Shown here in pieces: positions 1-64,000 of a stretch of DNA of 64,000 nt (positions within the stretch are counted from its first letter, which is position 1; every line of letters starts with the position of its first letter). The position numbers and the translations under genes were made by a program. Source of the stretch: Alistipes sp. (lineage in GTDB: Bacteria > Bacteroidota > Bacteroidia > Bacteroidales > Rikenellaceae); NCBI GenBank assembly GCA_017536555.1, contig JAFXHE010000008.1:94731-158730 (forward strand). Direction: 5' to 3'. Below the pieces are notes generated by a model. That model was not told the origin of the DNA. It did not search any database and worked only from the letters and a program-made list of their open reading frames with translations.

Positions 1-2
1 TC

Positions 3-452
3 ATCGTGTGGATTATTGCCCCAATACTCCGCACAATAATCGTATGGGAGCCTATACGACCCATTGATGCGACATTGGGCGGTGTGCTCAACCTCGCCAC
101 GATGGTAGTTGTTACAGCATCGCTATTCGCAATATTTGACCGCATAAACCTCGGCACCGAGATACGTCAAGAGGCTTTAGCAGAGCTCTACGTCGAGTAT
201 GAGGGGCGCGAGGATCAACTCGTGGAGAAGATTCGCACGCTCGGCAGTGGCGACATTGACGACGATATGCGCGAGTTCTTCTACCACAAGTACGTTGACT
301 ATGAGACCCTCAAGTCATCAGTGACATTCTACCCGTTAGCGCGTCTTGGCGTGAAGATAGCACCCACCATCAAGCGTATTGACGAGATGATAAAGAGTGA
401 GGCAGACAAGGCCATACGCCAAGATATATTTTTTGAGGATATAGATGATTAA
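3..452 (+). CDS. CvpA-like membrane protein, C-terminal part
   Basis: The frame is open to the left edge, so the N-terminus is missing; the GTG at 6 is only an in-frame valine codon and need not be a start. The visible part has a short hydrophobic stretch, a second membrane segment (about residues 27-43, LGGVLNLATMVVVTASLFAIF), and then a long charged cytoplasmic tail rich in Glu, Asp and Lys. This pattern resembles the last helices of CvpA (colicin V production) family proteins, which are integral inner-membrane proteins of unclear biochemical role. The stop is 2 bases before rsgA, so the two are probably co-transcribed. The family call rests on overall pattern, not on a diagnostic motif; another small polytopic membrane family is possible. 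Confidence 0.5.
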   Translation: MVWIIAPILRTIIVWEPIRPIDATLGGVLNLATMVVVTASLFAIFDRINLGTEIRQEALAELYVEYEGREDQLVEKIRTLGSGDIDDDMREFFYHKYVDYETLKSSVTFYPLARLGVKIAPTIKRIDEMIKSEADKAIRQDIFFEDIDD

Positions 453-454
453 CG

Positions 455-1381
455 ATGGAAGCAGGGCAGATTTTAGGCACGGTGATTAGTGCCACAGGTA
501 GCTGGTATGAGGTTGCAACGGAGGGCGGCACGCTCAACTGTCGCATACGTGGTCGTCTACGCCTCAAGGGTGTGCGCTCGACAAACCCCGTTGTCGTGGG
601 CGACAGAGTTGTGGTTGAGCCAGATGACCAGAGTAGCGTCATCGTGGAGATTATGCCACGCCGCAACTACGTAATACGTCGCGCCTCAAACCTCTCTAAA
701 GAGTCACATATCATCGCCGCCAACATCGACCACGCACTGCTTATCGTCACGCTGCACTCACCCGCCACGCCACGCGAGTTTGTTGACCGCTTCCTTGTGA
801 CGTGCGAGGCATATAAGATTCCTTTAAGCATCGTCCTCGGCAAGGCTGACACGCTCGTCGAGGAGTACGCCGCCGAGGAGGAGGAGTTCACAGCAATCTA
901 CCGCGATGCTGGCTACGAGGTGCTACGCATATCATCAATTACGGGCGAGGGCATAGAGCATATACGCGGTATGCTCACAGGTCGCACGACGCTTGTTGCG
1001 GGCAACTCTGGTGTCGGCAAGTCGACGCTTATTGGTACCATAGCCCCAGACATCGAGATACGCACAGGCGAGATATCGGAGAGCCACCATAAGGGCAAGC
1101 ACACCACGACATTCTCGACGATGTACAGCGTGGGCGACGGCTACATCATCGACACCCCAGGCATCAAGGGCTTCGGACTTATCGACATCGACGACAATGA
1201 GTTGTGTCGCTACTTCCCCGAGATGATGCGCCTTGCTCCCGACTGCCGTTTCTACAACTGTACACATACACACGAGCCAGACTGCGCCGTACTCGATGCC
1301 GTGAAGGAGGGCACAGTGGCTTGGTCACGCTATGAGAGTTACCTGAAAATATTAGACGAAGATGACAAATATCGCAAGTAG
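455..1381 (+). CDS. rsgA: Ribosome small subunit-dependent GTPase A
   Basis: A circularly permuted GTPase that checks late 30S subunit assembly in the cytoplasm. An N-terminal OB-fold comes first (about residues 1-75), then the G4-like motif GKAD (129-132), the P-loop GNSGVGKST (183-191), the switch region HHKGKHTTT, and the G3 motif DTPGIKGFG (from D233). The C-terminal zinc site has the family spacing C264-x4-C269-x-H271-x5-C277. The 308-residue length is normal. It lies 2 bases after the CvpA-like gene, and its 3' end overlaps the next gene by 20 bases, which suggests one transcript. rbfA, another 30S maturation factor, lies at 12.6 kb. The G4 motif reads GKAD rather than NKxD. Confidence 0.97.
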   Translation: MEAGQILGTVISATGSWYEVATEGGTLNCRIRGRLRLKGVRSTNPVVVGDRVVVEPDDQSSVIVEIMPRRNYVIRRASNLSKESHIIAANIDHALLIVTLHSPATPREFVDRFLVTCEAYKIPLSIVLGKADTLVEEYAAEEEEFTAIYRDAGYEVLRISSITGEGIEHIRGMLTGRTTLVAGNSGVGKSTLIGTIAPDIEIRTGEISESHHKGKHTTTFSTMYSVGDGYIIDTPGIKGFGLIDIDDNELCRYFPEMMRLAPDCRFYNCTHTHEPDCAVLDAVKEGTVAWSRYESYLKILDEDDKYRK

Positions 1382-2084
1382 ACTACGCACCGAGCAGCAC
1401 ACCGACGAGTGGCTGCAGGAGCGTCTCGACTATATGACCCAATTTCTTACCGAGGAGCGACAGCAGACCCTGCGTCGCACCGTCGAGCAGCGCACACACT
1501 ATATGCGCATACTCACCGAAAATATGTTCCATCCGCAGAATGCGAGTGCCATTATGCGCCACTGCGAGGCATTCGGCATACAGCAGATACACACCGTCGA
1601 GGATCGTTGTCGCTTTGACCCCTCGGTGAATATTGTGCGAGGCACGCAAAAGTGGGTGGATGTAGAGCACCACGACACCACGCGCGAGGCTCTTGCCGCA
1701 CTCAAGGGCGAGGGCTACCGCATCGTCGCCACTACGCCGCACCGTTGCAGTGCTACGCCCGAGAGCTTCGATGTCACACGTGGCAAATTTGCCCTCGTCT
1801 TTGGCACGGAGCACGCTGGAATATCGGAGGAGGTTATCGAGGCTGCCGACGACTTCTTGATGATACCTATGTGCGGTATGGTCGAGAGCCTCAATGTCTC
1901 GGCATCTGCCGCCATACTTATATATATGTTATCAGAGCGTATACGCCAGAGTGTCGAGGGGTGGCAGCTAACACCCTCCGAGCAGCTCAAGCTGCTCACG
2001 CGCTGGACTATGTCGTCGGTGCGCGACTTTGAGGGCATACTGCGCCGTGCCGAGCAGAGCGGAAAATTTAAGGTAGAGAGATAA
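1362..2084 (+). CDS. TrmH/SpoU-family RNA 2'-O-methyltransferase
   Basis: A knotted SPOUT methyltransferase that transfers a methyl group from S-adenosylmethionine to a ribose 2'-OH in RNA. All three SpoU motifs are present: motif 1 with N60 and R66 (HPQNASAIMRHCEAFG), motif 2 FGTEHAGIS (from 147), and motif 3 IPMCGMVESLNVSASAA (from 168). The N-terminal helical extension and 240-residue length resemble TrmH, which modifies G18 of tRNA, so tRNA G18 is the likeliest target. A 23S rRNA target cannot be excluded from sequence alone. The start codon lies inside the end of rsgA, a 20-base overlap that implies translational coupling. Confidence 0.88.
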   Translation: MTNIASRLRTEQHTDEWLQERLDYMTQFLTEERQQTLRRTVEQRTHYMRILTENMFHPQNASAIMRHCEAFGIQQIHTVEDRCRFDPSVNIVRGTQKWVDVEHHDTTREALAALKGEGYRIVATTPHRCSATPESFDVTRGKFALVFGTEHAGISEEVIEAADDFLMIPMCGMVESLNVSASAAILIYMLSERIRQSVEGWQLTPSEQLKLLTRWTMSSVRDFEGILRRAEQSGKFKVER

Positions 2085-2094
2085 AGAGAATACT

Positions 2095-3291
2095 ATGATA
2101 TTGAGAAAACAGTTTTTGCAGCACGTAGGACAGACCTCGCCCTCGCCAATGTTGGTGGAGGTGGCACGCGCCGAGGGGTCGTTCTTCTACACCCCCGAGG
2201 GTAAACGCTACTTCGACCTTGTTGCGGGCGTGTCGGTGAGCAACGTGGGACACGGCAATCCGCAGGTTATCAAGGCTGTGCAGCAGCAAGCCGCCGACTA
2301 TATGCACATTATGGTATATGGCGAGATGATCGAGCGTCCACAAGTTGAGTATGCCCGCCGCATCGCCGAGCTTCTGCCAGGCGATATCGACTGCGTCTAC
2401 TTCGTCAACTCGGGTGCCGAGGCTGTCGAGGTCGCTCTTAAGCTCGCCAAACGCTATACGGGGCGTACCGAGCTTATATCTATGCGTCGCGCCTACCACG
2501 GCTCTACACACGGTGCAATGTCGATGATGGGAGCCCCCGAGGGCGAGGAGTGGAAGTCGGAGTTCAGACCATTGCTCCCCGACACCCGCGCCATACGCTT
2601 TAACTCCTTTGACGACCTGCAATATATCACCTCGCGCACTGCGGGCGTGCTGTGTGAGGTCGTTCAGGGCGAGGCGGGAGTGCGCCTCCCCGACCCCGAG
2701 TGGCTGCGCGCACTTCGCGCACGCTGCACCGAGGTTGGTGCTATGCTCATCTTCGACGAGATACAGACAGGTATGGGTCGCACGGGCGCAATGTTCGCCG
2801 CAACGAAGTATGGCGTAACACCCGATATCGTCTGTTTGGCTAAAGCCTTTGGCGGTGGAATGCCACTTGGTGGCGTGGCGGCAAATCGCACAGTTTTAGA
2901 CCATTTTACTAATAACCCCTGCTTGGGTCATATCACCACATTTGGCGGACATCCCGTGTGCTGTGCCGCAGGTCTTGCAGCCCTTAACTACCTTGTTGAC
3001 AACAATGTAGTGGATAGCGTCGAGATGAAGGGCGCGATGTTCGAGGAGCGCGTATCACGCCATCCGAGAGTTCAGGAAATTCGTCGCTCGGGACTTTTAT
3101 TAGCTGTCGAGCTTGGCACGAGCGAGTACCTCTACCAGCTTATGGACATCTTCAAGGAGATAGGCATTATGAGCGACTGGTTTTTGTATTGCGACACCGC
3201 CTTTCGCATCTCGCCACCGCTCACCATCTCGCCCGCCGAGATTGAGGAGTGCTGCGACCTTATTGAACAAGCATTAAACCGACTTAAATAA
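2095..3291 (+). CDS. Class III PLP-dependent aminotransferase
   Basis: A fold-type I pyridoxal-phosphate aminotransferase of the acetylornithine/4-aminobutyrate group. Visible landmarks are the NSGAEAVE cofactor-binding turn (about 105-112), the YHG motif (134-136), QGEAG (191), the conserved aspartate in IFDEIQTGMGRTG (D221) and the Schiff-base lysine in CLAKAFGGGMPLGG (K250). The 398-residue length fits a complete single-domain enzyme. It acts in the cytoplasm. The substrate cannot be assigned: no arginine-biosynthesis genes are adjacent, and the neighbours are RNA-related genes and a surface protein. Acetylornithine or another omega-amino acid are possibilities. It starts 10 bases after the methyltransferase. 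Confidence 0.88.
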   Translation: MILRKQFLQHVGQTSPSPMLVEVARAEGSFFYTPEGKRYFDLVAGVSVSNVGHGNPQVIKAVQQQAADYMHIMVYGEMIERPQVEYARRIAELLPGDIDCVYFVNSGAEAVEVALKLAKRYTGRTELISMRRAYHGSTHGAMSMMGAPEGEEWKSEFRPLLPDTRAIRFNSFDDLQYITSRTAGVLCEVVQGEAGVRLPDPEWLRALRARCTEVGAMLIFDEIQTGMGRTGAMFAATKYGVTPDIVCLAKAFGGGMPLGGVAANRTVLDHFTNNPCLGHITTFGGHPVCCAAGLAALNYLVDNNVVDSVEMKGAMFEERVSRHPRVQEIRRSGLLLAVELGTSEYLYQLMDIFKEIGIMSDWFLYCDTAFRISPPLTISPAEIEECCDLIEQALNRLK

Positions 3292-3305
3292 CGACTTAAA
3301 TAACT

Positions 3306-5174
3306 ATGAAACGATTTTTACTTTTTGTGGCGGTGGCAACGCTCTTTGCAGCCTGCTCAAAGGATGCTATCGACGAGCAGCAGGGCATCCAAAATATCGT
3401 CGACGAGGCACCCGCGACACTTACCGTCGGCTTCGAGGACGACGAGACACGCATCCAACTTAACGAGGCGCAAAAGACTGTCTGGACTAATGGCGACCTT
3501 GTGTCTGTGTTCTACCGCTCGGATGCCAACCAGCAGTGGAAATACGATGGCGAAACGGGCGCACGCACAGCCGACCTTACACGCGTTGATGCTGGCGAGG
3601 CTACCGCAACAATGAATAGAGTTGTCGTAGTATATCCATACAACGAAGACTACTACTTCAACACTGAAACTTATAATGTACAAGCCTCACTTCCTGCCAC
3701 ACAGACCTATCTTAAGGATAGCTACGGTTTGGATGGCAATATTATGGTGTCGTCAAGCGAGTATAACCAGTTTAAGCTAAAGACGGTATATGGCTGGCTG
3801 AAGTTGCAGCTTACGGGTAATGGCGAGAAGATTAAGTCTATCACCGTGCGCGGTAATGACGGTGAGCAGGTGGCTGGAGATGTTGTTATCAACACTACGG
3901 ATGCTACGATAACGTTGGCTGCCGATGGTGATAAGTCGGATGCTACGATATTTACAGAGGTTACGCTCGACTGTGTGGATGGTGTTACGCTCGGTGCAGA
4001 GGCTACAGCATTCTATATCGCCTTGCCTCCGCAAACCTTTACGAAGGGCTTGACTGTGGAGATTACCGCCATTGACGGCTCTGCAATGACCCAATCTACC
4101 GATAATGAGGTCGTTATCGAGCGTAACCATATTAAGCCGATGGCGGCATTTGCGGCAGAGTTCCCAGTCCCAGAGACTTGGAAGATATACTATACCGCAA
4201 CCGCAAAGGTAGAGCCATACGATAAGACAGTGTTTGGCGCAACGTATGTGTCAAATGAGTGGGATAGCGAAACAGGTAAGGGTGTTATTACCTTTGAGGG
4301 TGATGTGACAAAGATTGGAGATTATGCATTCTCTTGGTGCGACAGCCTTACAAGTGTGACTATTGGCGATAGCGTAACGACGATTGGAGAGGGTGCATTC
4401 AATAATTGCGAAAGCCTTACAAGTGTGACTATTCCCAATAGCGTAACGACGATTGGAGATTCTGCATTCGAATATTGCACCAGCCTTACAAGTGTGACTA
4501 TTCCCGATAGCGTAACGACGATTGGAGAGAGGGCATTCGGTTGGTGCAGCAGTCTTAAAGAGTTTAAGGGTAAATTTGCTTCTGACGGTGGTCGTTGTTT
4601 GATTATTGATGGAGTGCTAAATGCTTTTGCTATAGGTTGTGGTGTTACTCAATATACTATCCCCGATAGCGTAACGACGATTGGAGGTTCCGCATTCTCT
4701 CATTGCGAAAGCCTTACAAGTGTGACTATCCCCGATAGCGTAACGACGATTGGAAAGAGTGCATTCTCTTATTGCGACAGCCTTACAAGTGTGACTATTC
4801 CCGATAGCGTAACGACAATTGAAGAGAATGCATTCTTTTGGTGCACCAGCCTTGAAAGTGTGACTATTGGCAATAGCGTAACGACGATTGGATTTGAGGC
4901 ATTCTTTAATTGCGAAAGCCTTACAAGTGTGACTATTCCCGATAGCGTAACGACGATTGGAGATTTTGCATTCGCTTCTTGCGACAGCCTTAAAACAGTA
5001 TATTGTAAGCCTACAACACCGCCAGCAGGAGGTGTCGGTATGTTCAACGTTAATGCATCTGGACGCAAGATATATGTACCTGCATCGGATAATGATAGCA
5101 TTATAAATGCGTATAAGACAGCTGAAGGTTGGAGCACCTACAAGGGTTACATCTATGAGAGTTCTTCGTTATAG
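3306..5174 (+). CDS. Surface lipoprotein: fimbrillin-like head fused to BspA-type leucine-rich repeats
   Basis: A predicted exported lipoprotein with lipobox cysteine C17 (LFAACSKD). Residues about 30-285 resemble the fimbrillin-like domain of Bacteroidales pilus and surface proteins (TLTVGFEDDETRI, WTNGDLVSVFYR, an IALPPQTFTKGLTVEI strand). Residues about 347-560 are BspA/LRR_5 leucine-rich repeats of 23 residues, with the core SVTIPDSVTTIG followed by AF and C. A short C-terminal domain with a PPAGG turn closes the protein. BspA-type proteins are known to bind host matrix or other bacteria, so an adhesin role is inferred. The repeats are nearly identical at DNA level, so copy number may vary by recombination. 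A strong terminator follows at 5194. Confidence 0.88.
   Translation: MKRFLLFVAVATLFAACSKDAIDEQQGIQNIVDEAPATLTVGFEDDETRIQLNEAQKTVWTNGDLVSVFYRSDANQQWKYDGETGARTADLTRVDAGEATATMNRVVVVYPYNEDYYFNTETYNVQASLPATQTYLKDSYGLDGNIMVSSSEYNQFKLKTVYGWLKLQLTGNGEKIKSITVRGNDGEQVAGDVVINTTDATITLAADGDKSDATIFTEVTLDCVDGVTLGAEATAFYIALPPQTFTKGLTVEITAIDGSAMTQSTDNEVVIERNHIKPMAAFAAEFPVPETWKIYYTATAKVEPYDKTVFGATYVSNEWDSETGKGVITFEGDVTKIGDYAFSWCDSLTSVTIGDSVTTIGEGAFNNCESLTSVTIPNSVTTIGDSAFEYCTSLTSVTIPDSVTTIGERAFGWCSSLKEFKGKFASDGGRCLIIDGVLNAFAIGCGVTQYTIPDSVTTIGGSAFSHCESLTSVTIPDSVTTIGKSAFSYCDSLTSVTIPDSVTTIEENAFFWCTSLESVTIGNSVTTIGFEAFFNCESLTSVTIPDSVTTIGDFAFASCDSLKTVYCKPTTPPAGGVGMFNVNASGRKIYVPASDNDSIINAYKTAEGWSTYKGYIYESSSL
4344..4985 (+). 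repeat. 69-base coding repeats encoding BspA leucine-rich units
   Basis: Seven complete 69-base units (three, then four) flank a divergent 159-base segment that itself ends in a partial unit. Each encodes a 23-residue LRR starting with SLTSVTI. The stretch encoding TSVTIPDSVTTIG is almost invariant in DNA as well as protein, while the few codons before AF and before the following Cys vary. This indicates recent tandem duplication within the gene. Confidence 0.95.
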
Positions 5175-5193
5175 GTCGTAGTTGCCTAAAAAG

Positions 5194-5234
5194 TTTAGCG
5201 CGGGTATCGTTGGGTACTCGCGCTAAATTTTTTT
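5194..5234 (+). terminator. Intrinsic terminator after the BspA-like gene
   Basis: A 13-base stem (5194-5206 with 5215-5227, one G-U pair, core TTTAGCGCG) with an 8-base loop is followed directly by seven T. It closes the transcript that carries rsgA to the BspA-like gene. Confidence 0.9.
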
Positions 5235-5263
5235 GTGAGGTGTGATAGGGTTTTATAGGGTGC

Positions 5264-5600
5264 GATGGCGGAGATAGCGGAGCATACTGAAACGTATGTG
5301 AGCATATCGACGACGAGCATAACGACAAAATCGCCCATTTATACCGCGAAAAGTATAAAAAACTGGAGAATTGGGCGAGTTTTAGGCTTGTGATGGCGGA
5401 GATAGCGGAGCATACTGAAACGTATGTGAGCATATCGACGACGAGCGTAACGACAAAATCGCCCATTTATACCTCAAAAAGTATAAAAAGCTGGAGAATT
5501 GGGCGAGTTTTAGGCTTGCGATGGCGGAGATAGCGGAGCATACTGAAACGTATGTGAGCATATCGACGACAAGCGTAACGACAAAATCGCCCATTTATAC
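5264..5600. repeat. 128-base intergenic tandem repeat, about 2.6 copies
   Basis: Copies begin at 5264, 5392 and 5520, exactly 128 bases apart; the third stops near 5600. They differ at only a few positions. Each copy contains the small inverted repeat CATAC/GTATG and, further on, CGCCCA facing TGGGCG about 25 bases away, so folded DNA or RNA is possible. Short frames are open on both strands in every copy, including a plus-strand frame starting ATGGCGGAGATAGCG in each. No protein family is recognisable. No further copy was noticed elsewhere in the window. Confidence 0.93.
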
Positions 5601-5609
5601 AGCTTTTTA

Positions 5610-5641
5610 TTTGGGGGTTAGTATAAAATATACTAACTTTG
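5610..5641 (+). promoter_or_regulatory. Bacteroides-type promoter for the flippase-holB run
   Basis: TTTG at 5610-5613 and TAACTTTG at 5634-5641 are separated by 20 bases, matching the -33/-7 consensus of the Bacteroidota primary sigma factor. It lies directly after the last 128-base repeat. Transcription would start near 5648, about 36 bases before the chosen ATG at 5684. Confidence 0.75.
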
Positions 5642-5683
5642 TCGCGTTGTGTGCATATACTTAAGGTGCGCAACAAGAGAAGA

Positions 5684-7165
5684 ATGTTAGAGAAGCTCGC
5701 CAAACAGACCGCAATATACGGAGTAAGCACAATAGTTGTCAGACTGCTCAACTATCTGCTTACGCCATTCTACACACGTATATTCGACCAGCAGACATAC
5801 GGCATAGTGACAGACATCTACGCGCTGATACCCTTTGCATTGGTGTTGCTGTCGATGGGTATGGAGTCGAGCTACTTCCGCTTTACAACACGTGCCGAGG
5901 AGGAGGGTGGCGACATTGTCGCAAACAAACGACGCGTGTTTGCCACGACGTGGGGTGTGACGATGCTTGCCGCAGCGATATTCTTTGTGGTGGTAGTGCT
6001 GCTCAACGCCCCGATATCGCGTGCTATGGGCAGCGCGTATGTCGAAAACCCGCTGTTTGTGCCTATCGTGGCGGCGATAGTGATGCTCGACGTATGGACG
6101 ATGGTACCCTTCTCAAGACTCCGCGAGCAGGGGCGCGCGCTACGCTTTGTGGCACTCAAGGCGGTGAATGTGCTGCTCAACGTGTCGTTGGCGATAGCAT
6201 TTGGCGTGGCAGGGCTATATGCTACAGAGTTTGGCGTGGGCTGGGTGTTTGTGGCAAACCTTGTGGCGAGTGGCGTGACGCTATTGATGATACTCCCCAC
6301 TACGGAGCGCACGCTGCCACGCATAGACCGCGCGCTGCTTGCAAAGATACTCGTATACTCGCTGCCGCTGCTCGTGAGTGGCATCGCAGGCACTGCTAAT
6401 GAGTTTATAGACCGCCAGATGATAAAGTACCTCACTGTAGGTGGCGAGGGCGTGGCAATGGCACAGCTCGGCATATACGGTGCGATAGTGAAGATTGCCG
6501 TTGTGATGACGCTGTTTACGCAGATGTACCGTCTTGCCGCCGAGCCCTTCTTCCTCGCAGGCTTCAAAAAGGAGGAGTTCAAGGAGGCAAATGCCGCCGC
6601 GATGAAGTATTTTATAATGGCGTCGATGCTGATATTCCTCGGCATAGTGCTCTTCCGCGACCTCTTCGCACTAATTGTCGGCGAGGGCTTCCGCGAGGGC
6701 ATAGATATACTACCGTTGGTGTTAGCGGCAAATGTGTTAGCGGGCGTGTGGCTCAACCTCTCGTTCTGGTATAAGCGCGAGGAGAAGACGAAGTATGCGG
6801 CATACGTGACATTCCTCGGCTTGGGCGTGACCATAGGCTTGAGCTTTGTGCTGATACCCGCGATGGGGTATCGTGGTGCTGCGTGGGTGAGACTTATTGC
6901 CGAGGCAGCTATGGTGGTATGGAGCTACATACTGTGCCGCAAGCACTATCCCATACCCTACGACTTAAGGCGCATAGGCGAGTATGTGGCGGTGACAGTG
7001 GCTATATATCTCTGCTCGGAGCTGGCGGCAGGATATGTGTCATACGCTATGTGGACGGCAATCAACGTGGTATTGATGGTAGGTGCGATAGGCTTTGCTG
7101 TATGGCGCGAGAAGATAGATATTAAGGGGCTTGCAAAGGCCGTTTTAAGACGAGTAGGACGATGA
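5684..7165 (+). CDS. Polysaccharide flippase of the MOP (Wzx/MurJ-like) superfamily
   Basis: A polytopic inner-membrane protein of about 493 residues with some 12-14 hydrophobic segments and the family N-terminus (KQTAIYGVSTIVVRLLNYLLTPFYTRIF spans a typical first helix). Members flip lipid-linked sugars across the inner membrane. I chose the ATG at 5684 because the promoter's -7 box overlaps the upstream in-frame TTG at 5639. The final bases overlap holB by 4 (ATGA), so the two are translationally coupled. No glycosyltransferases are adjacent, which argues for a housekeeping substrate rather than a capsule locus. The exact lipid-linked sugar is unknown. Confidence 0.85.
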   Translation: MLEKLAKQTAIYGVSTIVVRLLNYLLTPFYTRIFDQQTYGIVTDIYALIPFALVLLSMGMESSYFRFTTRAEEEGGDIVANKRRVFATTWGVTMLAAAIFFVVVVLLNAPISRAMGSAYVENPLFVPIVAAIVMLDVWTMVPFSRLREQGRALRFVALKAVNVLLNVSLAIAFGVAGLYATEFGVGWVFVANLVASGVTLLMILPTTERTLPRIDRALLAKILVYSLPLLVSGIAGTANEFIDRQMIKYLTVGGEGVAMAQLGIYGAIVKIAVVMTLFTQMYRLAAEPFFLAGFKKEEFKEANAAAMKYFIMASMLIFLGIVLFRDLFALIVGEGFREGIDILPLVLAANVLAGVWLNLSFWYKREEKTKYAAYVTFLGLGVTIGLSFVLIPAMGYRGAAWVRLIAEAAMVVWSYILCRKHYPIPYDLRRIGEYVAVTVAIYLCSELAAGYVSYAMWTAINVVLMVGAIGFAVWREKIDIKGLAKAVLRRVGR

Positions 7166-8307
7166 AATTTTGTGACGTTATAGGACACGACGACCTCAAG
7201 CGAAGGTTGGCAGCACAGATTGACGCAGGGCGCGTAAGCCACGCACAGCTCTTCACAGGAGCCGCAGGATATGGCACGCTGCCATTGGCGTTGGCGTATG
7301 TGCAGTATCTGTTCTGCCCAAATCGCCACGACGGCGACTCGTGTGGCGAGTGCCCATCGTGCCGACAGATTGCCGAGTTGGCACATCCCGACCTGCACTT
7401 CGTATTTCCCGTGAACAAGCGCGAGAAGAGGTCGGGCGAGGTCATAACAAGCGATACGTTCATCGAGGAGTGGCGTGCAATATGGCACGATACACGTGGC
7501 GTATTCTCCACCGAGGAGTGGTACGACAGGCTCGACCTCGGCAAGACGATGAAGGGCTTGATAACAGCAAAAGAGTCGGAGGAGATAATACGCAAACTGT
7601 CGTTTAAGAGCTACTCGGCAGAGTATAAGGCGATGATAATATGGCTGCCCGAGGCTATGAACCAGGAGGCGGCAAACAAGATACTCAAGATCCTTGAGGA
7701 GCCGTGGGAGAAGACGCTCTTCATACTCGTATCGGAGCATCCCGAGCTACTCTTGCAGACCATAACATCGCGTACACAGGAGGTGGCAGTAGGTCGCATT
7801 GATGTAGAGACTCTGGAGCAGGTTGTGCGTAGTCGTGGCGAACATAGCGAGGTGGAGGCTCGCAATATGGCACGTCTGGCAGGTGGCTCACTGCTTGAAC
7901 TGCACGAGCTTATGCGTGGCGAGAGCGATGAGGCGCGCCACCAATACTTTGAGCTATTCTGTCGCCTTATGCGCTTGAGCTACACAGACAACCACCTGGA
8001 GCTATTCGACTGGGCTGATGATATGGCAGCCCTCACACGCGAGGGACAGCGACAGTTTTTTTTGCACGCGGTGAGGTTGTTGCGCGAGAGCTATATGCTC
8101 CACGCAGGGTTAGGCTCTATAAGCTACCTGTGGGGCGAGGAGGCGGCGTTTTGCAGCAAGTTTGCGCCATATATAGGCAACCAAAATATCGAGATATTAG
8201 TCGACGATATTGAGCGCGCGATGGCACAGATAGCGCAAAATGGCTCTCCACGAATAGTATTTACACACTTTGCTCTTGCTGTGAGCAAGCAGATAAACAG
8301 GTTGTAA
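7162..8307 (+). CDS. holB: DNA polymerase III delta-prime subunit
   Basis: A clamp-loader subunit of the replicative polymerase. It begins with the AAA+ fold (VIGHDDLKRRLAAQID, SHAQLFTG) but the P-loop position reads GAAGYGTL (33-40) without the GKT lysine. That suits delta-prime, which does not hydrolyse ATP. A zinc module has C52, C61, C64 and C67. The sensor region includes ANKILKILEEPWEKTLFILVS and SRTQ. Length 381 is normal for Bacteroidota. It overlaps the flippase by 4 bases and folK follows after 1 base. Confidence 0.92.
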   Translation: MKFCDVIGHDDLKRRLAAQIDAGRVSHAQLFTGAAGYGTLPLALAYVQYLFCPNRHDGDSCGECPSCRQIAELAHPDLHFVFPVNKREKRSGEVITSDTFIEEWRAIWHDTRGVFSTEEWYDRLDLGKTMKGLITAKESEEIIRKLSFKSYSAEYKAMIIWLPEAMNQEAANKILKILEEPWEKTLFILVSEHPELLLQTITSRTQEVAVGRIDVETLEQVVRSRGEHSEVEARNMARLAGGSLLELHELMRGESDEARHQYFELFCRLMRLSYTDNHLELFDWADDMAALTREGQRQFFLHAVRLLRESYMLHAGLGSISYLWGEEAAFCSKFAPYIGNQNIEILVDDIERAMAQIAQNGSPRIVFTHFALAVSKQINRL

Positions 8308-8308
8308 G

Positions 8309-8818
8309 ATGGTGGAGGTGGTACTACTATTCGGCTCTAACGACACGCACGCTGCCGACATCGTAAACCGTGCTGTGGAGGTTGTATCGCTCACTGTGGG
8401 CAAGATAGAGAGGCTGTCGGGAGAGTATGTCAGCGAGGCGTATGGCTTCACATCGGAGCGAGAGTTTGTAAATCGTGCCGCTGTGATAACCACCAGTTGT
8501 GATGCCTACGAGGTGCTGCGACGCATAAACCTTATTGAGGCACTTTTGGGACGTGACCGCGACGAGGAGCGACGCATAAGCGCGCAACGCAATGAGATGT
8601 ATGCCTCGCGTCCTATCGACATAGATATAATTTTTTATGGCGACAAGACGTTTGATGACCAGAGGCTGACCATACCCTACCACTTCCTATATGAGCGCGA
8701 GTATGCACTACAACCCGTGGCAGAGGTTGCTGGCCAGTGGCGACACGCAGCACTTACGCTAACACCAAGCGAGGCACTCGCCATATTGGAGCGTAGGGCA
8801 ACAGAGATAAGTAGATAA
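8309..8818 (+). CDS. folK: 2-amino-4-hydroxy-6-hydroxymethyldihydropteridine pyrophosphokinase
   Basis: A folate-pathway enzyme that transfers pyrophosphate from ATP to the pterin alcohol, in the cytoplasm. The substrate loop FGSN (8-11), the FVNRAAVITT strand (53-62) and the HPPK signature RPIDIDIIFYG (101-111), with its metal-binding aspartates, are all visible. Length 169 is typical of a stand-alone HPPK. It begins 1 base after holB. The downstream gene is an unrelated lipoprotein 19 bases away. Confidence 0.95.
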   Translation: MVEVVLLFGSNDTHAADIVNRAVEVVSLTVGKIERLSGEYVSEAYGFTSEREFVNRAAVITTSCDAYEVLRRINLIEALLGRDRDEERRISAQRNEMYASRPIDIDIIFYGDKTFDDQRLTIPYHFLYEREYALQPVAEVAGQWRHAALTLTPSEALAILERRATEISR

Positions 8819-8837
8819 TGCATATAAGATTACAGCG

Positions 8838-9422
8838 ATGAGGATAGTAAACATTGTTAAGAGATTGATGATAGTGGCAACGATAGCCGTAGTAGCCATT
8901 TCGTGCTTCAAGGATGAGAAATATGATACCTTGATGCGCATTGCCATCTACTCACAGAATGTGTCGGATGACCCCATAATGAAGGCGGACTGCGACATTG
9001 AGTCGTATGCCTTCAACGTGGTGCTGAAGGATAACTGGGAGGTGAAGACGTGGGAGGATGCCCTCGCAAGACGTATCACCAATGTTGACCGCCCAGCGGA
9101 GACACTCGCAACGCCTGACGTAGTGGGCGTGTACGACCCGCTGTCGGAGTATCAGGTGACAATGCAGCTAACATCGCCCGTGGTATTTATGGTTGTTGTG
9201 GATAAGACCAACAAGATATACGCCTACCGCGAGTATGAAGTGGGACTCAACCTTCCAGAGGTGCTGACACACCTGCATATGTACGCGTGGCGTAAGACTG
9301 GCTCCGCTAACGGCTGGACAGTGGTCAACCCCTTCCCCGATGAGGCACGTGAGCCACTCGTGCCCAAGGAGGATGACACCGAGCAGGAGCAAGAGCAAGA
9401 ACAGGAGCAGGAGCAACAGTAA
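8838..9422 (+). CDS. Lipoprotein of unknown function with Glu-Gln repeat tail
   Basis: A 194-residue predicted lipoprotein with lipobox cysteine C23 (VVAISCFKDE). I do not recognise the family. The middle is a mixed beta-rich domain; a segment around 110-150 (YDPLSEYQVTMQLTSP, FMVVVDKTNKIYAYREYEVG) looks like an Ig-like or transthyretin-like sandwich. The C-terminus is a run of alternating Glu and Gln encoded by GAGCAG-type hexamers (about 9379-9419), a tract prone to slippage. It precedes two other envelope genes, so an envelope role is likely. Confidence 0.75.
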   Translation: MRIVNIVKRLMIVATIAVVAISCFKDEKYDTLMRIAIYSQNVSDDPIMKADCDIESYAFNVVLKDNWEVKTWEDALARRITNVDRPAETLATPDVVGVYDPLSEYQVTMQLTSPVVFMVVVDKTNKIYAYREYEVGLNLPEVLTHLHMYAWRKTGSANGWTVVNPFPDEAREPLVPKEDDTEQEQEQEQEQEQQ

Positions 9423-9481
9423 CGACATCTGCATAGAGACATTATACAGAGACAAACTACAGACAAAGATTATACAATATA

Positions 9482-11566
9482 ATGAGACATAGAATTACAT
9501 CAATACTCTCAACAGCCATTGTGCTACTCTTCGTGGCGGCACTCTTCACAAAGTGTGCTACGACAATGGTGCCAGAAGGTGGCCCTAAAGATACGTTGCC
9601 CCCAGTGATTGTGGCAATGTCTCCCAATAATTTTACCACGATGGTCGACACGTTGCACCCGCCGAAGATTTATGTCGAGTTCAATGAGTATGTGCAGATA
9701 AAAGACCAACACAAGGAGCTATACACATCACCACAGATGAAGAAGAAGCCCTCGGTGGTGCGTCGTGGCAAGGGTATTGTCGTAACCATCAAGGATACGT
9801 TGCGCCCAAACACAACCTATGCCATCAACTTTGGCTCGGCAATCCAGGACAACAACGAGTCTAACCCGTTGCACGCTATGCGCTATGTATTCTCGACTGG
9901 CGCAGAGATTGACTCAATGTATATGTCGGGCTACACCGCCGACTCATATAAGGCAGACTCTGTGAGCAAGTCGTTTATATGGTTCTACATAGCCGACTCG
10001 GTGGAGACTCCCAAAGATTGGGACTCAACGATGTTTAAGCATAAGCCCCACGTCATTGCGCGTGCCGAGAAGAATGGTATCTTCATAGCACAAAACCTCA
10101 AGCCCGTGCGCTACCGCATATATGCATTTGAGGACACCAACGACAATATGGAGTATGAGCCCTCGGTGGATCAGATTGGCTTCCTTGACAGCACCTACAA
10201 CCCTATGGAGATGCCTGGCTTCAACATCTGGTACGACTCGTTGCGCCACTACCCCTCGGCAGAGCCACAGCTCTACTTCCGAATGTTTACAGATCGTCGC
10301 TTTACGCGTCAAACCCTCTCGGCACAGGAGCGTCCGTCACAGCATAAGGCGATGCTATATTTCGGCTCGGCAAACCCCAATGTCACAAAGATTGAGTTCG
10401 ACTCAATACCCTCCGACAAGGTTATATACGACCCGCAGACCATTGGCAAGGATACCGTTGCTCTATGGTTTGATATGCCCTCGGAGGAGCTGCCAGACAC
10501 TATCAAGGGTAATATCACCTTCTTCAAGCACGACTCTATAAACAACCTTGTGGAGACTACCGAGAAGTTGCGTCTCGCGTGGGTAAAGACCGAGAGCAAG
10601 GATGAGATAAAGGAGCGCGAGAAGCAGGAGAAAGAGCGCGAAAGAGCCGAAAAGGCGGGCGAGATATATGAAGAGCCAAAGGTGGAAAACCCCTTCAAGG
10701 TGACGATGAACACCTCTGGCGAGCTTAACAAGGATAAGAATATTGATATGGAGTTTGAGTATCCGTTGACAAAGTTCGACTCAACGCAGATAACACTCAA
10801 CATCATAAAGGAAAAGGAGGAGCCACGCGCCGTGAAGTTCCATATCGTGAAGGATACTGCCAACATACGCAAGTATCAGATACGTGCAAACTGGGAGGCG
10901 ACACAGAAGTATGAGCTGCTGATACCTGCTGGTGTCTTCAGCAACGTGGCGCAAGAGCAGAACGATACACTTAAGTACTCATATACTGGCTCCGACCCCA
11001 ATAAGTATGCTATCGTCAAGGTCAATGTTCGCAACGGACGTCCCAGGGCGCACTACATCTTACAGCTTACGGACAAGAGTGGCAAGACGCAGAAGGAGAT
11101 TTTCAATGCCACAAATGGCTCATACGTATTTGAGTACGTCTCTGCGGGCGAGGCTATGTTGCGCGTAGTGGAGGATATAAACGCCAATGGCAAGTGGGAC
11201 ACAGGCGATATGGTGCTTATGCGCCAGCCAGAGCGTACCGAGATATACAAGAACGAGAACGACGAGGAGCTCTTCACGACCAAGGAGAATTGGGAGTTTG
11301 AGTTAGATGTGGATATGAACAAGCTCTTCGCTCCTATAACTATGGAGTCGGTTGTCAAGATGCTCAATGACCGCGAGGATGCGCGCCTCAAGAAACTTGC
11401 CGAGGAGATGGAGAAGAAACGTATCGAGGATGCCAAGAAGAAGAATAACCAGCAGGGCGGTGGCTTCGGCTTCGGTGGTCTTGGTGGAATGGGCGGCGGT
11501 ATGAATGGTATGGGCGGCGGCATGAACGGTATGGGTGGCAGCGGCTCTGGAAACTTCGCACGTTAA
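9482..11566 (+). CDS. Large lipoprotein with N-terminal SbsA/Big_5-type Ig-like domain
   Basis: A 694-residue predicted lipoprotein with lipobox cysteine C25 (LFTKCATT). The early sequence (EGGPKDTLPPVIVAMSPNN, IYVEFNEYVQI, LRPNTTYAINFGSAIQDNN) is the Big_5/SbsA Ig-like domain commonly found in single-copy Bacteroidota lipoproteins. Several beta-sandwich regions follow, with charged linkers (KEREKQEKERERAEKAGE). A coiled segment near 630-660 leads into a Gly/Met-rich tail of GGMNGMG repeats (11457-11550). The role is unknown, but conservation of such proteins suggests core envelope work. The neighbours are a lipoprotein before and an outer-membrane barrel after. Confidence 0.82.
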   Translation: MRHRITSILSTAIVLLFVAALFTKCATTMVPEGGPKDTLPPVIVAMSPNNFTTMVDTLHPPKIYVEFNEYVQIKDQHKELYTSPQMKKKPSVVRRGKGIVVTIKDTLRPNTTYAINFGSAIQDNNESNPLHAMRYVFSTGAEIDSMYMSGYTADSYKADSVSKSFIWFYIADSVETPKDWDSTMFKHKPHVIARAEKNGIFIAQNLKPVRYRIYAFEDTNDNMEYEPSVDQIGFLDSTYNPMEMPGFNIWYDSLRHYPSAEPQLYFRMFTDRRFTRQTLSAQERPSQHKAMLYFGSANPNVTKIEFDSIPSDKVIYDPQTIGKDTVALWFDMPSEELPDTIKGNITFFKHDSINNLVETTEKLRLAWVKTESKDEIKEREKQEKERERAEKAGEIYEEPKVENPFKVTMNTSGELNKDKNIDMEFEYPLTKFDSTQITLNIIKEKEEPRAVKFHIVKDTANIRKYQIRANWEATQKYELLIPAGVFSNVAQEQNDTLKYSYTGSDPNKYAIVKVNVRNGRPRAHYILQLTDKSGKTQKEIFNATNGSYVFEYVSAGEAMLRVVEDINANGKWDTGDMVLMRQPERTEIYKNENDEELFTTKENWEFELDVDMNKLFAPITMESVVKMLNDREDARLKKLAEEMEKKRIEDAKKKNNQQGGGFGFGGLGGMGGGMNGMGGGMNGMGGSGSGNFAR

Positions 11567-11603
11567 GCACCAAATAGTAGAACTACACTAACGAATAATA
11601 AGG

Positions 11604-12533
11604 ATGATACGAGTGAGACATATACGCAATATAGTTGTGGCAATGACACTTATCGTTGCCGCTATGCTACACAGTCATAGCGCAACAGCACAACACACAC
11701 TCTCGCTCATAGGCGGTGCTGGTGCCTCCTATGCACGCTTCTACCCTACCGAGGAGATAAAGATGTTGTGGCTGAAGCAGGGTGGAGAGATTATAGACTG
11801 CCCAAGACCGCTGATGCACGGTGGCATATCGTGGCGTTATTATAGCCCAAAGCCCCGTTTCGTAGGTGCTGTGGGCATTGACCTGGAGTATATGGAGCGT
11901 GGCTACAAGATGGGCTACGCATATACCTCGGAGTATGTTGGCGAGGGTGACAACAGACACGAGATACGCCACTATAGATACTATACGCGCTACGTAAACT
12001 CTGTGATGTTACCCTTCGTGTGGCAGCCCCACGTCTACGTGGCTAAAAACAAGCTGCGCATATTCATAGATGCGGCATTTGTGCTATCATACAACATATC
12101 ATCACGTTACGAGTATGAGAACAACGCATACCCCGCAGGTAAGTATGAGTGGAAGGTGCCGCGCGACAACCGCTTTGGCTATGGTCTGGCTGGTGGCGCA
12201 GGCTTTGCGGTACTGCTCAAGCAGGTGGAGATAGGTGTGCGCGCGAGATACTACTTTGGATACTCCGACATCCTTAAAAATCGCAATAAATACTACTCTG
12301 GTACAACCGACGGACGTGAAAACCCATTCTACTACTCGCCACTACGCTCGCCTATAGACAACCTAACATTCTCATTGAGCATTGGTTGGCGATTTAACAA
12401 GGAGGGCTTCGAAGAGTGGAAGATACGCAAGAAGCGCGAGAAGGCTCTCGACGAGTTTAACTTCAGCGGTGCCACCAACTCTGGCAATAGCTCTGCGCCC
12501 AGAGGTGGAACACGTATGCAGACACGCCAATAA
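11604..12533 (+). CDS. PorT-like outer-membrane beta-barrel protein
   Basis: A 309-residue protein with a signal peptide (cleavage expected after SATAQ, about residue 29) and alternating aromatic strands typical of a small barrel (FVGAVGIDLEYMERGYKMGY, LRIFIDAAFVLSYNISSRYEY, FSLSIGWRF). It matches the general pattern of the Bacteroidota porin/PorT-like beta-barrel family. A basic, charged periplasmic tail (WKIRKKREKALDEF) follows the last strand. Function is unknown; linkage to the preceding large lipoprotein (37-base gap) suggests they may act together. Confidence 0.75.
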   Translation: MIRVRHIRNIVVAMTLIVAAMLHSHSATAQHTLSLIGGAGASYARFYPTEEIKMLWLKQGGEIIDCPRPLMHGGISWRYYSPKPRFVGAVGIDLEYMERGYKMGYAYTSEYVGEGDNRHEIRHYRYYTRYVNSVMLPFVWQPHVYVAKNKLRIFIDAAFVLSYNISSRYEYENNAYPAGKYEWKVPRDNRFGYGLAGGAGFAVLLKQVEIGVRARYYFGYSDILKNRNKYYSGTTDGRENPFYYSPLRSPIDNLTFSLSIGWRFNKEGFEEWKIRKKREKALDEFNFSGATNSGNSSAPRGGTRMQTRQ

Positions 12534-12583
12534 TGCGTAATACCCCAAACAAAAGCTATAAATAACGAAACAACTTTAGATAT

Positions 12584-12922
12584 ATGGATTCTACAAGACA
12601 ACAAAAGATTGCACGACAGCTTCAGCGCGACATCGCCGAGATACTCCAAAAGGAGCTTGCCGACACTATCAGAGGCTCGTTAGTTACTGTTACCGCAGTG
12701 CGCGTATCTCCCGACCTCGCCTATGCCAAGACATACATCAGTATCTTCCCCTTTGAACGCAGTTCGGCACTGCTTGAGGCGATAAAGGAGAAGGGGTGGT
12801 TGGTACGCAAACTTCTGGGCGCACGTATCCGCAACCAGCTTAAGATTGTTCCCGAGTTGGAGTTCTTCCTTGATGACTCGTTGGAGTATATCGAGAATAT
12901 CGACAACCTACTCAACAAGTAG
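12584..12922 (+). CDS. rbfA: 30S ribosome-binding factor A
   Basis: A small KH-fold factor needed for late 16S rRNA processing and 30S assembly. The 112-residue protein shows the expected opening (RQQKIARQLQRDIAEILQKEL), the strand VTAVRVSPDLAYAKTYISIFP and the RIRNQLKIVPELEFFLDDSLEY region with family spacing. It sits 50 bases after the barrel gene and 33 bases before a LolC/E-type permease, an arrangement suggesting co-transcription. It complements RsgA near the left end of the window. Confidence 0.95.
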   Translation: MDSTRQQKIARQLQRDIAEILQKELADTIRGSLVTVTAVRVSPDLAYAKTYISIFPFERSSALLEAIKEKGWLVRKLLGARIRNQLKIVPELEFFLDDSLEYIENIDNLLNK

Positions 12923-12955
12923 TCGGCACAGAGTCTGTAAAACACGCTGTTAGGT

Positions 12956-14158
12956 ATGTTGTGGTCACACATAGCACGTCGCTATATGTTTTCACCGAAG
13001 TCACACTCGGTGATAAACATCATTGCCTCTGTGAGTGTCGTGGCGGTAGCTATACCTACGGCTGCGGCAATTATACTGCTCGCCATATTTAATGGTCTCA
13101 TCGACACCATCGACGACATATACTCTGCCGTAGATGCCGACATTGAGGTTATCGCCTCACGCGGACAGACCTTCGACAAGACAACACTCTCTCTCGACGA
13201 CATATTGGCGTGTGAAGGTGTTGATGAGGCGGCTCCCTACATTGAGCAAAACGTGATGATAGCCTCGGCAGGGCATCGCGCAACGGTTATGCTGCGAGGC
13301 ATCGACTCGACATACTGCCACGTACTGCCCATCGGAGATTTTATAGCGCGTGGCGATATAGAGTCGGTGGCAAGGGGTGGCATAGTGCTTGGTCTCACTG
13401 CTGCCTCAACCATCAGCGCATATAGCATCGACACAGATATCGACCTATATGCCCTCAACCGCAAGCAGATATCGACACTTCTGCCTACGAGCGGTGTATC
13501 GCGCCACAATACGACATTGGGAGGCATAGTCTCGACAAATGATGATATTGATGCTACGTTGGCTCTATACGACCTTGAGCGTGCGCAACAGCTACTAAAC
13601 TACAAGAATCGCCTTTCGGGAATAGCTGTAAAGGTGAGCGAGTATGCCAACATTGCAGCAACAGAGCGAGCATTGCAAGAGCTTGTGGGCGATGAGTTTG
13701 AGGTGCGCACACGCGACGAGAAGAATGACTCGATAAACAAGATTATGCGTATGGAGCGATATATGATATTCTTGCTCGGCGCACTGATAGCCATCGTTGC
13801 TATGCTTTCGATAGTAGGCTCTGTGATAATGCTCATCACAGACAAGCAGCGCGATATCAACACACTACGCGCAATGGGAGGTAGTAGACGCTTTATACGC
13901 AACATCTTCGTTGGCGAGGGCGCGCTACTCACGATGCTGGGGGCTGTAATAGGCGTGCTTATAGGCGTTGCCTTCTGCCTCGGACAGCAATACTTCGGAT
14001 GGATAAAGATGCCAGGGCACTCTATATTGGATAGTTTCCCCATAGAGTTGCGCCTAACAGATACACTACTCGTGGCAGTGACATATATGGCTATCGGCTG
14101 CATCATAGCCCGCGTCACTGTGGCTGCCACATTCAAAAAACAGAGAAAACTGCTATGA
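12956..14158 (+). CDS. LolC/LolE-type ABC transporter permease
   Basis: A 400-residue inner-membrane protein with one N-terminal membrane helix (about 18-47, VSVVAVAIPTAAAIILLAIFNGL), a large periplasmic domain, and three C-terminal helices after KIMRMERYMIFLLGALIAI. This is the FtsX/MacB_PCD arrangement. The RDINTLRAMGGSRRFI segment is the coupling region typical of LolC/E. These permeases drive release of lipoproteins from the inner membrane using a LolD ATPase, which is not in the window. The stop overlaps the next start by 4 bases. Confidence 0.88.
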   Translation: MLWSHIARRYMFSPKSHSVINIIASVSVVAVAIPTAAAIILLAIFNGLIDTIDDIYSAVDADIEVIASRGQTFDKTTLSLDDILACEGVDEAAPYIEQNVMIASAGHRATVMLRGIDSTYCHVLPIGDFIARGDIESVARGGIVLGLTAASTISAYSIDTDIDLYALNRKQISTLLPTSGVSRHNTTLGGIVSTNDDIDATLALYDLERAQQLLNYKNRLSGIAVKVSEYANIAATERALQELVGDEFEVRTRDEKNDSINKIMRMERYMIFLLGALIAIVAMLSIVGSVIMLITDKQRDINTLRAMGGSRRFIRNIFVGEGALLTMLGAVIGVLIGVAFCLGQQYFGWIKMPGHSILDSFPIELRLTDTLLVAVTYMAIGCIIARVTVAATFKKQRKLL

Positions 14159-15063
14159 AACGACTAAACTACATACTCTATCTATGCCTCGCCATAGTGT
14201 CACTCCTTACTACATCGTGCAAGGGGCCCAAGGCTATTCCCGATGCTGACCTTGTCAACATCTTCCACGACGCATTTGTCATAAATGCCTATATTGAGGA
14301 TAGTGGGATGCAGAGCGACTCTACAAAGGTCTACGAGCCAATTCTTGAACGCTACGGCTACACCGTAGATGACCTGCACTATACCATAAAGACCTTCTCG
14401 GAGCGTAAGAGTGCTATGCTCAGCGACATTGTGACAGTTGTTAGTGAAAGGCTCAACGACGAGTATAAGGAGCAATCCTATAAGGTGATGATTCTCGACA
14501 CTATTGACCGTGTGGCACAGCGCGCCTTCACGCGAGTAATTGCGGGCGACACGCTTATACGCGCCAACAAGCTCAAGGATAGCTCGAAGTTGCGCGTGCG
14601 CATAAATGACCTTGTCCCAGGCGACTACACCGTAAAGTTTGACTACCTTATCGACTCATTGGACGAAAATCGTAACTCACGCGTGGAGGTCTACCTTGTA
14701 ACAAATGACTCTATGAAGGTGATGCGCCATACCACGATGCTCGCACGCCACCGCGAGAGCAAGTATTCGCGCTCGTTCAAGGTCGACACATCGCACTGTG
14801 CACTATATGTCAATATGTTCTACCACCCGCAGGGCGAGGAGTCTAAACTACCCGATGTGCGTATTAGAGACTTTGAGATTGAGCGAGTGCTGCCAGCAGA
14901 TGTTGCCGTAGACAGCCTATACCAGCAGCAGCTGAATGTGCGTCTGTTCAACCACCAGCTGATGACATCATTCACAGGCGACACTATACATATTGAGCTT
15001 GTTGACCCAAAAAAAGATACGACAGATGAGCCGCAAGATAGCATCGCATTACGCGCTAATTGA
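14155..15063 (+). CDS. DUF4296 lipoprotein
   Basis: A 302-residue predicted lipoprotein with lipobox cysteine C22 (LLTTSCKG). Residues 28-115 match the DUF4296 pattern (IPDADLVNIFHDAFVINAYIED, Y-EPILERYGYTVDDLHYTIKTFSERK). The remainder is a beta-rich extension containing a heat-shock-like core (YTVKFDYLIDSLDENRNSRVEVYLV) and an acidic tail. Function is unknown. It overlaps the LolC/E permease by 4 bases and is itself overlapped by 38 bases by the following amidohydrolase, indicating tight translational coupling. Confidence 0.82.
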   Translation: MKRLNYILYLCLAIVSLLTTSCKGPKAIPDADLVNIFHDAFVINAYIEDSGMQSDSTKVYEPILERYGYTVDDLHYTIKTFSERKSAMLSDIVTVVSERLNDEYKEQSYKVMILDTIDRVAQRAFTRVIAGDTLIRANKLKDSSKLRVRINDLVPGDYTVKFDYLIDSLDENRNSRVEVYLVTNDSMKVMRHTTMLARHRESKYSRSFKVDTSHCALYVNMFYHPQGEESKLPDVRIRDFEIERVLPADVAVDSLYQQQLNVRLFNHQLMTSFTGDTIHIELVDPKKDTTDEPQDSIALRAN

Positions 15064-16162
15064 TGAAGAGCTGCAACCTAACATCATTATTGAGGTTGAC
15101 GACAATGGCACAATAACAGCTATCGACCACGCCGTAGAGATTGATAATCGTGCGGGCGTGGAGTTTTATCCAGGGATACTTATCCCAGGCTTGGTCAATG
15201 CCCACTGCCACCTTGAATTGAGCTATCTACACCACGCCATAGCAGAGCAGACAGGCTTTGCGGGCTTTGCACGCGCCATAGGTCAGGTGCGCGGCAACTA
15301 CACATTAGAGGAGCGTCTGCGTGCAGCAAGCAGTGCCGATGCAACAATGTGGAGTGAGGGTGTGGCAGCTGTTGCCGACATCGCTAATGACAGCCTCACA
15401 CTGCCTATTAAGGGGCAATCGAAGATTGCTTATCACACGCTGTTTGAGGTATTTGGGCTTGCCACACGCTCCACCGACGAGCACCATCGCATGGCGGAGC
15501 AGAGCACTACGTCCGCCTCTGTTACGCCACACTCAACATACTCGTTGCAAGATGGCATCTTCCGCCAGATATGCCAAACGGGCGATGCGCCACTCTCAAT
15601 ACACTTTTTGGAGTCTGACGATGAGCTGGAGCTGTACCACCACCGCGGCTCACTGCACGAGTGGTATGAGAGGATGGGATGGAGCTGCGACTTTTTGCAC
15701 TACGGCACACCCTCCAAGCGCATCATAGAGAGCGTTCCTGCAACACGTCGTGTGATGCTTATACATAACTGCAAAGCAACACGCGAAGATATAGCGATGA
15801 TGGATGCCCACTTTCGGAGCGGTGTTACGTGGGTTGTATGCCCCGAGTCGAACAGATATATCTCTGGTAGCCATCCTCCAATAGAGCTACTGCGCTCGAT
15901 GGGTTGCAATATCGCCATAGGCACAGACTCGTTAGCCTCGGCAAGGTCGCTGTCGATGCTCGATAATATGCGACTTATTGAGGGCGTTCCGCTTGCAGAG
16001 CTGCTTACGTGGGCGACACTCGGTGGTGCGAGGGCTCTCGGTATGGAGCATACACTCGGCAGCTTCGCTGTTGGCAAACGCCCAGGTGTAGTGCTTATAG
16101 AGGGGGCAGACCTACACACACTGTCACTCCTTGCATCTACCACAACCCGACGTATATTATAA
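15026..16162 (+). CDS. Metal-dependent amidohydrolase/deaminase of the chlorohydrolase group
   Basis: An amidohydrolase-superfamily TIM barrel of 378 residues. Metal and catalytic landmarks, counted from the ATG at 15026, are H60-x-H62 (NAHCHLE), H193 followed by a Glu in IHFLES, H247 (MLIHNC) and D301 (IGTDSLAS). The H-x-x-E arrangement is typical of the SAH/MTA deaminase and chlorohydrolase branch. A TTG upstream at 14993 would lengthen it by 11 codons but the ATG is preferred. The substrate is unknown. Because mqnC is nearby, aminodeoxyfutalosine deaminase is one candidate; guanine- or adenosine-type deamination is another. Confidence 0.82.
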   Translation: MSRKIASHYALIDEELQPNIIIEVDDNGTITAIDHAVEIDNRAGVEFYPGILIPGLVNAHCHLELSYLHHAIAEQTGFAGFARAIGQVRGNYTLEERLRAASSADATMWSEGVAAVADIANDSLTLPIKGQSKIAYHTLFEVFGLATRSTDEHHRMAEQSTTSASVTPHSTYSLQDGIFRQICQTGDAPLSIHFLESDDELELYHHRGSLHEWYERMGWSCDFLHYGTPSKRIIESVPATRRVMLIHNCKATREDIAMMDAHFRSGVTWVVCPESNRYISGSHPPIELLRSMGCNIAIGTDSLASARSLSMLDNMRLIEGVPLAELLTWATLGGARALGMEHTLGSFAVGKRPGVVLIEGADLHTLSLLASTTTRRIL

Positions 16163-16199
16163 ATTATAGGTTACTCCCCTACTAACCCGATAATACCCA

Positions 16200-17057
16200 A
16201 TGTACGACAAACAGATAAACCATAACAATCGTACCGCATTTATCATAGCTGTAGACTGCTCTACATCTATGCGCGAGATGATAACATTCAACTCGCAGTA
16301 TATGAGCAAGGCTGATGCCGTAGCTCTGGTATGCAACTATATGATAGACGAGCTTATGTCACGTGCAACACGCAGTGAGGGCGTGCGCGACTACTACGAC
16401 ATAGCCGTCATAGGCTACTCGGGCGAGGGCGTACGCTCGCTACTACCCTCTGCCGAGAGCGGTTTTATCTCCATACGCAACCTCGCACATTTCAAACCCG
16501 AGCCAGAGCAGTATAGCTACACGCTATGTGCGCCAAATACACCCAATACGTCAGTGTCGATAACGCTCCATCCGTGGATCAAGGCTACCGCCGTAGGCTC
16601 TACACCTATGTATGAGGCTCTCATCTACATCCTAGAGATGGTCGAGAAGTGGTGCAACAACCGTGATAACCACAACAGCTTCCCGCCAATGGTCTTTAAC
16701 ATCACCGATGGCGAGTGCTCGGACGGCAGCAGCGAGGATCTTATACGCGAGGCAGAGCGCATAACCGAGCTAAAGACCACCAATGGCAACGTGCTTCTTA
16801 TGAATATCCACCTCTCGACATATCAGTCAGAGAGGTGCGAGGCGATGCCGTCGAACTACCGCTTCACGACACAATGCCCCTACAAGAGCACACTCTTACA
16901 TATGTCGAGCATCCTGCCACAAAATATGGAGCCACTTATCGCCGAGCTTATAGGCTCGCGCTTCGATGGGCCATATCGCTGCGTGGCATTTAACGCCTCG
17001 ATGAATGAGTTGCTGATGATTCTCAACATCGGCTCACACAGCATAAGCGACCAATGA
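16200..17057 (+). CDS. von Willebrand factor A domain protein
   Basis: A 285-residue cytoplasmic protein (no signal peptide) consisting mainly of a vWA domain. The metal-ion-dependent adhesion site is complete: D19-x-S21-x-S23 (VDCSTSM), the threonine of GSTPMYEAL, and the aspartate of NITDGECSDG. It resembles the TerY-like stand-alone vWA proteins that occur beside kinases, PP2C phosphatases and FHA proteins. The following gene, 10 bases downstream, encodes a pseudokinase-like/WG protein, so the two probably form a complex. Its target is unknown. Confidence 0.88.
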   Translation: MYDKQINHNNRTAFIIAVDCSTSMREMITFNSQYMSKADAVALVCNYMIDELMSRATRSEGVRDYYDIAVIGYSGEGVRSLLPSAESGFISIRNLAHFKPEPEQYSYTLCAPNTPNTSVSITLHPWIKATAVGSTPMYEALIYILEMVEKWCNNRDNHNSFPPMVFNITDGECSDGSSEDLIREAERITELKTTNGNVLLMNIHLSTYQSERCEAMPSNYRFTTQCPYKSTLLHMSSILPQNMEPLIAELIGSRFDGPYRCVAFNASMNELLMILNIGSHSISDQ

Positions 17058-17067
17058 TATATACGCT

Positions 17068-18006
17068 ATGGACATCTGTTCGATGGTCGCATTTCGAGAG
17101 GCTCTAAAGGAGCCAGCGACGAGCTTCAGCAAACTAAATATTGACCGTATCTACCCAGAGACAATACATCGCACAACCCACTTTGCGGAGTGTCGAGCTG
17201 TGGTCGATAGCGAAGAGGTCTATATGCACGTGCCTATAACGCCACACTCGGCGACGCTTGCCGACAATGCAAATAGAGCCCTCTTCGATATGCGCAATGA
17301 CTCTATGACGCACTTTGAGTTGCGACACCGCGAGATGCTATGCGACAAGTTAACAGGTAGCAGGTGTAGCATATTAGTTGAACGACTGCCACAACAAGGA
17401 GTACCACTATGTGAGGCTATATACTCGCGTGACCGCGACTCACTGATACGTGGCTGCATAGCCCTCGATAGGCTACTATCAATGTATAACATAAGCCTTA
17501 ACAACCTCACGGCAAGGAGCATCATCGTGGATAACAACGGTGTATGGCACCCTATACGTCAATATTATGCCACATCAGGATATGGCAATGATGCCCGAGC
17601 CTTTGCACGCCTCAAGGAGCGCATAGAGTGCGATGCCACACACTTTAGCAACTGCCTTCACGACACAGAGCAGACATATACAACGCAACGACGCACGCCA
17701 CTTGCAGATAATCGTCGTCGCGTGGTGACATCGCGCGGCGTAGGCTACGAGGACTGCAATGGCAAATTGGTTATTGAGGATAGGTATATGTGGGCGAGCG
17801 ACTTTGCCGAGGGACGTGCCACAGTAAAGTGCCACAACAATAAGATGGGCGTTATCGACAAGAGTGGAAACGAGATTATACCGCCCATCTACGACTTCGT
17901 AGAGTATATCGTGGATGACGGCAGCGTATGGGTGAACCACGATGGTAGATGTGCTACGTTTGACTATATGGGTAACATCATCTATGAGTGGCGTAGCATT
18001 GAGTAG
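17068..18006 (+). CDS. Pseudokinase-like protein with C-terminal WG repeats
   Basis: A 312-residue cytoplasmic protein. Residues about 230-305 are WG-type repeats (FAEGRATVKCHNNKMGVIDKSGN, IIPPIYDFVEYI), which pack as beta hairpins. Residues 1-200 look like a decayed protein-kinase fold. The region around 150-170 (MYNISLNNLTARSIIVDNNGVW) occupies the place of the catalytic loop, NISLNN where HRDLKPEN would be expected, and GNDARAFARLKERIE resembles a kinase F-helix region. No DFG motif is visible. If correct it is catalytically dead and may act as a scaffold for the adjacent vWA protein. The WG call is firmer than the pseudokinase call. Confidence 0.68.
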   Translation: MDICSMVAFREALKEPATSFSKLNIDRIYPETIHRTTHFAECRAVVDSEEVYMHVPITPHSATLADNANRALFDMRNDSMTHFELRHREMLCDKLTGSRCSILVERLPQQGVPLCEAIYSRDRDSLIRGCIALDRLLSMYNISLNNLTARSIIVDNNGVWHPIRQYYATSGYGNDARAFARLKERIECDATHFSNCLHDTEQTYTTQRRTPLADNRRRVVTSRGVGYEDCNGKLVIEDRYMWASDFAEGRATVKCHNNKMGVIDKSGNEIIPPIYDFVEYIVDDGSVWVNHDGRCATFDYMGNIIYEWRSIE

Positions 18007-18017
18007 GTAGGTATCTT

Positions 18018-18033
18018 AAAAAAAAGGGGGGGG
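18018..18033. repeat. Homopolymer tract, eight A then eight G
   Basis: The convergent gap 18007-18100 holds eight A (18018-18025) followed directly by eight G (18026-18033). It lies outside coding sequence. No clear terminator stem was seen in the gap. Such tracts are slippage-prone and may also mark a sequencing uncertainty. Confidence 0.85.
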
Positions 18034-18100
18034 AAGCGGCATAGTATTATAATAAAACTCTACCGCCCGCAATATAGACGTAATCTACTGATATATAGAA

Positions 18101-18769
18101 CTAATTTCGCTCAATAGACGAGCCTCCCGAGGTCTTAAAATCCTTAATAATAGGCTCCCCCTTATACTCTACCTCCGAGCCGCCCGTGGCTGACACCTCT
18201 AAACCCTTCACGGCATATACACTCAAGTCGCTACCGCCAGAGACAGCCGCCGAGACGTGCTGTGCCTCAAGCTCCTCAAGGTCGACATCAGAGCCTCCAG
18301 ACACAGAGACAGCAACACCATTGCAACGACCTTTAAGCGTAACCTCCGAACCACCCGAAGCTGCGATAGCAATATCGTCTGTCGTGTCTATCAGGTCGAA
18401 GCTCTCAATCTCCGAGCCACCCGACACAGCAAAGCTACGAAAGAGTGCTGGCGAAAGACGCGCCTCAAGGGCGTCTACGTGGTAGGAATTGTTTTTTGTA
18501 AGACCAATGTGCAACGTGCCATCCTCAACATATACCTCGACATACTCCATAATATTTTGTGACGTAACAACCTCTACAACACCGAGTTCTACGCTTGAGT
18601 CGAGGACAACATCAAAGCCCATTGAGACAGCTATCGCGGTGGCTGACGAGTCAAAATCACGACGCTCCATAACCTCGACATCATCACCTATAACAACATT
18701 GAGATTACACGATACTGCCAGCACGGGCAGGCACAACAAAAAGAAGAAAATGCGTCTCATATCTATCAA
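18101..18769 (-). CDS. GIN-domain (DUF2807) lipoprotein
   Basis: A 222-residue predicted lipoprotein with lipobox cysteine C21 (LAVSCNLN). The body is the GIN/DUF2807 'head' domain, a right-handed beta-helix, seen here as repeated SGGSE or SGGSD turns (VSGGSEIESF, ASGGSEVTLK, VSGGSDVDLE, VSGGSDLSVY, TGGSEVEYK, SGGSSIERN). These are common single-domain surface or periplasmic proteins of unknown function in Bacteroidota. An alternative start at 18760 (MRRIFFF) is equally plausible. It is convergent with the WG-repeat gene. Confidence 0.9.
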   Translation of the reverse strand: MIDMRRIFFFLLCLPVLAVSCNLNVVIGDDVEVMERRDFDSSATAIAVSMGFDVVLDSSVELGVVEVVTSQNIMEYVEVYVEDGTLHIGLTKNNSYHVDALEARLSPALFRSFAVSGGSEIESFDLIDTTDDIAIAASGGSEVTLKGRCNGVAVSVSGGSDVDLEELEAQHVSAAVSGGSDLSVYAVKGLEVSATGGSEVEYKGEPIIKDFKTSGGSSIERN

Positions 18770-18808
18770 AAGTTTATACTAAAAGTTATCGTAATTACTT
18801 TATTGCCA

Positions 18809-19423
18809 CTATCTTATAAAATTTGTCGCAATGCGATCCTCCATTTTAGGAGGCGTTACACTGTCGGCTGCAATCTTACGTAGCATCCACGCCATATTAC
18901 GTGCCAGCGTACGCATCGTCTGCATACCCTCTCCGTCTTCGCGCGCCTCACCTGGAGCAGCTCCGTGAACGCTATTCCAATACTGCGACGTAACAACGGG
19001 CATATTATTGATAGTAAAATACTTATTAAGTCTGTCAAAGGCGGCAGACGCACCTCCACGACGACACGCGACAACTGCCGCAGCGGGCTTATACTGTAGG
19101 TGTCTACCCGACGCGCAGAATAGTCTATCGAGAAGGGCACACAGCGAGCCATTAGGCCCCGCATAGTAGACAGGCGAGCCGACAACAAGCGCATCACACT
19201 CACGCACCTTTGCCTCAAGGAGGGTATATAGCGGGTCATTAAAGGCGCAACGTCCCATCTGCTTGCAGCTATAACAGGCTATGCAGCCCTGAATGGGTCG
19301 CATACCTATATGAAATATCTCTGAATCAATACCCTCTTCGCGGAGCGTTGTAGCAACCTCCTGAAGTGCCTCATAGGTGTTTCCTGCCGAGCGAGGGCTT
19401 CCGTTTATAAGCAACACTTTCAT
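18809..19423 (-). CDS. NADPH-dependent FMN reductase/flavodoxin-like oxidoreductase
   Basis: A 204-residue flavodoxin-fold protein. The N-terminal phosphate-binding loop INGSPRSAGNTYEAL (about 6-20) binds FMN, and GSPVYYAGPNGSLCALLDR (about 81-99) is the second flavin loop typical of the NAD(P)H-dependent iron-sulfur flavoprotein/quinone reductase group. A cysteine cluster near 47-58 (CIACYSCKQMGRC) resembles the iron-sulfur flavoprotein cysteines C-x2-C-x2-C-x4-C. The electron donor and acceptor are unknown. It lies between the GIN lipoprotein and birA on the same strand. Confidence 0.87.
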   Translation of the reverse strand: MKVLLINGSPRSAGNTYEALQEVATTLREEGIDSEIFHIGMRPIQGCIACYSCKQMGRCAFNDPLYTLLEAKVRECDALVVGSPVYYAGPNGSLCALLDRLFCASGRHLQYKPAAAVVACRRGGASAAFDRLNKYFTINNMPVVTSQYWNSVHGAAPGEAREDGEGMQTMRTLARNMAWMLRKIAADSVTPPKMEDRIATNFIR

Positions 19424-19450
19424 AGTCGTAAGTTATTTATTATTATACGT

Positions 19451-20179
19451 TTATAATTTATGTGGCAGCACAAACTCCACCTCTTTAAATGCGTATTCGC
19501 GCACTACGCCGTCGGTATGCTCTAACAACAGCTCTCCCGAGGGGCGCACCCCACGAATTGTAGCACGAAAGGTCTCGCCTGACGGGTAGGCATATGTATG
19601 CTCCTCGTTGAGGTGATACATCCTCTGACGATAACGCTCCTCGACACCTCTTTTATCGCCACCCTCAAGCAGCCCATACAGCGACTCAAGATGTCGCATA
19701 AAACAGCGTAAAACCTCCTCACGGTCAAACACTTCGCCACGCTCCAGAGCCATAGATGTTGGGTTGGGCAGCTCGGGCGAGAAGCTGCGTTGATTGACAT
19801 TGATACCCACACCTACAATTGTGCGTGAGAGTCTATCTCCGAGCAACGTATGCTCTATAAGCACACCCACAATCTTTCGGTCTTGAGCGTAGATATCATT
19901 CGTCCACTTTATGCGGCACTCTACACCATAGTCGGCAAGCGTATCGACAAGAGCAAGGGCTACGACCTCCGACAGAAGAAACTGCTCGACGATAGGCAGA
20001 AATGTTGGGGTTAAAACCACTGAAAAGGTGATATTTTCTCCTTCGTGGCTATGCCACGTATGTCCTCGCTGACCTCGCCCTGCGCTCTGGTGCTCCGCCC
20101 AAACAACGTCAAAATGCCCATATTGCGACCTCCGTGCATCATCATTTGTCGATGTTGTTTGCTCGATATGGTAAATCAT
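19451..20179 (-). CDS. birA: Biotin--[acetyl-CoA carboxylase] ligase
   Basis: Biotin protein ligase activates biotin with ATP and attaches it to a lysine of the carboxyl-carrier protein. The biotin/ATP loop GRGQRGHTW (34-42), the KWTNDIY motif (91-97) and the lysine of DRKIVGVL (K102) are intact. A C-terminal SH3-like cap (GETFRATIRGVRPSGELLLEH) follows. At 242 residues it lacks the N-terminal helix-turn-helix of the E. coli repressor form, so it should be enzyme only. A TATCTTTG box lies upstream at 20207-20214 on this strand. Confidence 0.95.
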   Translation of the reverse strand: MIYHIEQTTSTNDDARRSQYGHFDVVWAEHQSAGRGQRGHTWHSHEGENITFSVVLTPTFLPIVEQFLLSEVVALALVDTLADYGVECRIKWTNDIYAQDRKIVGVLIEHTLLGDRLSRTIVGVGINVNQRSFSPELPNPTSMALERGEVFDREEVLRCFMRHLESLYGLLEGGDKRGVEERYRQRMYHLNEEHTYAYPSGETFRATIRGVRPSGELLLEHTDGVVREYAFKEVEFVLPHKL

Positions 20180-20206
20180 AGTATTAAATCGTTGTTAAAT
20201 GTTTGT

Positions 20207-20243
20207 CAAAGATAGGAAAATTCCTGCAAAAAGGGTATCTTTG
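20207..20243. promoter_or_regulatory. Divergent -7 boxes between birA and the glutaminyl cyclase gene
   Basis: On the minus strand TATCTTTG occupies 20207-20214 and faces birA. On the plus strand TATCTTTG occupies 20236-20243 and faces the cyclase gene at 20267. Neither has a TTTG at ideal spacing, so only the -7 elements are supported. Confidence 0.6.
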
Positions 20244-20266
20244 CGGGTGTATAATAAATATTTTGT

Positions 20267-21094
20267 ATGAAAAAGATAAAATACATATTGCTCATTGCTC
20301 TTTCGGTGGCTCTCTCGGGAGCGTGTGCAGGCAAGAGCAAGAGCGCAAAGAGTGTGTCGACAAATGTGCAGGTGGCAGAAGATAGGGGTAGTGAGGTGGT
20401 ACAACCTGCCCTATACGACTACCGCATAGTAAAGCAGTATCCACACTCCAAGACGAGCTATACACAGGGCTTGCAGTTTGTCGACGGTGTTATGTGGGAG
20501 GGCACAGGACAGAATGGCAGATCGCACCTTCAGCGCATTGACCTCAACACGGGCGAGGTAGACATCGTTGCAACGCTCACTAAAGATGAGTTTGGCGAGG
20601 GCATAACACACTTCAAGGAGCAGATCTACCAGCTCACGTGGCTATCAAACATCGCCCACGTCTACGACAAGCAAGGCAACCACGTCAAGATGATACGCTA
20701 TAAGGGTGAGGGTTGGGGTATAACAACCGATGGTGAGCATCTATATATGTCTGATGGTACATCGGTGATACGCCGCATAAACCCCGATACGTTCAAGACC
20801 GAGAAGTCGATATGCGTAACACTTGGTGGTCAGCCTTTAGAGCTTATAAACGAACTTGAGTGGATAGATGGCAAGATATGGGCAAATGTCTATATGACCT
20901 ACTCGATAGTTGTCATAGACCCCGAAACAGGTGTCGTCGAAGGATATGTCGATATGCCCGAGCTATACACATATCTCGACGATAACCCCGAGGCAGAGGC
21001 ATTCAACGGCATCGCCTATGATGCTGCAACAGGTCATATCTTTGTGACAGGCAAGGATTGGTGCCGTCTATTCGAAGTGGAGGTGATAAGATAG
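20267..21094 (+). CDS. Glutaminyl-peptide cyclotransferase (beta-propeller type)
   Basis: A predicted exported lipoprotein (lipobox C20, LSGACAGK) of 275 residues belonging to the plant-type/bacterial glutamine cyclotransferase family, a five-bladed propeller that converts N-terminal glutamine to pyroglutamate. Family stretches seen are SKTSYTQGLQF, WEGTGQNGRS, FGEGITHF, YQLTWLSNIAHVYD, GEGWGITTDG, LNELEW-like INELEWIDGKIWANVY and NGIAYD-A-GHIFVTGKDW. It would act in the periplasm on secreted proteins, many of which in Bacteroidota begin with Gln after signal-peptide cleavage. Length is normal. Confidence 0.92.
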   Translation: MKKIKYILLIALSVALSGACAGKSKSAKSVSTNVQVAEDRGSEVVQPALYDYRIVKQYPHSKTSYTQGLQFVDGVMWEGTGQNGRSHLQRIDLNTGEVDIVATLTKDEFGEGITHFKEQIYQLTWLSNIAHVYDKQGNHVKMIRYKGEGWGITTDGEHLYMSDGTSVIRRINPDTFKTEKSICVTLGGQPLELINELEWIDGKIWANVYMTYSIVVIDPETGVVEGYVDMPELYTYLDDNPEAEAFNGIAYDAATGHIFVTGKDWCRLFEVEVIR

Positions 21095-21122
21095 TAGATC
21101 AATTTAAGAGAGACCGAAGATT

Positions 21123-22037
21123 ATGAGTGAGAAGATAAATAACGGCGTGGAGTCTATTTCAGAGTTGCTGCAACGCCGTATCGTTGTGGGTGATGCCGCC
21201 GTAGGCACAGCTCTTGTTGGCACACGCCGCGACCTTTGCCCCGACACATTGTCGATAACCGAGCCTGAAAAGGTGGTAGCACTACACGAGGCAGCAATCA
21301 ACGCTGGTGCAAAGCTGATAACCTCAAACACCTTCCTTGCCGACCCACTTATGCTCAAGGAGTGTGGCGTAGAGTATAGCACCGAGCAGATTGTCGAGGC
21401 GGCGATAAAGGCTATACGCGCGGCTCAAGAGCGTAGCGGACGCAACATCTTCATTGCTGGCTCAATAGGGCCATCGGTGCGCAACATAACCCTCGCCATA
21501 GACCTTGACGAAGCAACACTGCGCGAGTCATATCGCACGCTCATAGCAGCCCTTGCACGCGAGGGTGTCGACATCTTCCTCATCGAGAGCATTACCGATG
21601 TGCGCAATGCAGAGATTGCAGCCGAACTTTGCCGCGAGATTGCTCCTGACACCCCTATAATCTTCTCGGCTGTGCTATCAAAGATTGGCGGGCTGCTAAT
21701 CTCGGGACGCAGCATAGAGAAGTATGTGGCAGATGTGGAGAAGTTTGAGCCTCTCGCCATAGGCTTCAACTGCTCGACAGGCGTGAAGAGTGTTGTGGAT
21801 AACATCGAGCTACTCACACGCTACACCAAACGCTATACCTACTGCTCGCCCTCGGCAGGTATCCCCGATAACAAGGGTCGCTACGCCGAGAGCGTTAAGA
21901 GACATACCGAGACTCTGCGCACGGCTGCCGAGCGCGGACTACTCAACATCGTGGGTGGCTGCTGTGGCACAACGGCAGAGTACACACGCAGTGTGGCACA
22001 GATGGCACGACACTATAAACCGCGTAAAACAGAGTAA
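21123..22037 (+). CDS. Stand-alone homocysteine S-methyltransferase domain
   Basis: A 304-residue cytoplasmic (beta/alpha)8 barrel corresponding to the homocysteine-binding domain of cobalamin-dependent methionine synthase. The three zinc cysteines are present: C217 (GFNCSTG) and C280-C281 (GGCCGTT). GDAAVGTAL near the start and TSNTF (68-72) are family marks. MetH normally continues with pterin, cobalamin and activation domains; these are absent, and no frameshift is visible at the end. It may act as a stand-alone S-methylmethionine/homocysteine methyltransferase or partner with separately encoded domains. It is 28 bases after the cyclase gene and 2 bases before the M20 gene. Confidence 0.9.
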   Translation: MSEKINNGVESISELLQRRIVVGDAAVGTALVGTRRDLCPDTLSITEPEKVVALHEAAINAGAKLITSNTFLADPLMLKECGVEYSTEQIVEAAIKAIRAAQERSGRNIFIAGSIGPSVRNITLAIDLDEATLRESYRTLIAALAREGVDIFLIESITDVRNAEIAAELCREIAPDTPIIFSAVLSKIGGLLISGRSIEKYVADVEKFEPLAIGFNCSTGVKSVVDNIELLTRYTKRYTYCSPSAGIPDNKGRYAESVKRHTETLRTAAERGLLNIVGGCCGTTAEYTRSVAQMARHYKPRKTE

Positions 22038-22039
22038 CT

Positions 22040-23146
22040 ATGAATAGCATAGAGTTTCGCCGACACCTACACCAGCACCCCGAGCTATCATTCAAAGAGG
22101 TGGAGACACAACGTTTCATTATGGAGAGTCTTAATGCCGAAGGCATAGAGTGTCGCCCCATAGCCCAGACGGGTGTACTCGCCAAGATTGAGGGCAAGCG
22201 AGGCAACCTTAAGCGCGCAGTAGTGCTGCGTGCCGACATTGATGCGCTGCCTATTGTTGAGCGCACAGACCTCTGTTTTAAGTCGACAAACGAGGGCGTT
22301 ATGCACGCCTGCGGTCACGATATGCACGCGGCAATACTCTTTGGCGTACTGCAAGATATGGTGCGTGAGCGCGACTTTGAAGGCACCCTCTTTGGCGTGT
22401 TCCAACCTGGAGAGGAGCTAAATCCTGGCGGGGCATCTCTGGTATTAGGCGAGGAGCCGTTCAGCGGGTACAATGTCGCTGCTGTCATCGGGGAGCACGT
22501 CGACGCGACGCTCGAAGTTGGCGAAGTAGGCTTCTGCCCAGGTCGGTTTATGGCAGCTAATGACGAGCTGCGTTTCACGATAAAGGGTCGTGGCGGACAC
22601 GCAGCACGACGTGATAAGGTCGACGACACGGTGAGTGCTATGTGTGATATGGTGCTACGCACAACGGCACTAAACAGCCCCGATAGCGTAGTATCTGTAG
22701 GTCGCTTCATTGCCGAAGGTGCCACAAATGTTATTCCCAGCACCGTCAAGACCGAGGGCACAATGCGCACCTTTGGCGCGGAGGAGCGCGAGAAGATACA
22801 CGCGCTCATAGCAGCCAATGCACGCGAAGTGGAGGCGCGCTATGGTGTTACAGTCGATGTAGATATCAACCACGGCTACCCCAGCGTAGTGAACGACATA
22901 GCATTGACCTACGAGGCTATGATAGTAGCCGACGATGAGGGCATCAGAGTACGTGAGCTTGCTCCAATACCTATGGCAGAGGATTTCGGCTACTACTCGA
23001 CACGCTATGCATCGCTCTTCTACCGCTTGGGCGTAGGCACCGAGGCTGGAATGGCACATACCGAGAGCTTCTCGCCCAATGAGGAGGCTATAGCTATTGG
23101 CGAGAGGCTGATGCGCCGATTAGCCCTCCACATACTAAATAAATAG
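22040..23146 (+). CDS. M20-family amidohydrolase/metallopeptidase
   Basis: A zinc-dependent hydrolase of the M20D (hippurate hydrolase/N-acyl amino acid amidohydrolase) group, 368 residues, cytoplasmic. Key residues are the opening R-HLHQHPELSF, the active region C91-G-H93 (MHACGHDMHA), the catalytic glutamates of QPGEE (125-126), H153 of GEHVD and the late HTESF histidine. A dimerisation insert with GRGGHAA separates the two halves of the catalytic domain. The substrate is an N-acyl amino acid or indoleacetyl-type conjugate; N-acetyl-diaminopimelate is possible but no lysine pathway genes are adjacent. Confidence 0.9.
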   Translation: MNSIEFRRHLHQHPELSFKEVETQRFIMESLNAEGIECRPIAQTGVLAKIEGKRGNLKRAVVLRADIDALPIVERTDLCFKSTNEGVMHACGHDMHAAILFGVLQDMVRERDFEGTLFGVFQPGEELNPGGASLVLGEEPFSGYNVAAVIGEHVDATLEVGEVGFCPGRFMAANDELRFTIKGRGGHAARRDKVDDTVSAMCDMVLRTTALNSPDSVVSVGRFIAEGATNVIPSTVKTEGTMRTFGAEEREKIHALIAANAREVEARYGVTVDVDINHGYPSVVNDIALTYEAMIVADDEGIRVRELAPIPMAEDFGYYSTRYASLFYRLGVGTEAGMAHTESFSPNEEAIAIGERLMRRLALHILNK

Positions 23147-23155
23147 CAGAAAAAG

Positions 23156-25306
23156 ATGGCAAAACGCGATAAAAAGAGGGGACGCACACGCGATGAGCGT
23201 GCCTCGTTCATCGTGGATATGTTCCGCGAGTTCCCCGACAACAAGTTTTCATTAAAACATCTCGCCGCAGCATCGGGTGGTGCCGACAGGGATGGTCGCA
23301 CTATGACCTTCGCCATAGTAAGGCAACTTATCGACGAGGGGTATGTCGAGGAGGTGTCACGCAGCAAATATCGCTTGGCACGCACAGCCCTACCCCGCTT
23401 CGAGGGTGTGGTTACAGGGATGACCCCAGGGGCATTGTACGTAAGTGTCGAGGGTATGGAGAGCGACATATACGTATCGCGCCGCAACGCCACAGGTGCT
23501 CTGGAGGGTGACCGCGTAAGTATCGTTGTGGTACGCCGCCAGCGCGATGGCGATATGGAGGGTAACATCGTGGAGGTTGTGGAGCGTAGCACCAAGCCCT
23601 ACGTTGGCGAGGTGAGGCTCACCACAAATGGCATCTTTGTCACACCCGACAACCGCCGTCTCGACACAGACATCTACCTTCAGCGCAGGCTCTACCCACA
23701 AGTTGAGGAGGGCGATAAGGTATCTGTGAAGGTTGTGCGCTGGGATGAGGGCGACAGGCTACCACAGGGAGAGCTTATAGAGCGTCTTGGCAAGGCGGGA
23801 GATAATGATACCGAGATGCACGCCATACTTGCCGAGTTCGACCTACCCTACCACTTCCGTAGAGAGGTAGAGGAGGCCGCAGAGCGCATATCGGGCAAGA
23901 TAACAGCCGAGGAGATAGCTCGTCGCCGCGATATGCGTGACCGCGTAACATTTACCATAGACCCTGCCGATGCTAAAGACTTCGATGATGCCCTCTCTAT
24001 CACGCCGTTGCAAGATGGTGTATGGGAGATAGGCGTTCATATTGCCGACGTTTCACACTATGTCACACCTGGCTCAATTGTCGATAACGAGGCGGTGGAG
24101 CGCGCAACATCGGTCTACCTCGTAGACCGCACAGTGCCTATGCTCCCAGAGAGGTTGTGTAACGACCTGTGTTCGCTACGTCCGCACGAAGATAAGCTCT
24201 GCTTCTCGGCAGTCTTCACACTTAACGAGCAACTCGACATCCTCGACGAGTGGTTTGGACGCACGGTGATACACTCCAACCGCCGCTTTGCATACGAGGA
24301 GGCACAGCAGATAATCGAAGGAGGTGCAGGCGACTTTGCCACAGAGATACTCACACTCAACCGCTTGGCGCAAGAGTTGCGCAAGCAACGTTTCAAGCAC
24401 GGAGCAATAGCCTTTGAGCGCGACGAGGTACGTTTCAATCTCGATGAGAAGGGTCGCCCCATAGGTGTTTATACCAAAGTGCAGAAGGAGGCAAACCAAC
24501 TTATCGAGGAGTTTATGCTCTTGGCAAATAGACGCGTGGCAGAGTTCTGTGCCTACCGCCTGTCCAACGGACGCCGCGTAGCACGCCCAATGGTATTTCG
24601 CGTACACGACGAGCCTTCCGAGGATAAGCTAACACGCTTCCGCGACTTTGCGCTACGCTTCGGGCACTACTTCAAGGCAACAAAGGGCAGAGCCGTTGCC
24701 AAAGAGATGAACAAACTACTCGGCTCAATAGCTGGCAACGCCGAGGCAAATGCTATAACAACACTCGCGGTACGCAGTATGTCAAAGGCGATATACACTA
24801 CCGACAATATTGGTCACTATGGTCTTGCCTTCACGCACTATACGCACTTCACGTCACCCATACGTCGCTACCCCGACATTATGGTACACCGACTTTTAGC
24901 GTCATATCTCGCTGGCGACAAGCGTGCCGACAAGAGTTACCTTGAGCAGATGTGCGTACACTCCACCGAGCGTGAGATAGTGGCCTCGGAGGCAGAGCGC
25001 GCAAGCATCAAGTATAAGATGGCGGAGTTTATGAAGGATCACATAGGCGAGGAGTTCGATGGCGTTGTCTCGGGTATGACCGAGTGGGGTATGTATGTTG
25101 AGCTAAACGACACGCACGTTGAGGGTATGGCATATCTGCGCAATATCGACAGCGATGACTATTATTACTTCGACCAAGCACGCTACGAGGTTGTGGGACG
25201 CTCGTCGGGTCTACGTTTCACGTTAGGCACACCCGTTCGAATACGCGTAATCGACGTAAACCTCAACCGCCGAACACTCGATTTTAAGCTGATAATAAAT
25301 AGATAA
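23156..25306 (+). CDS. rnr: Ribonuclease R
   Basis: A 716-residue 3'-5' exoribonuclease of the RNB family that degrades structured RNA. The order is an N-terminal winged-helix-like part, two cold-shock domains (about 75-235), the RNB catalytic domain and a C-terminal S1 domain (about 628-713, FDGVVSGMTEWGMYVEL). The catalytic acidic cluster is D269, D272, D275, D277 and D278, followed by the HIADVSHYV motif. The late RNB motif TSPIRRYPDIMVHR is intact. The basic N-terminus (AKRDKKRGRTRDE) suits RNA binding. It starts 9 bases after the M20 gene and mqnC follows closely. Confidence 0.96.
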   Translation: MAKRDKKRGRTRDERASFIVDMFREFPDNKFSLKHLAAASGGADRDGRTMTFAIVRQLIDEGYVEEVSRSKYRLARTALPRFEGVVTGMTPGALYVSVEGMESDIYVSRRNATGALEGDRVSIVVVRRQRDGDMEGNIVEVVERSTKPYVGEVRLTTNGIFVTPDNRRLDTDIYLQRRLYPQVEEGDKVSVKVVRWDEGDRLPQGELIERLGKAGDNDTEMHAILAEFDLPYHFRREVEEAAERISGKITAEEIARRRDMRDRVTFTIDPADAKDFDDALSITPLQDGVWEIGVHIADVSHYVTPGSIVDNEAVERATSVYLVDRTVPMLPERLCNDLCSLRPHEDKLCFSAVFTLNEQLDILDEWFGRTVIHSNRRFAYEEAQQIIEGGAGDFATEILTLNRLAQELRKQRFKHGAIAFERDEVRFNLDEKGRPIGVYTKVQKEANQLIEEFMLLANRRVAEFCAYRLSNGRRVARPMVFRVHDEPSEDKLTRFRDFALRFGHYFKATKGRAVAKEMNKLLGSIAGNAEANAITTLAVRSMSKAIYTTDNIGHYGLAFTHYTHFTSPIRRYPDIMVHRLLASYLAGDKRADKSYLEQMCVHSTEREIVASEAERASIKYKMAEFMKDHIGEEFDGVVSGMTEWGMYVELNDTHVEGMAYLRNIDSDDYYYFDQARYEVVGRSSGLRFTLGTPVRIRVIDVNLNRRTLDFKLIINR

Positions 25307-25317
25307 TATCACTCAAT

Positions 25318-26415
25318 ATGAGCAATATAGACGACATTCTCGAGAAGGCTCTCGTGGGCGAGGAGCTTACGCGCGACGAGGCATACAGACTATACGACGA
25401 TGCGCCATTGCAGCTGCTGTGTAGCGTTGCCGACACGTTGCGACGCTCGAAAGTTGATGACCCCGAGGTTGTTACGTGGCAGATAGACCGCAACGTAAAC
25501 ATTACCAATGTATGTAAGTCGGGTTGTCGCTTCTGCAACTTTCACTGCAAACCCCACGAGGAGGAGAGGGCATATATTACCACTATGGCAGAGTATCGCC
25601 AGAAGATTGACGAGGCTATAGCTATGGGTGCCGACCAGCTGTTGTTACAGGGTGGTCTACACCCGCGCCTCGGCATAGACTTCTACGAGACCCTATTCAG
25701 ACAGATAAAGAGGGAGTACCCCACACTGAGGCTCAATGCACTCGGCGCACCCGAGATTTCGCACATAGCACAGATAAGCAAGCTCACGACTGTTGAGGTT
25801 CTGACACGCCTACGTAGTGCAGGTCTCGACACGTTGCCAGGTGCAGGCGCAGAGATACTGTCGGACGACGTGCGTAGACGCATATCGCCAGCCAAGCCCT
25901 CTGCAAGAGAGTGGGTTAGAGTGATGCACGAGGCACACAAACTGAATATTCCCACTACGGCAACAATGATGTATGGTCACGTGGAGACACCCCATCAGAG
26001 GGTTGACCACCTTATAACGCTGCGCGACCTTCAGGCACTTAAGCCCGCGTCATCACGAGGCTTCACAGCATTTATCCCGTGGGTATTCTGCCCCACAGGC
26101 ACCGAGCTGGAGCGTAGCGGCGTGTCGCCACGCTTCTCGGCAACGGAGTATCTACGCATTATAGCTATGAGCCGCATAGTGCTACACAACATTCGTAATA
26201 TTCAGGCATCGTGGCTCACCGTGGGCAAGGATGTTGCCGAAATAGCACTACACAGCGGTGCAAACGATATGGGCTCGATAATGATTGAGGAGAATGTGGT
26301 GTCGAGTGCTGGCGCAACAACGCGCTTCGACAAGGAGGCGATGATGGCAACGATACGTCGTGCAGGTTTCACCCCTCGACTACGCGACCAGCTGTATAAC
26401 TACCGCGACGCGTAG
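25318..26415 (+). CDS. mqnC: Cyclic dehypoxanthinyl futalosine synthase (radical SAM)
   Basis: A radical-SAM enzyme of the futalosine menaquinone pathway that closes the spiro ring of cyclic DHFL from dehypoxanthinyl futalosine. The iron-sulfur cysteines are C66, C70 and C73 (NVCKSGCRFCNF). The family stretches LLQGGLHP, SPPEI-equivalent LGAPEISHIAQ, LPGAGAEIL, TTATMMYGHVETP, GFTAFIPWVF and GSIMIEENVVSSAG follow in the order known for MqnC rather than MqnE. It implies that this organism makes menaquinone by the futalosine route. No other clear mqn gene lies in the window; the amidohydrolase at 15 kb is a possible deaminase step. Confidence 0.93.
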   Translation: MSNIDDILEKALVGEELTRDEAYRLYDDAPLQLLCSVADTLRRSKVDDPEVVTWQIDRNVNITNVCKSGCRFCNFHCKPHEEERAYITTMAEYRQKIDEAIAMGADQLLLQGGLHPRLGIDFYETLFRQIKREYPTLRLNALGAPEISHIAQISKLTTVEVLTRLRSAGLDTLPGAGAEILSDDVRRRISPAKPSAREWVRVMHEAHKLNIPTTATMMYGHVETPHQRVDHLITLRDLQALKPASSRGFTAFIPWVFCPTGTELERSGVSPRFSATEYLRIIAMSRIVLHNIRNIQASWLTVGKDVAEIALHSGANDMGSIMIEENVVSSAGATTRFDKEAMMATIRRAGFTPRLRDQLYNYRDA

Positions 26416-26448
26416 CAACACATATAGCGTCGCGTAGCTAAAGCTACG
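26405..26448 (+). terminator. Overlapping hairpins after mqnC
   Basis: GCGACGC (26405-26411) can pair with GCGTCGC (26427-26433), and CGTAGC (26433-26438) with GCTACG (26443-26448). The two stems adjoin; the first overlaps the mqnC stop. Only a short T run follows, so termination is uncertain. Confidence 0.4.
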
Positions 26449-26450
26449 AA

Positions 26451-26484
26451 TTTGCAATATTTTAAATTCTTTTTAGTATCTTTG
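26451..26484 (+). promoter_or_regulatory. Bacteroides-type promoter for lysS
   Basis: TTTG at 26451-26454 and TATCTTTG at 26477-26484 are 22 bases apart, close to the -33/-7 consensus. A start near 26491 would give a leader of about 28 bases before the lysS ATG at 26519. Confidence 0.72.
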
Positions 26485-26518
26485 CCGGAAATTAGGAGTA
26501 ACTAAAACACGATATATT

Positions 26519-28252
26519 ATGACAATTGAACTCAGCGAACAGGAACAGCTGCGCCGCCAATCACTCAAGGCACTGCGCGAACTGGGTATAAACCCCTACC
26601 CAGCAGCACGTTATGAGGTAAACGCTACAGCACGTGAAATCGCCGATAACTTTAGTGCCGAGGCTGGCAACTACCAGCAGGTATCTATCGCAGGACGTAT
26701 TATGAGCCGCCGTATTATGGGCTCGGCATCGTTCTTCGAGTTGCAGGACTCGACAGGTCGTATTCAGGTCTACATTCGCCGTGATGACATCTGCCCCGAG
26801 GGTGACCCTACACTATATAACACCGTATTCAAGAAGTTGCTTGACATTGGCGACTTTATCGGTGTAGAGGGCTTTGCTTTCTTGACAAACACTGGCGAGT
26901 TATCGGTACACTGCCAGAAGTTTACCGTGCTCTCAAAGTCGGTGCGTCCGTTGCCCGTTGTAAAGCAGAAGGATGGTCAGACTTTTGATGCACTCACCGA
27001 CCCCGAGGTGCGCTATCGCCAGCGTTACCTTGACCTTGTGGTAAATCCCCACGTTAAGGATACATTTGTAAAGCGCGCCAAGATTATGCAGACTATGCGC
27101 GATTTCTTCAATGAGCGTGGCTACCTCGAGGTGGAGACACCCATCTTGCAACCCATTCCTGGTGGTGCTTCGGCTCGTCCCTTCATCACACACCACAACG
27201 CTCTCGACATCGACTTCTATATGCGTATAGCTACCGAGCTCTACCTGAAGCGTCTTATCGTAGGTGGTTTTGACGGCGTATATGAGTTTGGCAAAAACTT
27301 CCGTAACGAGGGTATGGATCGCACGCACAACCCAGAGTTTACTTGTATGGAGATATACGTTGCCTACAAGGACTATATCTGGATGCAGGAGTTCACCGAG
27401 CAGATGTTGGAGCGCGTAGCAACAGCCGTTAACGGCACTACTGACGTGGTTCTCGACGGCAAGACAATATCATTCAAGGCACCCTTCCGCCGTGTGACAA
27501 TGACAGATGCTATCAAGGAGCGCACAGGTTACGACATCACAGGACAGACAGAGGAGCAGTTGCGTGAGGCGTGCAAGCGTCTTAACGTGGAGATTGACGA
27601 CACTATGGGTAAGGGAAAGCTCATCGACGCTATCTTCGGACAGTACTGCGAGGAGCACCTCGTACAGCCTACATTCGTCACAGACTACCCTATCGAGATG
27701 TCGCCATTGTGTAAGCGTCACCGCGACAACGAGGAGCTTACGGAGCGTTTCGAGTTGTTCGTAAATGGTAAGGAGTTGTGTAATGCCTACTCGGAGCTTA
27801 ACGACCCCATCGACCAGCTTGAGCGTTTCCAGGAGCAGATGCGCCTATCGGAGAAGGGCGACGACGAGGCTATGGTTATCGATATGGACTTTGTTCGCGC
27901 ACTTGAGTACGGTATGCCCTCTTGCTCGGGTATGGGTATCGGCATCGACCGCTTGACAATGTTTATGACAGGCGAGACATCAATTCAGGATGTACTCTTC
28001 TTCCCCACAATGCGTCCCGAGAAGAAGGTTGTTGCTGATAGCGAGGAGGTATACACCGAGGCGGGTATTCCGCAGGAGTGGGTAGCCGTCGTACAGAAGA
28101 TGGGGTACATCACACTTGAGGCTTTTGAGAATACAGCCAAGACGGGTGGTATGAAGCTCTTCAACGATCTCTGTGGCTTCAACAAGAAGAATAAGCTCGG
28201 TCTGCCAACCGCCGACATCAAGGCGTGGATAGAGTCAAAGAGAGAGCAATAA
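26519..28252 (+). CDS. lysS: Lysyl-tRNA synthetase, class II
   Basis: A 577-residue class II aminoacyl-tRNA synthetase that charges tRNA-Lys. The N-terminal OB anticodon-binding domain is visible (VSIAGRIMSRRIMGSASFFELQDSTGRIQVYIRRD). Motif 2 follows (NFRNEGMDRTHNPEFTCMEIY), and motif 3 near the end (GMGIGIDRLTM). The C-terminal extension of about 70 residues after motif 3 (DVLFFPTMRPEKK onward) is common in Bacteroidota. Its own promoter lies 35-68 bases upstream. tpiA follows after 35 bases. Confidence 0.97.
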   Translation: MTIELSEQEQLRRQSLKALRELGINPYPAARYEVNATAREIADNFSAEAGNYQQVSIAGRIMSRRIMGSASFFELQDSTGRIQVYIRRDDICPEGDPTLYNTVFKKLLDIGDFIGVEGFAFLTNTGELSVHCQKFTVLSKSVRPLPVVKQKDGQTFDALTDPEVRYRQRYLDLVVNPHVKDTFVKRAKIMQTMRDFFNERGYLEVETPILQPIPGGASARPFITHHNALDIDFYMRIATELYLKRLIVGGFDGVYEFGKNFRNEGMDRTHNPEFTCMEIYVAYKDYIWMQEFTEQMLERVATAVNGTTDVVLDGKTISFKAPFRRVTMTDAIKERTGYDITGQTEEQLREACKRLNVEIDDTMGKGKLIDAIFGQYCEEHLVQPTFVTDYPIEMSPLCKRHRDNEELTERFELFVNGKELCNAYSELNDPIDQLERFQEQMRLSEKGDDEAMVIDMDFVRALEYGMPSCSGMGIGIDRLTMFMTGETSIQDVLFFPTMRPEKKVVADSEEVYTEAGIPQEWVAVVQKMGYITLEAFENTAKTGGMKLFNDLCGFNKKNKLGLPTADIKAWIESKREQ

Positions 28253-28287
28253 CATTTTGTAAACTATCGTATAAAACGAATATAACT

Positions 28288-29043
28288 ATGAGAAAGAAGA
28301 TTGTAGCAGGTAACTGGAAGATGAATACACTGCCCGCCGAGGGCGTTGAGTTAGCACGTGGCGTAGCAGCAGGTCGTGGCGAGGTAAATAGCGATGTAAC
28401 ACTTATCGTATGTCCTCCCTTCACACACTTGGCTGGCGTTATCGAGAGCCTTAATGGTGCTAACGTAGAGGTTGGCGCACAGGATTGCGCAACGGAGGCA
28501 AAGGGTGCTTACACAGGTGAGGTGTCAGCAGCTATGATTGCGGCACTCGGCTGTAAGTATGTTATCCTCGGTCACTCGGAGCGTCGTCAGTACTATGGCG
28601 AGTGCTCGGAGACTCTCAACAAGAAGATGGAGCAGGCTTATGCCAATAACCTCACTCCAATATACTGCGTAGGCGAGAACCTTGAGGAGCGCGAGGCAGA
28701 GCGTCACTTCGAGGTGTGCAAGCAGCAACTCGAGGAGGTTGTATTCAACCTTACAGACGCGCAGTTCAAGAACCTTGTCATCGCTTATGAGCCTGTATGG
28801 GCTATCGGCACAGGCAAGACAGCTACCGCAGAGCAGGCTCAGGAGATACACGCATACATCCGCGAGGTATTGCGCTCAAAGTTTGGCGCAGCTGCCGAGG
28901 AGTGCCCCATTCTCTATGGTGGCTCTTGCAAGCCCTCAAATGCAGGCGAGATCTTTGCCAAGGCAGATGTAGACGGCGGTCTTATCGGCGGTGCAGCACT
29001 CAAGGCTGACGACTTCCTTGCTATTGGCAAGAGCTTCGAGTAG
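28288..29043 (+). CDS. tpiA: Triosephosphate isomerase
   Basis: The glycolytic enzyme that interconverts dihydroxyacetone phosphate and glyceraldehyde 3-phosphate. Catalytic residues are K11 (GNWKMN), H96 (ILGHSERR) and E168 (AYEPVWAIGTGKTAT); the phosphate loop GGSCKPSN and the GGLIGGAAL end motif are intact. I chose the ATG at 28288 because translation from an upstream in-frame ATG at 28225 would add 21 residues with no counterpart in the family and would overlap lysS. Length is then a normal 251 residues. Confidence 0.97.
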   Translation: MRKKIVAGNWKMNTLPAEGVELARGVAAGRGEVNSDVTLIVCPPFTHLAGVIESLNGANVEVGAQDCATEAKGAYTGEVSAAMIAALGCKYVILGHSERRQYYGECSETLNKKMEQAYANNLTPIYCVGENLEEREAERHFEVCKQQLEEVVFNLTDAQFKNLVIAYEPVWAIGTGKTATAEQAQEIHAYIREVLRSKFGAAAEECPILYGGSCKPSNAGEIFAKADVDGGLIGGAALKADDFLAIGKSFE

Positions 29044-29070
29044 AGAAGTAGCCTAACGGAATAAAGAGAA

Positions 29071-29122
29071 GCGAAATGGGTTAGATGGGTTGACTACAAG
29101 TTACTCATTTAGCCCATTTTGC
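29071..29122. terminator. Imperfect inverted repeat after tpiA
   Basis: Bases 29071-29090 (GCGAAATGGGTTAG...) pair imperfectly with 29103-29122 (...AGCCCATTTTGC), about 16 of 20 positions, with a 12-base loop. There is no strong T run, so it could be a weak terminator or an RNA-stability stem for tpiA. Confidence 0.5.
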
Positions 29123-29202
29123 CTATCTTGTACCACAACAATAGGCACATCAAGAATATCTTGCCGCACGACACTATTATAACCCAACAAAACATTAGGA
29201 GT

Positions 29203-31266
29203 ATGAGAATTTCCGCCACGCTGCTCACTATCATCGCAGCTATCGCCACACTTACGGCAACAGCCGCCACGCAACAACCCACAGTAGGCGTTACCCCTAC
29301 ACCCAACAACCTGACTTACGCCGAAGAGACGACATCGCTTGATATAACAGCGGGACTTCAGCTATATATATCGTGTGATAGTTCTGACACAGAACGACTT
29401 GTGCGCGCTGTTGAGCGCACAGGCATCGCCACAAAGCGCGTAAAACGCCCCGCACGCAATGGCTACCTCAACCTTATCATCCGCGAAAATAGTACAGCAA
29501 GCGACGAGGCATACGAGATGACCGTTACGGAGCAAGGTGTGGAGATTGTAGCACCCACAGCCGCTGGACTCTTCTATGGTGTGCAGACTCTTGAGCAGCT
29601 AAACAATAATGGTTGCATCGCAGCGTGCCACATAAGCGATGCTCCACGCCTAAAGTATCGCGGTATACTCATAGATATATCGCGCCATTTCCGCACAGCA
29701 GAGTTCCTTAAGCGACAGATAGACATTATGGCGCAGCTCAAGATGAACCGCCTGCACCTGCACCTCACCGATGCTGCGGGCTGGCGACTTGAGATAGAGA
29801 GCTACCCGCGCCTCACGTCGTATGCTGCGTGGCGCACCCCCGCGACTTGGAAGGAGTGGTGGTATGGTGAACGTGCGCACGTCAACGAGGGCGACGCAGG
29901 GGCGTATGGAGGATACCTCACAAAAGCCGAGGCACGCGACCTTGTGGCGTATGCCGCAGATAGATACATCACCATCATCCCCGAGATAGAGATGCCTGGA
30001 CACTCCGACGAGGTGCTTGCAGCATATCCCGAGCTAAAGTGCTCACATCAGCCCGAGCGTCAAGGCGACCTGTGCATAGGCAAGGAGGCGACCTTTGAGA
30101 TGATGCAGTCTATACTCGACGAGGTTATGGAGATCTTCCCCTCGGAGTATATACACATCGGTGGCGATGAGGCGGGCAAACAAGAGTGGGCAAAATGCGA
30201 AGATTGCCAACGTCGCATCAAGGAGGAGGGTCTCAATGGTGTTGACGAGTTGCAGAGCTATATGATACACCGCATCGAGGAGTACCTCAATTCACACAAT
30301 AGGCAGATTATAGGCTGGGATGAGATACTACAAGGCGGTCTTGCTCCAAATGCTACGGTGATGTCGTGGCGAGGCGAGGAGGGCGGCATCACAGCTGCCA
30401 ATATGGGTCACGACGTGATAATGTCGCCGCACGGCTACTGCTATATTGATGCCCCACAAGATGCACCCTGCACCGAGCCAGAGAGCATCGGCGGCTACCT
30501 GCCTCTTGAGCGCGTATACTCGTATGACCCTGCCCCCAAGAGCCTTGACGAGAGTGTACGCCGCCATATCATAGGCGTTCAGGCAAACCTCTGGGCAGAG
30601 TTCATACCTACGGACGAACACTATGAGTATATGTTGTGGCCACGCGCTATGGCCGTTGCCGAGATTGGCTGGACGCATCCCGAGATGAAGGACTATGCAT
30701 CGTTCCGCGAGCGCGCCATAGCTATTGTTGATAATATGCTTGAGAGAGGCTACCACCCCTTCGACCTTAAGAACGAAAAGGGTAACCGCCCCGAGTCCTT
30801 GCAACCTATCAGCCACCTCGCTGTGGGCAAGAGTGTTACGTATAACGCTCCGTCGCGCTACTATGCCCCCAAATATGCTGCTGCGGGCGATGCTACGCTC
30901 ACTGACGGTCTGCGCGGCACGTGGACATACGCCGACAACCGCTGGCAAGGCTTCCTGGGTCGTGGCGGCGTGGACGTGACAATAGATATGGGCGAGGTGA
31001 CAGAGATACACTCTGTTGCAGCCGACTTTATGCAGATATGCGGCCCTGGAGTCTTTATGCCCTGCAGGGTTATTATCAGCGTCTCTACGGATGGCGTGGA
31101 GTATACAACACTTACTACTATCGACCACGAGGTTGTTGTCGACGAGTTACCGTCATTCAAGAGCTTCGGCTGGGAGGGTGTCGCCGAGGCGAGATATATA
31201 CGCTATAACGCCCACCGCAGCAAGTTTAGCGGATTTCTGTTTGTCGACGAGATTGTCGTGCAATAG
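29203..31266 (+). CDS. GH20 beta-N-acetylhexosaminidase with C-terminal F5/8-type domain
   Basis: An exported glycoside hydrolase of 687 residues that removes terminal N-acetylhexosamine from host or dietary glycans. A signal peptide (residues 1-23) is followed by the GH20b domain (TPTPNNLTYAEE to AAGLFYGVQTLEQL) and the catalytic barrel (RGILIDISRHFR, NRLHLHLTDAAGWRLEI, PEIEMPGHS). The catalytic pair is D322-E323 in HIGGDEAG. Residues about 555-685 form a discoidin-like carbohydrate-binding domain (YADNRWQGFLGRGGVDVTIDMGE). The ATG at 29203 has an AGGAG site upstream; an earlier in-frame start at 29119 would mask the signal peptide. No SusC/D pair is adjacent. Confidence 0.94.
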   Translation: MRISATLLTIIAAIATLTATAATQQPTVGVTPTPNNLTYAEETTSLDITAGLQLYISCDSSDTERLVRAVERTGIATKRVKRPARNGYLNLIIRENSTASDEAYEMTVTEQGVEIVAPTAAGLFYGVQTLEQLNNNGCIAACHISDAPRLKYRGILIDISRHFRTAEFLKRQIDIMAQLKMNRLHLHLTDAAGWRLEIESYPRLTSYAAWRTPATWKEWWYGERAHVNEGDAGAYGGYLTKAEARDLVAYAADRYITIIPEIEMPGHSDEVLAAYPELKCSHQPERQGDLCIGKEATFEMMQSILDEVMEIFPSEYIHIGGDEAGKQEWAKCEDCQRRIKEEGLNGVDELQSYMIHRIEEYLNSHNRQIIGWDEILQGGLAPNATVMSWRGEEGGITAANMGHDVIMSPHGYCYIDAPQDAPCTEPESIGGYLPLERVYSYDPAPKSLDESVRRHIIGVQANLWAEFIPTDEHYEYMLWPRAMAVAEIGWTHPEMKDYASFRERAIAIVDNMLERGYHPFDLKNEKGNRPESLQPISHLAVGKSVTYNAPSRYYAPKYAAAGDATLTDGLRGTWTYADNRWQGFLGRGGVDVTIDMGEVTEIHSVAADFMQICGPGVFMPCRVIISVSTDGVEYTTLTTIDHEVVVDELPSFKSFGWEGVAEARYIRYNAHRSKFSGFLFVDEIVVQ

Positions 31267-31280
31267 CAACAGATAGATGA

Positions 31281-31318
31281 AAGTATAGGGTGCTGATTGT
31301 TGTCAGCACCCTATACTT
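31281..31318. terminator. Bidirectional terminator between the hexosaminidase and HMA genes
   Basis: A perfect 16-base stem (31281-31296 with 31303-31318, core ATAGGGTGCTGA) and a 6-base loop lie between convergent genes. T-rich sequence follows on the plus strand (TTTTCTTG). Confidence 0.93.
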
Positions 31319-31341
31319 TTCTTGTTAATTAGCTTGGCAGC

Positions 31342-31647
31342 CTATTTCTGCGCCTTCGGCTCTGCCTTAATCTTAATCTTTGCAAATGCCTTTACCAAAG
31401 TCTCGTTGTTGGTCTTTGCAGGATCGTAGGTTACAGTTACAGTCTTTGTCTCCACATCAACCTTAACATCCTTTACACCCTTCTCATAGGGGATGGTGTT
31501 AGTTACCTTCTTTGCACAACCTGCGCAGTCGATGTCTGTTACAAACTCTGTTACCACGCTCTTCTTTACTGCCTTCTTGGGCTCCTGTGCATTAGCGATG
31601 CCCAAACCGAAGATGGTTACGAGGCACAATACAATAATCTTCTTCAT
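31342..31647 (-). CDS. Exported heavy-metal-associated (HMA) domain protein
   Basis: A 101-residue protein with a signal peptide (cleavage expected after NAQ, about residue 21) and one HMA fold. The metal-binding loop is D-x-DCAGCAKK with C41 and C44, as in MerP and CopZ, but here in the periplasm. The C-terminal lysine-rich end (KIKIKAEPKAQK) is unusual. It lies downstream of a TonB receptor and a His-rich protein on the same strand, suggesting copper, mercury or similar soft-metal handling. Confidence 0.9.
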   Translation of the reverse strand: MKKIIVLCLVTIFGLGIANAQEPKKAVKKSVVTEFVTDIDCAGCAKKVTNTIPYEKGVKDVKVDVETKTVTVTYDPAKTNNETLVKAFAKIKIKAEPKAQK

Positions 31648-31815
31648 TGCCTTGATAGTTTTATATTATTAACGTTTTATACTGTCTATTATTGCGTTAC
31701 ACTGCGTTTTATCACAGCCTTAAATGTGCTGCGGCAGATGATGCCTTGCCACAACCACAAATAAATACTTGTTGTCAGAATGGTGCAGATGTGAGGCTGG
31801 TCGAAATTGACTCGG

Positions 31816-31844
31816 ATGGGGATATACTTGAGGTATTTCCCCAT
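31816..31844. other. Stem-loop between the TonB receptor and HMA genes
   Basis: ATGGGGA-t-ATAC (31816-31827) pairs with GTAT-t-TCCCCAT (31833-31844) with a single T-T mismatch and a 5-base loop. In the minus direction it follows the TonB receptor stop by about 50 bases. It may be a terminator or processing stem. The rest of the 244-base gap shows nothing further. Confidence 0.55.
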
Positions 31845-31891
31845 TCGGGGCAATGAGCCAGACGCCACAGATGCGCCATTATCACAACAAA

Positions 31892-34258
31892 TTAATAGAT
31901 GTTTAAGCGCAAGCCCACATAGAACTTACGACCCATAAGGGGGCCCCACACTGCCGACGAGTTAAAGCCTGGTGAGTATGGAGCATCGGCACCAAGTATA
32001 GGTGCTGAACCGTGACCATTTGTTCCCTGCATATAGTTTGCAATATTCTCGCAACCGAGGTAGAAGGTCATATTGCTGACCTTATAACTTACCTGTGCAA
32101 AGAACATAGGATATACGGGTGACAGCTCAGGGTTCTCGACAGCCTTAACCATATCGCCATCAAACTGCGGTATGCGCATAGGGCCATTGAGCTGTGCAGT
32201 TACATCGAATGTCCAGCGACGCACAGCATACTGTATGTTTATAAGACCCTTATAGCGCGATGTCAACGGACGCTCCACAAGTATCTTCTCGCCATCACGA
32301 TCAAGCGTCATCTTGGCATTGGTATAGCGGAATGTCGCAAAGAGGTCGAAGCCACGGAACGGTGTCCAGTTAAAGTCTACCTGATAGTTATCTGTAAACG
32401 AGCGGTCGTGGCTGTTGTATATCACAATAGAGTTATCGGCAGTCTCCTGGTCAAATACCATTGTATTGAAGAACTGTGTGCGGAAGTAGTCGAAACTTAT
32501 TGTCGCCATATCGTCTTGTGCAAGGCGGAATGTCTGCGAGAGGCTACCTCCAAATGTTGCAGCTGCCTCCATATCATTGTCGAGAGCACCAAAGCGAATG
32601 TCGCGCGATGTTGTCATCATCCATATATTGTCGGTCACAAGGTTCTGACGACGGTAACCCATACCTGCCGAGGCACGTAGCGTTGTACGCGGCGTGATGC
32701 TCCAGCGGATATGTGAACGCGGTGTCACAAGCACCCTACCCTTATCCTCATTAACGTAGTATTCACCGCCTATGCGTGAGTAGTCGCCACGCAGACCCAC
32801 TACCAACGAGAACTTCTCCTCGATGTTATAGGTATACTCGGCAAATACGCCAGGCTCAATTATAGAGGAGTTGCCATTAAGCATCCATACGGGAGCGATA
32901 TTGCCACTCGTAACACTCTGCTGCAGGTAGTCGTTGCGCATCATACGAGCATAGAGCGATGCACCTACATTGAGCGATGAACGCTGTGTGAAGTAGTGCG
33001 CATACGTAGCATTAAAGCGGAAGGCATTTTCGATAACATCCACAGTGTTGATGCCAAAGTAGGAGTCGGTGAGATAGTTATCGTAGTCAAAGATCATCGC
33101 CACGTTGTTCTGCACAGCATCTGCGGGGTCACCCGTAAATGTACGCTCATAGCCCACAGGGATACCGAGCTTGGCATAGGCGTTGATATTGCGATTGTGT
33201 ATCTTCGAGCCATAGGGTGTGTTGAGCGGGTCGGCGAGCATCTGGTCATACATATCCTTGCGATAGTCCATATCACCACCCAGGCGATTTTCGTTTACAA
33301 CCTTCCAGCCCCAACGCAACTGCACGCCACCAGCATTCTGCCACAACCACTTATTAGCGACATTTATCTGGTTTGCCTTGGGCATATCCACAAAGCCATC
33401 GCCATTCATATCGTGGTGCGATGTGTCGAGAGAGCCGTGCGCAAGTATTACTGTCGAGAGGCTCTTATCCTTGGTCAAGGGTATTGCTGACGAGAGGTTG
33501 ATCTCGGGACGAAGCTCCGAGTCGAAGTATAGGTTGAGGAAGAAACGCTCATCATCGGTAGGCTTACGGTGCTCGAGGTTAATCTGACCTGTGATAGCCT
33601 CGTGACCAGCTGTTACAGAGGCTACACCCTTTGACACCTGAATAGAGTTAAGCCACATACCTGGGGTGTAGCTCAAACCATAAGCTGCACCAGCACCCTG
33701 CATAATGGGGCGGTTCTCGTCGAGTATCTGTGTGTATGTGCCTGCCAAGCCGAGCATCTTGATTTGACGAGCTCCCGAGATAGCATCGCTATAACCAACG
33801 GTGACAGATGCCGAGTTCTCGAAAGACTCCGCAAGTGAGCAGCACGCCATCTTGCAAAGTCCCGCAAATGATATCTGCTCCTGACGCGTGATACCACCCT
33901 GCTTGGCGTAGTTACCGCGCTGCGCACTCTCAACAACCACCGCGTCGATATCTACCGCCGAGGCGTTAAGTTGGACAGTGATGTCGTTCTCATCCTTATT
34001 GTCGAGCAACAGCTCTACGGTGTCGTAGCCGAGGTAGTTTACTACAAGCGTATCAAAGCCACTAACACGCTTAATAGAGAAGCTGCCATCAGCGGAGGTT
34101 GTAGCACCAGCCGTAGTATTCTTCCAGAAGAGCGAGGCTCCGATAAGTGGCTGATTGTTATCGGCATCCACAACCTTGCCTGTGAGTGTACGCTGTGCCG
34201 ATGCTGCAATGGGCATACACAGCATAATAATAAGTGTGAATATAAGTGATTTTTTCAT
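31892..34258 (-). CDS. TonB-dependent outer-membrane receptor, metal-related
   Basis: A 788-residue receptor with a signal peptide (1-21), an N-terminal carboxypeptidase-regulatory-like domain (TGKVVDADNNQPLIGASLFW, about 25-105), a plug domain (GARQIKMLGLAGTYTQILDENRP, TAGHEAITGQINLE) and a 22-strand-type barrel ending in aromatic-rich LMGRKFYVGLRLNIY. The plug contains an unusual cysteine cluster (GLCKMACCSLAESFENS). Together with the HMA protein downstream and the His-rich protein upstream, it probably imports a metal complex across the outer membrane. No SusD partner is present, so it is not a typical glycan receptor. Confidence 0.88.
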   Translation of the reverse strand: MKKSLIFTLIIMLCMPIAASAQRTLTGKVVDADNNQPLIGASLFWKNTTAGATTSADGSFSIKRVSGFDTLVVNYLGYDTVELLLDNKDENDITVQLNASAVDIDAVVVESAQRGNYAKQGGITRQEQISFAGLCKMACCSLAESFENSASVTVGYSDAISGARQIKMLGLAGTYTQILDENRPIMQGAGAAYGLSYTPGMWLNSIQVSKGVASVTAGHEAITGQINLEHRKPTDDERFFLNLYFDSELRPEINLSSAIPLTKDKSLSTVILAHGSLDTSHHDMNGDGFVDMPKANQINVANKWLWQNAGGVQLRWGWKVVNENRLGGDMDYRKDMYDQMLADPLNTPYGSKIHNRNINAYAKLGIPVGYERTFTGDPADAVQNNVAMIFDYDNYLTDSYFGINTVDVIENAFRFNATYAHYFTQRSSLNVGASLYARMMRNDYLQQSVTSGNIAPVWMLNGNSSIIEPGVFAEYTYNIEEKFSLVVGLRGDYSRIGGEYYVNEDKGRVLVTPRSHIRWSITPRTTLRASAGMGYRRQNLVTDNIWMMTTSRDIRFGALDNDMEAAATFGGSLSQTFRLAQDDMATISFDYFRTQFFNTMVFDQETADNSIVIYNSHDRSFTDNYQVDFNWTPFRGFDLFATFRYTNAKMTLDRDGEKILVERPLTSRYKGLINIQYAVRRWTFDVTAQLNGPMRIPQFDGDMVKAVENPELSPVYPMFFAQVSYKVSNMTFYLGCENIANYMQGTNGHGSAPILGADAPYSPGFNSSAVWGPLMGRKFYVGLRLNIY

Positions 34259-34386
34259 TTTTATACGTTTTGGTTCTGTTATTAGGATATGCAGACACTC
34301 AATGTGCCTACCATCGACACTCCTTGTGCAAAGTGCGATACATAATATGGCGTAGGTCTTGCTAAAAAAACCAGACCTAACACCCT

Positions 34387-34818
34387 CTAAACCAAAGCGG
34401 GAGGTGCGCGCAGAGTCTCGCGCGGGATGAATGCCGCCCGTAGCGGCGCGAATATGTCGCCAAAGTCACACTCCAATATTGAGCATAGCGCAGGCGAAAA
34501 CTCACCCGACAACACAGGCACGATAGCTGGTGTGAGCAGCAGTGTGATAAGTTGCGCTGTGCGCGAGTCGCTACGCAACTCACTGACTATATATTGGGTA
34601 TGCGTATCATCGGCAACACCGTGAGAGTGGTTGCAGCACTCTTCGGCAATGGTAAGTCCACGACACGAGCACGATGTATGATGGTGGTGAATATGGTCGT
34701 GGTGGTGATTGTGGTCACACGATAGCATAGAGAGTGATGAGAGGAGTGTTGAGGTCATATAGACCACAACCAATAACATTGCGTATATCCTCTGCTTCAG
34801 CCTCATACTACTAAACAA
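34387..34818 (-). CDS. Small exported/membrane protein with His/Cys-rich segment
   Basis: A 143-residue protein starting with a hydrophobic segment (about 11-33), followed by a metal-binding stretch at 34-52 with ten histidines (DHNHHHDHIHHHH) and cysteines C34, C50 and C52, plus C61, C62 and two further His (CCNHSHG). The remainder is a moderately hydrophobic domain. I do not recognise a named function. Its position before a TonB receptor and an HMA protein on the same strand suggests metal sensing or buffering in the envelope. The ATG at 34806 (MRLKQR) is an alternative start. Confidence 0.72.
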   Translation of the reverse strand: MFSSMRLKQRIYAMLLVVVYMTSTLLSSLSMLSCDHNHHHDHIHHHHTSCSCRGLTIAEECCNHSHGVADDTHTQYIVSELRSDSRTAQLITLLLTPAIVPVLSGEFSPALCSILECDFGDIFAPLRAAFIPRETLRAPPALV

Positions 34819-34840
34819 CGTGCTTCAAAATAAATTATTG

Positions 34841-35107
34841 CTACTCAAGAAGTCCACACTCATCGAGGCGATCAATCCAGCGGGCTGCATCACGTGACGC
34901 TATCTCATCATTGATGCCATAGTGCTCTGCAAGGAGGTTGCCCACCATATCTACATCAAACTCTTTGCCCTCGACGGCTCTCCATAAGTAGAGTGCGCTC
35001 TCGTTAAGTGAGATGATACGTGTAAGATCACTCCCGAGCTTACCCTGCATTATTACTACGTGCTCGCCCGCCATCTCTCGTACCTTGAACTGCTCTTTAA
35101 TCTTCAT
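34841..35107 (-). CDS. PqqD-like (RRE fold) protein
   Basis: An 88-residue protein matching the PqqD family: KVREMAGEHVVIMQG, LTRIISLNESALYLWRAVEGKEFDVDMVGNLLAEHYGI, and a helical end. PqqD is a winged-helix RiPP recognition element that binds precursor peptides. Conserved parts such as LNESALYLW and the D-W-L-x-C-G-L-L end are visible. No radical SAM maturase or obvious precursor peptide is next to it, so it is an orphan in this window. It is divergent from recQ. Confidence 0.85.
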   Translation of the reverse strand: MKIKEQFKVREMAGEHVVIMQGKLGSDLTRIISLNESALYLWRAVEGKEFDVDMVGNLLAEHYGINDEIASRDAARWIDRLDECGLLE

Positions 35108-35137
35108 CTATCAGTCGCGTGGTTATTATTATCGTGG

Positions 35138-35185
35138 CAAAGGTAGTAAAAAATTATTTACCACACACATTTTTTCGTATATTTG
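35138..35185. promoter_or_regulatory. Divergent -7 boxes for the pqqD-like gene and recQ
   Basis: Minus strand: TACCTTTG at 35138-35145, with TGTG about 20 bases before it. Plus strand: TATATTTG at 35178-35185, ending only 4 bases before the recQ ATG at 35190, so the recQ transcript would have almost no leader. Confidence 0.6.
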
Positions 35186-35189
35186 TGCT

Positions 35190-37124
35190 ATGAAACGTGC
35201 GCAGGAGCATAAAGCATACTCCTCCATAGAGGAGATATTGAAACAGTGGTGGGGTTACGATACATTCCGCCCATTTCAGCGTGAGATTATCGAGTCGGTA
35301 CTTGCACACCACGACACTCTTGCACTAATGCCCACAGGTGGTGGTAAGTCGCTTACATACCAGATACCAGCACTTGCGCTTGATGGTCTTACCATCGTCA
35401 TCACACCCCTCATAGCCCTTATGAAGGATCAGGTGGACAAGCTACGCTCAATGGGCATCGCCGCTGCCGCAATACACTCTGGACTCGACCCACACCGCAT
35501 AGAGTTAGCATTAGACAACTGCACGTATGGCGACACAAAGTTGCTTTATGTATCGCCAGAACGCCTTAACACAGAGCTATTTCGCACGCGACTGCGCCGT
35601 ATGAACGTATCGCTTGTTGCCGTTGACGAGGCACACTGCATTTCGCAATGGGGCTACGATTTCCGTCCGTCGTATCTAAACATTGCGCAGATACGCCCAA
35701 TCATCCCTGATGCCACATTTCTCGCACTGACAGCCTCGGCAACAGAGCTTGTTGCAAAGGATATAATGCGCCACTTGCAGTTCCGCGAGCCATATATCAT
35801 ACGCTCAAAGTTTGCGCGTCCCAACCTCTCGTACGCCGTGCGCCAAACCGAGGATAAGTATGAGCAGTTGTTACGCATAGTAGACAATGTCGCGGGCTCG
35901 GGTATCGTCTATGCGCGCACACGTGAGGGTGTCGAGAAGCTAACAGCACAGCTACAACGCGACGGGTACAGTGCGAGCTTCTACCACGCAGGGCTACCCA
36001 CCGTTGAGCGCAGTATACGCCAGGATGAGTGGCTCAATGGCAAGGTGCGTATAATGGTGGCTACCAATGCCTTTGGAATGGGCATAGATAAGCCCGACGT
36101 GAGGTTTGTGGTACACTTCTCGATGTGTGACTCGTTAGAGGCATACTACCAAGAGGCGGGGCGCGCAGGACGCGACGGCAAACGCAGCTATGCGGTGTTG
36201 CTCACATCGGCGGATGATGCCAAGAATATCGCAAAACGCTTCGAGGCGGAGTTTCCACCCATCGACAGCATAAAGCATATATACGAGCGCATAGCCAACT
36301 TCCTGCAGGTGCCAATAGGCGATGGTGCGGACTCCTCGTTTGTCTTTAATATGCACGAGTTCTGCCACCGCGAAAGGCTATTCTCGGGCACGGTCATTAG
36401 TGCCCTCAAGCTACTTGAGGAGAACGACTATATGTCGCTATTGGATGAGCACGACAACCCCGCGCGACTAATGTTTACGTGCAGCCGCGACTCTCTGTAC
36501 AAGCTCAATGTCGGTGGCAACGATATGGATAGAATGTTGAACACGTTGCTACGTATGTACGACGGACTATTCTCTAACTTTAGGCAGATTGACGAACTGA
36601 AGATTGCCGCCGCGTGTGAGCTCTCTATGGAGCGTGTTCACGAACTCCTGAGGATTTTGTGGCGTACACACGTAGTGCGCTACATACCCTCTTCGCGCTC
36701 ACCTATGATACGTCTTCACACCGAGCGACTACCCATTGCCGATATATACATCTCGCCCGAGACATACCACCACCGCTATCGCTCAATACACGAGCGTTTC
36801 GAGAATATGTTGCGCTACACGACAAACACCACCGAGTGCCGCAGCCTGACTATCGAGCACTACTTTGGCGATATGTCAACCACGGAGTGTGGTGTATGCG
36901 ACTTGTGTCTAAAACGTAAACGCGAAGGTATGCGTAGCAGCAGAGCCACCAACAGCATTGAGCAGTCGATACTTAACACCTTGAAACAAAAGCCATTATG
37001 CGTTAAGGAGCTTATGACACTCATCGGCGGGAACGCTACCACAGTAGTCGATACTGTGGATAAAATGCTCAAAAGTGGTAAAATTTCACTTTTAGCAGAT
37101 GGCAAACTGGGAATAATTGAGTAA
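35190..37124 (+). CDS. recQ: RecQ-family ATP-dependent DNA helicase
   Basis: A 644-residue superfamily 2 helicase acting in recombination and replication-fork repair. The helicase opens with GYDTFRPFQREII, then Walker A PTGGGKS (48-54), DEAH (146-149) within VAVDEAHCISQWGYDFRPSY, ALTASA, and motif VI QEAGRAGRDG. The C-terminus carries a winged-helix-like part and a zinc site ending CGVCDLC. A last short helical domain follows, without a clear HRDC signature. I set the start at 35190; the frame is open upstream but the -7 box at 35178 argues against an earlier start. Bacteroidota often encode two RecQ proteins, so this may be the second type. Confidence 0.92.
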   Translation: MKRAQEHKAYSSIEEILKQWWGYDTFRPFQREIIESVLAHHDTLALMPTGGGKSLTYQIPALALDGLTIVITPLIALMKDQVDKLRSMGIAAAAIHSGLDPHRIELALDNCTYGDTKLLYVSPERLNTELFRTRLRRMNVSLVAVDEAHCISQWGYDFRPSYLNIAQIRPIIPDATFLALTASATELVAKDIMRHLQFREPYIIRSKFARPNLSYAVRQTEDKYEQLLRIVDNVAGSGIVYARTREGVEKLTAQLQRDGYSASFYHAGLPTVERSIRQDEWLNGKVRIMVATNAFGMGIDKPDVRFVVHFSMCDSLEAYYQEAGRAGRDGKRSYAVLLTSADDAKNIAKRFEAEFPPIDSIKHIYERIANFLQVPIGDGADSSFVFNMHEFCHRERLFSGTVISALKLLEENDYMSLLDEHDNPARLMFTCSRDSLYKLNVGGNDMDRMLNTLLRMYDGLFSNFRQIDELKIAAACELSMERVHELLRILWRTHVVRYIPSSRSPMIRLHTERLPIADIYISPETYHHRYRSIHERFENMLRYTTNTTECRSLTIEHYFGDMSTTECGVCDLCLKRKREGMRSSRATNSIEQSILNTLKQKPLCVKELMTLIGGNATTVVDTVDKMLKSGKISLLADGKLGIIE

Positions 37125-37135
37125 CTTTGTGGCTC

Positions 37136-37152
37136 GTGAGCCAGAGGCTCAC
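37136..37152 (+). other. Short perfect hairpin between recQ and the exonuclease gene
   Basis: GTGAGCC (37136-37142) and GGCTCAC (37146-37152) enclose a 3-base loop. TAACTTTG lies just upstream at 37122-37129, overlapping the recQ stop. The hairpin would lie at the very start of any transcript from that box. Confidence 0.45.
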
Positions 37153-37170
37153 ACTTACACTTGACAATAT

Positions 37171-37887
37171 ATGGGTTTTCAAGCTACAATAGACAATGAT
37201 AGTGTTGCCGCAATGTCGGCGGCGCGTTTTGATGGCAAGATTGTCATCGTTGACCACGCCGACCAGATTGAGGCGGCTTGCAACGACCTTATGCGCTGTG
37301 ACATCATAGGCTTCGACACCGAGACACGTCCATCGTTTAAGGCGGGCGTAACACACAAGGTGTCACTATTGCAGCTATCTACCGATAAGCGTTGCTACCT
37401 CTTTCGCCTTAACCGCATACGTCTTGACAACCGTATACTTAAGATATTGTGTTCCAAGCGCGTGATGAAGGTAGGTGCCGATGTTGCGGGCGACATACGC
37501 TCACTGCACGCACTACGCGACTTCAAGGAGGAGGGTTTCATTGACCTTCAGCACGAGGCTCCGCGCTATGGCATCGAGGATAAGAGTCTGCGCAAGCTCT
37601 CTGCGATAGTCCTCGGGCAGCGCGTATCAAAGGCGCAACGCTTGAGTAACTGGGAGGCAGGCAAGCTCACCGAACAGCAGTGCGAATACGCGGCGACAGA
37701 TGCTTGGGTATGCATACGTATACTCGAAGCCCTGCGCAAGACGGAGCCTGTTGCCACAGATGAGGACAAACAGGAGAAAACAACAATCACGCAACAACAA
37801 CTACAACAGTCTGAACAACAAGCAGATACACCGCGACATAAAGCACGTCGCAGAAGATACTACCCACACTTTAAACGCAAGGAGTAA
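37171..37887 (+). CDS. DEDDy 3'-5' exonuclease (RNase D/WRN-like)
   Basis: A 238-residue stand-alone exonuclease of the DnaQ-like/DNA_pol_A_exo1 family. The DEDDy residues are D49 and E51 (GFDTET), D108 (ADVAGDI) and Y173 with D177 (YAATDAW). KVSLLQLS and KVGADV are family strands. The C-terminal 45 residues are a Gln-rich then strongly basic tail (HKARRRRYYPHFKRK) that may bind nucleic acid. Position directly after recQ recalls the exonuclease-helicase pairing of WRN, so a repair role is plausible. RNA as a substrate is possible too. Confidence 0.88.
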   Translation: MGFQATIDNDSVAAMSAARFDGKIVIVDHADQIEAACNDLMRCDIIGFDTETRPSFKAGVTHKVSLLQLSTDKRCYLFRLNRIRLDNRILKILCSKRVMKVGADVAGDIRSLHALRDFKEEGFIDLQHEAPRYGIEDKSLRKLSAIVLGQRVSKAQRLSNWEAGKLTEQQCEYAATDAWVCIRILEALRKTEPVATDEDKQEKTTITQQQLQQSEQQADTPRHKARRRRYYPHFKRKE

Positions 37888-37888
37888 T

Positions 37889-39100
37889 ATGAGCAAACAT
37901 AGTAGCATAGCCGTTGTACATCTACGTCGCGGCAAGGAGGAGTCACTGCGCAGATACCATCCATGGGTATTCTCTGGAGCAATAGAGCATATTGAGGAGG
38001 GTGACAACCCACTTGCAGAGGGCGACATCGTGGATGTCGTTACGAAGCAGGGCGAGTTTATAGCGCGCGGACACTACCAGATAGGCTCTATCGCTGTGCG
38101 TGTGCTCACATTCGATAAGGAGTGTATCGACCAGCAGTGGTGGAACAAGCGTGTGATAACGGCACGCCGTCTACGCGAGTCACTCGGTATGTTATCAGAT
38201 GCAAGCACTACGTGTTATCGTCTGATACACGGCGAGGGCGACCTCCTCCCAGGCTTGGTGGTGGATATCTATGAGCAGACAGCTGTTGTGCAGTGCCACT
38301 CGGTGGGTATGTATCGCTCGCGTCAGTCCATAGCCGAGGCTATACACACCGCCTACGGTGACGACATCGTTGCCATATACGACAAGAGCTCACAGACACT
38401 GCCCTTCAAGGCTGACCTCGGAGCTATCGACGGCTACCTATGGGGACGTGCCGCCGAGCGCGACAACATTGTTCTGGAGAATGGCTTGAAGTTCAAAGTA
38501 AATTGGGAAGAGGGTCAGAAGACAGGTTTCTTCATCGACCAGCGCGTAAACCGTGACTTGGTGCGCCAATATTCACGTGGTCGCAAGGTGCTTAACACCT
38601 TCTGCTATACGGGCGGGTTCTCGGTTGCGGCACTTGCAGGTGGTGCGCGCGAAGTTGTCTCTATCGACCTATCGGAGCGTGCTGTAAAGCTCGCCGATGA
38701 GAATGTACGCATCAACTTTGGCGACGATGCACCTCATAGTGCCATTGCCTGCAATGCTGTGGAGTACCTCAAGGATATAGACGACAGCTATGACCTCATA
38801 ATACTCGACCCGCCAGCATTTGCCAAGCACCACAAGGTATTGGGCAACGCTCTGCAAGGCTACAAGAAGATAAATGTGCGCGCTTTGCAGAAGATACGTC
38901 CAGGAGGCATCCTTTTTACCTTCTCGTGCTCACAGGCTGTAAGCCGCGACCTCTTCCGCACAACGATATTTACATCGGCAGCCATAGCGGGACGCAAGGT
39001 ACGCATCATTGGTCAGCTCACGCAACCTGCCGACCACCCCGTCAATATATACCACCCCGAGGGCGAGTACCTCAAGGGTCTGGTTGTTTATGTTGAGTAA
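37889..39100 (+). CDS. RlmI/RlmK-like 23S rRNA methyltransferase
   Basis: A SAM-dependent RNA methyltransferase with an N-terminal PUA domain (LRRGKEESLRRYHPWVFSGAI, about 9-85), a middle domain (GEGDLLPGLVVDIY) and a Rossmann domain: FFIDQRVNR, NTFCYTGGFSVAAL as motif I, ILDPPAFAKH as motif IV. The family includes RlmI, which methylates C1962 of 23S rRNA; that target is likely but not proven. The ATG at 37889 is preceded by AAGGAG, a rare clear ribosome-binding site here, and follows the exonuclease stop by 1 base. Longer in-frame readings would overlap that gene. Confidence 0.9.
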   Translation: MSKHSSIAVVHLRRGKEESLRRYHPWVFSGAIEHIEEGDNPLAEGDIVDVVTKQGEFIARGHYQIGSIAVRVLTFDKECIDQQWWNKRVITARRLRESLGMLSDASTTCYRLIHGEGDLLPGLVVDIYEQTAVVQCHSVGMYRSRQSIAEAIHTAYGDDIVAIYDKSSQTLPFKADLGAIDGYLWGRAAERDNIVLENGLKFKVNWEEGQKTGFFIDQRVNRDLVRQYSRGRKVLNTFCYTGGFSVAALAGGAREVVSIDLSERAVKLADENVRINFGDDAPHSAIACNAVEYLKDIDDSYDLIILDPPAFAKHHKVLGNALQGYKKINVRALQKIRPGGILFTFSCSQAVSRDLFRTTIFTSAAIAGRKVRIIGQLTQPADHPVNIYHPEGEYLKGLVVYVE

Positions 39101-39130
39101 GAGTAATAACCGTAAATAGAATACCTACAG

Positions 39131-39412
39131 ATGAAAAAGATTGTATTAACCATTACCTCTGTCGTGGCACTTACAGCGTGTGGTGCTGGCGATGACAGGG
39201 CAATTATTCTCGATGAGCAGAATGCCTTGAATCTCGCCTACGACAAGAGCTACGAGCTATGCGAGAAGATTACCCAGGCTGCCAACTACGAGGAGTTCAA
39301 AAGTGCGTGCGCCCTTCTTGGTGCCTACGACGAGGCCTTCCGCACACAGATTGGTGGAGAGCCATACCTTATATTCATCGAAGAGTGTAATGCGCTATTG
39401 AGCGACAAATAG
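39131..39412 (+). CDS. Small lipoprotein, family A
   Basis: A 93-residue predicted lipoprotein with lipobox cysteine C17 (ALTACGAG). The mature part is helical. The stretch Y-EEFKSACALLGAYDEAFRTQIGG resembles residues 45-67 of the next protein (EAELRAVEKLASEYEAAYRQAYGG), so the two look like diverged copies. Function is unknown. It starts 30 bases after the methyltransferase; the next lipoprotein begins 8 bases later. Confidence 0.8.
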   Translation: MKKIVLTITSVVALTACGAGDDRAIILDEQNALNLAYDKSYELCEKITQAANYEEFKSACALLGAYDEAFRTQIGGEPYLIFIEECNALLSDK

Positions 39413-39420
39413 TTTATGCT

Positions 39421-40149
39421 ATGAAGAAGATATTTAGATATTTAGCAGTCGTGGCTATTGCCGCCGCAGCGAGCGCGTGTGGTCACGTTACCATCACCAC
39501 ACCCGCCAAGGATGCACACCACATAGAGAGCCTTGCACAGACCATCGAAACCGAAGCAGAGTTGCGCGCAGTGGAGAAGTTGGCTTCAGAGTACGAGGCG
39601 GCTTACCGTCAGGCGTATGGCGGAGCTATGGCTATGAAGTTTAAGAGCCTCGTGGAGCCTATGCTCATCAGCGCAGGCGAGCGTCGTGACGAGTTCCGTG
39701 CTGCCGAGGAGTGGTTGGCACAGCAGCAGGCTACACTTGCAAAGCATATCAACATTATGGAGCGCGCGTGGTGCTTGGAGATTACCACGCCCGATCAGGA
39801 TATAGCGAAGATTGAGGCTAACAACCAGGAGCGCACCGTGCTCGAGGCTAATATCGAAACACTTACCGCAGTCAAGGATGAGTGCTCGATGCGCTACTTC
39901 AACGCCCTCGACACACCCGAGGCAGAGACTCTGCGTGAGGAGTTCGCAAAGGTAAATAGCGACATCGAGAGTGCCGAGCAGGAGATAGACGCCCTCAACA
40001 TCGACAATGAGGTTATCGTACTTGCATACAAGCTACAGCGTGGCGAGGAGCTTATCGTAGCCTGCGACGAGGAGTGCTGCACAGAGTGTGGCGACGCGGC
40101 GGAGTGTGGCGACATTATGGAGTGTTGTGACGATGAGGATGAGGAGTAG
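39421..40149 (+). CDS. Lipoprotein with coiled-coil body and Cys/acidic tail
   Basis: A 242-residue predicted lipoprotein with lipobox C20 (AASACGHV). The body is helical with coiled-coil-like heptads (about 140-200, DIAKIEANNQERTVLEANIETL, KVNSDIESAEQEIDAL). The last 28 residues are a compact Cys/Asp/Glu tail with seven cysteines (CDEECCTECGD, ECGDIMECC), recalling a metal-binding metallothionein-like patch. The first half is similar to the preceding small lipoprotein. Its end overlaps the start of the third lipoprotein. No family recognised. Confidence 0.82.
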   Translation: MKKIFRYLAVVAIAAAASACGHVTITTPAKDAHHIESLAQTIETEAELRAVEKLASEYEAAYRQAYGGAMAMKFKSLVEPMLISAGERRDEFRAAEEWLAQQQATLAKHINIMERAWCLEITTPDQDIAKIEANNQERTVLEANIETLTAVKDECSMRYFNALDTPEAETLREEFAKVNSDIESAEQEIDALNIDNEVIVLAYKLQRGEELIVACDEECCTECGDAAECGDIMECCDDEDEE

Positions 40150-40537
40150 TCTTTGTGCCGTGGTAATGCTACTTACGGCGTGCCATAGCGGAGAGGATAG
40201 CTCGCACGTAGAGAGCACGATAGAGCCACCCTTTGCCACAGTTGCGGAGGCTGGCACGCACTTCAACAATAGATACCGCACACTCGCCAGCGAGTATGAC
40301 GAGCTGCGCCGCGCACGCATCGAGGCATACGCCCTACAAGATAGCGCATCGCGCCACAACGCCCTATTACGCAACGATGCAGCGTGTCACGCCTTTGAGA
40401 GAGAGCTGCGCACAACAGATAGCGCGTGGCAGGCGACAGCGCAATGGTATCTTATGCAGCGCAACGGCAGTTTCACAGAGTTTTGCACAGCGCGCGGCAT
40501 AGACTCCACGGCGGTTATCGCAAAGCTCACTCGATAG
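40133..40537 (+). CDS. Small lipoprotein, third of the cluster
   Basis: A 134-residue predicted lipoprotein with lipobox C17 from the ATG at 40133 (VVMLLTACHSG); the ATG at 40139 is an alternative. The helical mature part (THFNNRYRTLASEYDELRRARIEAYAL) again suggests a coiled coil. The start lies inside the end of the preceding gene, so translation is probably coupled. No family recognised. A strong terminator follows at 40572. Confidence 0.75.
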   Translation: MRMRSSLCAVVMLLTACHSGEDSSHVESTIEPPFATVAEAGTHFNNRYRTLASEYDELRRARIEAYALQDSASRHNALLRNDAACHAFERELRTTDSAWQATAQWYLMQRNGSFTEFCTARGIDSTAVIAKLTR

Positions 40538-40571
40538 TAGGCACAATAAGCGTAGCACCAATTTAGAGTTT

Positions 40572-40611
40572 CGTCTCTTCTATCCAATAAGGACAGAGGA
40601 GACGATTTTTT
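40572..40611 (+). terminator. Intrinsic terminator after the lipoprotein cluster
   Basis: CGTCTCTTCTATCC (40572-40585) pairs with GGACAGAGGAGACG (40591-40604) with a 5-base loop and one mismatch, then a run of six T. It ends the recQ-to-lipoprotein transcript. Confidence 0.92.
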
Positions 40612-40677
40612 GTTGCGCACAATGCCATCCAAACCTATTAAGACTCACCCCTACCACATACTACTTCACAAAAAAAG

Positions 40678-40705
40678 ACCGCCAATGGGAAGCCCCACTG
40701 GCGGT
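40678..40705 (-). terminator. Intrinsic terminator for the PL29-N lipoprotein gene
   Basis: ACCGCCAATGGG (40678-40689) pairs with CCCACTGGCGGT (40694-40705) around a 4-base loop, one mismatch. An A run at 40670-40676 becomes the U tract on the minus strand. Confidence 0.9.
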
Positions 40706-40739
40706 ACTATTTTCAAGAGGTAAAACCTCTAATTGTACA

Positions 40740-43553
40740 TTACTCAGCTACGAGATAGCTCTCCATCTCGAACATCTCAGCCTCGTAGTAGTTACCCTCG
40801 GCATCAGACCAAGTGTAGTACAAGTCATAAGTAGCATTGTTTGCATAACCGTTGTATGAACCATCCCAGTAGCTTGCTACGCTGTCAAGAATAAATGCTA
40901 CACGGCTGCTGCGACCTGCATAAGCAAGCATTGTCTCTGCATCCTTCATTGTAGGATATACAGTTACGCCCTCGGGACACTCGAAATCGTAGTATACATC
41001 CCAGTATATCCACTGGCTCTCGTAGATAACGTCCTCGATAATGGGTGTAGGCTTGGTAGCTGCCCAACGCTCGTCTGTGTTGCGGATAACCTCCAACTCA
41101 TAGGTTACCTCATCAAGGATAACTGTGTTAGAGATTGTGCCATCTGCGAAGCAAGCAACGATAGCGAACTTATAAGTCTTACCAACAGGAATAGGTGACT
41201 CATAAGAGTAGCTTGCAAGAGCTCGGTCGATGATAACAGGATTAGAAACTGCATCGCCAGAAACCTCCTGGTATCTCCAGTCAGTAGAGATAGCCATCTC
41301 GCTCTGGATAGCATCGTTAGACTTACTGCTATAGTAGTTTACATTTACCAAATAGTAACGATACTTCTCAACCTCTGCACCGTCGATACCTGTAAGAGTT
41401 GCAGAGAGTTTACCATCTGCAAACTTATACTCACCAACACCGAGTGTGTAATTTTCGTTAAGCACAGGAGTCTTGGTTGTAAATGCCTGCTGAACGAGTG
41501 TGTAGTTACCAGCAGCATCAACAGCAACCAATACCAAGTACTTTGTCTTACCAGTAGTAAGACCTGAAGTGCTGAGCTCATAGGTATAACCCTCGCTGAA
41601 GTCTGTCTTACACCAAGCACTTGAGATGTGGCTACCAAATGCCTCCTCGCTGTAAACAAACTCTGAATCATACCAAGCAGAGTAAGCTGCAACGATTGTC
41701 TCGGGAACAGTAACAGTAGCCTTGATTGAAGAGTAATCTGTAGTGCCCTCAATAGTTACCTCTGCAGGAGTAGTAGCCTCAACCAAAGCAGATGTAGTGA
41801 AGCGGAATACCTTAACATCGTCGAATGAATAAGTACTCTTGTCACGACCCTCCTCTACAGGAAGAATAGCAAACTCATACTCTGTGTTAGGAGCAAGATT
41901 AACATTCATAGGCCACTCCTGACCATAGTTCATCAACTCATAAAGAGTGTACTCGCCACTGACATCCTCGCGGATAACATTCTGACCCCAATCCATACCG
42001 TAGTCAATCCAATACATAAAGTATGTATCGTAGTATGATGCGTGAGTGTAACCGTACTCAATCTGCTGGTCAATATACTTGGCCTCACTGTAAACAAGCT
42101 GATACTCCTGTGCACCACGAAGAGTAACATTCATTGTAACATCGTTGAATAAAGGCTCTACAACCTCTGCCTTAACAGTGAGCTGCAAGAACTCTGCAAC
42201 CTGTGCCTCATCGTAGAGTGCGTTGTAAGTCACCATATCCATAGGAACTACGAATACAACGAATGACTCACCCTCGTAAGTAGCTGCACCATAAGTAAGT
42301 GCATTAACTACATTCTCAACAGTTGATGTGAATACCAACTCATCAACAACACCCTCCTGGTAAGGAACCTTGTTGTAAGAGAACTGATCAGCCTCAAAGC
42401 CGCTGTATGCGAAGTTCTCATCATTGATTGTCCAGTAATCAATATCATAGCTATTGAATACATTCTGGATGCTACCAGCTCTTACATAATCATCGTAGAA
42501 GCATACGCCGAGAGTCCAGCTTACGAAGTCGGTCTTCTCAACCTGCATCCAAGTCTCCCAATCCATTGTCATAAAGGTCTGAACGAGTGAGTTCTTAACA
42601 GTGATAGCACCATCCTTTGCAACCTCCAAAGAGAGCTCTGCGAAGTTAACCTGCAACTTTGCAACCTTGCAAGCACCAGAAGCGGTGTTGATGTGCAATG
42701 AAACAAGACCACTCTTCTCTGCAGCACCAAGAGCAACAACCTCTGTCTTGGGAGCAGTTACTGTAAGAGTGTTCTCTGCAACAACAGCCTTCCAACCGTA
42801 GGGCTGGTTCATAACCTCAACGTCAGTTACAGTCTCACCTGCCTCGAATGATACGGTCTTGCTCTCGCCAGCCTTAACATAGAGTGCGCCGCGAACATCG
42901 AACTCGATGAGCTCTGCCATAGCAACAACAACCTCTGAACCATCAGCCAAAACCAATGTTACAGTGTTGTTCTCGTTAACAACAACGTCGCTAACAACGC
43001 AAGCCTCTGACTCTGCAGCGATACCTGAATCAACGAAAGTCTTACCGCCGTCAACAGATACCAACAAGTTGCCAGTAGCCTCGTCTACATCGAATACGAG
43101 CTCTGCATCCTCTGCAAATACGGGAACGTACGCGCCGTCAACCTCCAAGAAGTGAGCGAACTCACCGTGGTTGTAAACAGCCCAGTAGTAAACACCGTCA
43201 GTGTGCTGTGCAGGAGCAAGCGTAGTGTTAGTGTCTACAGTATCGCACTCACCATAAACAGTGAATGATGAGCCATCAGATAAGTTAACAACAGTGTTAC
43301 CGTCCAATGTCTCAACAGAGAGGACAACAGTCTTGCCGTTGATCAATGCTGTAAGAGCATCAACCTCCTGCTGGAGTGCCTCCTCAAGTGCAGCAACGCG
43401 ATCCTTCAATGCAGCAAGGTCACCCTTAATCTGCTCGATCTCGTTCTTAATATCGCGGTCATCATAAGAACATGATGTTACCGCTGTAGTCATCATACAT
43501 GCTACCAACGCAACACATACTACTGACTTCAAAGATGTAAAAATCTTTCTCAT
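40740..43553 (-). CDS. Large lipoprotein with DUF4988/PL29 N-terminal coiled coil
   Basis: A 937-residue predicted surface lipoprotein with lipobox C28 (AVTSCSYD). Residues 32-70 form a short coiled coil (IKNEIEQIKGDLAALKDRV) typical of DUF4988, also called the PL29 lyase N-terminal domain. The following 180 residues (GKTVVLSVETLDGNTVVNLSDGS onward) match the rest of that module. The remaining 700 residues are beta-rich, Tyr-rich and Ig/Fn3-like (NLAPNTEYEFAILPVEEG, GLTTGKTKYLVLVAVD, PVGKTYKFAIVACF). No catalytic lyase domain is recognisable, so a binding or structural role is more likely. Its own promoter and leader lie at 43604-43771. Confidence 0.8.
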   Translation of the reverse strand: MRKIFTSLKSVVCVALVACMMTTAVTSCSYDDRDIKNEIEQIKGDLAALKDRVAALEEALQQEVDALTALINGKTVVLSVETLDGNTVVNLSDGSSFTVYGECDTVDTNTTLAPAQHTDGVYYWAVYNHGEFAHFLEVDGAYVPVFAEDAELVFDVDEATGNLLVSVDGGKTFVDSGIAAESEACVVSDVVVNENNTVTLVLADGSEVVVAMAELIEFDVRGALYVKAGESKTVSFEAGETVTDVEVMNQPYGWKAVVAENTLTVTAPKTEVVALGAAEKSGLVSLHINTASGACKVAKLQVNFAELSLEVAKDGAITVKNSLVQTFMTMDWETWMQVEKTDFVSWTLGVCFYDDYVRAGSIQNVFNSYDIDYWTINDENFAYSGFEADQFSYNKVPYQEGVVDELVFTSTVENVVNALTYGAATYEGESFVVFVVPMDMVTYNALYDEAQVAEFLQLTVKAEVVEPLFNDVTMNVTLRGAQEYQLVYSEAKYIDQQIEYGYTHASYYDTYFMYWIDYGMDWGQNVIREDVSGEYTLYELMNYGQEWPMNVNLAPNTEYEFAILPVEEGRDKSTYSFDDVKVFRFTTSALVEATTPAEVTIEGTTDYSSIKATVTVPETIVAAYSAWYDSEFVYSEEAFGSHISSAWCKTDFSEGYTYELSTSGLTTGKTKYLVLVAVDAAGNYTLVQQAFTTKTPVLNENYTLGVGEYKFADGKLSATLTGIDGAEVEKYRYYLVNVNYYSSKSNDAIQSEMAISTDWRYQEVSGDAVSNPVIIDRALASYSYESPIPVGKTYKFAIVACFADGTISNTVILDEVTYELEVIRNTDERWAATKPTPIIEDVIYESQWIYWDVYYDFECPEGVTVYPTMKDAETMLAYAGRSSRVAFILDSVASYWDGSYNGYANNATYDLYYTWSDAEGNYYEAEMFEMESYLVAE

Positions 43554-43603
43554 AGTGGTTAATAATTAGTTAGTAAAATAAGTAATTTCTATATTTGCCA
43601 CTC

Positions 43604-43631
43604 ATCCCGAACCTCTTGCGAGGCTCGGGAT
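43604..43631 (-). other. Hairpin in the long 5' leader of the PL29-N lipoprotein gene
   Basis: ATCCCGA-a-CCTC pairs with GAGG-c-TCGGGAT around TTGC, one mismatch. With transcription starting near 43733 it would lie about 50 bases before the ATG in a leader of about 180 bases. No T run follows in the minus direction, so it is not an ordinary terminator. Confidence 0.6.
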
Positions 43632-43739
43632 TTGCGGTTAGGGTCATTAAGAATTTATGCCGTTTGCATCGTACTTATTTAGCGCGGAAAGCATCCAGCG
43701 ATACGACGTCTGCTCCTACATATAATGCGTTAGCATCAA

Positions 43740-43771
43740 CAAAGATAGGCAAAAAAATCTTAAAATGCAAG
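43740..43771 (-). promoter_or_regulatory. Bacteroides-type promoter for the PL29-N lipoprotein gene
   Basis: On the minus strand, CTTG (43771-43768) and TATCTTTG (43747-43740) are 20 bases apart. The site lies just after the stop of the preceding minus-strand gene (43776). The start would be near 43733. Confidence 0.65.
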
Positions 43772-43775
43772 TTTT

Positions 43776-46430
43776 TTACTTAACTTTTGCGTGAGGGTGC
43801 TCGCTCAAAGCCTCCATATCAAGCCAGATGTAACGTACAGAGTTACCCTGCTGAACCTTCTCGCGTACGACGCGCTTGGGTGCTACGGGAGCCTTCATCG
43901 CTGATGCGTAAACAACGCTCGACTGCTTCTCGGCAATCTCGGGAGCAGCATAGTTGAAGGGTGCCATAACAGACATACCTGTATATGATGCGTAGTAGTC
44001 CTTCAACGACTTAACAGTGTCGCCACCGTCGTAGATGACATACTTAAGATCGCTCGCAACAGCGTTACCATCAGCATCACGACCATAAGCCATAGCAAGA
44101 GCAACCATAGGCTCCTCAACAGAGGCTACGAGAGGATACTCGGTGCTTACAACGAGGTTGCTTGTTGACAAGCCGTACTCTGCGCAGTAGAGCTTCCACT
44201 GTGCGTACAACTCCTCGCCTGTGAACTCATCCTCGTCGCCGAGGTACTTAAGCTCAAGACCTATAGTATCTACACCACCTGTCATATACTTCATATACTC
44301 GGTATCATCGTTTGCCGAGAACTTAACCATACAGCCTGCGGGTGTGCCGTTGTCATTGTAAACGATGCGATGGTCGATGAATGCCTCGGGGTTCTCGCCA
44401 CCGATAGCCTCCTTTGTAGATACCTCAACATACTGCAACTCGCCAAGGTGACCATTCCAGTCCTCGCATACACATACAAATGTAAGGTTCATACCAGGCT
44501 CCATAACGAAGTTGAAGCCGCCAAGACCATTAGGCTCGTTAGGCCAGAAGTTAGAGGTAGCACCCATAAGGTAGCTGATCATAGTAGCACGGTCTGCATC
44601 AAGTGAAGGAATACCCGCCTCCTCGAAGCCCTCGATGAAGTACTGGAAGTAAGCTGCAGCGGTATTCTCGAAGCTATCGTCAGTGAATGACACCTTTACG
44701 AGCTGGCGGTCGTCGCAAGTAGCCACGAGCTTCGCTGTAGACTTACAAGCTGCGGGGTTGTCATATACGGCGGGCTTCATAGTGAAGGGCTCTGTAAACT
44801 CGGGAGTAGAGAGCTCTGTTGCCTGATTACGTGCTATGTAGCAGAATACATAGCTCTCACCAGGGGTCAAACCACTACCCTGTGCAGCACCCTGAATCCA
44901 GTAGTCCTGAACGGTGTATGACGAGCCAGTGATATTACCCTCGGCATCAACAGCATAGTTCTTATTGTTGATACCCCAACCATCGTTGTTGATATTGAGT
45001 GCGAGCTGACGCAATGTTGCCTCATCGGCATCCTCATACTGCTTTGCCTCCTCCTCGGTCATAATCTTGAAGAGCATAGAGTGTGCATTAGCGTCGATAG
45101 TAACCTCGTACCAAGCAACGTGTGCTGTGATAAGGTCGGTAAGAACGGTCATACGCGCCTTACCCTCCTCAAGGGGAGGAATAGGCACAAGGTTGAATAC
45201 CTTGCTATTAAACTGCTTTGCAGGGGTCTCGTTAGCGTCAAGAGCGATGGCTGTAGCCATAATGGCAACGTCGCTATTTGCCGACTGACCGAAGTTCTGG
45301 TAGTAGCTACGAGGGTCGCTCTCTGCATCCTCGGGGAGGTATGCGGGGATAGCATCATAGAGTGTATGACGCATAAAGTCGATGTACTGCTTGTCGCCAT
45401 AGCCGTTGATATAGGGCATTAGGTCATCCTCGTTAGAGCACCAGTAGTACATATAGTGGCAATCGGGGTTAGGAATGTTATCAACGATGAATGAACGGTA
45501 GCCCGCCTCAACATTGATATAGATCTCGGGGTTACCCACGAGCTCCTCACCAGGTGTATGAACATAGCAGATTGTCATCTCGCCAGGCTCCATACCCTCT
45601 GTATCGAAGCAACCTACAGCTACGATAACATACTCACTGTGGGGAACAATCTTTGCCTGTGAGTACTGTGTGTTCATCCAATCGTACTCGTGCTCTTGAT
45701 AGTCCTCCTGTGTAGCGGGGCTCATAATGTATGCACCAGAACCTGTAGAGTTAAATACGAAGCTCAAGATTGCCTCCTCAACAGTGTTCCAATCAGCCTT
45801 CTTTGTAGCGTCACCACCGATACAAGTCTCCAACAAGCTGTTGTAGAGACGGCACAAGGGGAATACATCAAGACGGTAAGACTGAACCAACTCACCAGGG
45901 CGGCACACGAACTGGAAGTTCTTGTTCTGAACGCCTGTAACCTCAATCTCAACACCTGCAGTAGCATCCATAGGCTTTGCGTGGTTCTCGCTCCACTTGA
46001 TAGGTGTGGGAACGTTAGCGTGGTCTGTCTCGGGAACCCACACAGGCTCTGCATCAGTAGCAGTAACCTTAACACTCTTTGATGTGAGCTCATCGTAGAT
46101 AGCTACGAACTCATACTCACCAGCAACAGTAGTAGTGAAAGCAGCCTCAACTACGCTCTCTGTAGTCTGGCAGAAGATCTCTGCATCTGCTGTAACATCT
46201 GTTACAACATCCTCCTTGCCCTCCTCCTTCTCGGTGAGGGTTACAGTGAAGGTCGCAACCTGCTCGCCATCGGCAACAATTGAGGATGCGTCCACTGTCA
46301 ACGCGAGCTCACGTGAGGTCTCGGGAGTGGGAGGTTCTGGCTCGGGAGTAATATCCTCGGGCTCATTACAGGCCATTGCCATCATTGCGATAGCGGCAAC
46401 AGCCAACATTGATTTAATAATACTCTTCAT
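43776..46430 (-). CDS. Large lipoprotein with N-terminal bacterial Ig-like domain
   Basis: An 884-residue predicted lipoprotein with lipobox C21 (MMAMACNEP) and a Pro/Glu spacer. Residues about 40-125 form a bacterial Ig-like (invasin-type) domain: LTVDASSIVADGEQVATFTVTL, then TTVAGEYEFVAIYDELTSKSV. The same style of domain occurs in the two Omp28 lipoproteins upstream, linking it to that group. The large remainder is not recognised; it is rich in aromatic residues and cysteine and contains no catalytic motif I can identify. The C-terminus is basic. It is preceded by a 64-base gap after the double-Omp28 gene. Confidence 0.78.
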   Translation of the reverse strand: MKSIIKSMLAVAAIAMMAMACNEPEDITPEPEPPTPETSRELALTVDASSIVADGEQVATFTVTLTEKEEGKEDVVTDVTADAEIFCQTTESVVEAAFTTTVAGEYEFVAIYDELTSKSVKVTATDAEPVWVPETDHANVPTPIKWSENHAKPMDATAGVEIEVTGVQNKNFQFVCRPGELVQSYRLDVFPLCRLYNSLLETCIGGDATKKADWNTVEEAILSFVFNSTGSGAYIMSPATQEDYQEHEYDWMNTQYSQAKIVPHSEYVIVAVGCFDTEGMEPGEMTICYVHTPGEELVGNPEIYINVEAGYRSFIVDNIPNPDCHYMYYWCSNEDDLMPYINGYGDKQYIDFMRHTLYDAIPAYLPEDAESDPRSYYQNFGQSANSDVAIMATAIALDANETPAKQFNSKVFNLVPIPPLEEGKARMTVLTDLITAHVAWYEVTIDANAHSMLFKIMTEEEAKQYEDADEATLRQLALNINNDGWGINNKNYAVDAEGNITGSSYTVQDYWIQGAAQGSGLTPGESYVFCYIARNQATELSTPEFTEPFTMKPAVYDNPAACKSTAKLVATCDDRQLVKVSFTDDSFENTAAAYFQYFIEGFEEAGIPSLDADRATMISYLMGATSNFWPNEPNGLGGFNFVMEPGMNLTFVCVCEDWNGHLGELQYVEVSTKEAIGGENPEAFIDHRIVYNDNGTPAGCMVKFSANDDTEYMKYMTGGVDTIGLELKYLGDEDEFTGEELYAQWKLYCAEYGLSTSNLVVSTEYPLVASVEEPMVALAMAYGRDADGNAVASDLKYVIYDGGDTVKSLKDYYASYTGMSVMAPFNYAAPEIAEKQSSVVYASAMKAPVAPKRVVREKVQQGNSVRYIWLDMEALSEHPHAKVK

Positions 46431-46494
46431 AAAATTTTAAATTAGTTATTTTGATTGTGATTATTTTGCTAATTTCTAAATTTCTGTCACACGA

Positions 46495-48738
46495 CTACTT
46501 TGCATAGTTGTAGTCGGCAGTGTCATTAACCAACTTACATACGTTCATATTATTGACATAGCCCGTAGAGTCGATGACAAGTGCGCAGATAGAGCAATTC
46601 TCGGCAACAAAGTCCTCTGATAGAGTGAATGTATACTCCTTGCTACGCTCCTCGCCTGCTACGAAGTCTGCTATACGGTCACCCTTATACGACGTAGAGA
46701 GCATCTGGCGCACAACGTGGTTGTGGCAGTATTTGTCAACGGTAATAGAGCCCTGCTTCTGCGGGTAGATTATACCATCCTCAAGCAGGTAGAGTGCTAC
46801 GCGATATGTGTCGACAGTATTAGAGTACACCTTAACATTTACCTCACCGCTACGCGACGCATCATCATAGGTTGAGCTCACAGCAACGCCACAATGTGCA
46901 GGATACTCCTTATCTGAACGCTTCAAAGCATCACGAATACCCGTTGAGTTATTACCGATGTCGCCCACATCTCGCATATCGATAAGGAAACCAGGGAAGC
47001 TGGTAGGGCCATAGGCGGTATTTATCTCATTTGTGAGCGGAATACCCATAATATCGGCACCCGTAGTGTTATCGTGCAGTGCGATGATATGCGCACGGTC
47101 TGTATAGTTATACGTGTCGATAATCATTTTGAGCAGGTTGTAGCCATCGGGACACCAAGAGCACCAAGCACCCGTAAACTCCATAACTGCGATATGACGC
47201 TCAAACTCCTTGGTCTCGCCCACAGGAGGCTCGGGCTCGTCACCCTTATTCTCTGTAACGGTGATAGCCACAATATTTGAGGTGTTATCCTTATATGTCG
47301 CCTCGAACTCATACTCGCCAGCGACTGTTGCTGTGAAGCTGTTACCTGTGATTGTCTCGCCCGTAGTAAGACACTTTATGGTAGCCTCGCTCGTAACATC
47401 GCGCTCCTCGGCACGGGTTACGCCAAACGGAGCCACTGCGGCTGCGCCACTCTCGTAAGAGTAGTCGACGCTCTCGCCGAGTTTACACTCGTTACAGTTG
47501 TTTACAACATACGACTCGCCACCATCAGGCGTGGTGAGTGCCACCACAACGATACGCAGGTTCTCTACATTCCAACCATCTTCAATAGTGATGCTACGCT
47601 CTGCCACATACTCACGACCAGGCTCAAGAGCCTCGCCCGAGTTGAAGCGCGAACCTGTAATACCACCCGACGCAACGAGACGTACTACGTTATTGTGGGC
47701 ATAGTCGCCCGACACGCCAAGCTGCATATACTCGATGCCATCCTCAACCACCATAACATCGTAGCGATATATGGTGCTGGTCGCCGATGTAATCTTTGCC
47801 TTAAGGGCTATCTTGCCATCAACGACATCAGTGTCAATAGCAACGCCACACGTGGGAGGATATAGCTCCGTATGCTCCTCAATGCCACGCTCGATACTCT
47901 TTTGGTACGCGCCGATATCACCTGGACGCATATTGAGGAAGAAGCGCGGCAGACCAGACTCGCCGAGGTGGTTGTGATACTTATCCGAGATGGGCAACAT
48001 CATAGGATCCTCGTACTTGAAGTTCTCGTGGAACGATAGTGCCACAAGACGACCAGGCATTGCCTCCTGCACAGCCTTGATAGCAACGCTCAATGCAGGG
48101 CAGTTTTGACAACCAACAGAGGTAAACTGCATACCGAGGTGCTTATGGTAGAAGTTCAAGCCAGAGGTGTTGCTATTGTTTGCAGTGATGGTTATCTCGT
48201 TCTCCGAAGCGACATTGCCACCACGATATGCTGTAGCCGAGATTGTGTATGTACCAGGCGTAGTGGTGCTAAATGAGTGTACGCCATAGCCGAGCTTGGT
48301 CTGCTGACCATTGAAGGTATAGACAAGGCGCGTAGTAGGGCCATCGCTGATATCAATATTACCCTCCTCGGTGCCATACAGCACAGTGATATTCACGCAG
48401 TCTGTACCATCTGCATTGATAACGGTCTTATCGGCATAGATGCGCATTACGCCTACGGGAAGAGTCTCCTCTGTACCGCCGCCGTTATTTGCGCCGTTGC
48501 CACCATTATTCTCGTCGCCCGAGAACAACACACGGAAGGTCACTGCCTCCTCGCCGTCGCCCACGATAGAGCTCTTATCAGCCTCAAGCACCAGCTCCGC
48601 CTTGTCGTCGGGCGTAGGATCGGGTTCTGGGTCGGGCTGTGGTAGCGTAGCAGGGTCAACATAGCCGTGACACGCCGTCAGCACAACAGCCACAAAGGCT
48701 GTCGCCAAAAACTTGATATTTGAAAACATCTGATTCAT
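46495..48738 (-). CDS. Lipoprotein with two Omp28-type thioredoxin-fold domains
   Basis: A 747-residue predicted lipoprotein with lipobox C23 (VLTACHGY). Order: two invasin-type Ig-like segments (about 47-72 and 98-187), an Omp28-like domain with C210-x2-C213 (FTSVGCQNCPAL), another Ig-like segment (about 447-495), and a second Omp28-like domain with C526-x2-C529 (FTGAWCSWCPDG). Both Omp28 domains carry the later TCGVA or HCGVA motif and YAHNNVVR or YCHNHVVR, so the protein is an internal duplication. Omp28 proteins are outer-membrane-associated thioredoxin-like proteins of unclear role. The adjacent TlpA-like protein may keep the CxxC pairs in a given redox state. Confidence 0.88.
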   Translation of the reverse strand: MNQMFSNIKFLATAFVAVVLTACHGYVDPATLPQPDPEPDPTPDDKAELVLEADKSSIVGDGEEAVTFRVLFSGDENNGGNGANNGGGTEETLPVGVMRIYADKTVINADGTDCVNITVLYGTEEGNIDISDGPTTRLVYTFNGQQTKLGYGVHSFSTTTPGTYTISATAYRGGNVASENEITITANNSNTSGLNFYHKHLGMQFTSVGCQNCPALSVAIKAVQEAMPGRLVALSFHENFKYEDPMMLPISDKYHNHLGESGLPRFFLNMRPGDIGAYQKSIERGIEEHTELYPPTCGVAIDTDVVDGKIALKAKITSATSTIYRYDVMVVEDGIEYMQLGVSGDYAHNNVVRLVASGGITGSRFNSGEALEPGREYVAERSITIEDGWNVENLRIVVVALTTPDGGESYVVNNCNECKLGESVDYSYESGAAAVAPFGVTRAEERDVTSEATIKCLTTGETITGNSFTATVAGEYEFEATYKDNTSNIVAITVTENKGDEPEPPVGETKEFERHIAVMEFTGAWCSWCPDGYNLLKMIIDTYNYTDRAHIIALHDNTTGADIMGIPLTNEINTAYGPTSFPGFLIDMRDVGDIGNNSTGIRDALKRSDKEYPAHCGVAVSSTYDDASRSGEVNVKVYSNTVDTYRVALYLLEDGIIYPQKQGSITVDKYCHNHVVRQMLSTSYKGDRIADFVAGEERSKEYTFTLSEDFVAENCSICALVIDSTGYVNNMNVCKLVNDTADYNYAK

Positions 48739-48769
48739 AATGTCTGCTATTAGATGCTGTGTTACTCAA

Positions 48770-50233
48770 TTAGTTAAGCTCATAATCCTGGCTGCCACCC
48801 ATAGGACACACAGTCAAGTTGTCGTTGATGACACGACCACCCTTTGACGAGAGCGCAAAGACAACTACACGCAGGTCGCTATCCTTATACACCTCGGGGA
48901 AGTTCTCGATAGTGAAGGTCTTGGTATGCTCCTCGCCCTGCTTAAGCGACACCTTGCCATCACCCATTGCCATAAGGTTGCTCGAGAAGGCACATATAAT
49001 GTCGTGGTACTTGCCATCAAGTGATGTACCCTGTGAGTAGCTCTGGTTGTCAAGCAAGATGACATAGCCCAGGTCATAGCTACCACCTGTTGATGAGGTT
49101 ACAGCAGCATCGATAGTGATGGTCTTGCCCTCGCGGCGTGTTGAGGCAATCTTAACACCGCAGGTTGCGGGATAGTCGCGCAGGTAGCCCTCAATAATCT
49201 TCTGAATCTTTGAGGGTGAACGCTCGCCAGAGAGCTCCACCAAGTCATATACGCAGCTGGGATAACCCTGACCACCAAAGGCAGAGAGGAAGAGCGTACC
49301 GAGGTCGCCACCAGCAGTAGAGATAGCAAAGGGGTCATCCTCGCTGGCACTACCAGCGTGTGCCGCCATTACAAGTGAGTGCTCCCTCCAAGTGTCAACC
49401 ATACCCTCAAGACCTGCCACCATCTGCGGGCAGTAGGTACACCACGTACCTGTAAGCTGGTAGATGGCTACGCGCTGCTTGTACTGCTCATACTTTGCAC
49501 GGTTCTGCACCTTGATAGTGACGCTATTTACGGTCTCCTCACCACGATATGTAGCCTTGAAGGTGTACTCGCCATTGAGAACAGAGCTGAAACCCTCCGA
49601 CTTACGCTCAAGACGCTCGCCTGTGTTGACGTCAATGAAGTAGATGCTCGACAACGAGGTCTCCATAAGGTTCACGCCATTAGCATCCAATACTGTGAAA
49701 TTAGCGGTATCTACGCCATCTGCCTCGATAGTAGTCTTATCTACAGAGATGGTGTATCCATCGGTAGGGGCAGGGGTCTCACCACCGTCATCGCCCTTAT
49801 TGTCGCCAACAGTGATGACAATCTGGTTTGAGGTGATGACACCACCACGATATGCCGTAGCCTTAAAGGTGTACTCGCCCTCGGTAGTTGAGCTGAACTC
49901 CATATCGGCATACTCCATCTTGGTCTCTACGCCATCAAGAGTGTAGATAAGGCGCGTCGTACCAGCATCAGAGATATCCACATTGCCACTCTCCGAGCCA
50001 TAGATAACTGTGAATGTCACCTTGTCAGTGCCGTCAGCAGCGATAGTAGTCTTATCCGAGAAGAGACGTATCTCGCCAGCGGGAACAGGCTCATACTCCT
50101 GCTCGTTACCACCACCATTATCGGGAGCAGGCTTCTCCTCGATGATGAAGTAGGGATCATTGGGGCCCTGGCAGGCTACGACAACCACGCCAAGACATAT
50201 TGCTACGATAAGCTTCAAATATTTCATCGTCAT
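48770..50233 (-). CDS. Single-domain Omp28-type lipoprotein
   Basis: A 487-residue predicted lipoprotein with lipobox C21 (VVVVACQGP). Two Ig-like segments (about 55-142 and 160-243) precede an Omp28-like domain with C265-x2-C268 (LTGTWCTYCPQM), then TCGVKI and a YHDIICAFSS region equivalent to YxHNxVVR. It is clearly related to each half of the next gene downstream. Gaps to both neighbours are 31-35 bases, so it belongs to the same transcript as the DUF6029-like barrel and the TlpA-like protein. Confidence 0.88.
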   Translation of the reverse strand: MTMKYLKLIVAICLGVVVVACQGPNDPYFIIEEKPAPDNGGGNEQEYEPVPAGEIRLFSDKTTIAADGTDKVTFTVIYGSESGNVDISDAGTTRLIYTLDGVETKMEYADMEFSSTTEGEYTFKATAYRGGVITSNQIVITVGDNKGDDGGETPAPTDGYTISVDKTTIEADGVDTANFTVLDANGVNLMETSLSSIYFIDVNTGERLERKSEGFSSVLNGEYTFKATYRGEETVNSVTIKVQNRAKYEQYKQRVAIYQLTGTWCTYCPQMVAGLEGMVDTWREHSLVMAAHAGSASEDDPFAISTAGGDLGTLFLSAFGGQGYPSCVYDLVELSGERSPSKIQKIIEGYLRDYPATCGVKIASTRREGKTITIDAAVTSSTGGSYDLGYVILLDNQSYSQGTSLDGKYHDIICAFSSNLMAMGDGKVSLKQGEEHTKTFTIENFPEVYKDSDLRVVVFALSSKGGRVINDNLTVCPMGGSQDYELN

Positions 50234-50268
50234 ATCTTTTTTACGCTTAATGCAAACAGGTTAACTCA

Positions 50269-51906
50269 TTAGAAGGCGATAGTCACTGCGAGGTTACCAC
50301 CTGTGTATGCAGGAATTGCACGACATACACCACCCGAGCATACATAACCTGCGCGGTTACGTCCGTAGCTCAATGCCACGCGTGTACGCGAGTGGGTGTA
50401 GCTCACACCGACATTATAGTAGTGAACCTTGGTGTCGCCGTGGTTGTACATATCGCTACCATAGACACTCCAGTGGGGCGCGAAGTTGAGCTCGAGCAAG
50501 AATGCCATCCAGTCGCGGTGATCCTCAAATGTTGTAAGGTACTGCAACTCGAGACGTGTCGAGAACTGCGATGTCCACTTGTATGTAAGGTCGGCTACAA
50601 AGGTGTTAGACAACCAAGTTGACTTATTCTCGCCATACGAGGGGTTCCACTCCTGGAAGCAGTAGAGCAAGAACATCTTGAACTTACGGTTAAACTGCTT
50701 CTCGAGGTCTACGTTGACACTCTTAAGCAACATATTTCCAGCCTTGGCACTACGCTCCTCGTGCAGGGTATAGTACATAGCGAAATTACCGTGAATCTTC
50801 ATACCACGCTTACCACCGAGAGCCGTGCCACGCTTAAAGTTGTAGTAGATGTCAACCTGACCACCAATCTCACCAGGAATCATAGCTTGTGGCAGACCTG
50901 TCTGCGGCGTATACGGATGCATAGTTGTAAGCAGATAAGTATACTGCGCACACATCGCTGGGGTATAGTTCAAGAGATTTGAGGTTGAGTTGTTGCCTGT
51001 GATAATAGGCGAGTTCATATACTCAAGACGACGTGCTGCAATGTTAACGCCCAAGCCATAGCCACTGTAACCAAGCTCAAGGAGCTGGGCATTACCATAC
51101 TTACGCAACCATACACGGCTGTCGTTAACGCCAAAGAATGGATTTTGCACGTGCTTCTCGCCAGTCTCAACCCACTCACCCTTAACAGTAAAGCCGTGTG
51201 TCTCGAAGTTGAAGCGACCCGAGTAGCCGTGCGAGATAGGCTTCGCGCCAATCTCCTCCATATCGCCATCAATCTCCTCGTATCGGTTGAGATATGAGCC
51301 CTCGACAGCCAACGACACACCCTGCCAATCAAAGAGATTTGACAGCGACAAGCTCAAGTCGACACCACGCACCTGTGTATCGGTAAACTCCATACCAAAA
51401 CGTGGAAGACCCCACAGAGCCTTGACACCAACGATATCCTTGTACTGATAGCTGAAACGAGCACCCATAAGGGCGTTGTTCATACCGAGCATACGATCCT
51501 CCCACGAGCGGAACAAAAGACCGCTACCAAACTGGTCATAGAAGGTACCAGCAGTGATATGGAAGCCCTTGTCTGCCCACGAAGCATATAGGTTGGTGAG
51601 GGCAGCCTTCTTAAGGTTGGTGGGATAGCCCAACAACACGGGAAGGTATGCCTCAAGCTGCATACCAGCAGCGAAGTTGCCGTTGTAGTAGTCCAACTTA
51701 AGGTAGTTATTAGAGCCAATGTGATCATCTGGAGCGATTGCATTGCTCTTGCTGTCATCGAGGTAGTAGATGGTGTTATTCTCGAAGCTACCTGTTAGGT
51801 AACCACGGCTCTTCTCCTTACCATCCTCCTCCGTAGAGGCACTACTCTGTGCGTACGCCGATAGGCTCAACGCAACGCCGAGAAGTAGCAGTATCAGTCT
51901 CTTCAT
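50269..51906 (-). CDS. DUF6029-like outer-membrane beta-barrel protein
   Basis: A 545-residue protein with a signal peptide (cleavage after AYAQ, about residue 20) and many alternating aromatic strands ending in a typical barrel C-terminus (GGNLAVTIAF). Stretches such as YLTGSFENNTIYYLDD, AGTFYDQFGSGLLFRSWEDR, and YNVGVSYTHSRTRVALSYGRNRAGYVCSGGVCR fit the DUF6029 family of Bacteroidota. The C-terminal CSGGVC pair is notable next to thiol-redox genes. It lies between the TlpA-like and Omp28 genes. Function is unknown; it may be an export channel or anchor for the Omp28 lipoproteins. Confidence 0.8.
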   Translation of the reverse strand: MKRLILLLLGVALSLSAYAQSSASTEEDGKEKSRGYLTGSFENNTIYYLDDSKSNAIAPDDHIGSNNYLKLDYYNGNFAAGMQLEAYLPVLLGYPTNLKKAALTNLYASWADKGFHITAGTFYDQFGSGLLFRSWEDRMLGMNNALMGARFSYQYKDIVGVKALWGLPRFGMEFTDTQVRGVDLSLSLSNLFDWQGVSLAVEGSYLNRYEEIDGDMEEIGAKPISHGYSGRFNFETHGFTVKGEWVETGEKHVQNPFFGVNDSRVWLRKYGNAQLLELGYSGYGLGVNIAARRLEYMNSPIITGNNSTSNLLNYTPAMCAQYTYLLTTMHPYTPQTGLPQAMIPGEIGGQVDIYYNFKRGTALGGKRGMKIHGNFAMYYTLHEERSAKAGNMLLKSVNVDLEKQFNRKFKMFLLYCFQEWNPSYGENKSTWLSNTFVADLTYKWTSQFSTRLELQYLTTFEDHRDWMAFLLELNFAPHWSVYGSDMYNHGDTKVHYYNVGVSYTHSRTRVALSYGRNRAGYVCSGGVCRAIPAYTGGNLAVTIAF

Positions 51907-51937
51907 AAGTAATTTTGGTTATGTGGTTTTAAGTAGA

Positions 51938-52420
51938 CTATTTCAGCTTCATAATTGCCTCGATAAGCTCCTCCTCGTTGCCTGGAGAGTAGCCCGTGTG
52001 CGAGTAGACAATCTTACCATTTTTGTCCACTACAAACACCTGTGGCGTAAGGGTTACGTTCATTGCACGCATAAGTGCCTGATTCTTGTCGTAGAGCACA
52101 GTAAAATCTGACCAGCCGTGACCCTCAACAAGCGCGCGTGCCTGTGACGAGAAGCGGCTATCATCGGTAGATACAGCCACAACACGGAAATCAGCCTCCT
52201 CAATCCAGTCGGGATATGCATCATTGATAGCATCGAGCTCGCGGATGCAGGGCTTACACGTTGTTGCCCAGAATGAGATAATCATAGGGGTCTTGCCATC
52301 AACAAGGCTTGAGGTGTTTATAACCTCACCCTTACCATTCTCTACATTTACAGAGGGCACTTGCGCCATTACTGCCATTGACACAAACAAAAGTGCAATG
52401 CTCAAAATAAATTTTTTCAT
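51938..52420 (-). CDS. TlpA-like exported thioredoxin
   Basis: A 160-residue periplasmic thioredoxin-fold protein with a signal peptide (cleavage after VMAQ, about residue 20). The active site is W51-A-T-T-C55-K-P-C58, as in the TlpA/ResA group, and the cis-proline region is LTPQVFVVDKNGKIV. It would reduce or exchange disulfides of envelope proteins. As first gene of a minus-strand run with the barrel and Omp28 lipoproteins, the CxxC pairs of those proteins are its likely partners. Confidence 0.92.
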   Translation of the reverse strand: MKKFILSIALLFVSMAVMAQVPSVNVENGKGEVINTSSLVDGKTPMIISFWATTCKPCIRELDAINDAYPDWIEEADFRVVAVSTDDSRFSSQARALVEGHGWSDFTVLYDKNQALMRAMNVTLTPQVFVVDKNGKIVYSHTGYSPGNEEELIEAIMKLK

Positions 52421-52920
52421 AGTTCAGTTTGTTTTATTTTTATTCTATTGTTTACTATCCAATTTTACATTATCACGGGCAGAACAAAAAACAAATTTAT
52501 TTACAATATAGCCACCCGCCAATTTGTGCATATTTAACAACTATTTTATATACACAAGCGTACAAATAAGCGTACAAATATAAATATATTAAGTGGTTCA
52601 ACAAAACATCAGTACATATTACCTGCATATTATGATATAAATATTGCAAATTTATGCATTAATCAGGTCTAAATTACCACACTATTAGAAGATATTTATT
52701 GGTAGATTTGACAACTTTCATATATTTTATCACTATATTAACAACAATATATCAAAAACATCAATATTAAAAATATGGTTTTATTGCACCTCTTACAACC
52801 CGCAATATAACTCATAAAATTCGCACCTATCATCTTTTAAGCGTGGCTACGTACACGTATTAATAGATTTTTTCATACTTTTGTCTTGTGAAGATGAGTT
52901 AAACGAAACCGATTAATAAA
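52421..52920. promoter_or_regulatory. AT-rich 500-base divergent regulatory spacer
   Basis: This non-coding gap is far more AT-rich than its surroundings. For the minus-strand TlpA gene, TAAATTTG occupies 52499-52492 with ATTG 20 bases before it. For the plus-strand protease, TACTTTTG occupies 52876-52883, about 38 bases before the ATG, without a good -33 match. The centre (52520-52860) has many short A/T runs and no open frame or strong hairpin that I can see, suiting a bent or nucleoid-protein-bound control region. Confidence 0.55.
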
Positions 52921-54681
52921 ATGCTACTTAAACCAACACTTGCACACGCTGGCAGGCTCGCACTTCTTATGGTGGCTATCACACTAACGATGGGTACACT
53001 CTCTGCCAAGAAGGTGGAGCCTCAACAGGCGCAAAAGGTAGCTGCACAGCTCCTATATGGCAGCTCGGCACAGCTATCGTCAACACACTCGCCACGCCTC
53101 GTTTGGGATAGCAGCGCGCTACCTGCAACACGTCGTATGTCGATATCAGAGCCAACTTTTCACGTATTTGAGGCGGAGGATGGCAGGGGCTTTGTCATCG
53201 TTGCAGCTGACGATGTAGCACGCCCCATACTTGCATACTCACACACGCATAGCGCAGCATCGCCACACTATATGCCACAGAACCTGTTGGCGTGGTTAGA
53301 GCAGGCTGACAGAGCCATAGCCACTGCGCGCACCGCCAACCACCCGCCACACAGCGAGTGGACAAAACCTATGACAGAGGGACGCTCGAAGCTTATCGAG
53401 ACGGCACTATGGTCGCAGGATGACCCCTACAACCGCCAATGCCCGATGGATGGCGACACGCGCTCACTCACGGGATGCACGGCAACAGCATCGGCAATAG
53501 TGATGTACTACTACCAATGGCCAGAAAAGGGAAGCGGTGTAGCTCCCGCATACACCACACCGAGGGGTATGAATGTCGAGAGCCGCGACATAAACAATGT
53601 CTACGAATGGTCAGCAATGCTTACGAGCTACGAGGGCGACTACACAGAGCAGAGTGCCAATGCCGTAGCTACGCTAATGGCTGACTTGGGACACGTCTAC
53701 CAGGCTGATTATGGCGCACTTGGCACAGGCGCACTACCCAATCTTGATTGGCTTGTAAACAACTTCAGCTACAACCCAGCTATTGCCTACGCCTTCCGCG
53801 ATGGACATAGCGCGGAGAGTTGGGCAGGTCTTATGCGCCTTGAGATAGATGCGGGACGACCTATACCCTACAACGGCTACAACGCCGACAATGAGGCTGG
53901 ACACGCCTTCATTGTTGACGGCTACAACGACGAGGGCTACTTCCACCTAAACTGGGGATGGGGAGGCAGCAGCAACGGCTACTTCCTATTGGAAAACCTC
54001 ACACCCGAAGAGCAGGATTTTAATTATGGGCAGTGGATACTTATAGGTATGGAGCCATACAAGGGTGGCGACTTCTCCAACTGGCTGAACATCATCACTA
54101 ACATCACCGCTGTAACAGAGATTGAGGAGGGCAAACCTTTTGAGCTCGCGGATGTGATGTTGTACAATGTCACAACGCGCAACTTTAGTGGCTATCTTCG
54201 TGCGGCGCACGTAGACAGCAACGGAGATATCAAGAGCTGGGTAAGCGACGAGATAGCCATAAAGGCGGATGGTTATAACACGGCACAAACACCATACATC
54301 TCTGGCAAGATTACCGAGCCTATAAAGTACAAGGACAAGATACGTCTATACTACCGCTCGAAGAGTAGCGACAAGTGGCACGTGGTAGCCCCCTTCCAGA
54401 TGGGCACATACGGCTGGGAGTTAGAGTTGGAGCCACCGATGAAGAGCCTCGCCGAAGGCACATCTATCAGCTATGACCGCACGACAAAATGTATCGTCAT
54501 AAGCCACGACTACCGCGTGAAGGTATCTGTAAAGTATCTTGGCGGAGCACTTGCTGGCGTGTCATACGATGAGACGACAACGACAATAAACAGCGAGGCA
54601 CTCACCGACAAGAAGATAACAATAGAGCTTGAGTTAGAGAACGAGAAACGAGATATTGACCTAACAATCAAAGAGTTGTAA
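52921..54681 (+). CDS. C10-family (streptopain-like) cysteine protease
   Basis: A 586-residue exported protease. A signal peptide (about 1-29) is followed by a Spi_C10-like inhibitory propeptide (about 30-150, FVIVAADDVARPILAYSH). The catalytic cysteine is C186 (LTGCTATASAIVMYYYQWP) and the histidine H328 (AGHAFIVDGYND), followed by the LNWGWGG loop. All catalytic positions are present. A C-terminal beta-sandwich extension of about 190 residues follows the protease domain. Related enzymes include SpeB of Streptococcus, interpain and Bfp of Bacteroides. Activity needs a free cysteine, which may explain its place beside a thiol-redox cassette. The BACON lipoprotein follows after 5 bases. Confidence 0.93.
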   Translation: MLLKPTLAHAGRLALLMVAITLTMGTLSAKKVEPQQAQKVAAQLLYGSSAQLSSTHSPRLVWDSSALPATRRMSISEPTFHVFEAEDGRGFVIVAADDVARPILAYSHTHSAASPHYMPQNLLAWLEQADRAIATARTANHPPHSEWTKPMTEGRSKLIETALWSQDDPYNRQCPMDGDTRSLTGCTATASAIVMYYYQWPEKGSGVAPAYTTPRGMNVESRDINNVYEWSAMLTSYEGDYTEQSANAVATLMADLGHVYQADYGALGTGALPNLDWLVNNFSYNPAIAYAFRDGHSAESWAGLMRLEIDAGRPIPYNGYNADNEAGHAFIVDGYNDEGYFHLNWGWGGSSNGYFLLENLTPEEQDFNYGQWILIGMEPYKGGDFSNWLNIITNITAVTEIEEGKPFELADVMLYNVTTRNFSGYLRAAHVDSNGDIKSWVSDEIAIKADGYNTAQTPYISGKITEPIKYKDKIRLYYRSKSSDKWHVVAPFQMGTYGWELELEPPMKSLAEGTSISYDRTTKCIVISHDYRVKVSVKYLGGALAGVSYDETTTTINSEALTDKKITIELELENEKRDIDLTIKEL

Positions 54682-54686
54682 CCACT

Positions 54687-55547
54687 ATGAAGAGATACAT
54701 AAACATAGCCTTGATGCTGCTCATAGCAGCGGCAATGGGTTGTACCAAGCATAACGAAAAGAGGACGACGCTCACAATTAGCGAAGAGACCGTAAATGTC
54801 TCATACGTAGGTCGCACAATCAGCATAGAGGTACACAGCAATGTCGACTTTGACTACGAGGTATCACACGAGGGCGATGGCTGGATAACACCTCTTGAGA
54901 GCCGCGCCAAGGAGCCAACAAAGAGTGTTGTGCGCTTCGATGTAGCTGCCAACGATGAGTATGACGCTCGTCGTGCCACAATACGTTTTGTTACGCGCAA
55001 CGGCTATAAGGAGCAGAGTGTGGAGGTGATACAGGCACAGAAGGATGCCCTGATACTCACAGGCAGCGAGCTTGCTGTAAGCTATGAGGAGCAGATTGTT
55101 GAGCTTGCGGTGGAGACAAACGCAGAGATAAGTATGACAACGGCGAACAAGTGGATAGAGTTAGTTGATAGCCGTGCCCTTGAGAGTGGCACTATACGCC
55201 TACATATCGCACAAAACAACAAGGTTGTGGAGCGTAGCGGTTTGGTGACATTCAGAGCTGGTAGCGCATCACAGAAGGTGATGGTGACACAGCAGGCTGC
55301 ACCCAGCATCATACGTCTTACGCTGAAGCACAACGATAGACTCTTCTACACCCCCACTTGGCAAGGCAACAACCCCTCGGGTAGCGTAATATGGGACGAT
55401 AAAACAACTACGGAGTGGTCAGAGGATGTGTCATACAACTATGGCGATACCAACGACCATACGACCGTATTTGATATGTACGACACTTCGGCATTTACCA
55501 TCGAACAGATTGGCTCGATTGACTCCATAACAATCGAGATTAACTAA
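54687..55547 (+). CDS. BACON-domain lipoprotein
   Basis: A 286-residue predicted lipoprotein with lipobox C19 (AAAMGCTK). Two BACON-type Ig-like domains are seen (about 27-115 and 120-205): DYEVSHEGDGWITPL with ARRATIRFVTRNG, then ISMTTANKWIELVDS and RSGLVTFRAGSASQKVMVTQQ. BACON domains bind mucins or other surface glycans, often fused to hydrolases or proteases. The C-terminal 80 residues are not recognised. It starts 5 bases after the C10 protease, so the two are probably co-translated and may act together at the cell surface. Confidence 0.9.
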   Translation: MKRYINIALMLLIAAAMGCTKHNEKRTTLTISEETVNVSYVGRTISIEVHSNVDFDYEVSHEGDGWITPLESRAKEPTKSVVRFDVAANDEYDARRATIRFVTRNGYKEQSVEVIQAQKDALILTGSELAVSYEEQIVELAVETNAEISMTTANKWIELVDSRALESGTIRLHIAQNNKVVERSGLVTFRAGSASQKVMVTQQAAPSIIRLTLKHNDRLFYTPTWQGNNPSGSVIWDDKTTTEWSEDVSYNYGDTNDHTTVFDMYDTSAFTIEQIGSIDSITIEIN

Positions 55548-55564
55548 CAATAGCGACAGCCATA

Positions 55565-55611
55565 AAATTAGGCGTATGCCTCGGGAGAGTACCGTAGCAT
55601 ACGCCTAATTT
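55565..55611. terminator. Bidirectional terminator between the BACON and clpX genes
   Basis: A perfect 15-base stem, AAATTAGGCGTATGC (55565-55579) with 55597-55611, and a 17-base loop lie between convergent genes. The T/A-rich ends serve both strands. Confidence 0.92.
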
Positions 55612-55632
55612 GTTGAAGTTGTGCTACCACAG

Positions 55633-56895
55633 CTACATCACAGCGCGGTCAATCTTCTGCTTTGCAAGGTCGAGAGTAACACGATACTCGCGGCAATCAC
55701 TCGACGGCAAATCAAACATAACATCGAGCATAATAGCCTCACATATAGAGCGCAAGCCTCGCGCACCGAGCTTATACTCAACAGCCTTATCGACGATATA
55801 ATCGAGTACATCGTCGTCAAACATAAGTTTTACATCATCCAAGCCGAGCAAGCACTCATACTGGCGTATGATAGAGTTCTTCGGCTCGGTGAGTATCGAG
55901 CGCAACGCCTCGCGCGTAAGAGGCTCCATATATGTAAGCACAGGCAGACGACCTATAAGCTCGGGGATGAGTCCATAGCTCTTCAAGTCCTGCGGCAGGA
56001 TGTACTGCATAATACTCTTCTCGTCGACACGCTGCTTGGCACCTGTACCATAGCCCACAGCATTAGTGTTAAGACGCTTGGCTATCTTCTTCTCGATGCC
56101 ATCAAAGGCACCACCACAGATAAAGAGAATGTTCGATGTATTCACCTGAATATACTTCTGGTCGGGGTGCTTACGACCACCCTGCGGTGGCACATTGACA
56201 ACAGAGCCCTCCAAAATCTTGAGCAGAGCCTGCTGCACACCTTCGCCCGAGACATCGCGTGTGATAGAGGGGTTATCACCCTTGCGCGCAATCTTGTCTA
56301 TCTCGTCGATGAAGATAATACCTCGCTCGGCAGCCTCAACATCGTAGTCGGCAGCCTGCAACAGACGCGACAATATGCTCTCCACATCCTCGCCTACGTA
56401 TCCCGCCTCGGTGAGTGCCGTAGCATCAACAATAGTAAACGGCACGTGTAACAGACGAGCTATAGTGCGCGCCATAAGTGTTTTACCCGTACCCGTAGGG
56501 CCTACGAGCACGATATTAGACTTATCAAGCTCTACATCGCCCGTGCTACCCTTCGACAGCAGTCGCTTGTAGTGGTTATACACGGCAACTGACATATATC
56601 GCTTTGCGGCATCCTGACCTATGACATAGTCGTCAAGGAAACTCTTAATGGTAGCAGGCGTCATAAGGTCGGCACGCGTGAGTGGCTTAAAACCACCCTT
56701 CTTCGATGCCGCCTTATCCTTACCAGCAATGATATTATGCTCGACAAGCAGACCATAGCCGTGCTCGATACACGAGCTACATATCATCGAGCCATCTGCT
56801 CCGTTGAACATCAGCGGAGTCTCCTCTGCTGGCGCACCACAAAACGAGCATACGCCGCCTTTGCGATCCGAGCCTTTACGTGATTTCTGTGTCAT
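55633..56895 (-). CDS. clpX: ATP-dependent Clp protease ATP-binding subunit ClpX
   Basis: The AAA+ unfoldase that feeds substrates to ClpP. The N-terminal zinc-binding domain has C16, C19, C39 and C42. Walker A is GPTGTGKT (132-139) and Walker B IIFIDEID (193-200); the pore loop GYVGED (165-170) is intact. The ClpP-docking loop reads VGY (NAVGYGTG) rather than IGF, which is usual for this phylum as far as I recall. The C-terminal D2-like small domain ([19 protein letters not shown]) is normal. clpP lies 23 bases upstream and tig beyond it, the standard tig-clpP-clpX order. Confidence 0.98.
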
Positions 56896-56918
56896 CTATT
56901 TCGTTATTGGGGGTAATA

Positions 56919-57584
56919 CTATTTTCGCTTTGCGAGTACCGAGTCGATAAGACCATACTCCTTCGCTTCGGCAGCTGTGAGCCAGTAGTCACGGTCGGCA
57001 TCCTCCTCGATGCGCTTGATATCCACGCCCGAGTGCTGCGATAATATCTCGTATAACTCGCGCTTGGTCTTGGCAATCTCGCGTGCTGTAATCTCGATAT
57101 CCGACGCCTGACCCTGAACACCACCCAATGGCTGGTGTATCATCACGCGCGAGTGGGGCAATGCCGAGCGTTTGCCCGCAGCACCTGCTGTAAGCAACAC
57201 AGCACCCATAGATGCCGCCATACCTGTACATATAGTAGCCACGTCGCACGATATAAGCTGCATAGTATCGTAGATACCAAGACCTGCCGACACAGAGCCT
57301 CCAGGCGAGTTGATATATAGGTGTATATCCTTGTCAGCATCCACCGACTCCAGGAAGAGCAGCTGCGCCTGAATGATATTTGCAGCATCGTCATAGATGG
57401 GAGCACCGAGGAAGATGATACGATCCATCATAAGACGCGAGAATACATCCATAGTCGCCACGTTGAGTGAACGCTCCTCGATAATCGTGGGCGACACGTA
57501 GCCCGAAGCGTGTGAGCTGAAGTCGTGCAGAGTCATTGAGTTGATACCACACTTCAGTCTGGCATATTTTTCAAATTCAGTCAT
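56919..57584 (-). CDS. clpP: ATP-dependent Clp protease proteolytic subunit ClpP
   Basis: The serine peptidase that forms the proteolytic barrel with ClpX. The catalytic triad is S125 (GMAASMGA), H150 (MIHQPLGG) and D199 (DADRDYWL). The oxyanion strand INSPGGSV (91-98) is present. At 221 residues it includes an N-terminal extension of about 25 residues that may be processed. It sits between tig and clpX on the same strand. Confidence 0.98.
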
Positions 57585-57705
57585 TGTATAATAATGGTAT
57601 AATGATGTTTATGGGGTTAACGCGTCAAAAACTACGCCACCACCCATCGCAAGCACGCAGTCTACATCCATAAACCAGCGGGAGTAGATGCGCCAATAGT
57701 TAAAA

Positions 57706-57740
57706 TATCCCGCGAGTGTCGTAAGACAGCCCGCGGGATA
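57706..57740 (-). terminator. Intrinsic terminator for tig
   Basis: TATCCCGCG (57706-57714) pairs with CGCGGGATA (57732-57740), with a partly paired inner GTGTC/GACA. AAAA on the 5' side gives a short U tract on the minus strand. It lies between tig and clpP, so clpP may have a separate promoter in 57585-57705; I see no clear one there. Confidence 0.75.
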
Positions 57741-57765
57741 GAATCGTCAAGCAACTGCTATTGGA

Positions 57766-59094
57766 TTATGCCAACTCCTGTGCGAGCTTTGCAAAGTCGT
57801 CAGCAGATACAGCCTTCTCGGTAACCTTAACCTTACCACGGATGTACTCCACAACCTTCTCCTCATAGAGCTTCTCGTAGATCTTCTGCAACTGCTCCTT
57901 ATTGTCCATAATCTGCTTTGCGAAGTTCTCGAGCATATCCTGTGGTGCAGAGGGCATACCATACTGTGCAAACTGCATCTGTGCAAACTGAAGTGCCTCT
58001 GCCTTTGCCTCGTCAGCAGTAACCTTCAAATCACCCTCGTTGATGAAGTGCTTCTGGAGGTAGTTCCAAGTAAACATCTTGATAAATGCGTCGAAGTCCT
58101 TCTCAATCTCCTCGCGGGTGAACTTACCCTCGTTGATAACATACAACCAACGCTTCAAGAACTCCTCGGGCATTGCCAACGCAGCCTTCTCAACAACGAA
58201 GTTACGAACAGTGTTAACAAACATAAAGTCTGTCTCACGCTTAAGCTCGCGCTCAATCTCCTCGTCGAAGAACTTGTCAAGCTCCTCCTCTGATGTTACG
58301 TTGCCTGCGGGGAACGCCATCTTGAAGAACTCCTCGTTAAGCTCGGGATCAGCAAAACGGCGAATCTTGGTGATCTCCAACTCAAACTCGGGGTTGATAC
58401 CCTCCAACTCCTCGGGCTTTACAGACAAGATTGCAGCACGCTGCTCGGGCTTCTTGTACAACTCGTTGATGTTTACCTTGGTCTTGAAGCCAACCTTCTT
58501 ATTCTTGAAGGGCTTGCGCTCCTCCTCGGTCATAGAGATAAGACCAACGTAAGCCTCCTCGATACGCATATCGCCATTATCGAGAGTTACGTTAAGAGCC
58601 TCGTCAGATGTAACCTTGTCAGCATCAACCAAACGACCATAGCGACGCAAGTAGTTTGTGCGGTAGTCGTTGTGCATCTTCTTATCTACCTTAATCTTGT
58701 GGTAGGTAATCTTATCCTTTGCCGAGAGCTCCATCTCAATCTTGGGAGCCTCGCCAATCTCAAACATAAACTCGAACTCGGTGTTGTTGTCGAAGTCGAA
58801 CTCACCCTGCTCCTCCGAGGGGATAACATCACCTACATAGTCGATGTTCTCCTTCTGCAAGTACTCGAATACCGAGTTAGAGGCGATGCGATATGACTGC
58901 TCTGCCAACACACCCTTGCCGTACATCTTCTTCACAATACCCATAGGTACCATACCAGGGCGGAAACCAGGAATCTGTGCCTTGCGCTTGTACTCACGCA
59001 ACTGGCTATCAACCGCCTGACCGTAGTCGCCCTCATTAACAACGACCTTCAATACCGAAATGCCGCCGTCACGCTGTTCTCTTGTAATGTTCAT
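57766..59094 (-). CDS. tig: Trigger factor
   Basis: A ribosome-associated chaperone for nascent proteins, 442 residues. The ribosome-binding signature GFRPGMVP is at 43-50. A PPIase-like middle region (about 150-250) is divergent, and the long helical C-terminal domain has the usual charged segments (EEEIERELKRETDFMFVN, EEFLKRWLYVINEGKFTREEIEKDF). It is co-directional with clpP and clpX. A TACCTTTG -7 box lies upstream on the minus strand at 59174-59167. Confidence 0.95.
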   Translation of the reverse strand: MNITREQRDGGISVLKVVVNEGDYGQAVDSQLREYKRKAQIPGFRPGMVPMGIVKKMYGKGVLAEQSYRIASNSVFEYLQKENIDYVGDVIPSEEQGEFDFDNNTEFEFMFEIGEAPKIEMELSAKDKITYHKIKVDKKMHNDYRTNYLRRYGRLVDADKVTSDEALNVTLDNGDMRIEEAYVGLISMTEEERKPFKNKKVGFKTKVNINELYKKPEQRAAILSVKPEELEGINPEFELEITKIRRFADPELNEEFFKMAFPAGNVTSEEELDKFFDEEIERELKRETDFMFVNTVRNFVVEKAALAMPEEFLKRWLYVINEGKFTREEIEKDFDAFIKMFTWNYLQKHFINEGDLKVTADEAKAEALQFAQMQFAQYGMPSAPQDMLENFAKQIMDNKEQLQKIYEKLYEEKVVEYIRGKVKVTEKAVSADDFAKLAQELA

Positions 59095-59435
59095 TGCTGT
59101 ATTATTTTGTTATTGTTATTTGCTTTTGCAAGTATATACCCATACATATATAGGCATAAAATCGCGCAAAGGTAATAAAATTTGTCGAAATTAAAAAACA
59201 ATCGTGCAAATCTATTAAATTTTAGCACCTTATTTCTTGATTTATTGACTTATTGAGTGCACATCTGTAATGTGCTTTATCCAAATTCAACGAAATATTT
59301 TATTCACATAAAAACAATCAATAATTTTGGCGCGCTACTATTGGCATCCGCTATGTTTTGTGACTATTAATTTACGCGCTTTTTTTCGTAACAGCGAGCG
59401 TGTTTTCATAATTTTACCATATCTTTGCAGTTGCT
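59095..59435. promoter_or_regulatory. AT-rich divergent spacer between tig and a membrane protein gene
   Basis: Minus strand: TACCTTTG at 59174-59167, about 73 bases before tig. Plus strand: TATCTTTG at 59420-59427, ending 8 bases before the ATG at 59436, so that transcript would be nearly leaderless. Neither has an ideal -33 TTTG. The remaining 250 bases are A/T-rich with no open frame or strong hairpin. Confidence 0.6.
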
Positions 59436-60419
59436 ATGATTCTCGACGTTGCACGACATAAATTCCACGAGAGCCTTATAACACTCATCATCATCGCCAT
59501 AATAGCGGTGGTGCGCGGTGCTATGCTCACCGCAGGAGTGCCCGCAGCCGAGACACCATTTGCAACCGCCCCACTGCAACCAGCAATAGACTCATTTGCA
59601 GCGTCACACACGATAATTGCCGCCCTGCTATCACTGGTGCTTATAATGCACTCTTCGCTACGTTTAGCGCGCGCCACAGTACGCGATAGCCTTTACGCCT
59701 CGCGCACGATGGCAGCGATATCTCTCACCGCGATAATACTCGCAGGTTTTGCTATATGCAGCCACTCGCTACAAACACTTATCGTAGCTTCGCTCCTCGC
59801 AGAGATGCTCGCACGAACATTCCACTATATGACGCATAGCTCGCGCCTGCACTACCTATTTACGGCAATGCTTGCACTCGGGGCGCTGCCACTTGTGGAT
59901 AGTTCACTTCTTGCTATGCTCATCGTATTACCTATATTATTGATATTCATACGTGCACAGCTGCGCGACATACTCGTAGGCATTACTGGTGCAGCCCTCC
60001 CAATATTCACATACTGCTACATTATGTGGTGCTGCGGCGAGAGCTTCACCGGCACAGCAACAGCACTATGGGATAATATGTTTATACAATCGTCATTTGA
60101 GCTTGGCGACTACCTCTCGCTATCTCGCCTGGTGCTCGGTGGCGTAGTCCTCTTTGTACAGCTTTGCGCGCTACTGCTCCACCGCAAGGAGGCAATGTCG
60201 CTGACTCTTGCAACACGCAACATCTGGAATATGTTATACCTCGTGTTACTTGTGCTGATAGCCGCCTTTGTCCTGCTGCCGTCAACATCCGCAGCCTCAA
60301 TTGTGGCCGTTCTTATGATCAGTGCAACGGCACTGCCCCTATTCTTCTTAAGGATGGACACTGTTGTAGCCGTTATCACCTACATCGTGTTGGTCATTTT
60401 TTCTATCGTCGCCATTTAA
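59436..60419 (+). CDS. Polytopic inner-membrane protein of unknown function
   Basis: A 327-residue protein with about eight hydrophobic segments (for example LITLIIIAIIAVVRGAML, MAAISLTAIILAGFAICS, LLAMLIVLPILLIFIRA, NMLYLVLLVLIAAFVLLP, VVAVITYIVLVIFSIV). I recognise no motif. Charged or polar loops between segments contain DSSLRLARATVRDSL-type basic stretches on the expected cytoplasmic side. Similar-looking membrane proteins in Bacteroidota are annotated only as domains of unknown function. It stands alone, divergent from tig and followed by a non-coding region. Confidence 0.75.
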   Translation: MILDVARHKFHESLITLIIIAIIAVVRGAMLTAGVPAAETPFATAPLQPAIDSFAASHTIIAALLSLVLIMHSSLRLARATVRDSLYASRTMAAISLTAIILAGFAICSHSLQTLIVASLLAEMLARTFHYMTHSSRLHYLFTAMLALGALPLVDSSLLAMLIVLPILLIFIRAQLRDILVGITGAALPIFTYCYIMWCCGESFTGTATALWDNMFIQSSFELGDYLSLSRLVLGGVVLFVQLCALLLHRKEAMSLTLATRNIWNMLYLVLLVLIAAFVLLPSTSAASIVAVLMISATALPLFFLRMDTVVAVITYIVLVIFSIVAI

Positions 60420-60494
60420 ACATGCATAAATATACGCATACAGACGCCTCTTAATGCATAAATACACATATTTTTGAAAAAATATTGGATTAAA

Positions 60495-60526
60495 TTTGGA
60501 ATTTAGAAAAATGTTGCTTACATTTG
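60495..60526 (+). promoter_or_regulatory. Consensus promoter in the gap before glnA's 3' end
   Basis: TTTG (60495-60498) and TACATTTG (60519-60526) are exactly 20 bases apart, among the best matches in the window. No annotated gene follows on the plus strand; the candidate small RNA below does. Confidence 0.75.
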
Positions 60527-60532
60527 CAATGC

Positions 60533-60670
60533 AAACAGGAGGCGATGGGTTTACACATCTCGAATAATTCTCATGGACACACCAAAATTTGCTCATCGCA
60601 CTCTAAATTCTCATTAACCTAACTAACTTGGGAGGGGGCCATCTGTGAAGACGCTACCCTCCATCTTTTT
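60533..60670 (+). ncRNA. Candidate small RNA of about 135 bases
   Basis: Bounded by the consensus promoter at 60495-60526 and a hairpin with T run: GGAGGG (60631-60636) pairs with CCCTCC (60657-60662), followed by T's to 60670. The start is inferred at about 7 bases after the -7 box. Inside lies a 25-codon frame, ATG 60545 to TAA 60622 (MGLHISNNSHGHTKICSSHS...), with AGGAGG only 2 bases before the ATG, so it could instead be a small-peptide mRNA. No RNA family is recognised. Confidence 0.55.
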
Positions 60671-60757
60671 TATTACGCCACATAACAGCCGTTTTGGGGA
60701 GGGGCTACACACCCTTGCACTTACCATTGCAGCTAAACTGTTTACACCACAAAAAGA

Positions 60758-60795
60758 GCCGCCACCAACAGACGCGAAGGTCTATTAGTGGCAGC
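60758..60795 (-). terminator. Intrinsic terminator for glnA
   Basis: GCCAC (60761-60765) pairs with GTGGC (60788-60792), and inner AGAC (60770-60773) with GTCT (60780-60783). AAAAA at 60751-60755 gives a U tract on the minus strand. It lies about 40 bases past the glnA stop. Confidence 0.75.
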
Positions 60796-60831
60796 TGTAG
60801 CCATCGGGGCACACACCCCATAGACAGGCGG

Positions 60832-62334
60832 TTAACCGCAGTGGAAATAGGTGTAAACCAACTTCAGCATCTCCTCGGGTTTACCCTCAAGGTCGGCACG
60901 TAGAGTGCGGTCATCGAAGCGGCGTAGACTCTTGAGGATACCATCTATCATAGCGGGGCTAAAGACGCCGTGACGCTCAAAGACAGCACGCTGACGCTCA
61001 AGACAATCAGCAGAGGCAGCGCAGCTATCGGGAAGCTGTGCAAGGAGCTTAAGCTTATCCTCGTTCTCCTTCTTATGGATGTTGACGTTGACATAGGTGC
61101 GCTCGGCGATATCGAGGGCATTATCCAACTCGAAGCCGTAGCGGCAAGCCACAGCAAGACCTGCTATAAGCTGGTATACATCTGCCGAGCCATCGGGAGA
61201 GCGCATCTCAACAGTCTGCTTCTGCGATGTATCATAGCGGCTATCGCACTCAAGCGGGTTCGCTATGCGGCACATATCGCTCTTGGCAGCCCAGCCCAGA
61301 GGCACGCGCACAAGAACAGAGCGGTTACGGTCACCCCAGCAGATGTTTGTAGGAGCCTCCTGATGTGGCACAAGGCGGAAGTACGATGTGGGATTGGTGT
61401 TACCAAAGGCTGTGATAGAGGGTGCAAGCTCCATCATACCTGCGATTGCCTTACGCGCAGTCTCTGATAGTTGTCCATTGTCAAGCATCATACTCTTACC
61501 ATCCTTAACTATGCGCATATGTATATGTAGACCCGAGCCAGCCTTGCCAGCAGTAATCTTGGGGGCAAAGGTAACCTCATAGCCATACTTATAGCCGAGG
61601 TTACGAATAATCCACTTCGCTACCATAAGCTGGTCGGCAGCATCGAGAGCATCAACAGGCAAGAACTCTATCTCATTCTGCTCGTATATAAGCTCATCAA
61701 TAGTGAAGTTACCCACCTCCGAGTGACCATACTTAATCTGACCACCTGCTTGCGCAATGTATGCCATACACTCTGTGCGGAACTCATTGAACTTGGCGTA
61801 GGGTGCAGACTCGTGATAGCCCTTCTGGTCGGTAGCGGGGAACATACCGCTATCGGGGGCTATGACATAGTACTCCAACTCGCCCATAGCCTGAAACTCC
61901 ATACCTGTAACCTGCTTGAAGCACTCGCACGCCTTAAGAAGTGTATAGCGCGGAGAGCTTGCCAAAGGCTCACCATCCTTATTGAAGAATGAGCAGAGCA
62001 GCGACAAGGTAGGTATCTCGGCAAAGGGGTCAAGGAAGGCAGTGGCGAAGCGCGGTACTACGTAGAGGTCGCTGCTGCCAGCCTCGATAAACGGGAAGAG
62101 GCTTGAGCCGTCAACACGCTCACCACAGGTAAGTATCGCATCGAGGTATGCCTCGTTATTTATCACAAAATTGAGGGTCTTAAGACGACCATCTCCCGCA
62201 GGATACATAAAGTTAACCATACGAATACCATTCTCGCGTATGTAACGTACAATATCTGCTTTTGTAAACTCCTTGGCAGGCTTGCCCAGATATGCTACAA
62301 CCCTATTGGGGTTTAGCGACAACTCTTTACTCAT
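60832..62334 (-). CDS. glnA: Glutamine synthetase, GS-I-like
   Basis: A 500-residue glutamine synthetase that joins ammonia to glutamate using ATP. The beta-grasp domain (KADIVRYIRENGIRMVNFMYPAGDGRLKTLNF) is followed by the catalytic barrel with metal and substrate motifs: GELEYYV, HSEVGNFTIDELIYEQNEIEF, the GSGLHIHM ammonia/glutamate loop, NPTSYFRLVPHQEAPTNICWGDRNRSVLVRVPLG, and EMRSPDGSADVY. Its size and motifs are of the GS-I type rather than the 700-residue GS-III also common in this phylum. I cannot identify the adenylylation tyrosine motif of proteobacterial GS-I. Its promoter is at 62442-62474. Confidence 0.93.
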   Translation of the reverse strand: MSKELSLNPNRVVAYLGKPAKEFTKADIVRYIRENGIRMVNFMYPAGDGRLKTLNFVINNEAYLDAILTCGERVDGSSLFPFIEAGSSDLYVVPRFATAFLDPFAEIPTLSLLCSFFNKDGEPLASSPRYTLLKACECFKQVTGMEFQAMGELEYYVIAPDSGMFPATDQKGYHESAPYAKFNEFRTECMAYIAQAGGQIKYGHSEVGNFTIDELIYEQNEIEFLPVDALDAADQLMVAKWIIRNLGYKYGYEVTFAPKITAGKAGSGLHIHMRIVKDGKSMMLDNGQLSETARKAIAGMMELAPSITAFGNTNPTSYFRLVPHQEAPTNICWGDRNRSVLVRVPLGWAAKSDMCRIANPLECDSRYDTSQKQTVEMRSPDGSADVYQLIAGLAVACRYGFELDNALDIAERTYVNVNIHKKENEDKLKLLAQLPDSCAASADCLERQRAVFERHGVFSPAMIDGILKSLRRFDDRTLRADLEGKPEEMLKLVYTYFHCG

Positions 62335-62441
62335 ATTTCAAAATTTTTAGAAGTTTTATACTGTGGCTGTCATATATCCCGATGCTACAACAGATGCTAT
62401 GAATAGTTACTGCGCGCGGGATAACTACGAGAGTCGTGACA

Positions 62442-62474
62442 CAAAAATAGATATTTTTTTTGAAACATCACAAA
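62442..62474 (-). promoter_or_regulatory. Bacteroides-type promoter for glnA
   Basis: On the minus strand, TTTG (62474-62471) and TATTTTTG (62449-62442) are 21 bases apart. Transcription would start near 62435, giving a leader of about 100 bases. Confidence 0.75.
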
Positions 62475-62630
62475 AATATCGCCTAAAATGCAACTTTTTT
62501 AGGTATTAGCACCCTGCACAATTCAACCATCCCCACCCACGCGCATAATAACAAAATTGGAAGCATATACCAGCAATGGAGAATATCAGCCAATACCCGA
62601 GAATAAAAGTTCGTTATCAAAAAACTTAAA

Positions 62631-62907
62631 TTTGTGATATTTAAAAAATTTTTTATTATATTTGCATTGGTTTCTCTCACTCCTCAAACCACAAGCCTTA
62701 TCAGAGGTCTATTTAGAGGGGTTACAGGTACTTATAAAGGAATTAGGAGAGTGTCTTGGTGCGTGCTACGAGTGTAGCCGCTCGACAGGATTCAATTATT
62801 TTGAGAAATTTAATAGCCTATGTTACGTGCTACCCGATGGTAACACGTAGTGCAGCACACCATATTCGATATGGTTGTTGATGACGAAGATATAAAAACA
62901 AAAAGAT
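62631..62907 (+). promoter_or_regulatory. Promoter and structured leader of the zinc-ribbon/FHA gene
   Basis: TTTG (62631-62634) and TATATTTG (62657-62664) are 22 bases apart. From a start near 62671 the leader is about 237 bases, long for this window. It contains a strong hairpin at 62824-62849 (TACGTG-c-TACC against GGTA-a-CACGTA, loop CGAT) and a 62-codon open frame (62662-62850) whose first codon overlaps the -7 box, so it is probably not translated from there. The hairpin lies about 58 bases before the ATG at 62908. Confidence 0.65.
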
Positions 62908-63801
62908 ATGAGATGTAATAATTGTGGCTGGGAGAATCCCGCCGAGGTAAAACGATGCGAAAAGTGTAATCAGCTATTGCCCGAAATCAGCGAAGTGCCC
63001 GCAGCTGCTCCAGCAGAGAGCACACCTGCACCCGCAGATAGTGCGCCCGCAGCAGCCAACAACAACGAAGTGCTCAACTGCCCAAAGTGTGGCTATATCC
63101 TTGTTGGTGGCACGTCATATTGCCCCAACTGTGGCTGGGAAGAGCAGTCTAATAACAACCCTATCGAGCCAGCACCACAGAGTGCGCCATCACTGGCAAA
63201 CAGTATGATGCGTACGGTGATGATGGGAAGCAAGCAGAGCGAAGCTCCTGCACCATCACCCGCAGACACCAAGAAGACGGTGGTGGTTAGTGCTATGCCC
63301 GAAGTTGAGCCTATGCCCACAGTGTCAGACACAAAGAAGACCGTCGTGATGGCTACTACACCCGAAGTTGAGCCTATGCCTACAGTGTCAGACACAAAGA
63401 GGACTGTTATATTAGGCGCGATACCCGAGGTTGAGCCCACTAAATCGAGCCGCGAGACAAAGTCTACTGTGCGCGAGCTTCCCGACGACCTTATTGTCGA
63501 GCAGTCTCAAGCCACAGCCGAGAGCGCGCAGCATACACTGACACCCGTAGACGGCTTTTCGGGCAACGCTTTAGCGGTAGCTCTCAACGGCAACAGCATA
63601 ACACTCAATCGCGAGAATGTAGAGCCTGCAAATATGTCGATAGCAGAGGGTGCACAGGCAGAGGTGGTATGCGAGAATGGCGAGTGGTATATTCGCAACT
63701 TGAGCGAGCTTAAGAACACCTACATCTGCGTTGAGCGTAAGACGAAGTTGGAGAAGGGTGACATCATAGTTATCGGCAACCGCCGCTACATCTTCTCATA
63801 A
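62908..63801 (+). CDS. Double zinc-ribbon protein with Thr-Val ladder and degenerate FHA domain
   Basis: A 297-residue cytoplasmic protein. Two zinc ribbons come first: C3, C6, C17, C20 and C58, C61, C72, C75 (CNNCGW and CPNCGW style), separated by a Pro/Ala linker. Residues 100-190 are a low-complexity linker with five Thr-Val sites at T103, T124, T145, T166 and T187, four of them in a T-K-x-T-V context, which look like kinase targets. Residues about 215-297 resemble an FHA domain (ITLNRENVEP, GEWYIRNLSELKNTYI, GDIIVIGNRRYIF) that keeps an Arg but lacks the Ser-Arg-x-x-His motif. FHA domains bind phosphothreonine. A second, probably FHA, gene follows after 63 bases, suggesting Ser/Thr-kinase signalling. 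Confidence 0.8.
   Translation: MRCNNCGWENPAEVKRCEKCNQLLPEISEVPAAAPAESTPAPADSAPAAANNNEVLNCPKCGYILVGGTSYCPNCGWEEQSNNNPIEPAPQSAPSLANSMMRTVMMGSKQSEAPAPSPADTKKTVVVSAMPEVEPMPTVSDTKKTVVMATTPEVEPMPTVSDTKRTVILGAIPEVEPTKSSRETKSTVRELPDDLIVEQSQATAESAQHTLTPVDGFSGNALAVALNGNSITLNRENVEPANMSIAEGAQAEVVCENGEWYIRNLSELKNTYICVERKTKLEKGDIIVIGNRRYIFS
63214..63468 (+). repeat. 63-base coding period carrying five Thr-Val sites
   Basis: Threonine codons at 63214, 63277, 63340, 63403 and 63466 are each exactly 63 bases (21 residues) apart, each followed by a Val codon. Copies two to four also share PEVEP after the site; copies two and three share PMPTVSDTK. The first and last are degenerate, as in an old tandem duplication. 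Confidence 0.92.
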
Positions 63802-63864
63802 CACAAGGCTAACTGCCTGCAAATAAGAGTAACACAACAAAAAAATAACTAAACAAGTAACACT

Positions 63865-64000
63865 ATGGAGAACAACTACAAAAGAACCATCGCTGGCTCA
63901 GTAGGTGCTGGTATGGGTGCTATTTTCAATGCTTCAGGTCGTCGCTACTACATCTTGGAGCACAAGACAGAGTCGGAGTTCCACCACCGCGGCGAGTCGC
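63865..64000 (+). CDS. N-terminus of a probable FHA-domain protein
   Basis: Only 45 codons are inside the window and the frame is open at the right edge. The start is MENNYKRTIAGSVGAGMG followed by AIFNASGRRYYILEHKTES. From memory this matches the conserved beginning of Bacteroidales proteins with one FHA domain and later membrane segments, but the FHA core itself lies outside. The YKRTIAG stretch near residue 8 resembles the TKRTV sites of the preceding protein and could be a phosphorylation site. It follows the zinc-ribbon gene by 63 bases. Confidence 0.65.
   Translation, partial: MENNYKRTIAGSVGAGMGAIFNASGRRYYILEHKTESEFHHRGES

Follow-up and report, generated by a model that had tools for sequence, protein, structure and literature searches.

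The window, the 64,000-nucleotide stretch of an Alistipes sp. genome analysed here, forms the 3' end of its contig (C7). Close to that end, an open frame (62908..63801, + strand) encodes a 297-residue protein scoring above the Pfam cut-offs for Zn_Ribbon_1 (30.5 bits, cut-off 25) and DZR (29.8 bits, cut-off 27.3; residues 3-76). From the N- to the C-terminus, this protein, hereafter the adaptor, is made of a double zinc ribbon, a linker of ~130 residues with a Thr array and a C-terminal FHA-like domain; a zinc-binding N-terminus is thus combined with an FHA-fold C-terminus (Pfam and VIA-align structure comparison). The first ribbon half (C3-x2-C6 ... C17-x2-C20; 62914..62967, + strand), recognised by Pfam and Cys conservation, has four invariant cysteines (C3, C6, C17 and C20, each in 18/18 rows of alignment A2), and in the second (C58-x2-C61 ... 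C72-x2-C75; 63079..63132, + strand, Pfam DZR) C61, C72 and C75 are near-invariant. In the predicted model, residues 91-190 of the linker have a pLDDT of 36-57 per 10-residue block and no helix or strand element, in agreement with the disorder proposed in a preliminary description of this DNA. The most likely picture is that of a soluble adaptor with a disordered linker (low pLDDT) bearing several short Thr motifs, next to a degenerate FHA pocket in cis.

The linker carries five Thr-Val sites, T103, T124, T145, T166 and T187 (63214..63471, + strand). Their Thr codons start at 63214, 63277, 63340, 63403 and 63466, Val directly follows each Thr, and successive gaps are 21, 21, 21 and 21 residues; four of the five lie in a T-K-x-T-V setting (TKKTV, TKKTV, TKRTV and TKSTV), exactly as first described. 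Two further T-V pairs, T138 and T159, bring the total to seven, because the repeat unit also holds a P-T-V-S-D and this twice. Shuffling this linker 1000 times leaves 2.7 T-[VIM] pairs on average, so that the seven observed exceed chance (p = 0.009). At the DNA level, Tandem Repeats Finder reports a 63-bp direct tandem repeat (63263..63437, + strand; 2.2-2.3 copies, 83-84% matches), and this tandem duplication explains why the middle units lie 21 residues apart; T103 and T187 are in register, yet lie beyond the bounds of the reported repeat. In the middle three units, the Thr codons (ACG/ACC/ACT) and the Val codons (GTG/GTC/GTT) differ only silently. We considered the 21-residue spacing as a functional element and rejected it, since relatives have irregular or other spacings and the spacing originates in a 63-bp duplication of DNA.

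The C-terminal domain (63532..63798, + strand) has the beta-sandwich FHA fold with a degenerate phosphothreonine site, as proposed from its missing S-R-x-x-H motif. PMC4037201 describes FHA domains as pThr-specific and assigns roles in phosphothreonine recognition to an Arg, a Ser, a His and an Asn of the pocket. In the window protein, Arg is kept, Ser is replaced by Glu and His by Gln, and the Asn column holds Lys, the next residue being Asn, so that the intact pocket of PF00498 is absent. Against the PF00498 gathering score of 20.7, the window scores 16.3 bits as a whole protein and 19.9 as a 95-residue piece, and the relatives L041 and L042 score 22.0 and 23.0; all 34 rows of the domain alignment A3 match PF00498 at E <= 0.01. 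The FHA Asn is missing at its column in 34/34 of these rows, which we read as about 29/34 because L046, L050, L051, L052 and L054 carry a possible FHA Asn one column earlier. A3 excludes L012 and L057 (domain mostly lost), close kin of kept rows (L009, L010, L055, L064, L067 and L071) and L072, L082, L083 and L084, whose domain is, by eye, nearer to a canonical FHA (S-G-x-H, N-G-T); the pocket-loss counts therefore hold for the 34 A3 rows only. We also observed that the FHA-like domain is mostly deleted, with only its edges remaining, at L012:10001-10381 and L040:6872-7702.

Downstream of the adaptor, the window holds the start of an FHA protein (63866..64000, + strand; N-terminal K-R-T-I-x-G-S; Pfam FHA, 54 bits), cut because the window ends contig C7. 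An identical start is found on contig C12 of the same genome (L034:6-956), with 54% identity to the FHA protein of L012. On C12, the complete gene of the FHA protein comes first, and after it a gene for 137 residues, a PP2C and kinase-2; C14 (L035) ends with kinase-1 and then the same FHA-gene start; and the ends of C7 and C14 each share exactly 141 bases with the start of C12 (L034:1-956). Contig C20 (L039) ends in a second FHA-protein end, 96% identical. Most simply, this would mean that the FHA gene exists in two copies and that the operon is split, the zinc-ribbon gene preceding one copy and kinase-1 the other, with ambiguous joins of C7 and C14. In this genome, the zinc-ribbon gene is thus followed by an FHA gene and not by a kinase gene, kinase-1 being on C14.

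Relatives of the adaptor were sought at several taxonomic levels. One scan of genome contigs, with patterns that included linker peptides of the window, gave nine relatives. Profile searches matched 15/393 genomes of the order (E <= 1e-6, own genome counted; one, G091, by eye not family), 8/395 of the class (E <= 1e-12, own or centre genome counted) and 3/151 of the genus (E <= 1e-8; one, G477, by eye not family), so that within the genus sample the adaptor was found only in G021 besides the window species. With the centre genome counted, 14/104 genomes matched in the family of G254 and 7/119 in the family of G404. The adaptor gene is scattered, not core. No adaptor relative was found on viral contigs (A2 as query) or on plasmids (the single orthologue L042 as query). 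The resulting family set comprises 46 proteins, reduced to 41 linkers by dropping the near-copies L009, L010, L064, L067 and L071; it is slightly biased to similar linkers, because profiles A1 and A2 and the scan patterns contain linker sequence. Kept out were L021, L022 and L053 (single ribbon, type VI-type), L024 and L025 (two FHA-like domains, N-terminal ribbon pair absent), L026 and L058 (by eye not family), as well as pieces and re-fetched copies.

The family belongs to a conserved operon of Bacteroidota. In 38 loci, genes were assigned to types by profiles built on these loci, which gave 35 zinc-ribbon genes in 34 of them, not counting the window, which is cut at the contig end after its FHA gene start. 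The next gene on the same strand encodes a Ser/Thr kinase in 33/35 cases, 32 of them with an FHA domain; of the remaining two, one is a paralogue in L008, which is followed by the zinc-ribbon gene itself, and the other is in L047, where one gene lies between. An FHA-only gene is in view in 32 of the 34 zinc-ribbon loci, a PP2C in 31 and at least two kinase genes in 31. The pockets of these partners are intact in the FHA-only proteins and largely so in the kinases: Arg, Ser, His and Asn are each present in 37/37 FHA-only proteins, and in the 38 domain rows of the kinase FHA, Ser is kept in 37, His in 37, Asn in 36 and Arg in 31. Possible readers other than the adaptor's own domain are therefore present. 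In the FHA-only proteins the FHA domain is N-terminal (L009 adds a trypsin-like domain at the C-terminus), and a hydrophobic stretch, judged by eye, suggests that the protein is probably membrane-bound. These proteins often start with K-R-[T/S]-hydrophobic-x-G-[S/T]-[V/I]-x-x-G, a motif resembling the adaptor sites (63866-63910 in the window; L040, L041 and others), with Ser in place of Thr in many relatives and no motif in several. A recurrent operon protein of roughly 280-300 residues, probably secreted, occurs in L005, L006, L007, L008 and L009 (fam4); the one member scanned (L009:13510-14397) had no Pfam, NCBIfam or PADLOC match. At L048:9346-10631 (G052), the kinase-FHA gene is broken into two frames, perhaps because the operon is decaying, or else through an assembly error.

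The enrichment of Thr sites was measured across the 41 non-redundant linkers (5108 residues, 1000 shuffles). T[VIM] occurs 122 times, vs 42.2 +- 5.7 after shuffling (shuffle maximum 62), and [KRG]T[VIM] 85 times vs 8.0, while S[VIM] occurs 32 times vs 44.7. The excess persists in the 30 linkers left when the window and ten array-rich or many-site proteins are set aside (T[VIM], 59 vs 18.9; [KRG]T[VIM], 41 vs 3.9; [KRG]S[VIM], 8 vs 4.6). Among the five operon protein types tested, only the adaptor is strongly enriched: the T[VIM] ratio is 0.77 in PP2C tails (n=31), 0.87 in kinase-1 linkers (n=34) and 0.95 in tails of FHA proteins (n=34), with a mild excess in kinase-2 tails (n=36; ratio 1.31, 94 vs 71.6 +- 7.3). 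Taken singly, p < 0.05 is reached in 17/41 linkers only, individual linkers being short for such tests, and the number of T-[VIM] per linker ranges from 0 to 10. The 121 unique core sites are spread over 39/41 linkers. Of these, 51 have a hydrophobic residue at T+3, 28 an acidic one and 17 a Pro; one FHA +3 rule for all sites was rejected in favour of these three classes. A site of the T-V-N-P-W type occurs in 16/41 linkers, the window not being one of them.

Arrays recur among the relatives with other units and other spacings. The G021 protein (L040/L057), whose FHA domain is shortened to a remnant, has six T-V sites at irregular intervals (92, 118, 178, 191, 204 and 228), the last of which, ATVRDVPEELIVD, matches the window's STVRELPDDLIVE. 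In the family of G254, L041 carries a 16-residue tandem unit (KKTERFVGQDQNVSNA) in the same protein region as the window array, and other members carry units of 16 (L068, KKTVVA..), 14 (L069, KKTMVIGNTPANDP), 13 (L065, AKRTEAFV.SQQ) and 11 residues (L070/L071, PQK.TRYEG.N); a single 13-residue unit distinguishes L064 from its near-copy L065 (97% identity). Across arrays, site number and spacing vary and a core is kept, namely a basic residue, then Thr, often with Val, Met, Ile or Glu. The preliminary description had read the exact ladder as the signature of a multivalent phospho-acceptor array, in which the number of sites might vary at constant spacing. The number does vary in orthologues, but the 21-residue spacing is not kept (irregular in G021; 11, 13, 14, 16 and 16 elsewhere); what survives is a recurrent, Thr-specific array of variable size with an FHA kinase, an FHA protein and a PP2C encoded at most of the loci, and a role of the exact ladder itself is not supported. 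Sites can also be missing altogether: the orthologue L012 has zero T-[VIM], though kinase, FHA protein and PP2C are all present; orthologues of this kind, lacking Thr-Val sites, were named in the preliminary description as evidence against its reading. The L047 member, beside type VI genes, has no array.

Units unlike in both sequence and length favour separate origins of these arrays. On a tree of the partner kinases (36 rows, ten labelled as array), the array label needs three changes; well supported branches also force three, and the count is 3-3 across bootstrap trees, with losses possible among the three. Three of the ten array rows, the kinases of L090, L091 and L095 (adaptors L061, L073 and L062), stand for short or irregular arrays and share one clade with clear ones, and the row of the window is the C14 kinase, not a gene adjoining the window adaptor. 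When neighbouring units of six arrays are compared in register, 10 changes at the Thr codon are silent and 2 alter the amino acid, vs 58 silent and 124 amino-acid changes at positions outside -2 to +1 (Fisher p = 0.0006, for adjacent units that are non-independent and six arrays that were hand-picked). The in-register acceptor is Thr in 32/33 units, Asn in the next-to-last counted unit of L069 and never Val or Ile.

In GarA and OdhI, an intact FHA domain closes onto a single N-terminal pThr of the same chain, unlike the window adaptor, whose cis FHA is degenerate. Known bacterial FHA ligands are mostly single Thr sites. We compared the family with other kinase and FHA systems. In its putative working, it resembles human MDC1, in which four TQxF sites are phosphorylated by one kinase and can each bind RNF8 and PELI1/2 through the FHA domains of these proteins (PMC11884936): in both cases, several short Thr motifs sit on one adaptor, here as several candidate acceptors in one disordered chain (low pLDDT), and many family sites are hydrophobic at +3. 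MDC1 is, however, a eukaryotic DNA-damage protein with TQxF motifs, whereas the family core is K/R/G-T-V/I/M and the neighbouring kinase bears an FHA domain. The domain order recalls ArnA of Sulfolobus, described in PMC6509490 as a zinc-finger FHA protein of a kinase network with a RanBP2-like ribbon; the ribbon type differs, however, and ArnA is reported there to retain its phosphate-recognition residues and to partner with ArnB, a vWA protein, whereas the window protein combines a degenerate pocket with Thr sites of its own. A Ser/Thr kinase and an FHA protein also act in type VI control (PpkA, a PP2C-type phosphatase, Fha and TssL), where PMC3953482 reports that, in Agrobacterium, the PpkA-dependent pThr14 of TssL is bound by Fha; TssL has that single Thr14, in contrast to the arrays of the window family. 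At L047:992-10029 (G309), a zinc-ribbon/FHA-like gene and an FHA kinase lie beside a TssK-type gene (above the Pfam cut-off) and a weak TssF match, and a link of such genes to type VI control in Bacteroidota is possible. A similar zinc-ribbon gene adjoins a kinase-like gene at L021 (G294).

The anti-phage module KKP offers another parallel: PMC11341870 lists a PP2C and a pair of kinases, of which one has an FHA domain, and gives a cold-shock-domain kinase as the defining element. The window-family operon likewise has an FHA kinase and a PP2C, often with a second kinase, but adds the zinc-ribbon adaptor and a second FHA protein, and neither of the two own-genome kinases scanned with Pfam has a cold-shock domain. 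With PADLOC, the kinases best matched mad6 (217.5 and 151.6 bits), then PD-T4-6, the FHA proteins gave weak protease or coiled-coil matches and the adaptor gave none; the NCBIfam MAD6 model scored 146 and 114 bits on the kinases (cut-off 460), and none of nine proteins scanned reached the cut-off of any NCBIfam family. On the PADLOC and NCBIfam results, a known defence system was rejected. In the literature search, which left most subscription papers outside, no title or abstract opening describes the operon or the arrays.

From these sequence comparisons, we propose that the operon kinase probably phosphorylates several Thr residues of the adaptor, to which partner proteins would then dock with their intact FHA domains. 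The sites would have the core [K/R/G]-T-[V/I/M] or K-K-T-x-x-hydrophobic; one of the operon kinases would phosphorylate the linker Thr residues, both this kinase and the second FHA protein would dock on them through their FHA domains, and the PP2C would erase the marks. Several sites per chain could then give multivalent, graded recruitment, possibly the selected trait, and an in-frame tandem duplication of one site-bearing unit would change the number of sites, the spacing being a by-product of unit length. The membrane location of the second FHA protein and the existence of an input signal would complete the scheme.

Could the sites instead be mere drift, a 63-bp duplication in an unconstrained low-complexity linker that copied Thr-Val by chance and is read by nothing? 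The middle units are indeed a plain DNA tandem repeat and the gene is scattered (3/151 genus genomes with a profile match, one by eye not family), but array-free linkers are enriched too (59 vs 18.9), arrays stand at three places of the kinase tree with related cores and different spacers, Thr codon changes are mostly silent, and control regions of four other operon proteins never exceed a T[VIM] ratio of 1.31; we consider drift improbable. That the sites are kinase substrates without being FHA ligands, serving as a phosphate sink or timer or altering the linker by multisite charge, would suit the kinase gene adjoining the zinc-ribbon gene in 33/35 cases, the basic residues before Thr, which fit a kinase recognition motif, and the non-uniform T+3, which means that no single FHA +3 class is served. 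This would nevertheless leave aside that the acceptors are Thr rather than Ser, as FHA readout requires, and that most of the same loci encode intact FHA domains, and we regard it as unlikely.

The preference for Thr over Ser before Val or Ile also fits beta-strand propensity, which tells against the phospho-adaptor reading. The sites could then be a non-phosphorylated motif whose T-V-hydrophobic stretch adds a beta-strand to a partner, Thr being retained because it favours strands, in line with Val, Ile or Met at +1 and hydrophobic residues at +3. The predicted model has no strand in the linker (a weak argument, the model being unbound), the acceptor is Thr in all in-register units but one and never Val or Ile, and the neighbours are kinase, FHA and phosphatase genes; such a motif appears very doubtful to us. 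We retain the phosphorylated, FHA-docked adaptor as the more probable reading, although the site-free L012, the array-less L047 member, the uneven T+3, the mild excess in kinase-2 tails, the few linkers significant on their own and the FHA gene following the zinc-ribbon gene in the window's own genome also speak against it.

Altogether, the known part of this system is bacterial kinase, phosphatase and FHA signalling, and the new part is a putative multi-site Thr adaptor: one operon would encode candidates for a writer, an eraser and two readers, together with a ligand that has several sites. More tentatively, and with rather less confidence than an even chance would deserve, multivalent pThr scaffolds comparable to the MDC1 array may have evolved more than once in bacteria; in-frame tandem duplication would raise or lower their number of sites, and FHA domains would cluster them, probably at the membrane, possibly into phosphorylation-driven clusters or condensates. 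The recurrence of Thr strings beside FHA-kinase genes suggests a little-studied kind of bacterial phospho-scaffold, and its natural range of 0 to 10 sites per linker, with several spacings, offers a compact bacterial setting for testing directly what the number of sites does.
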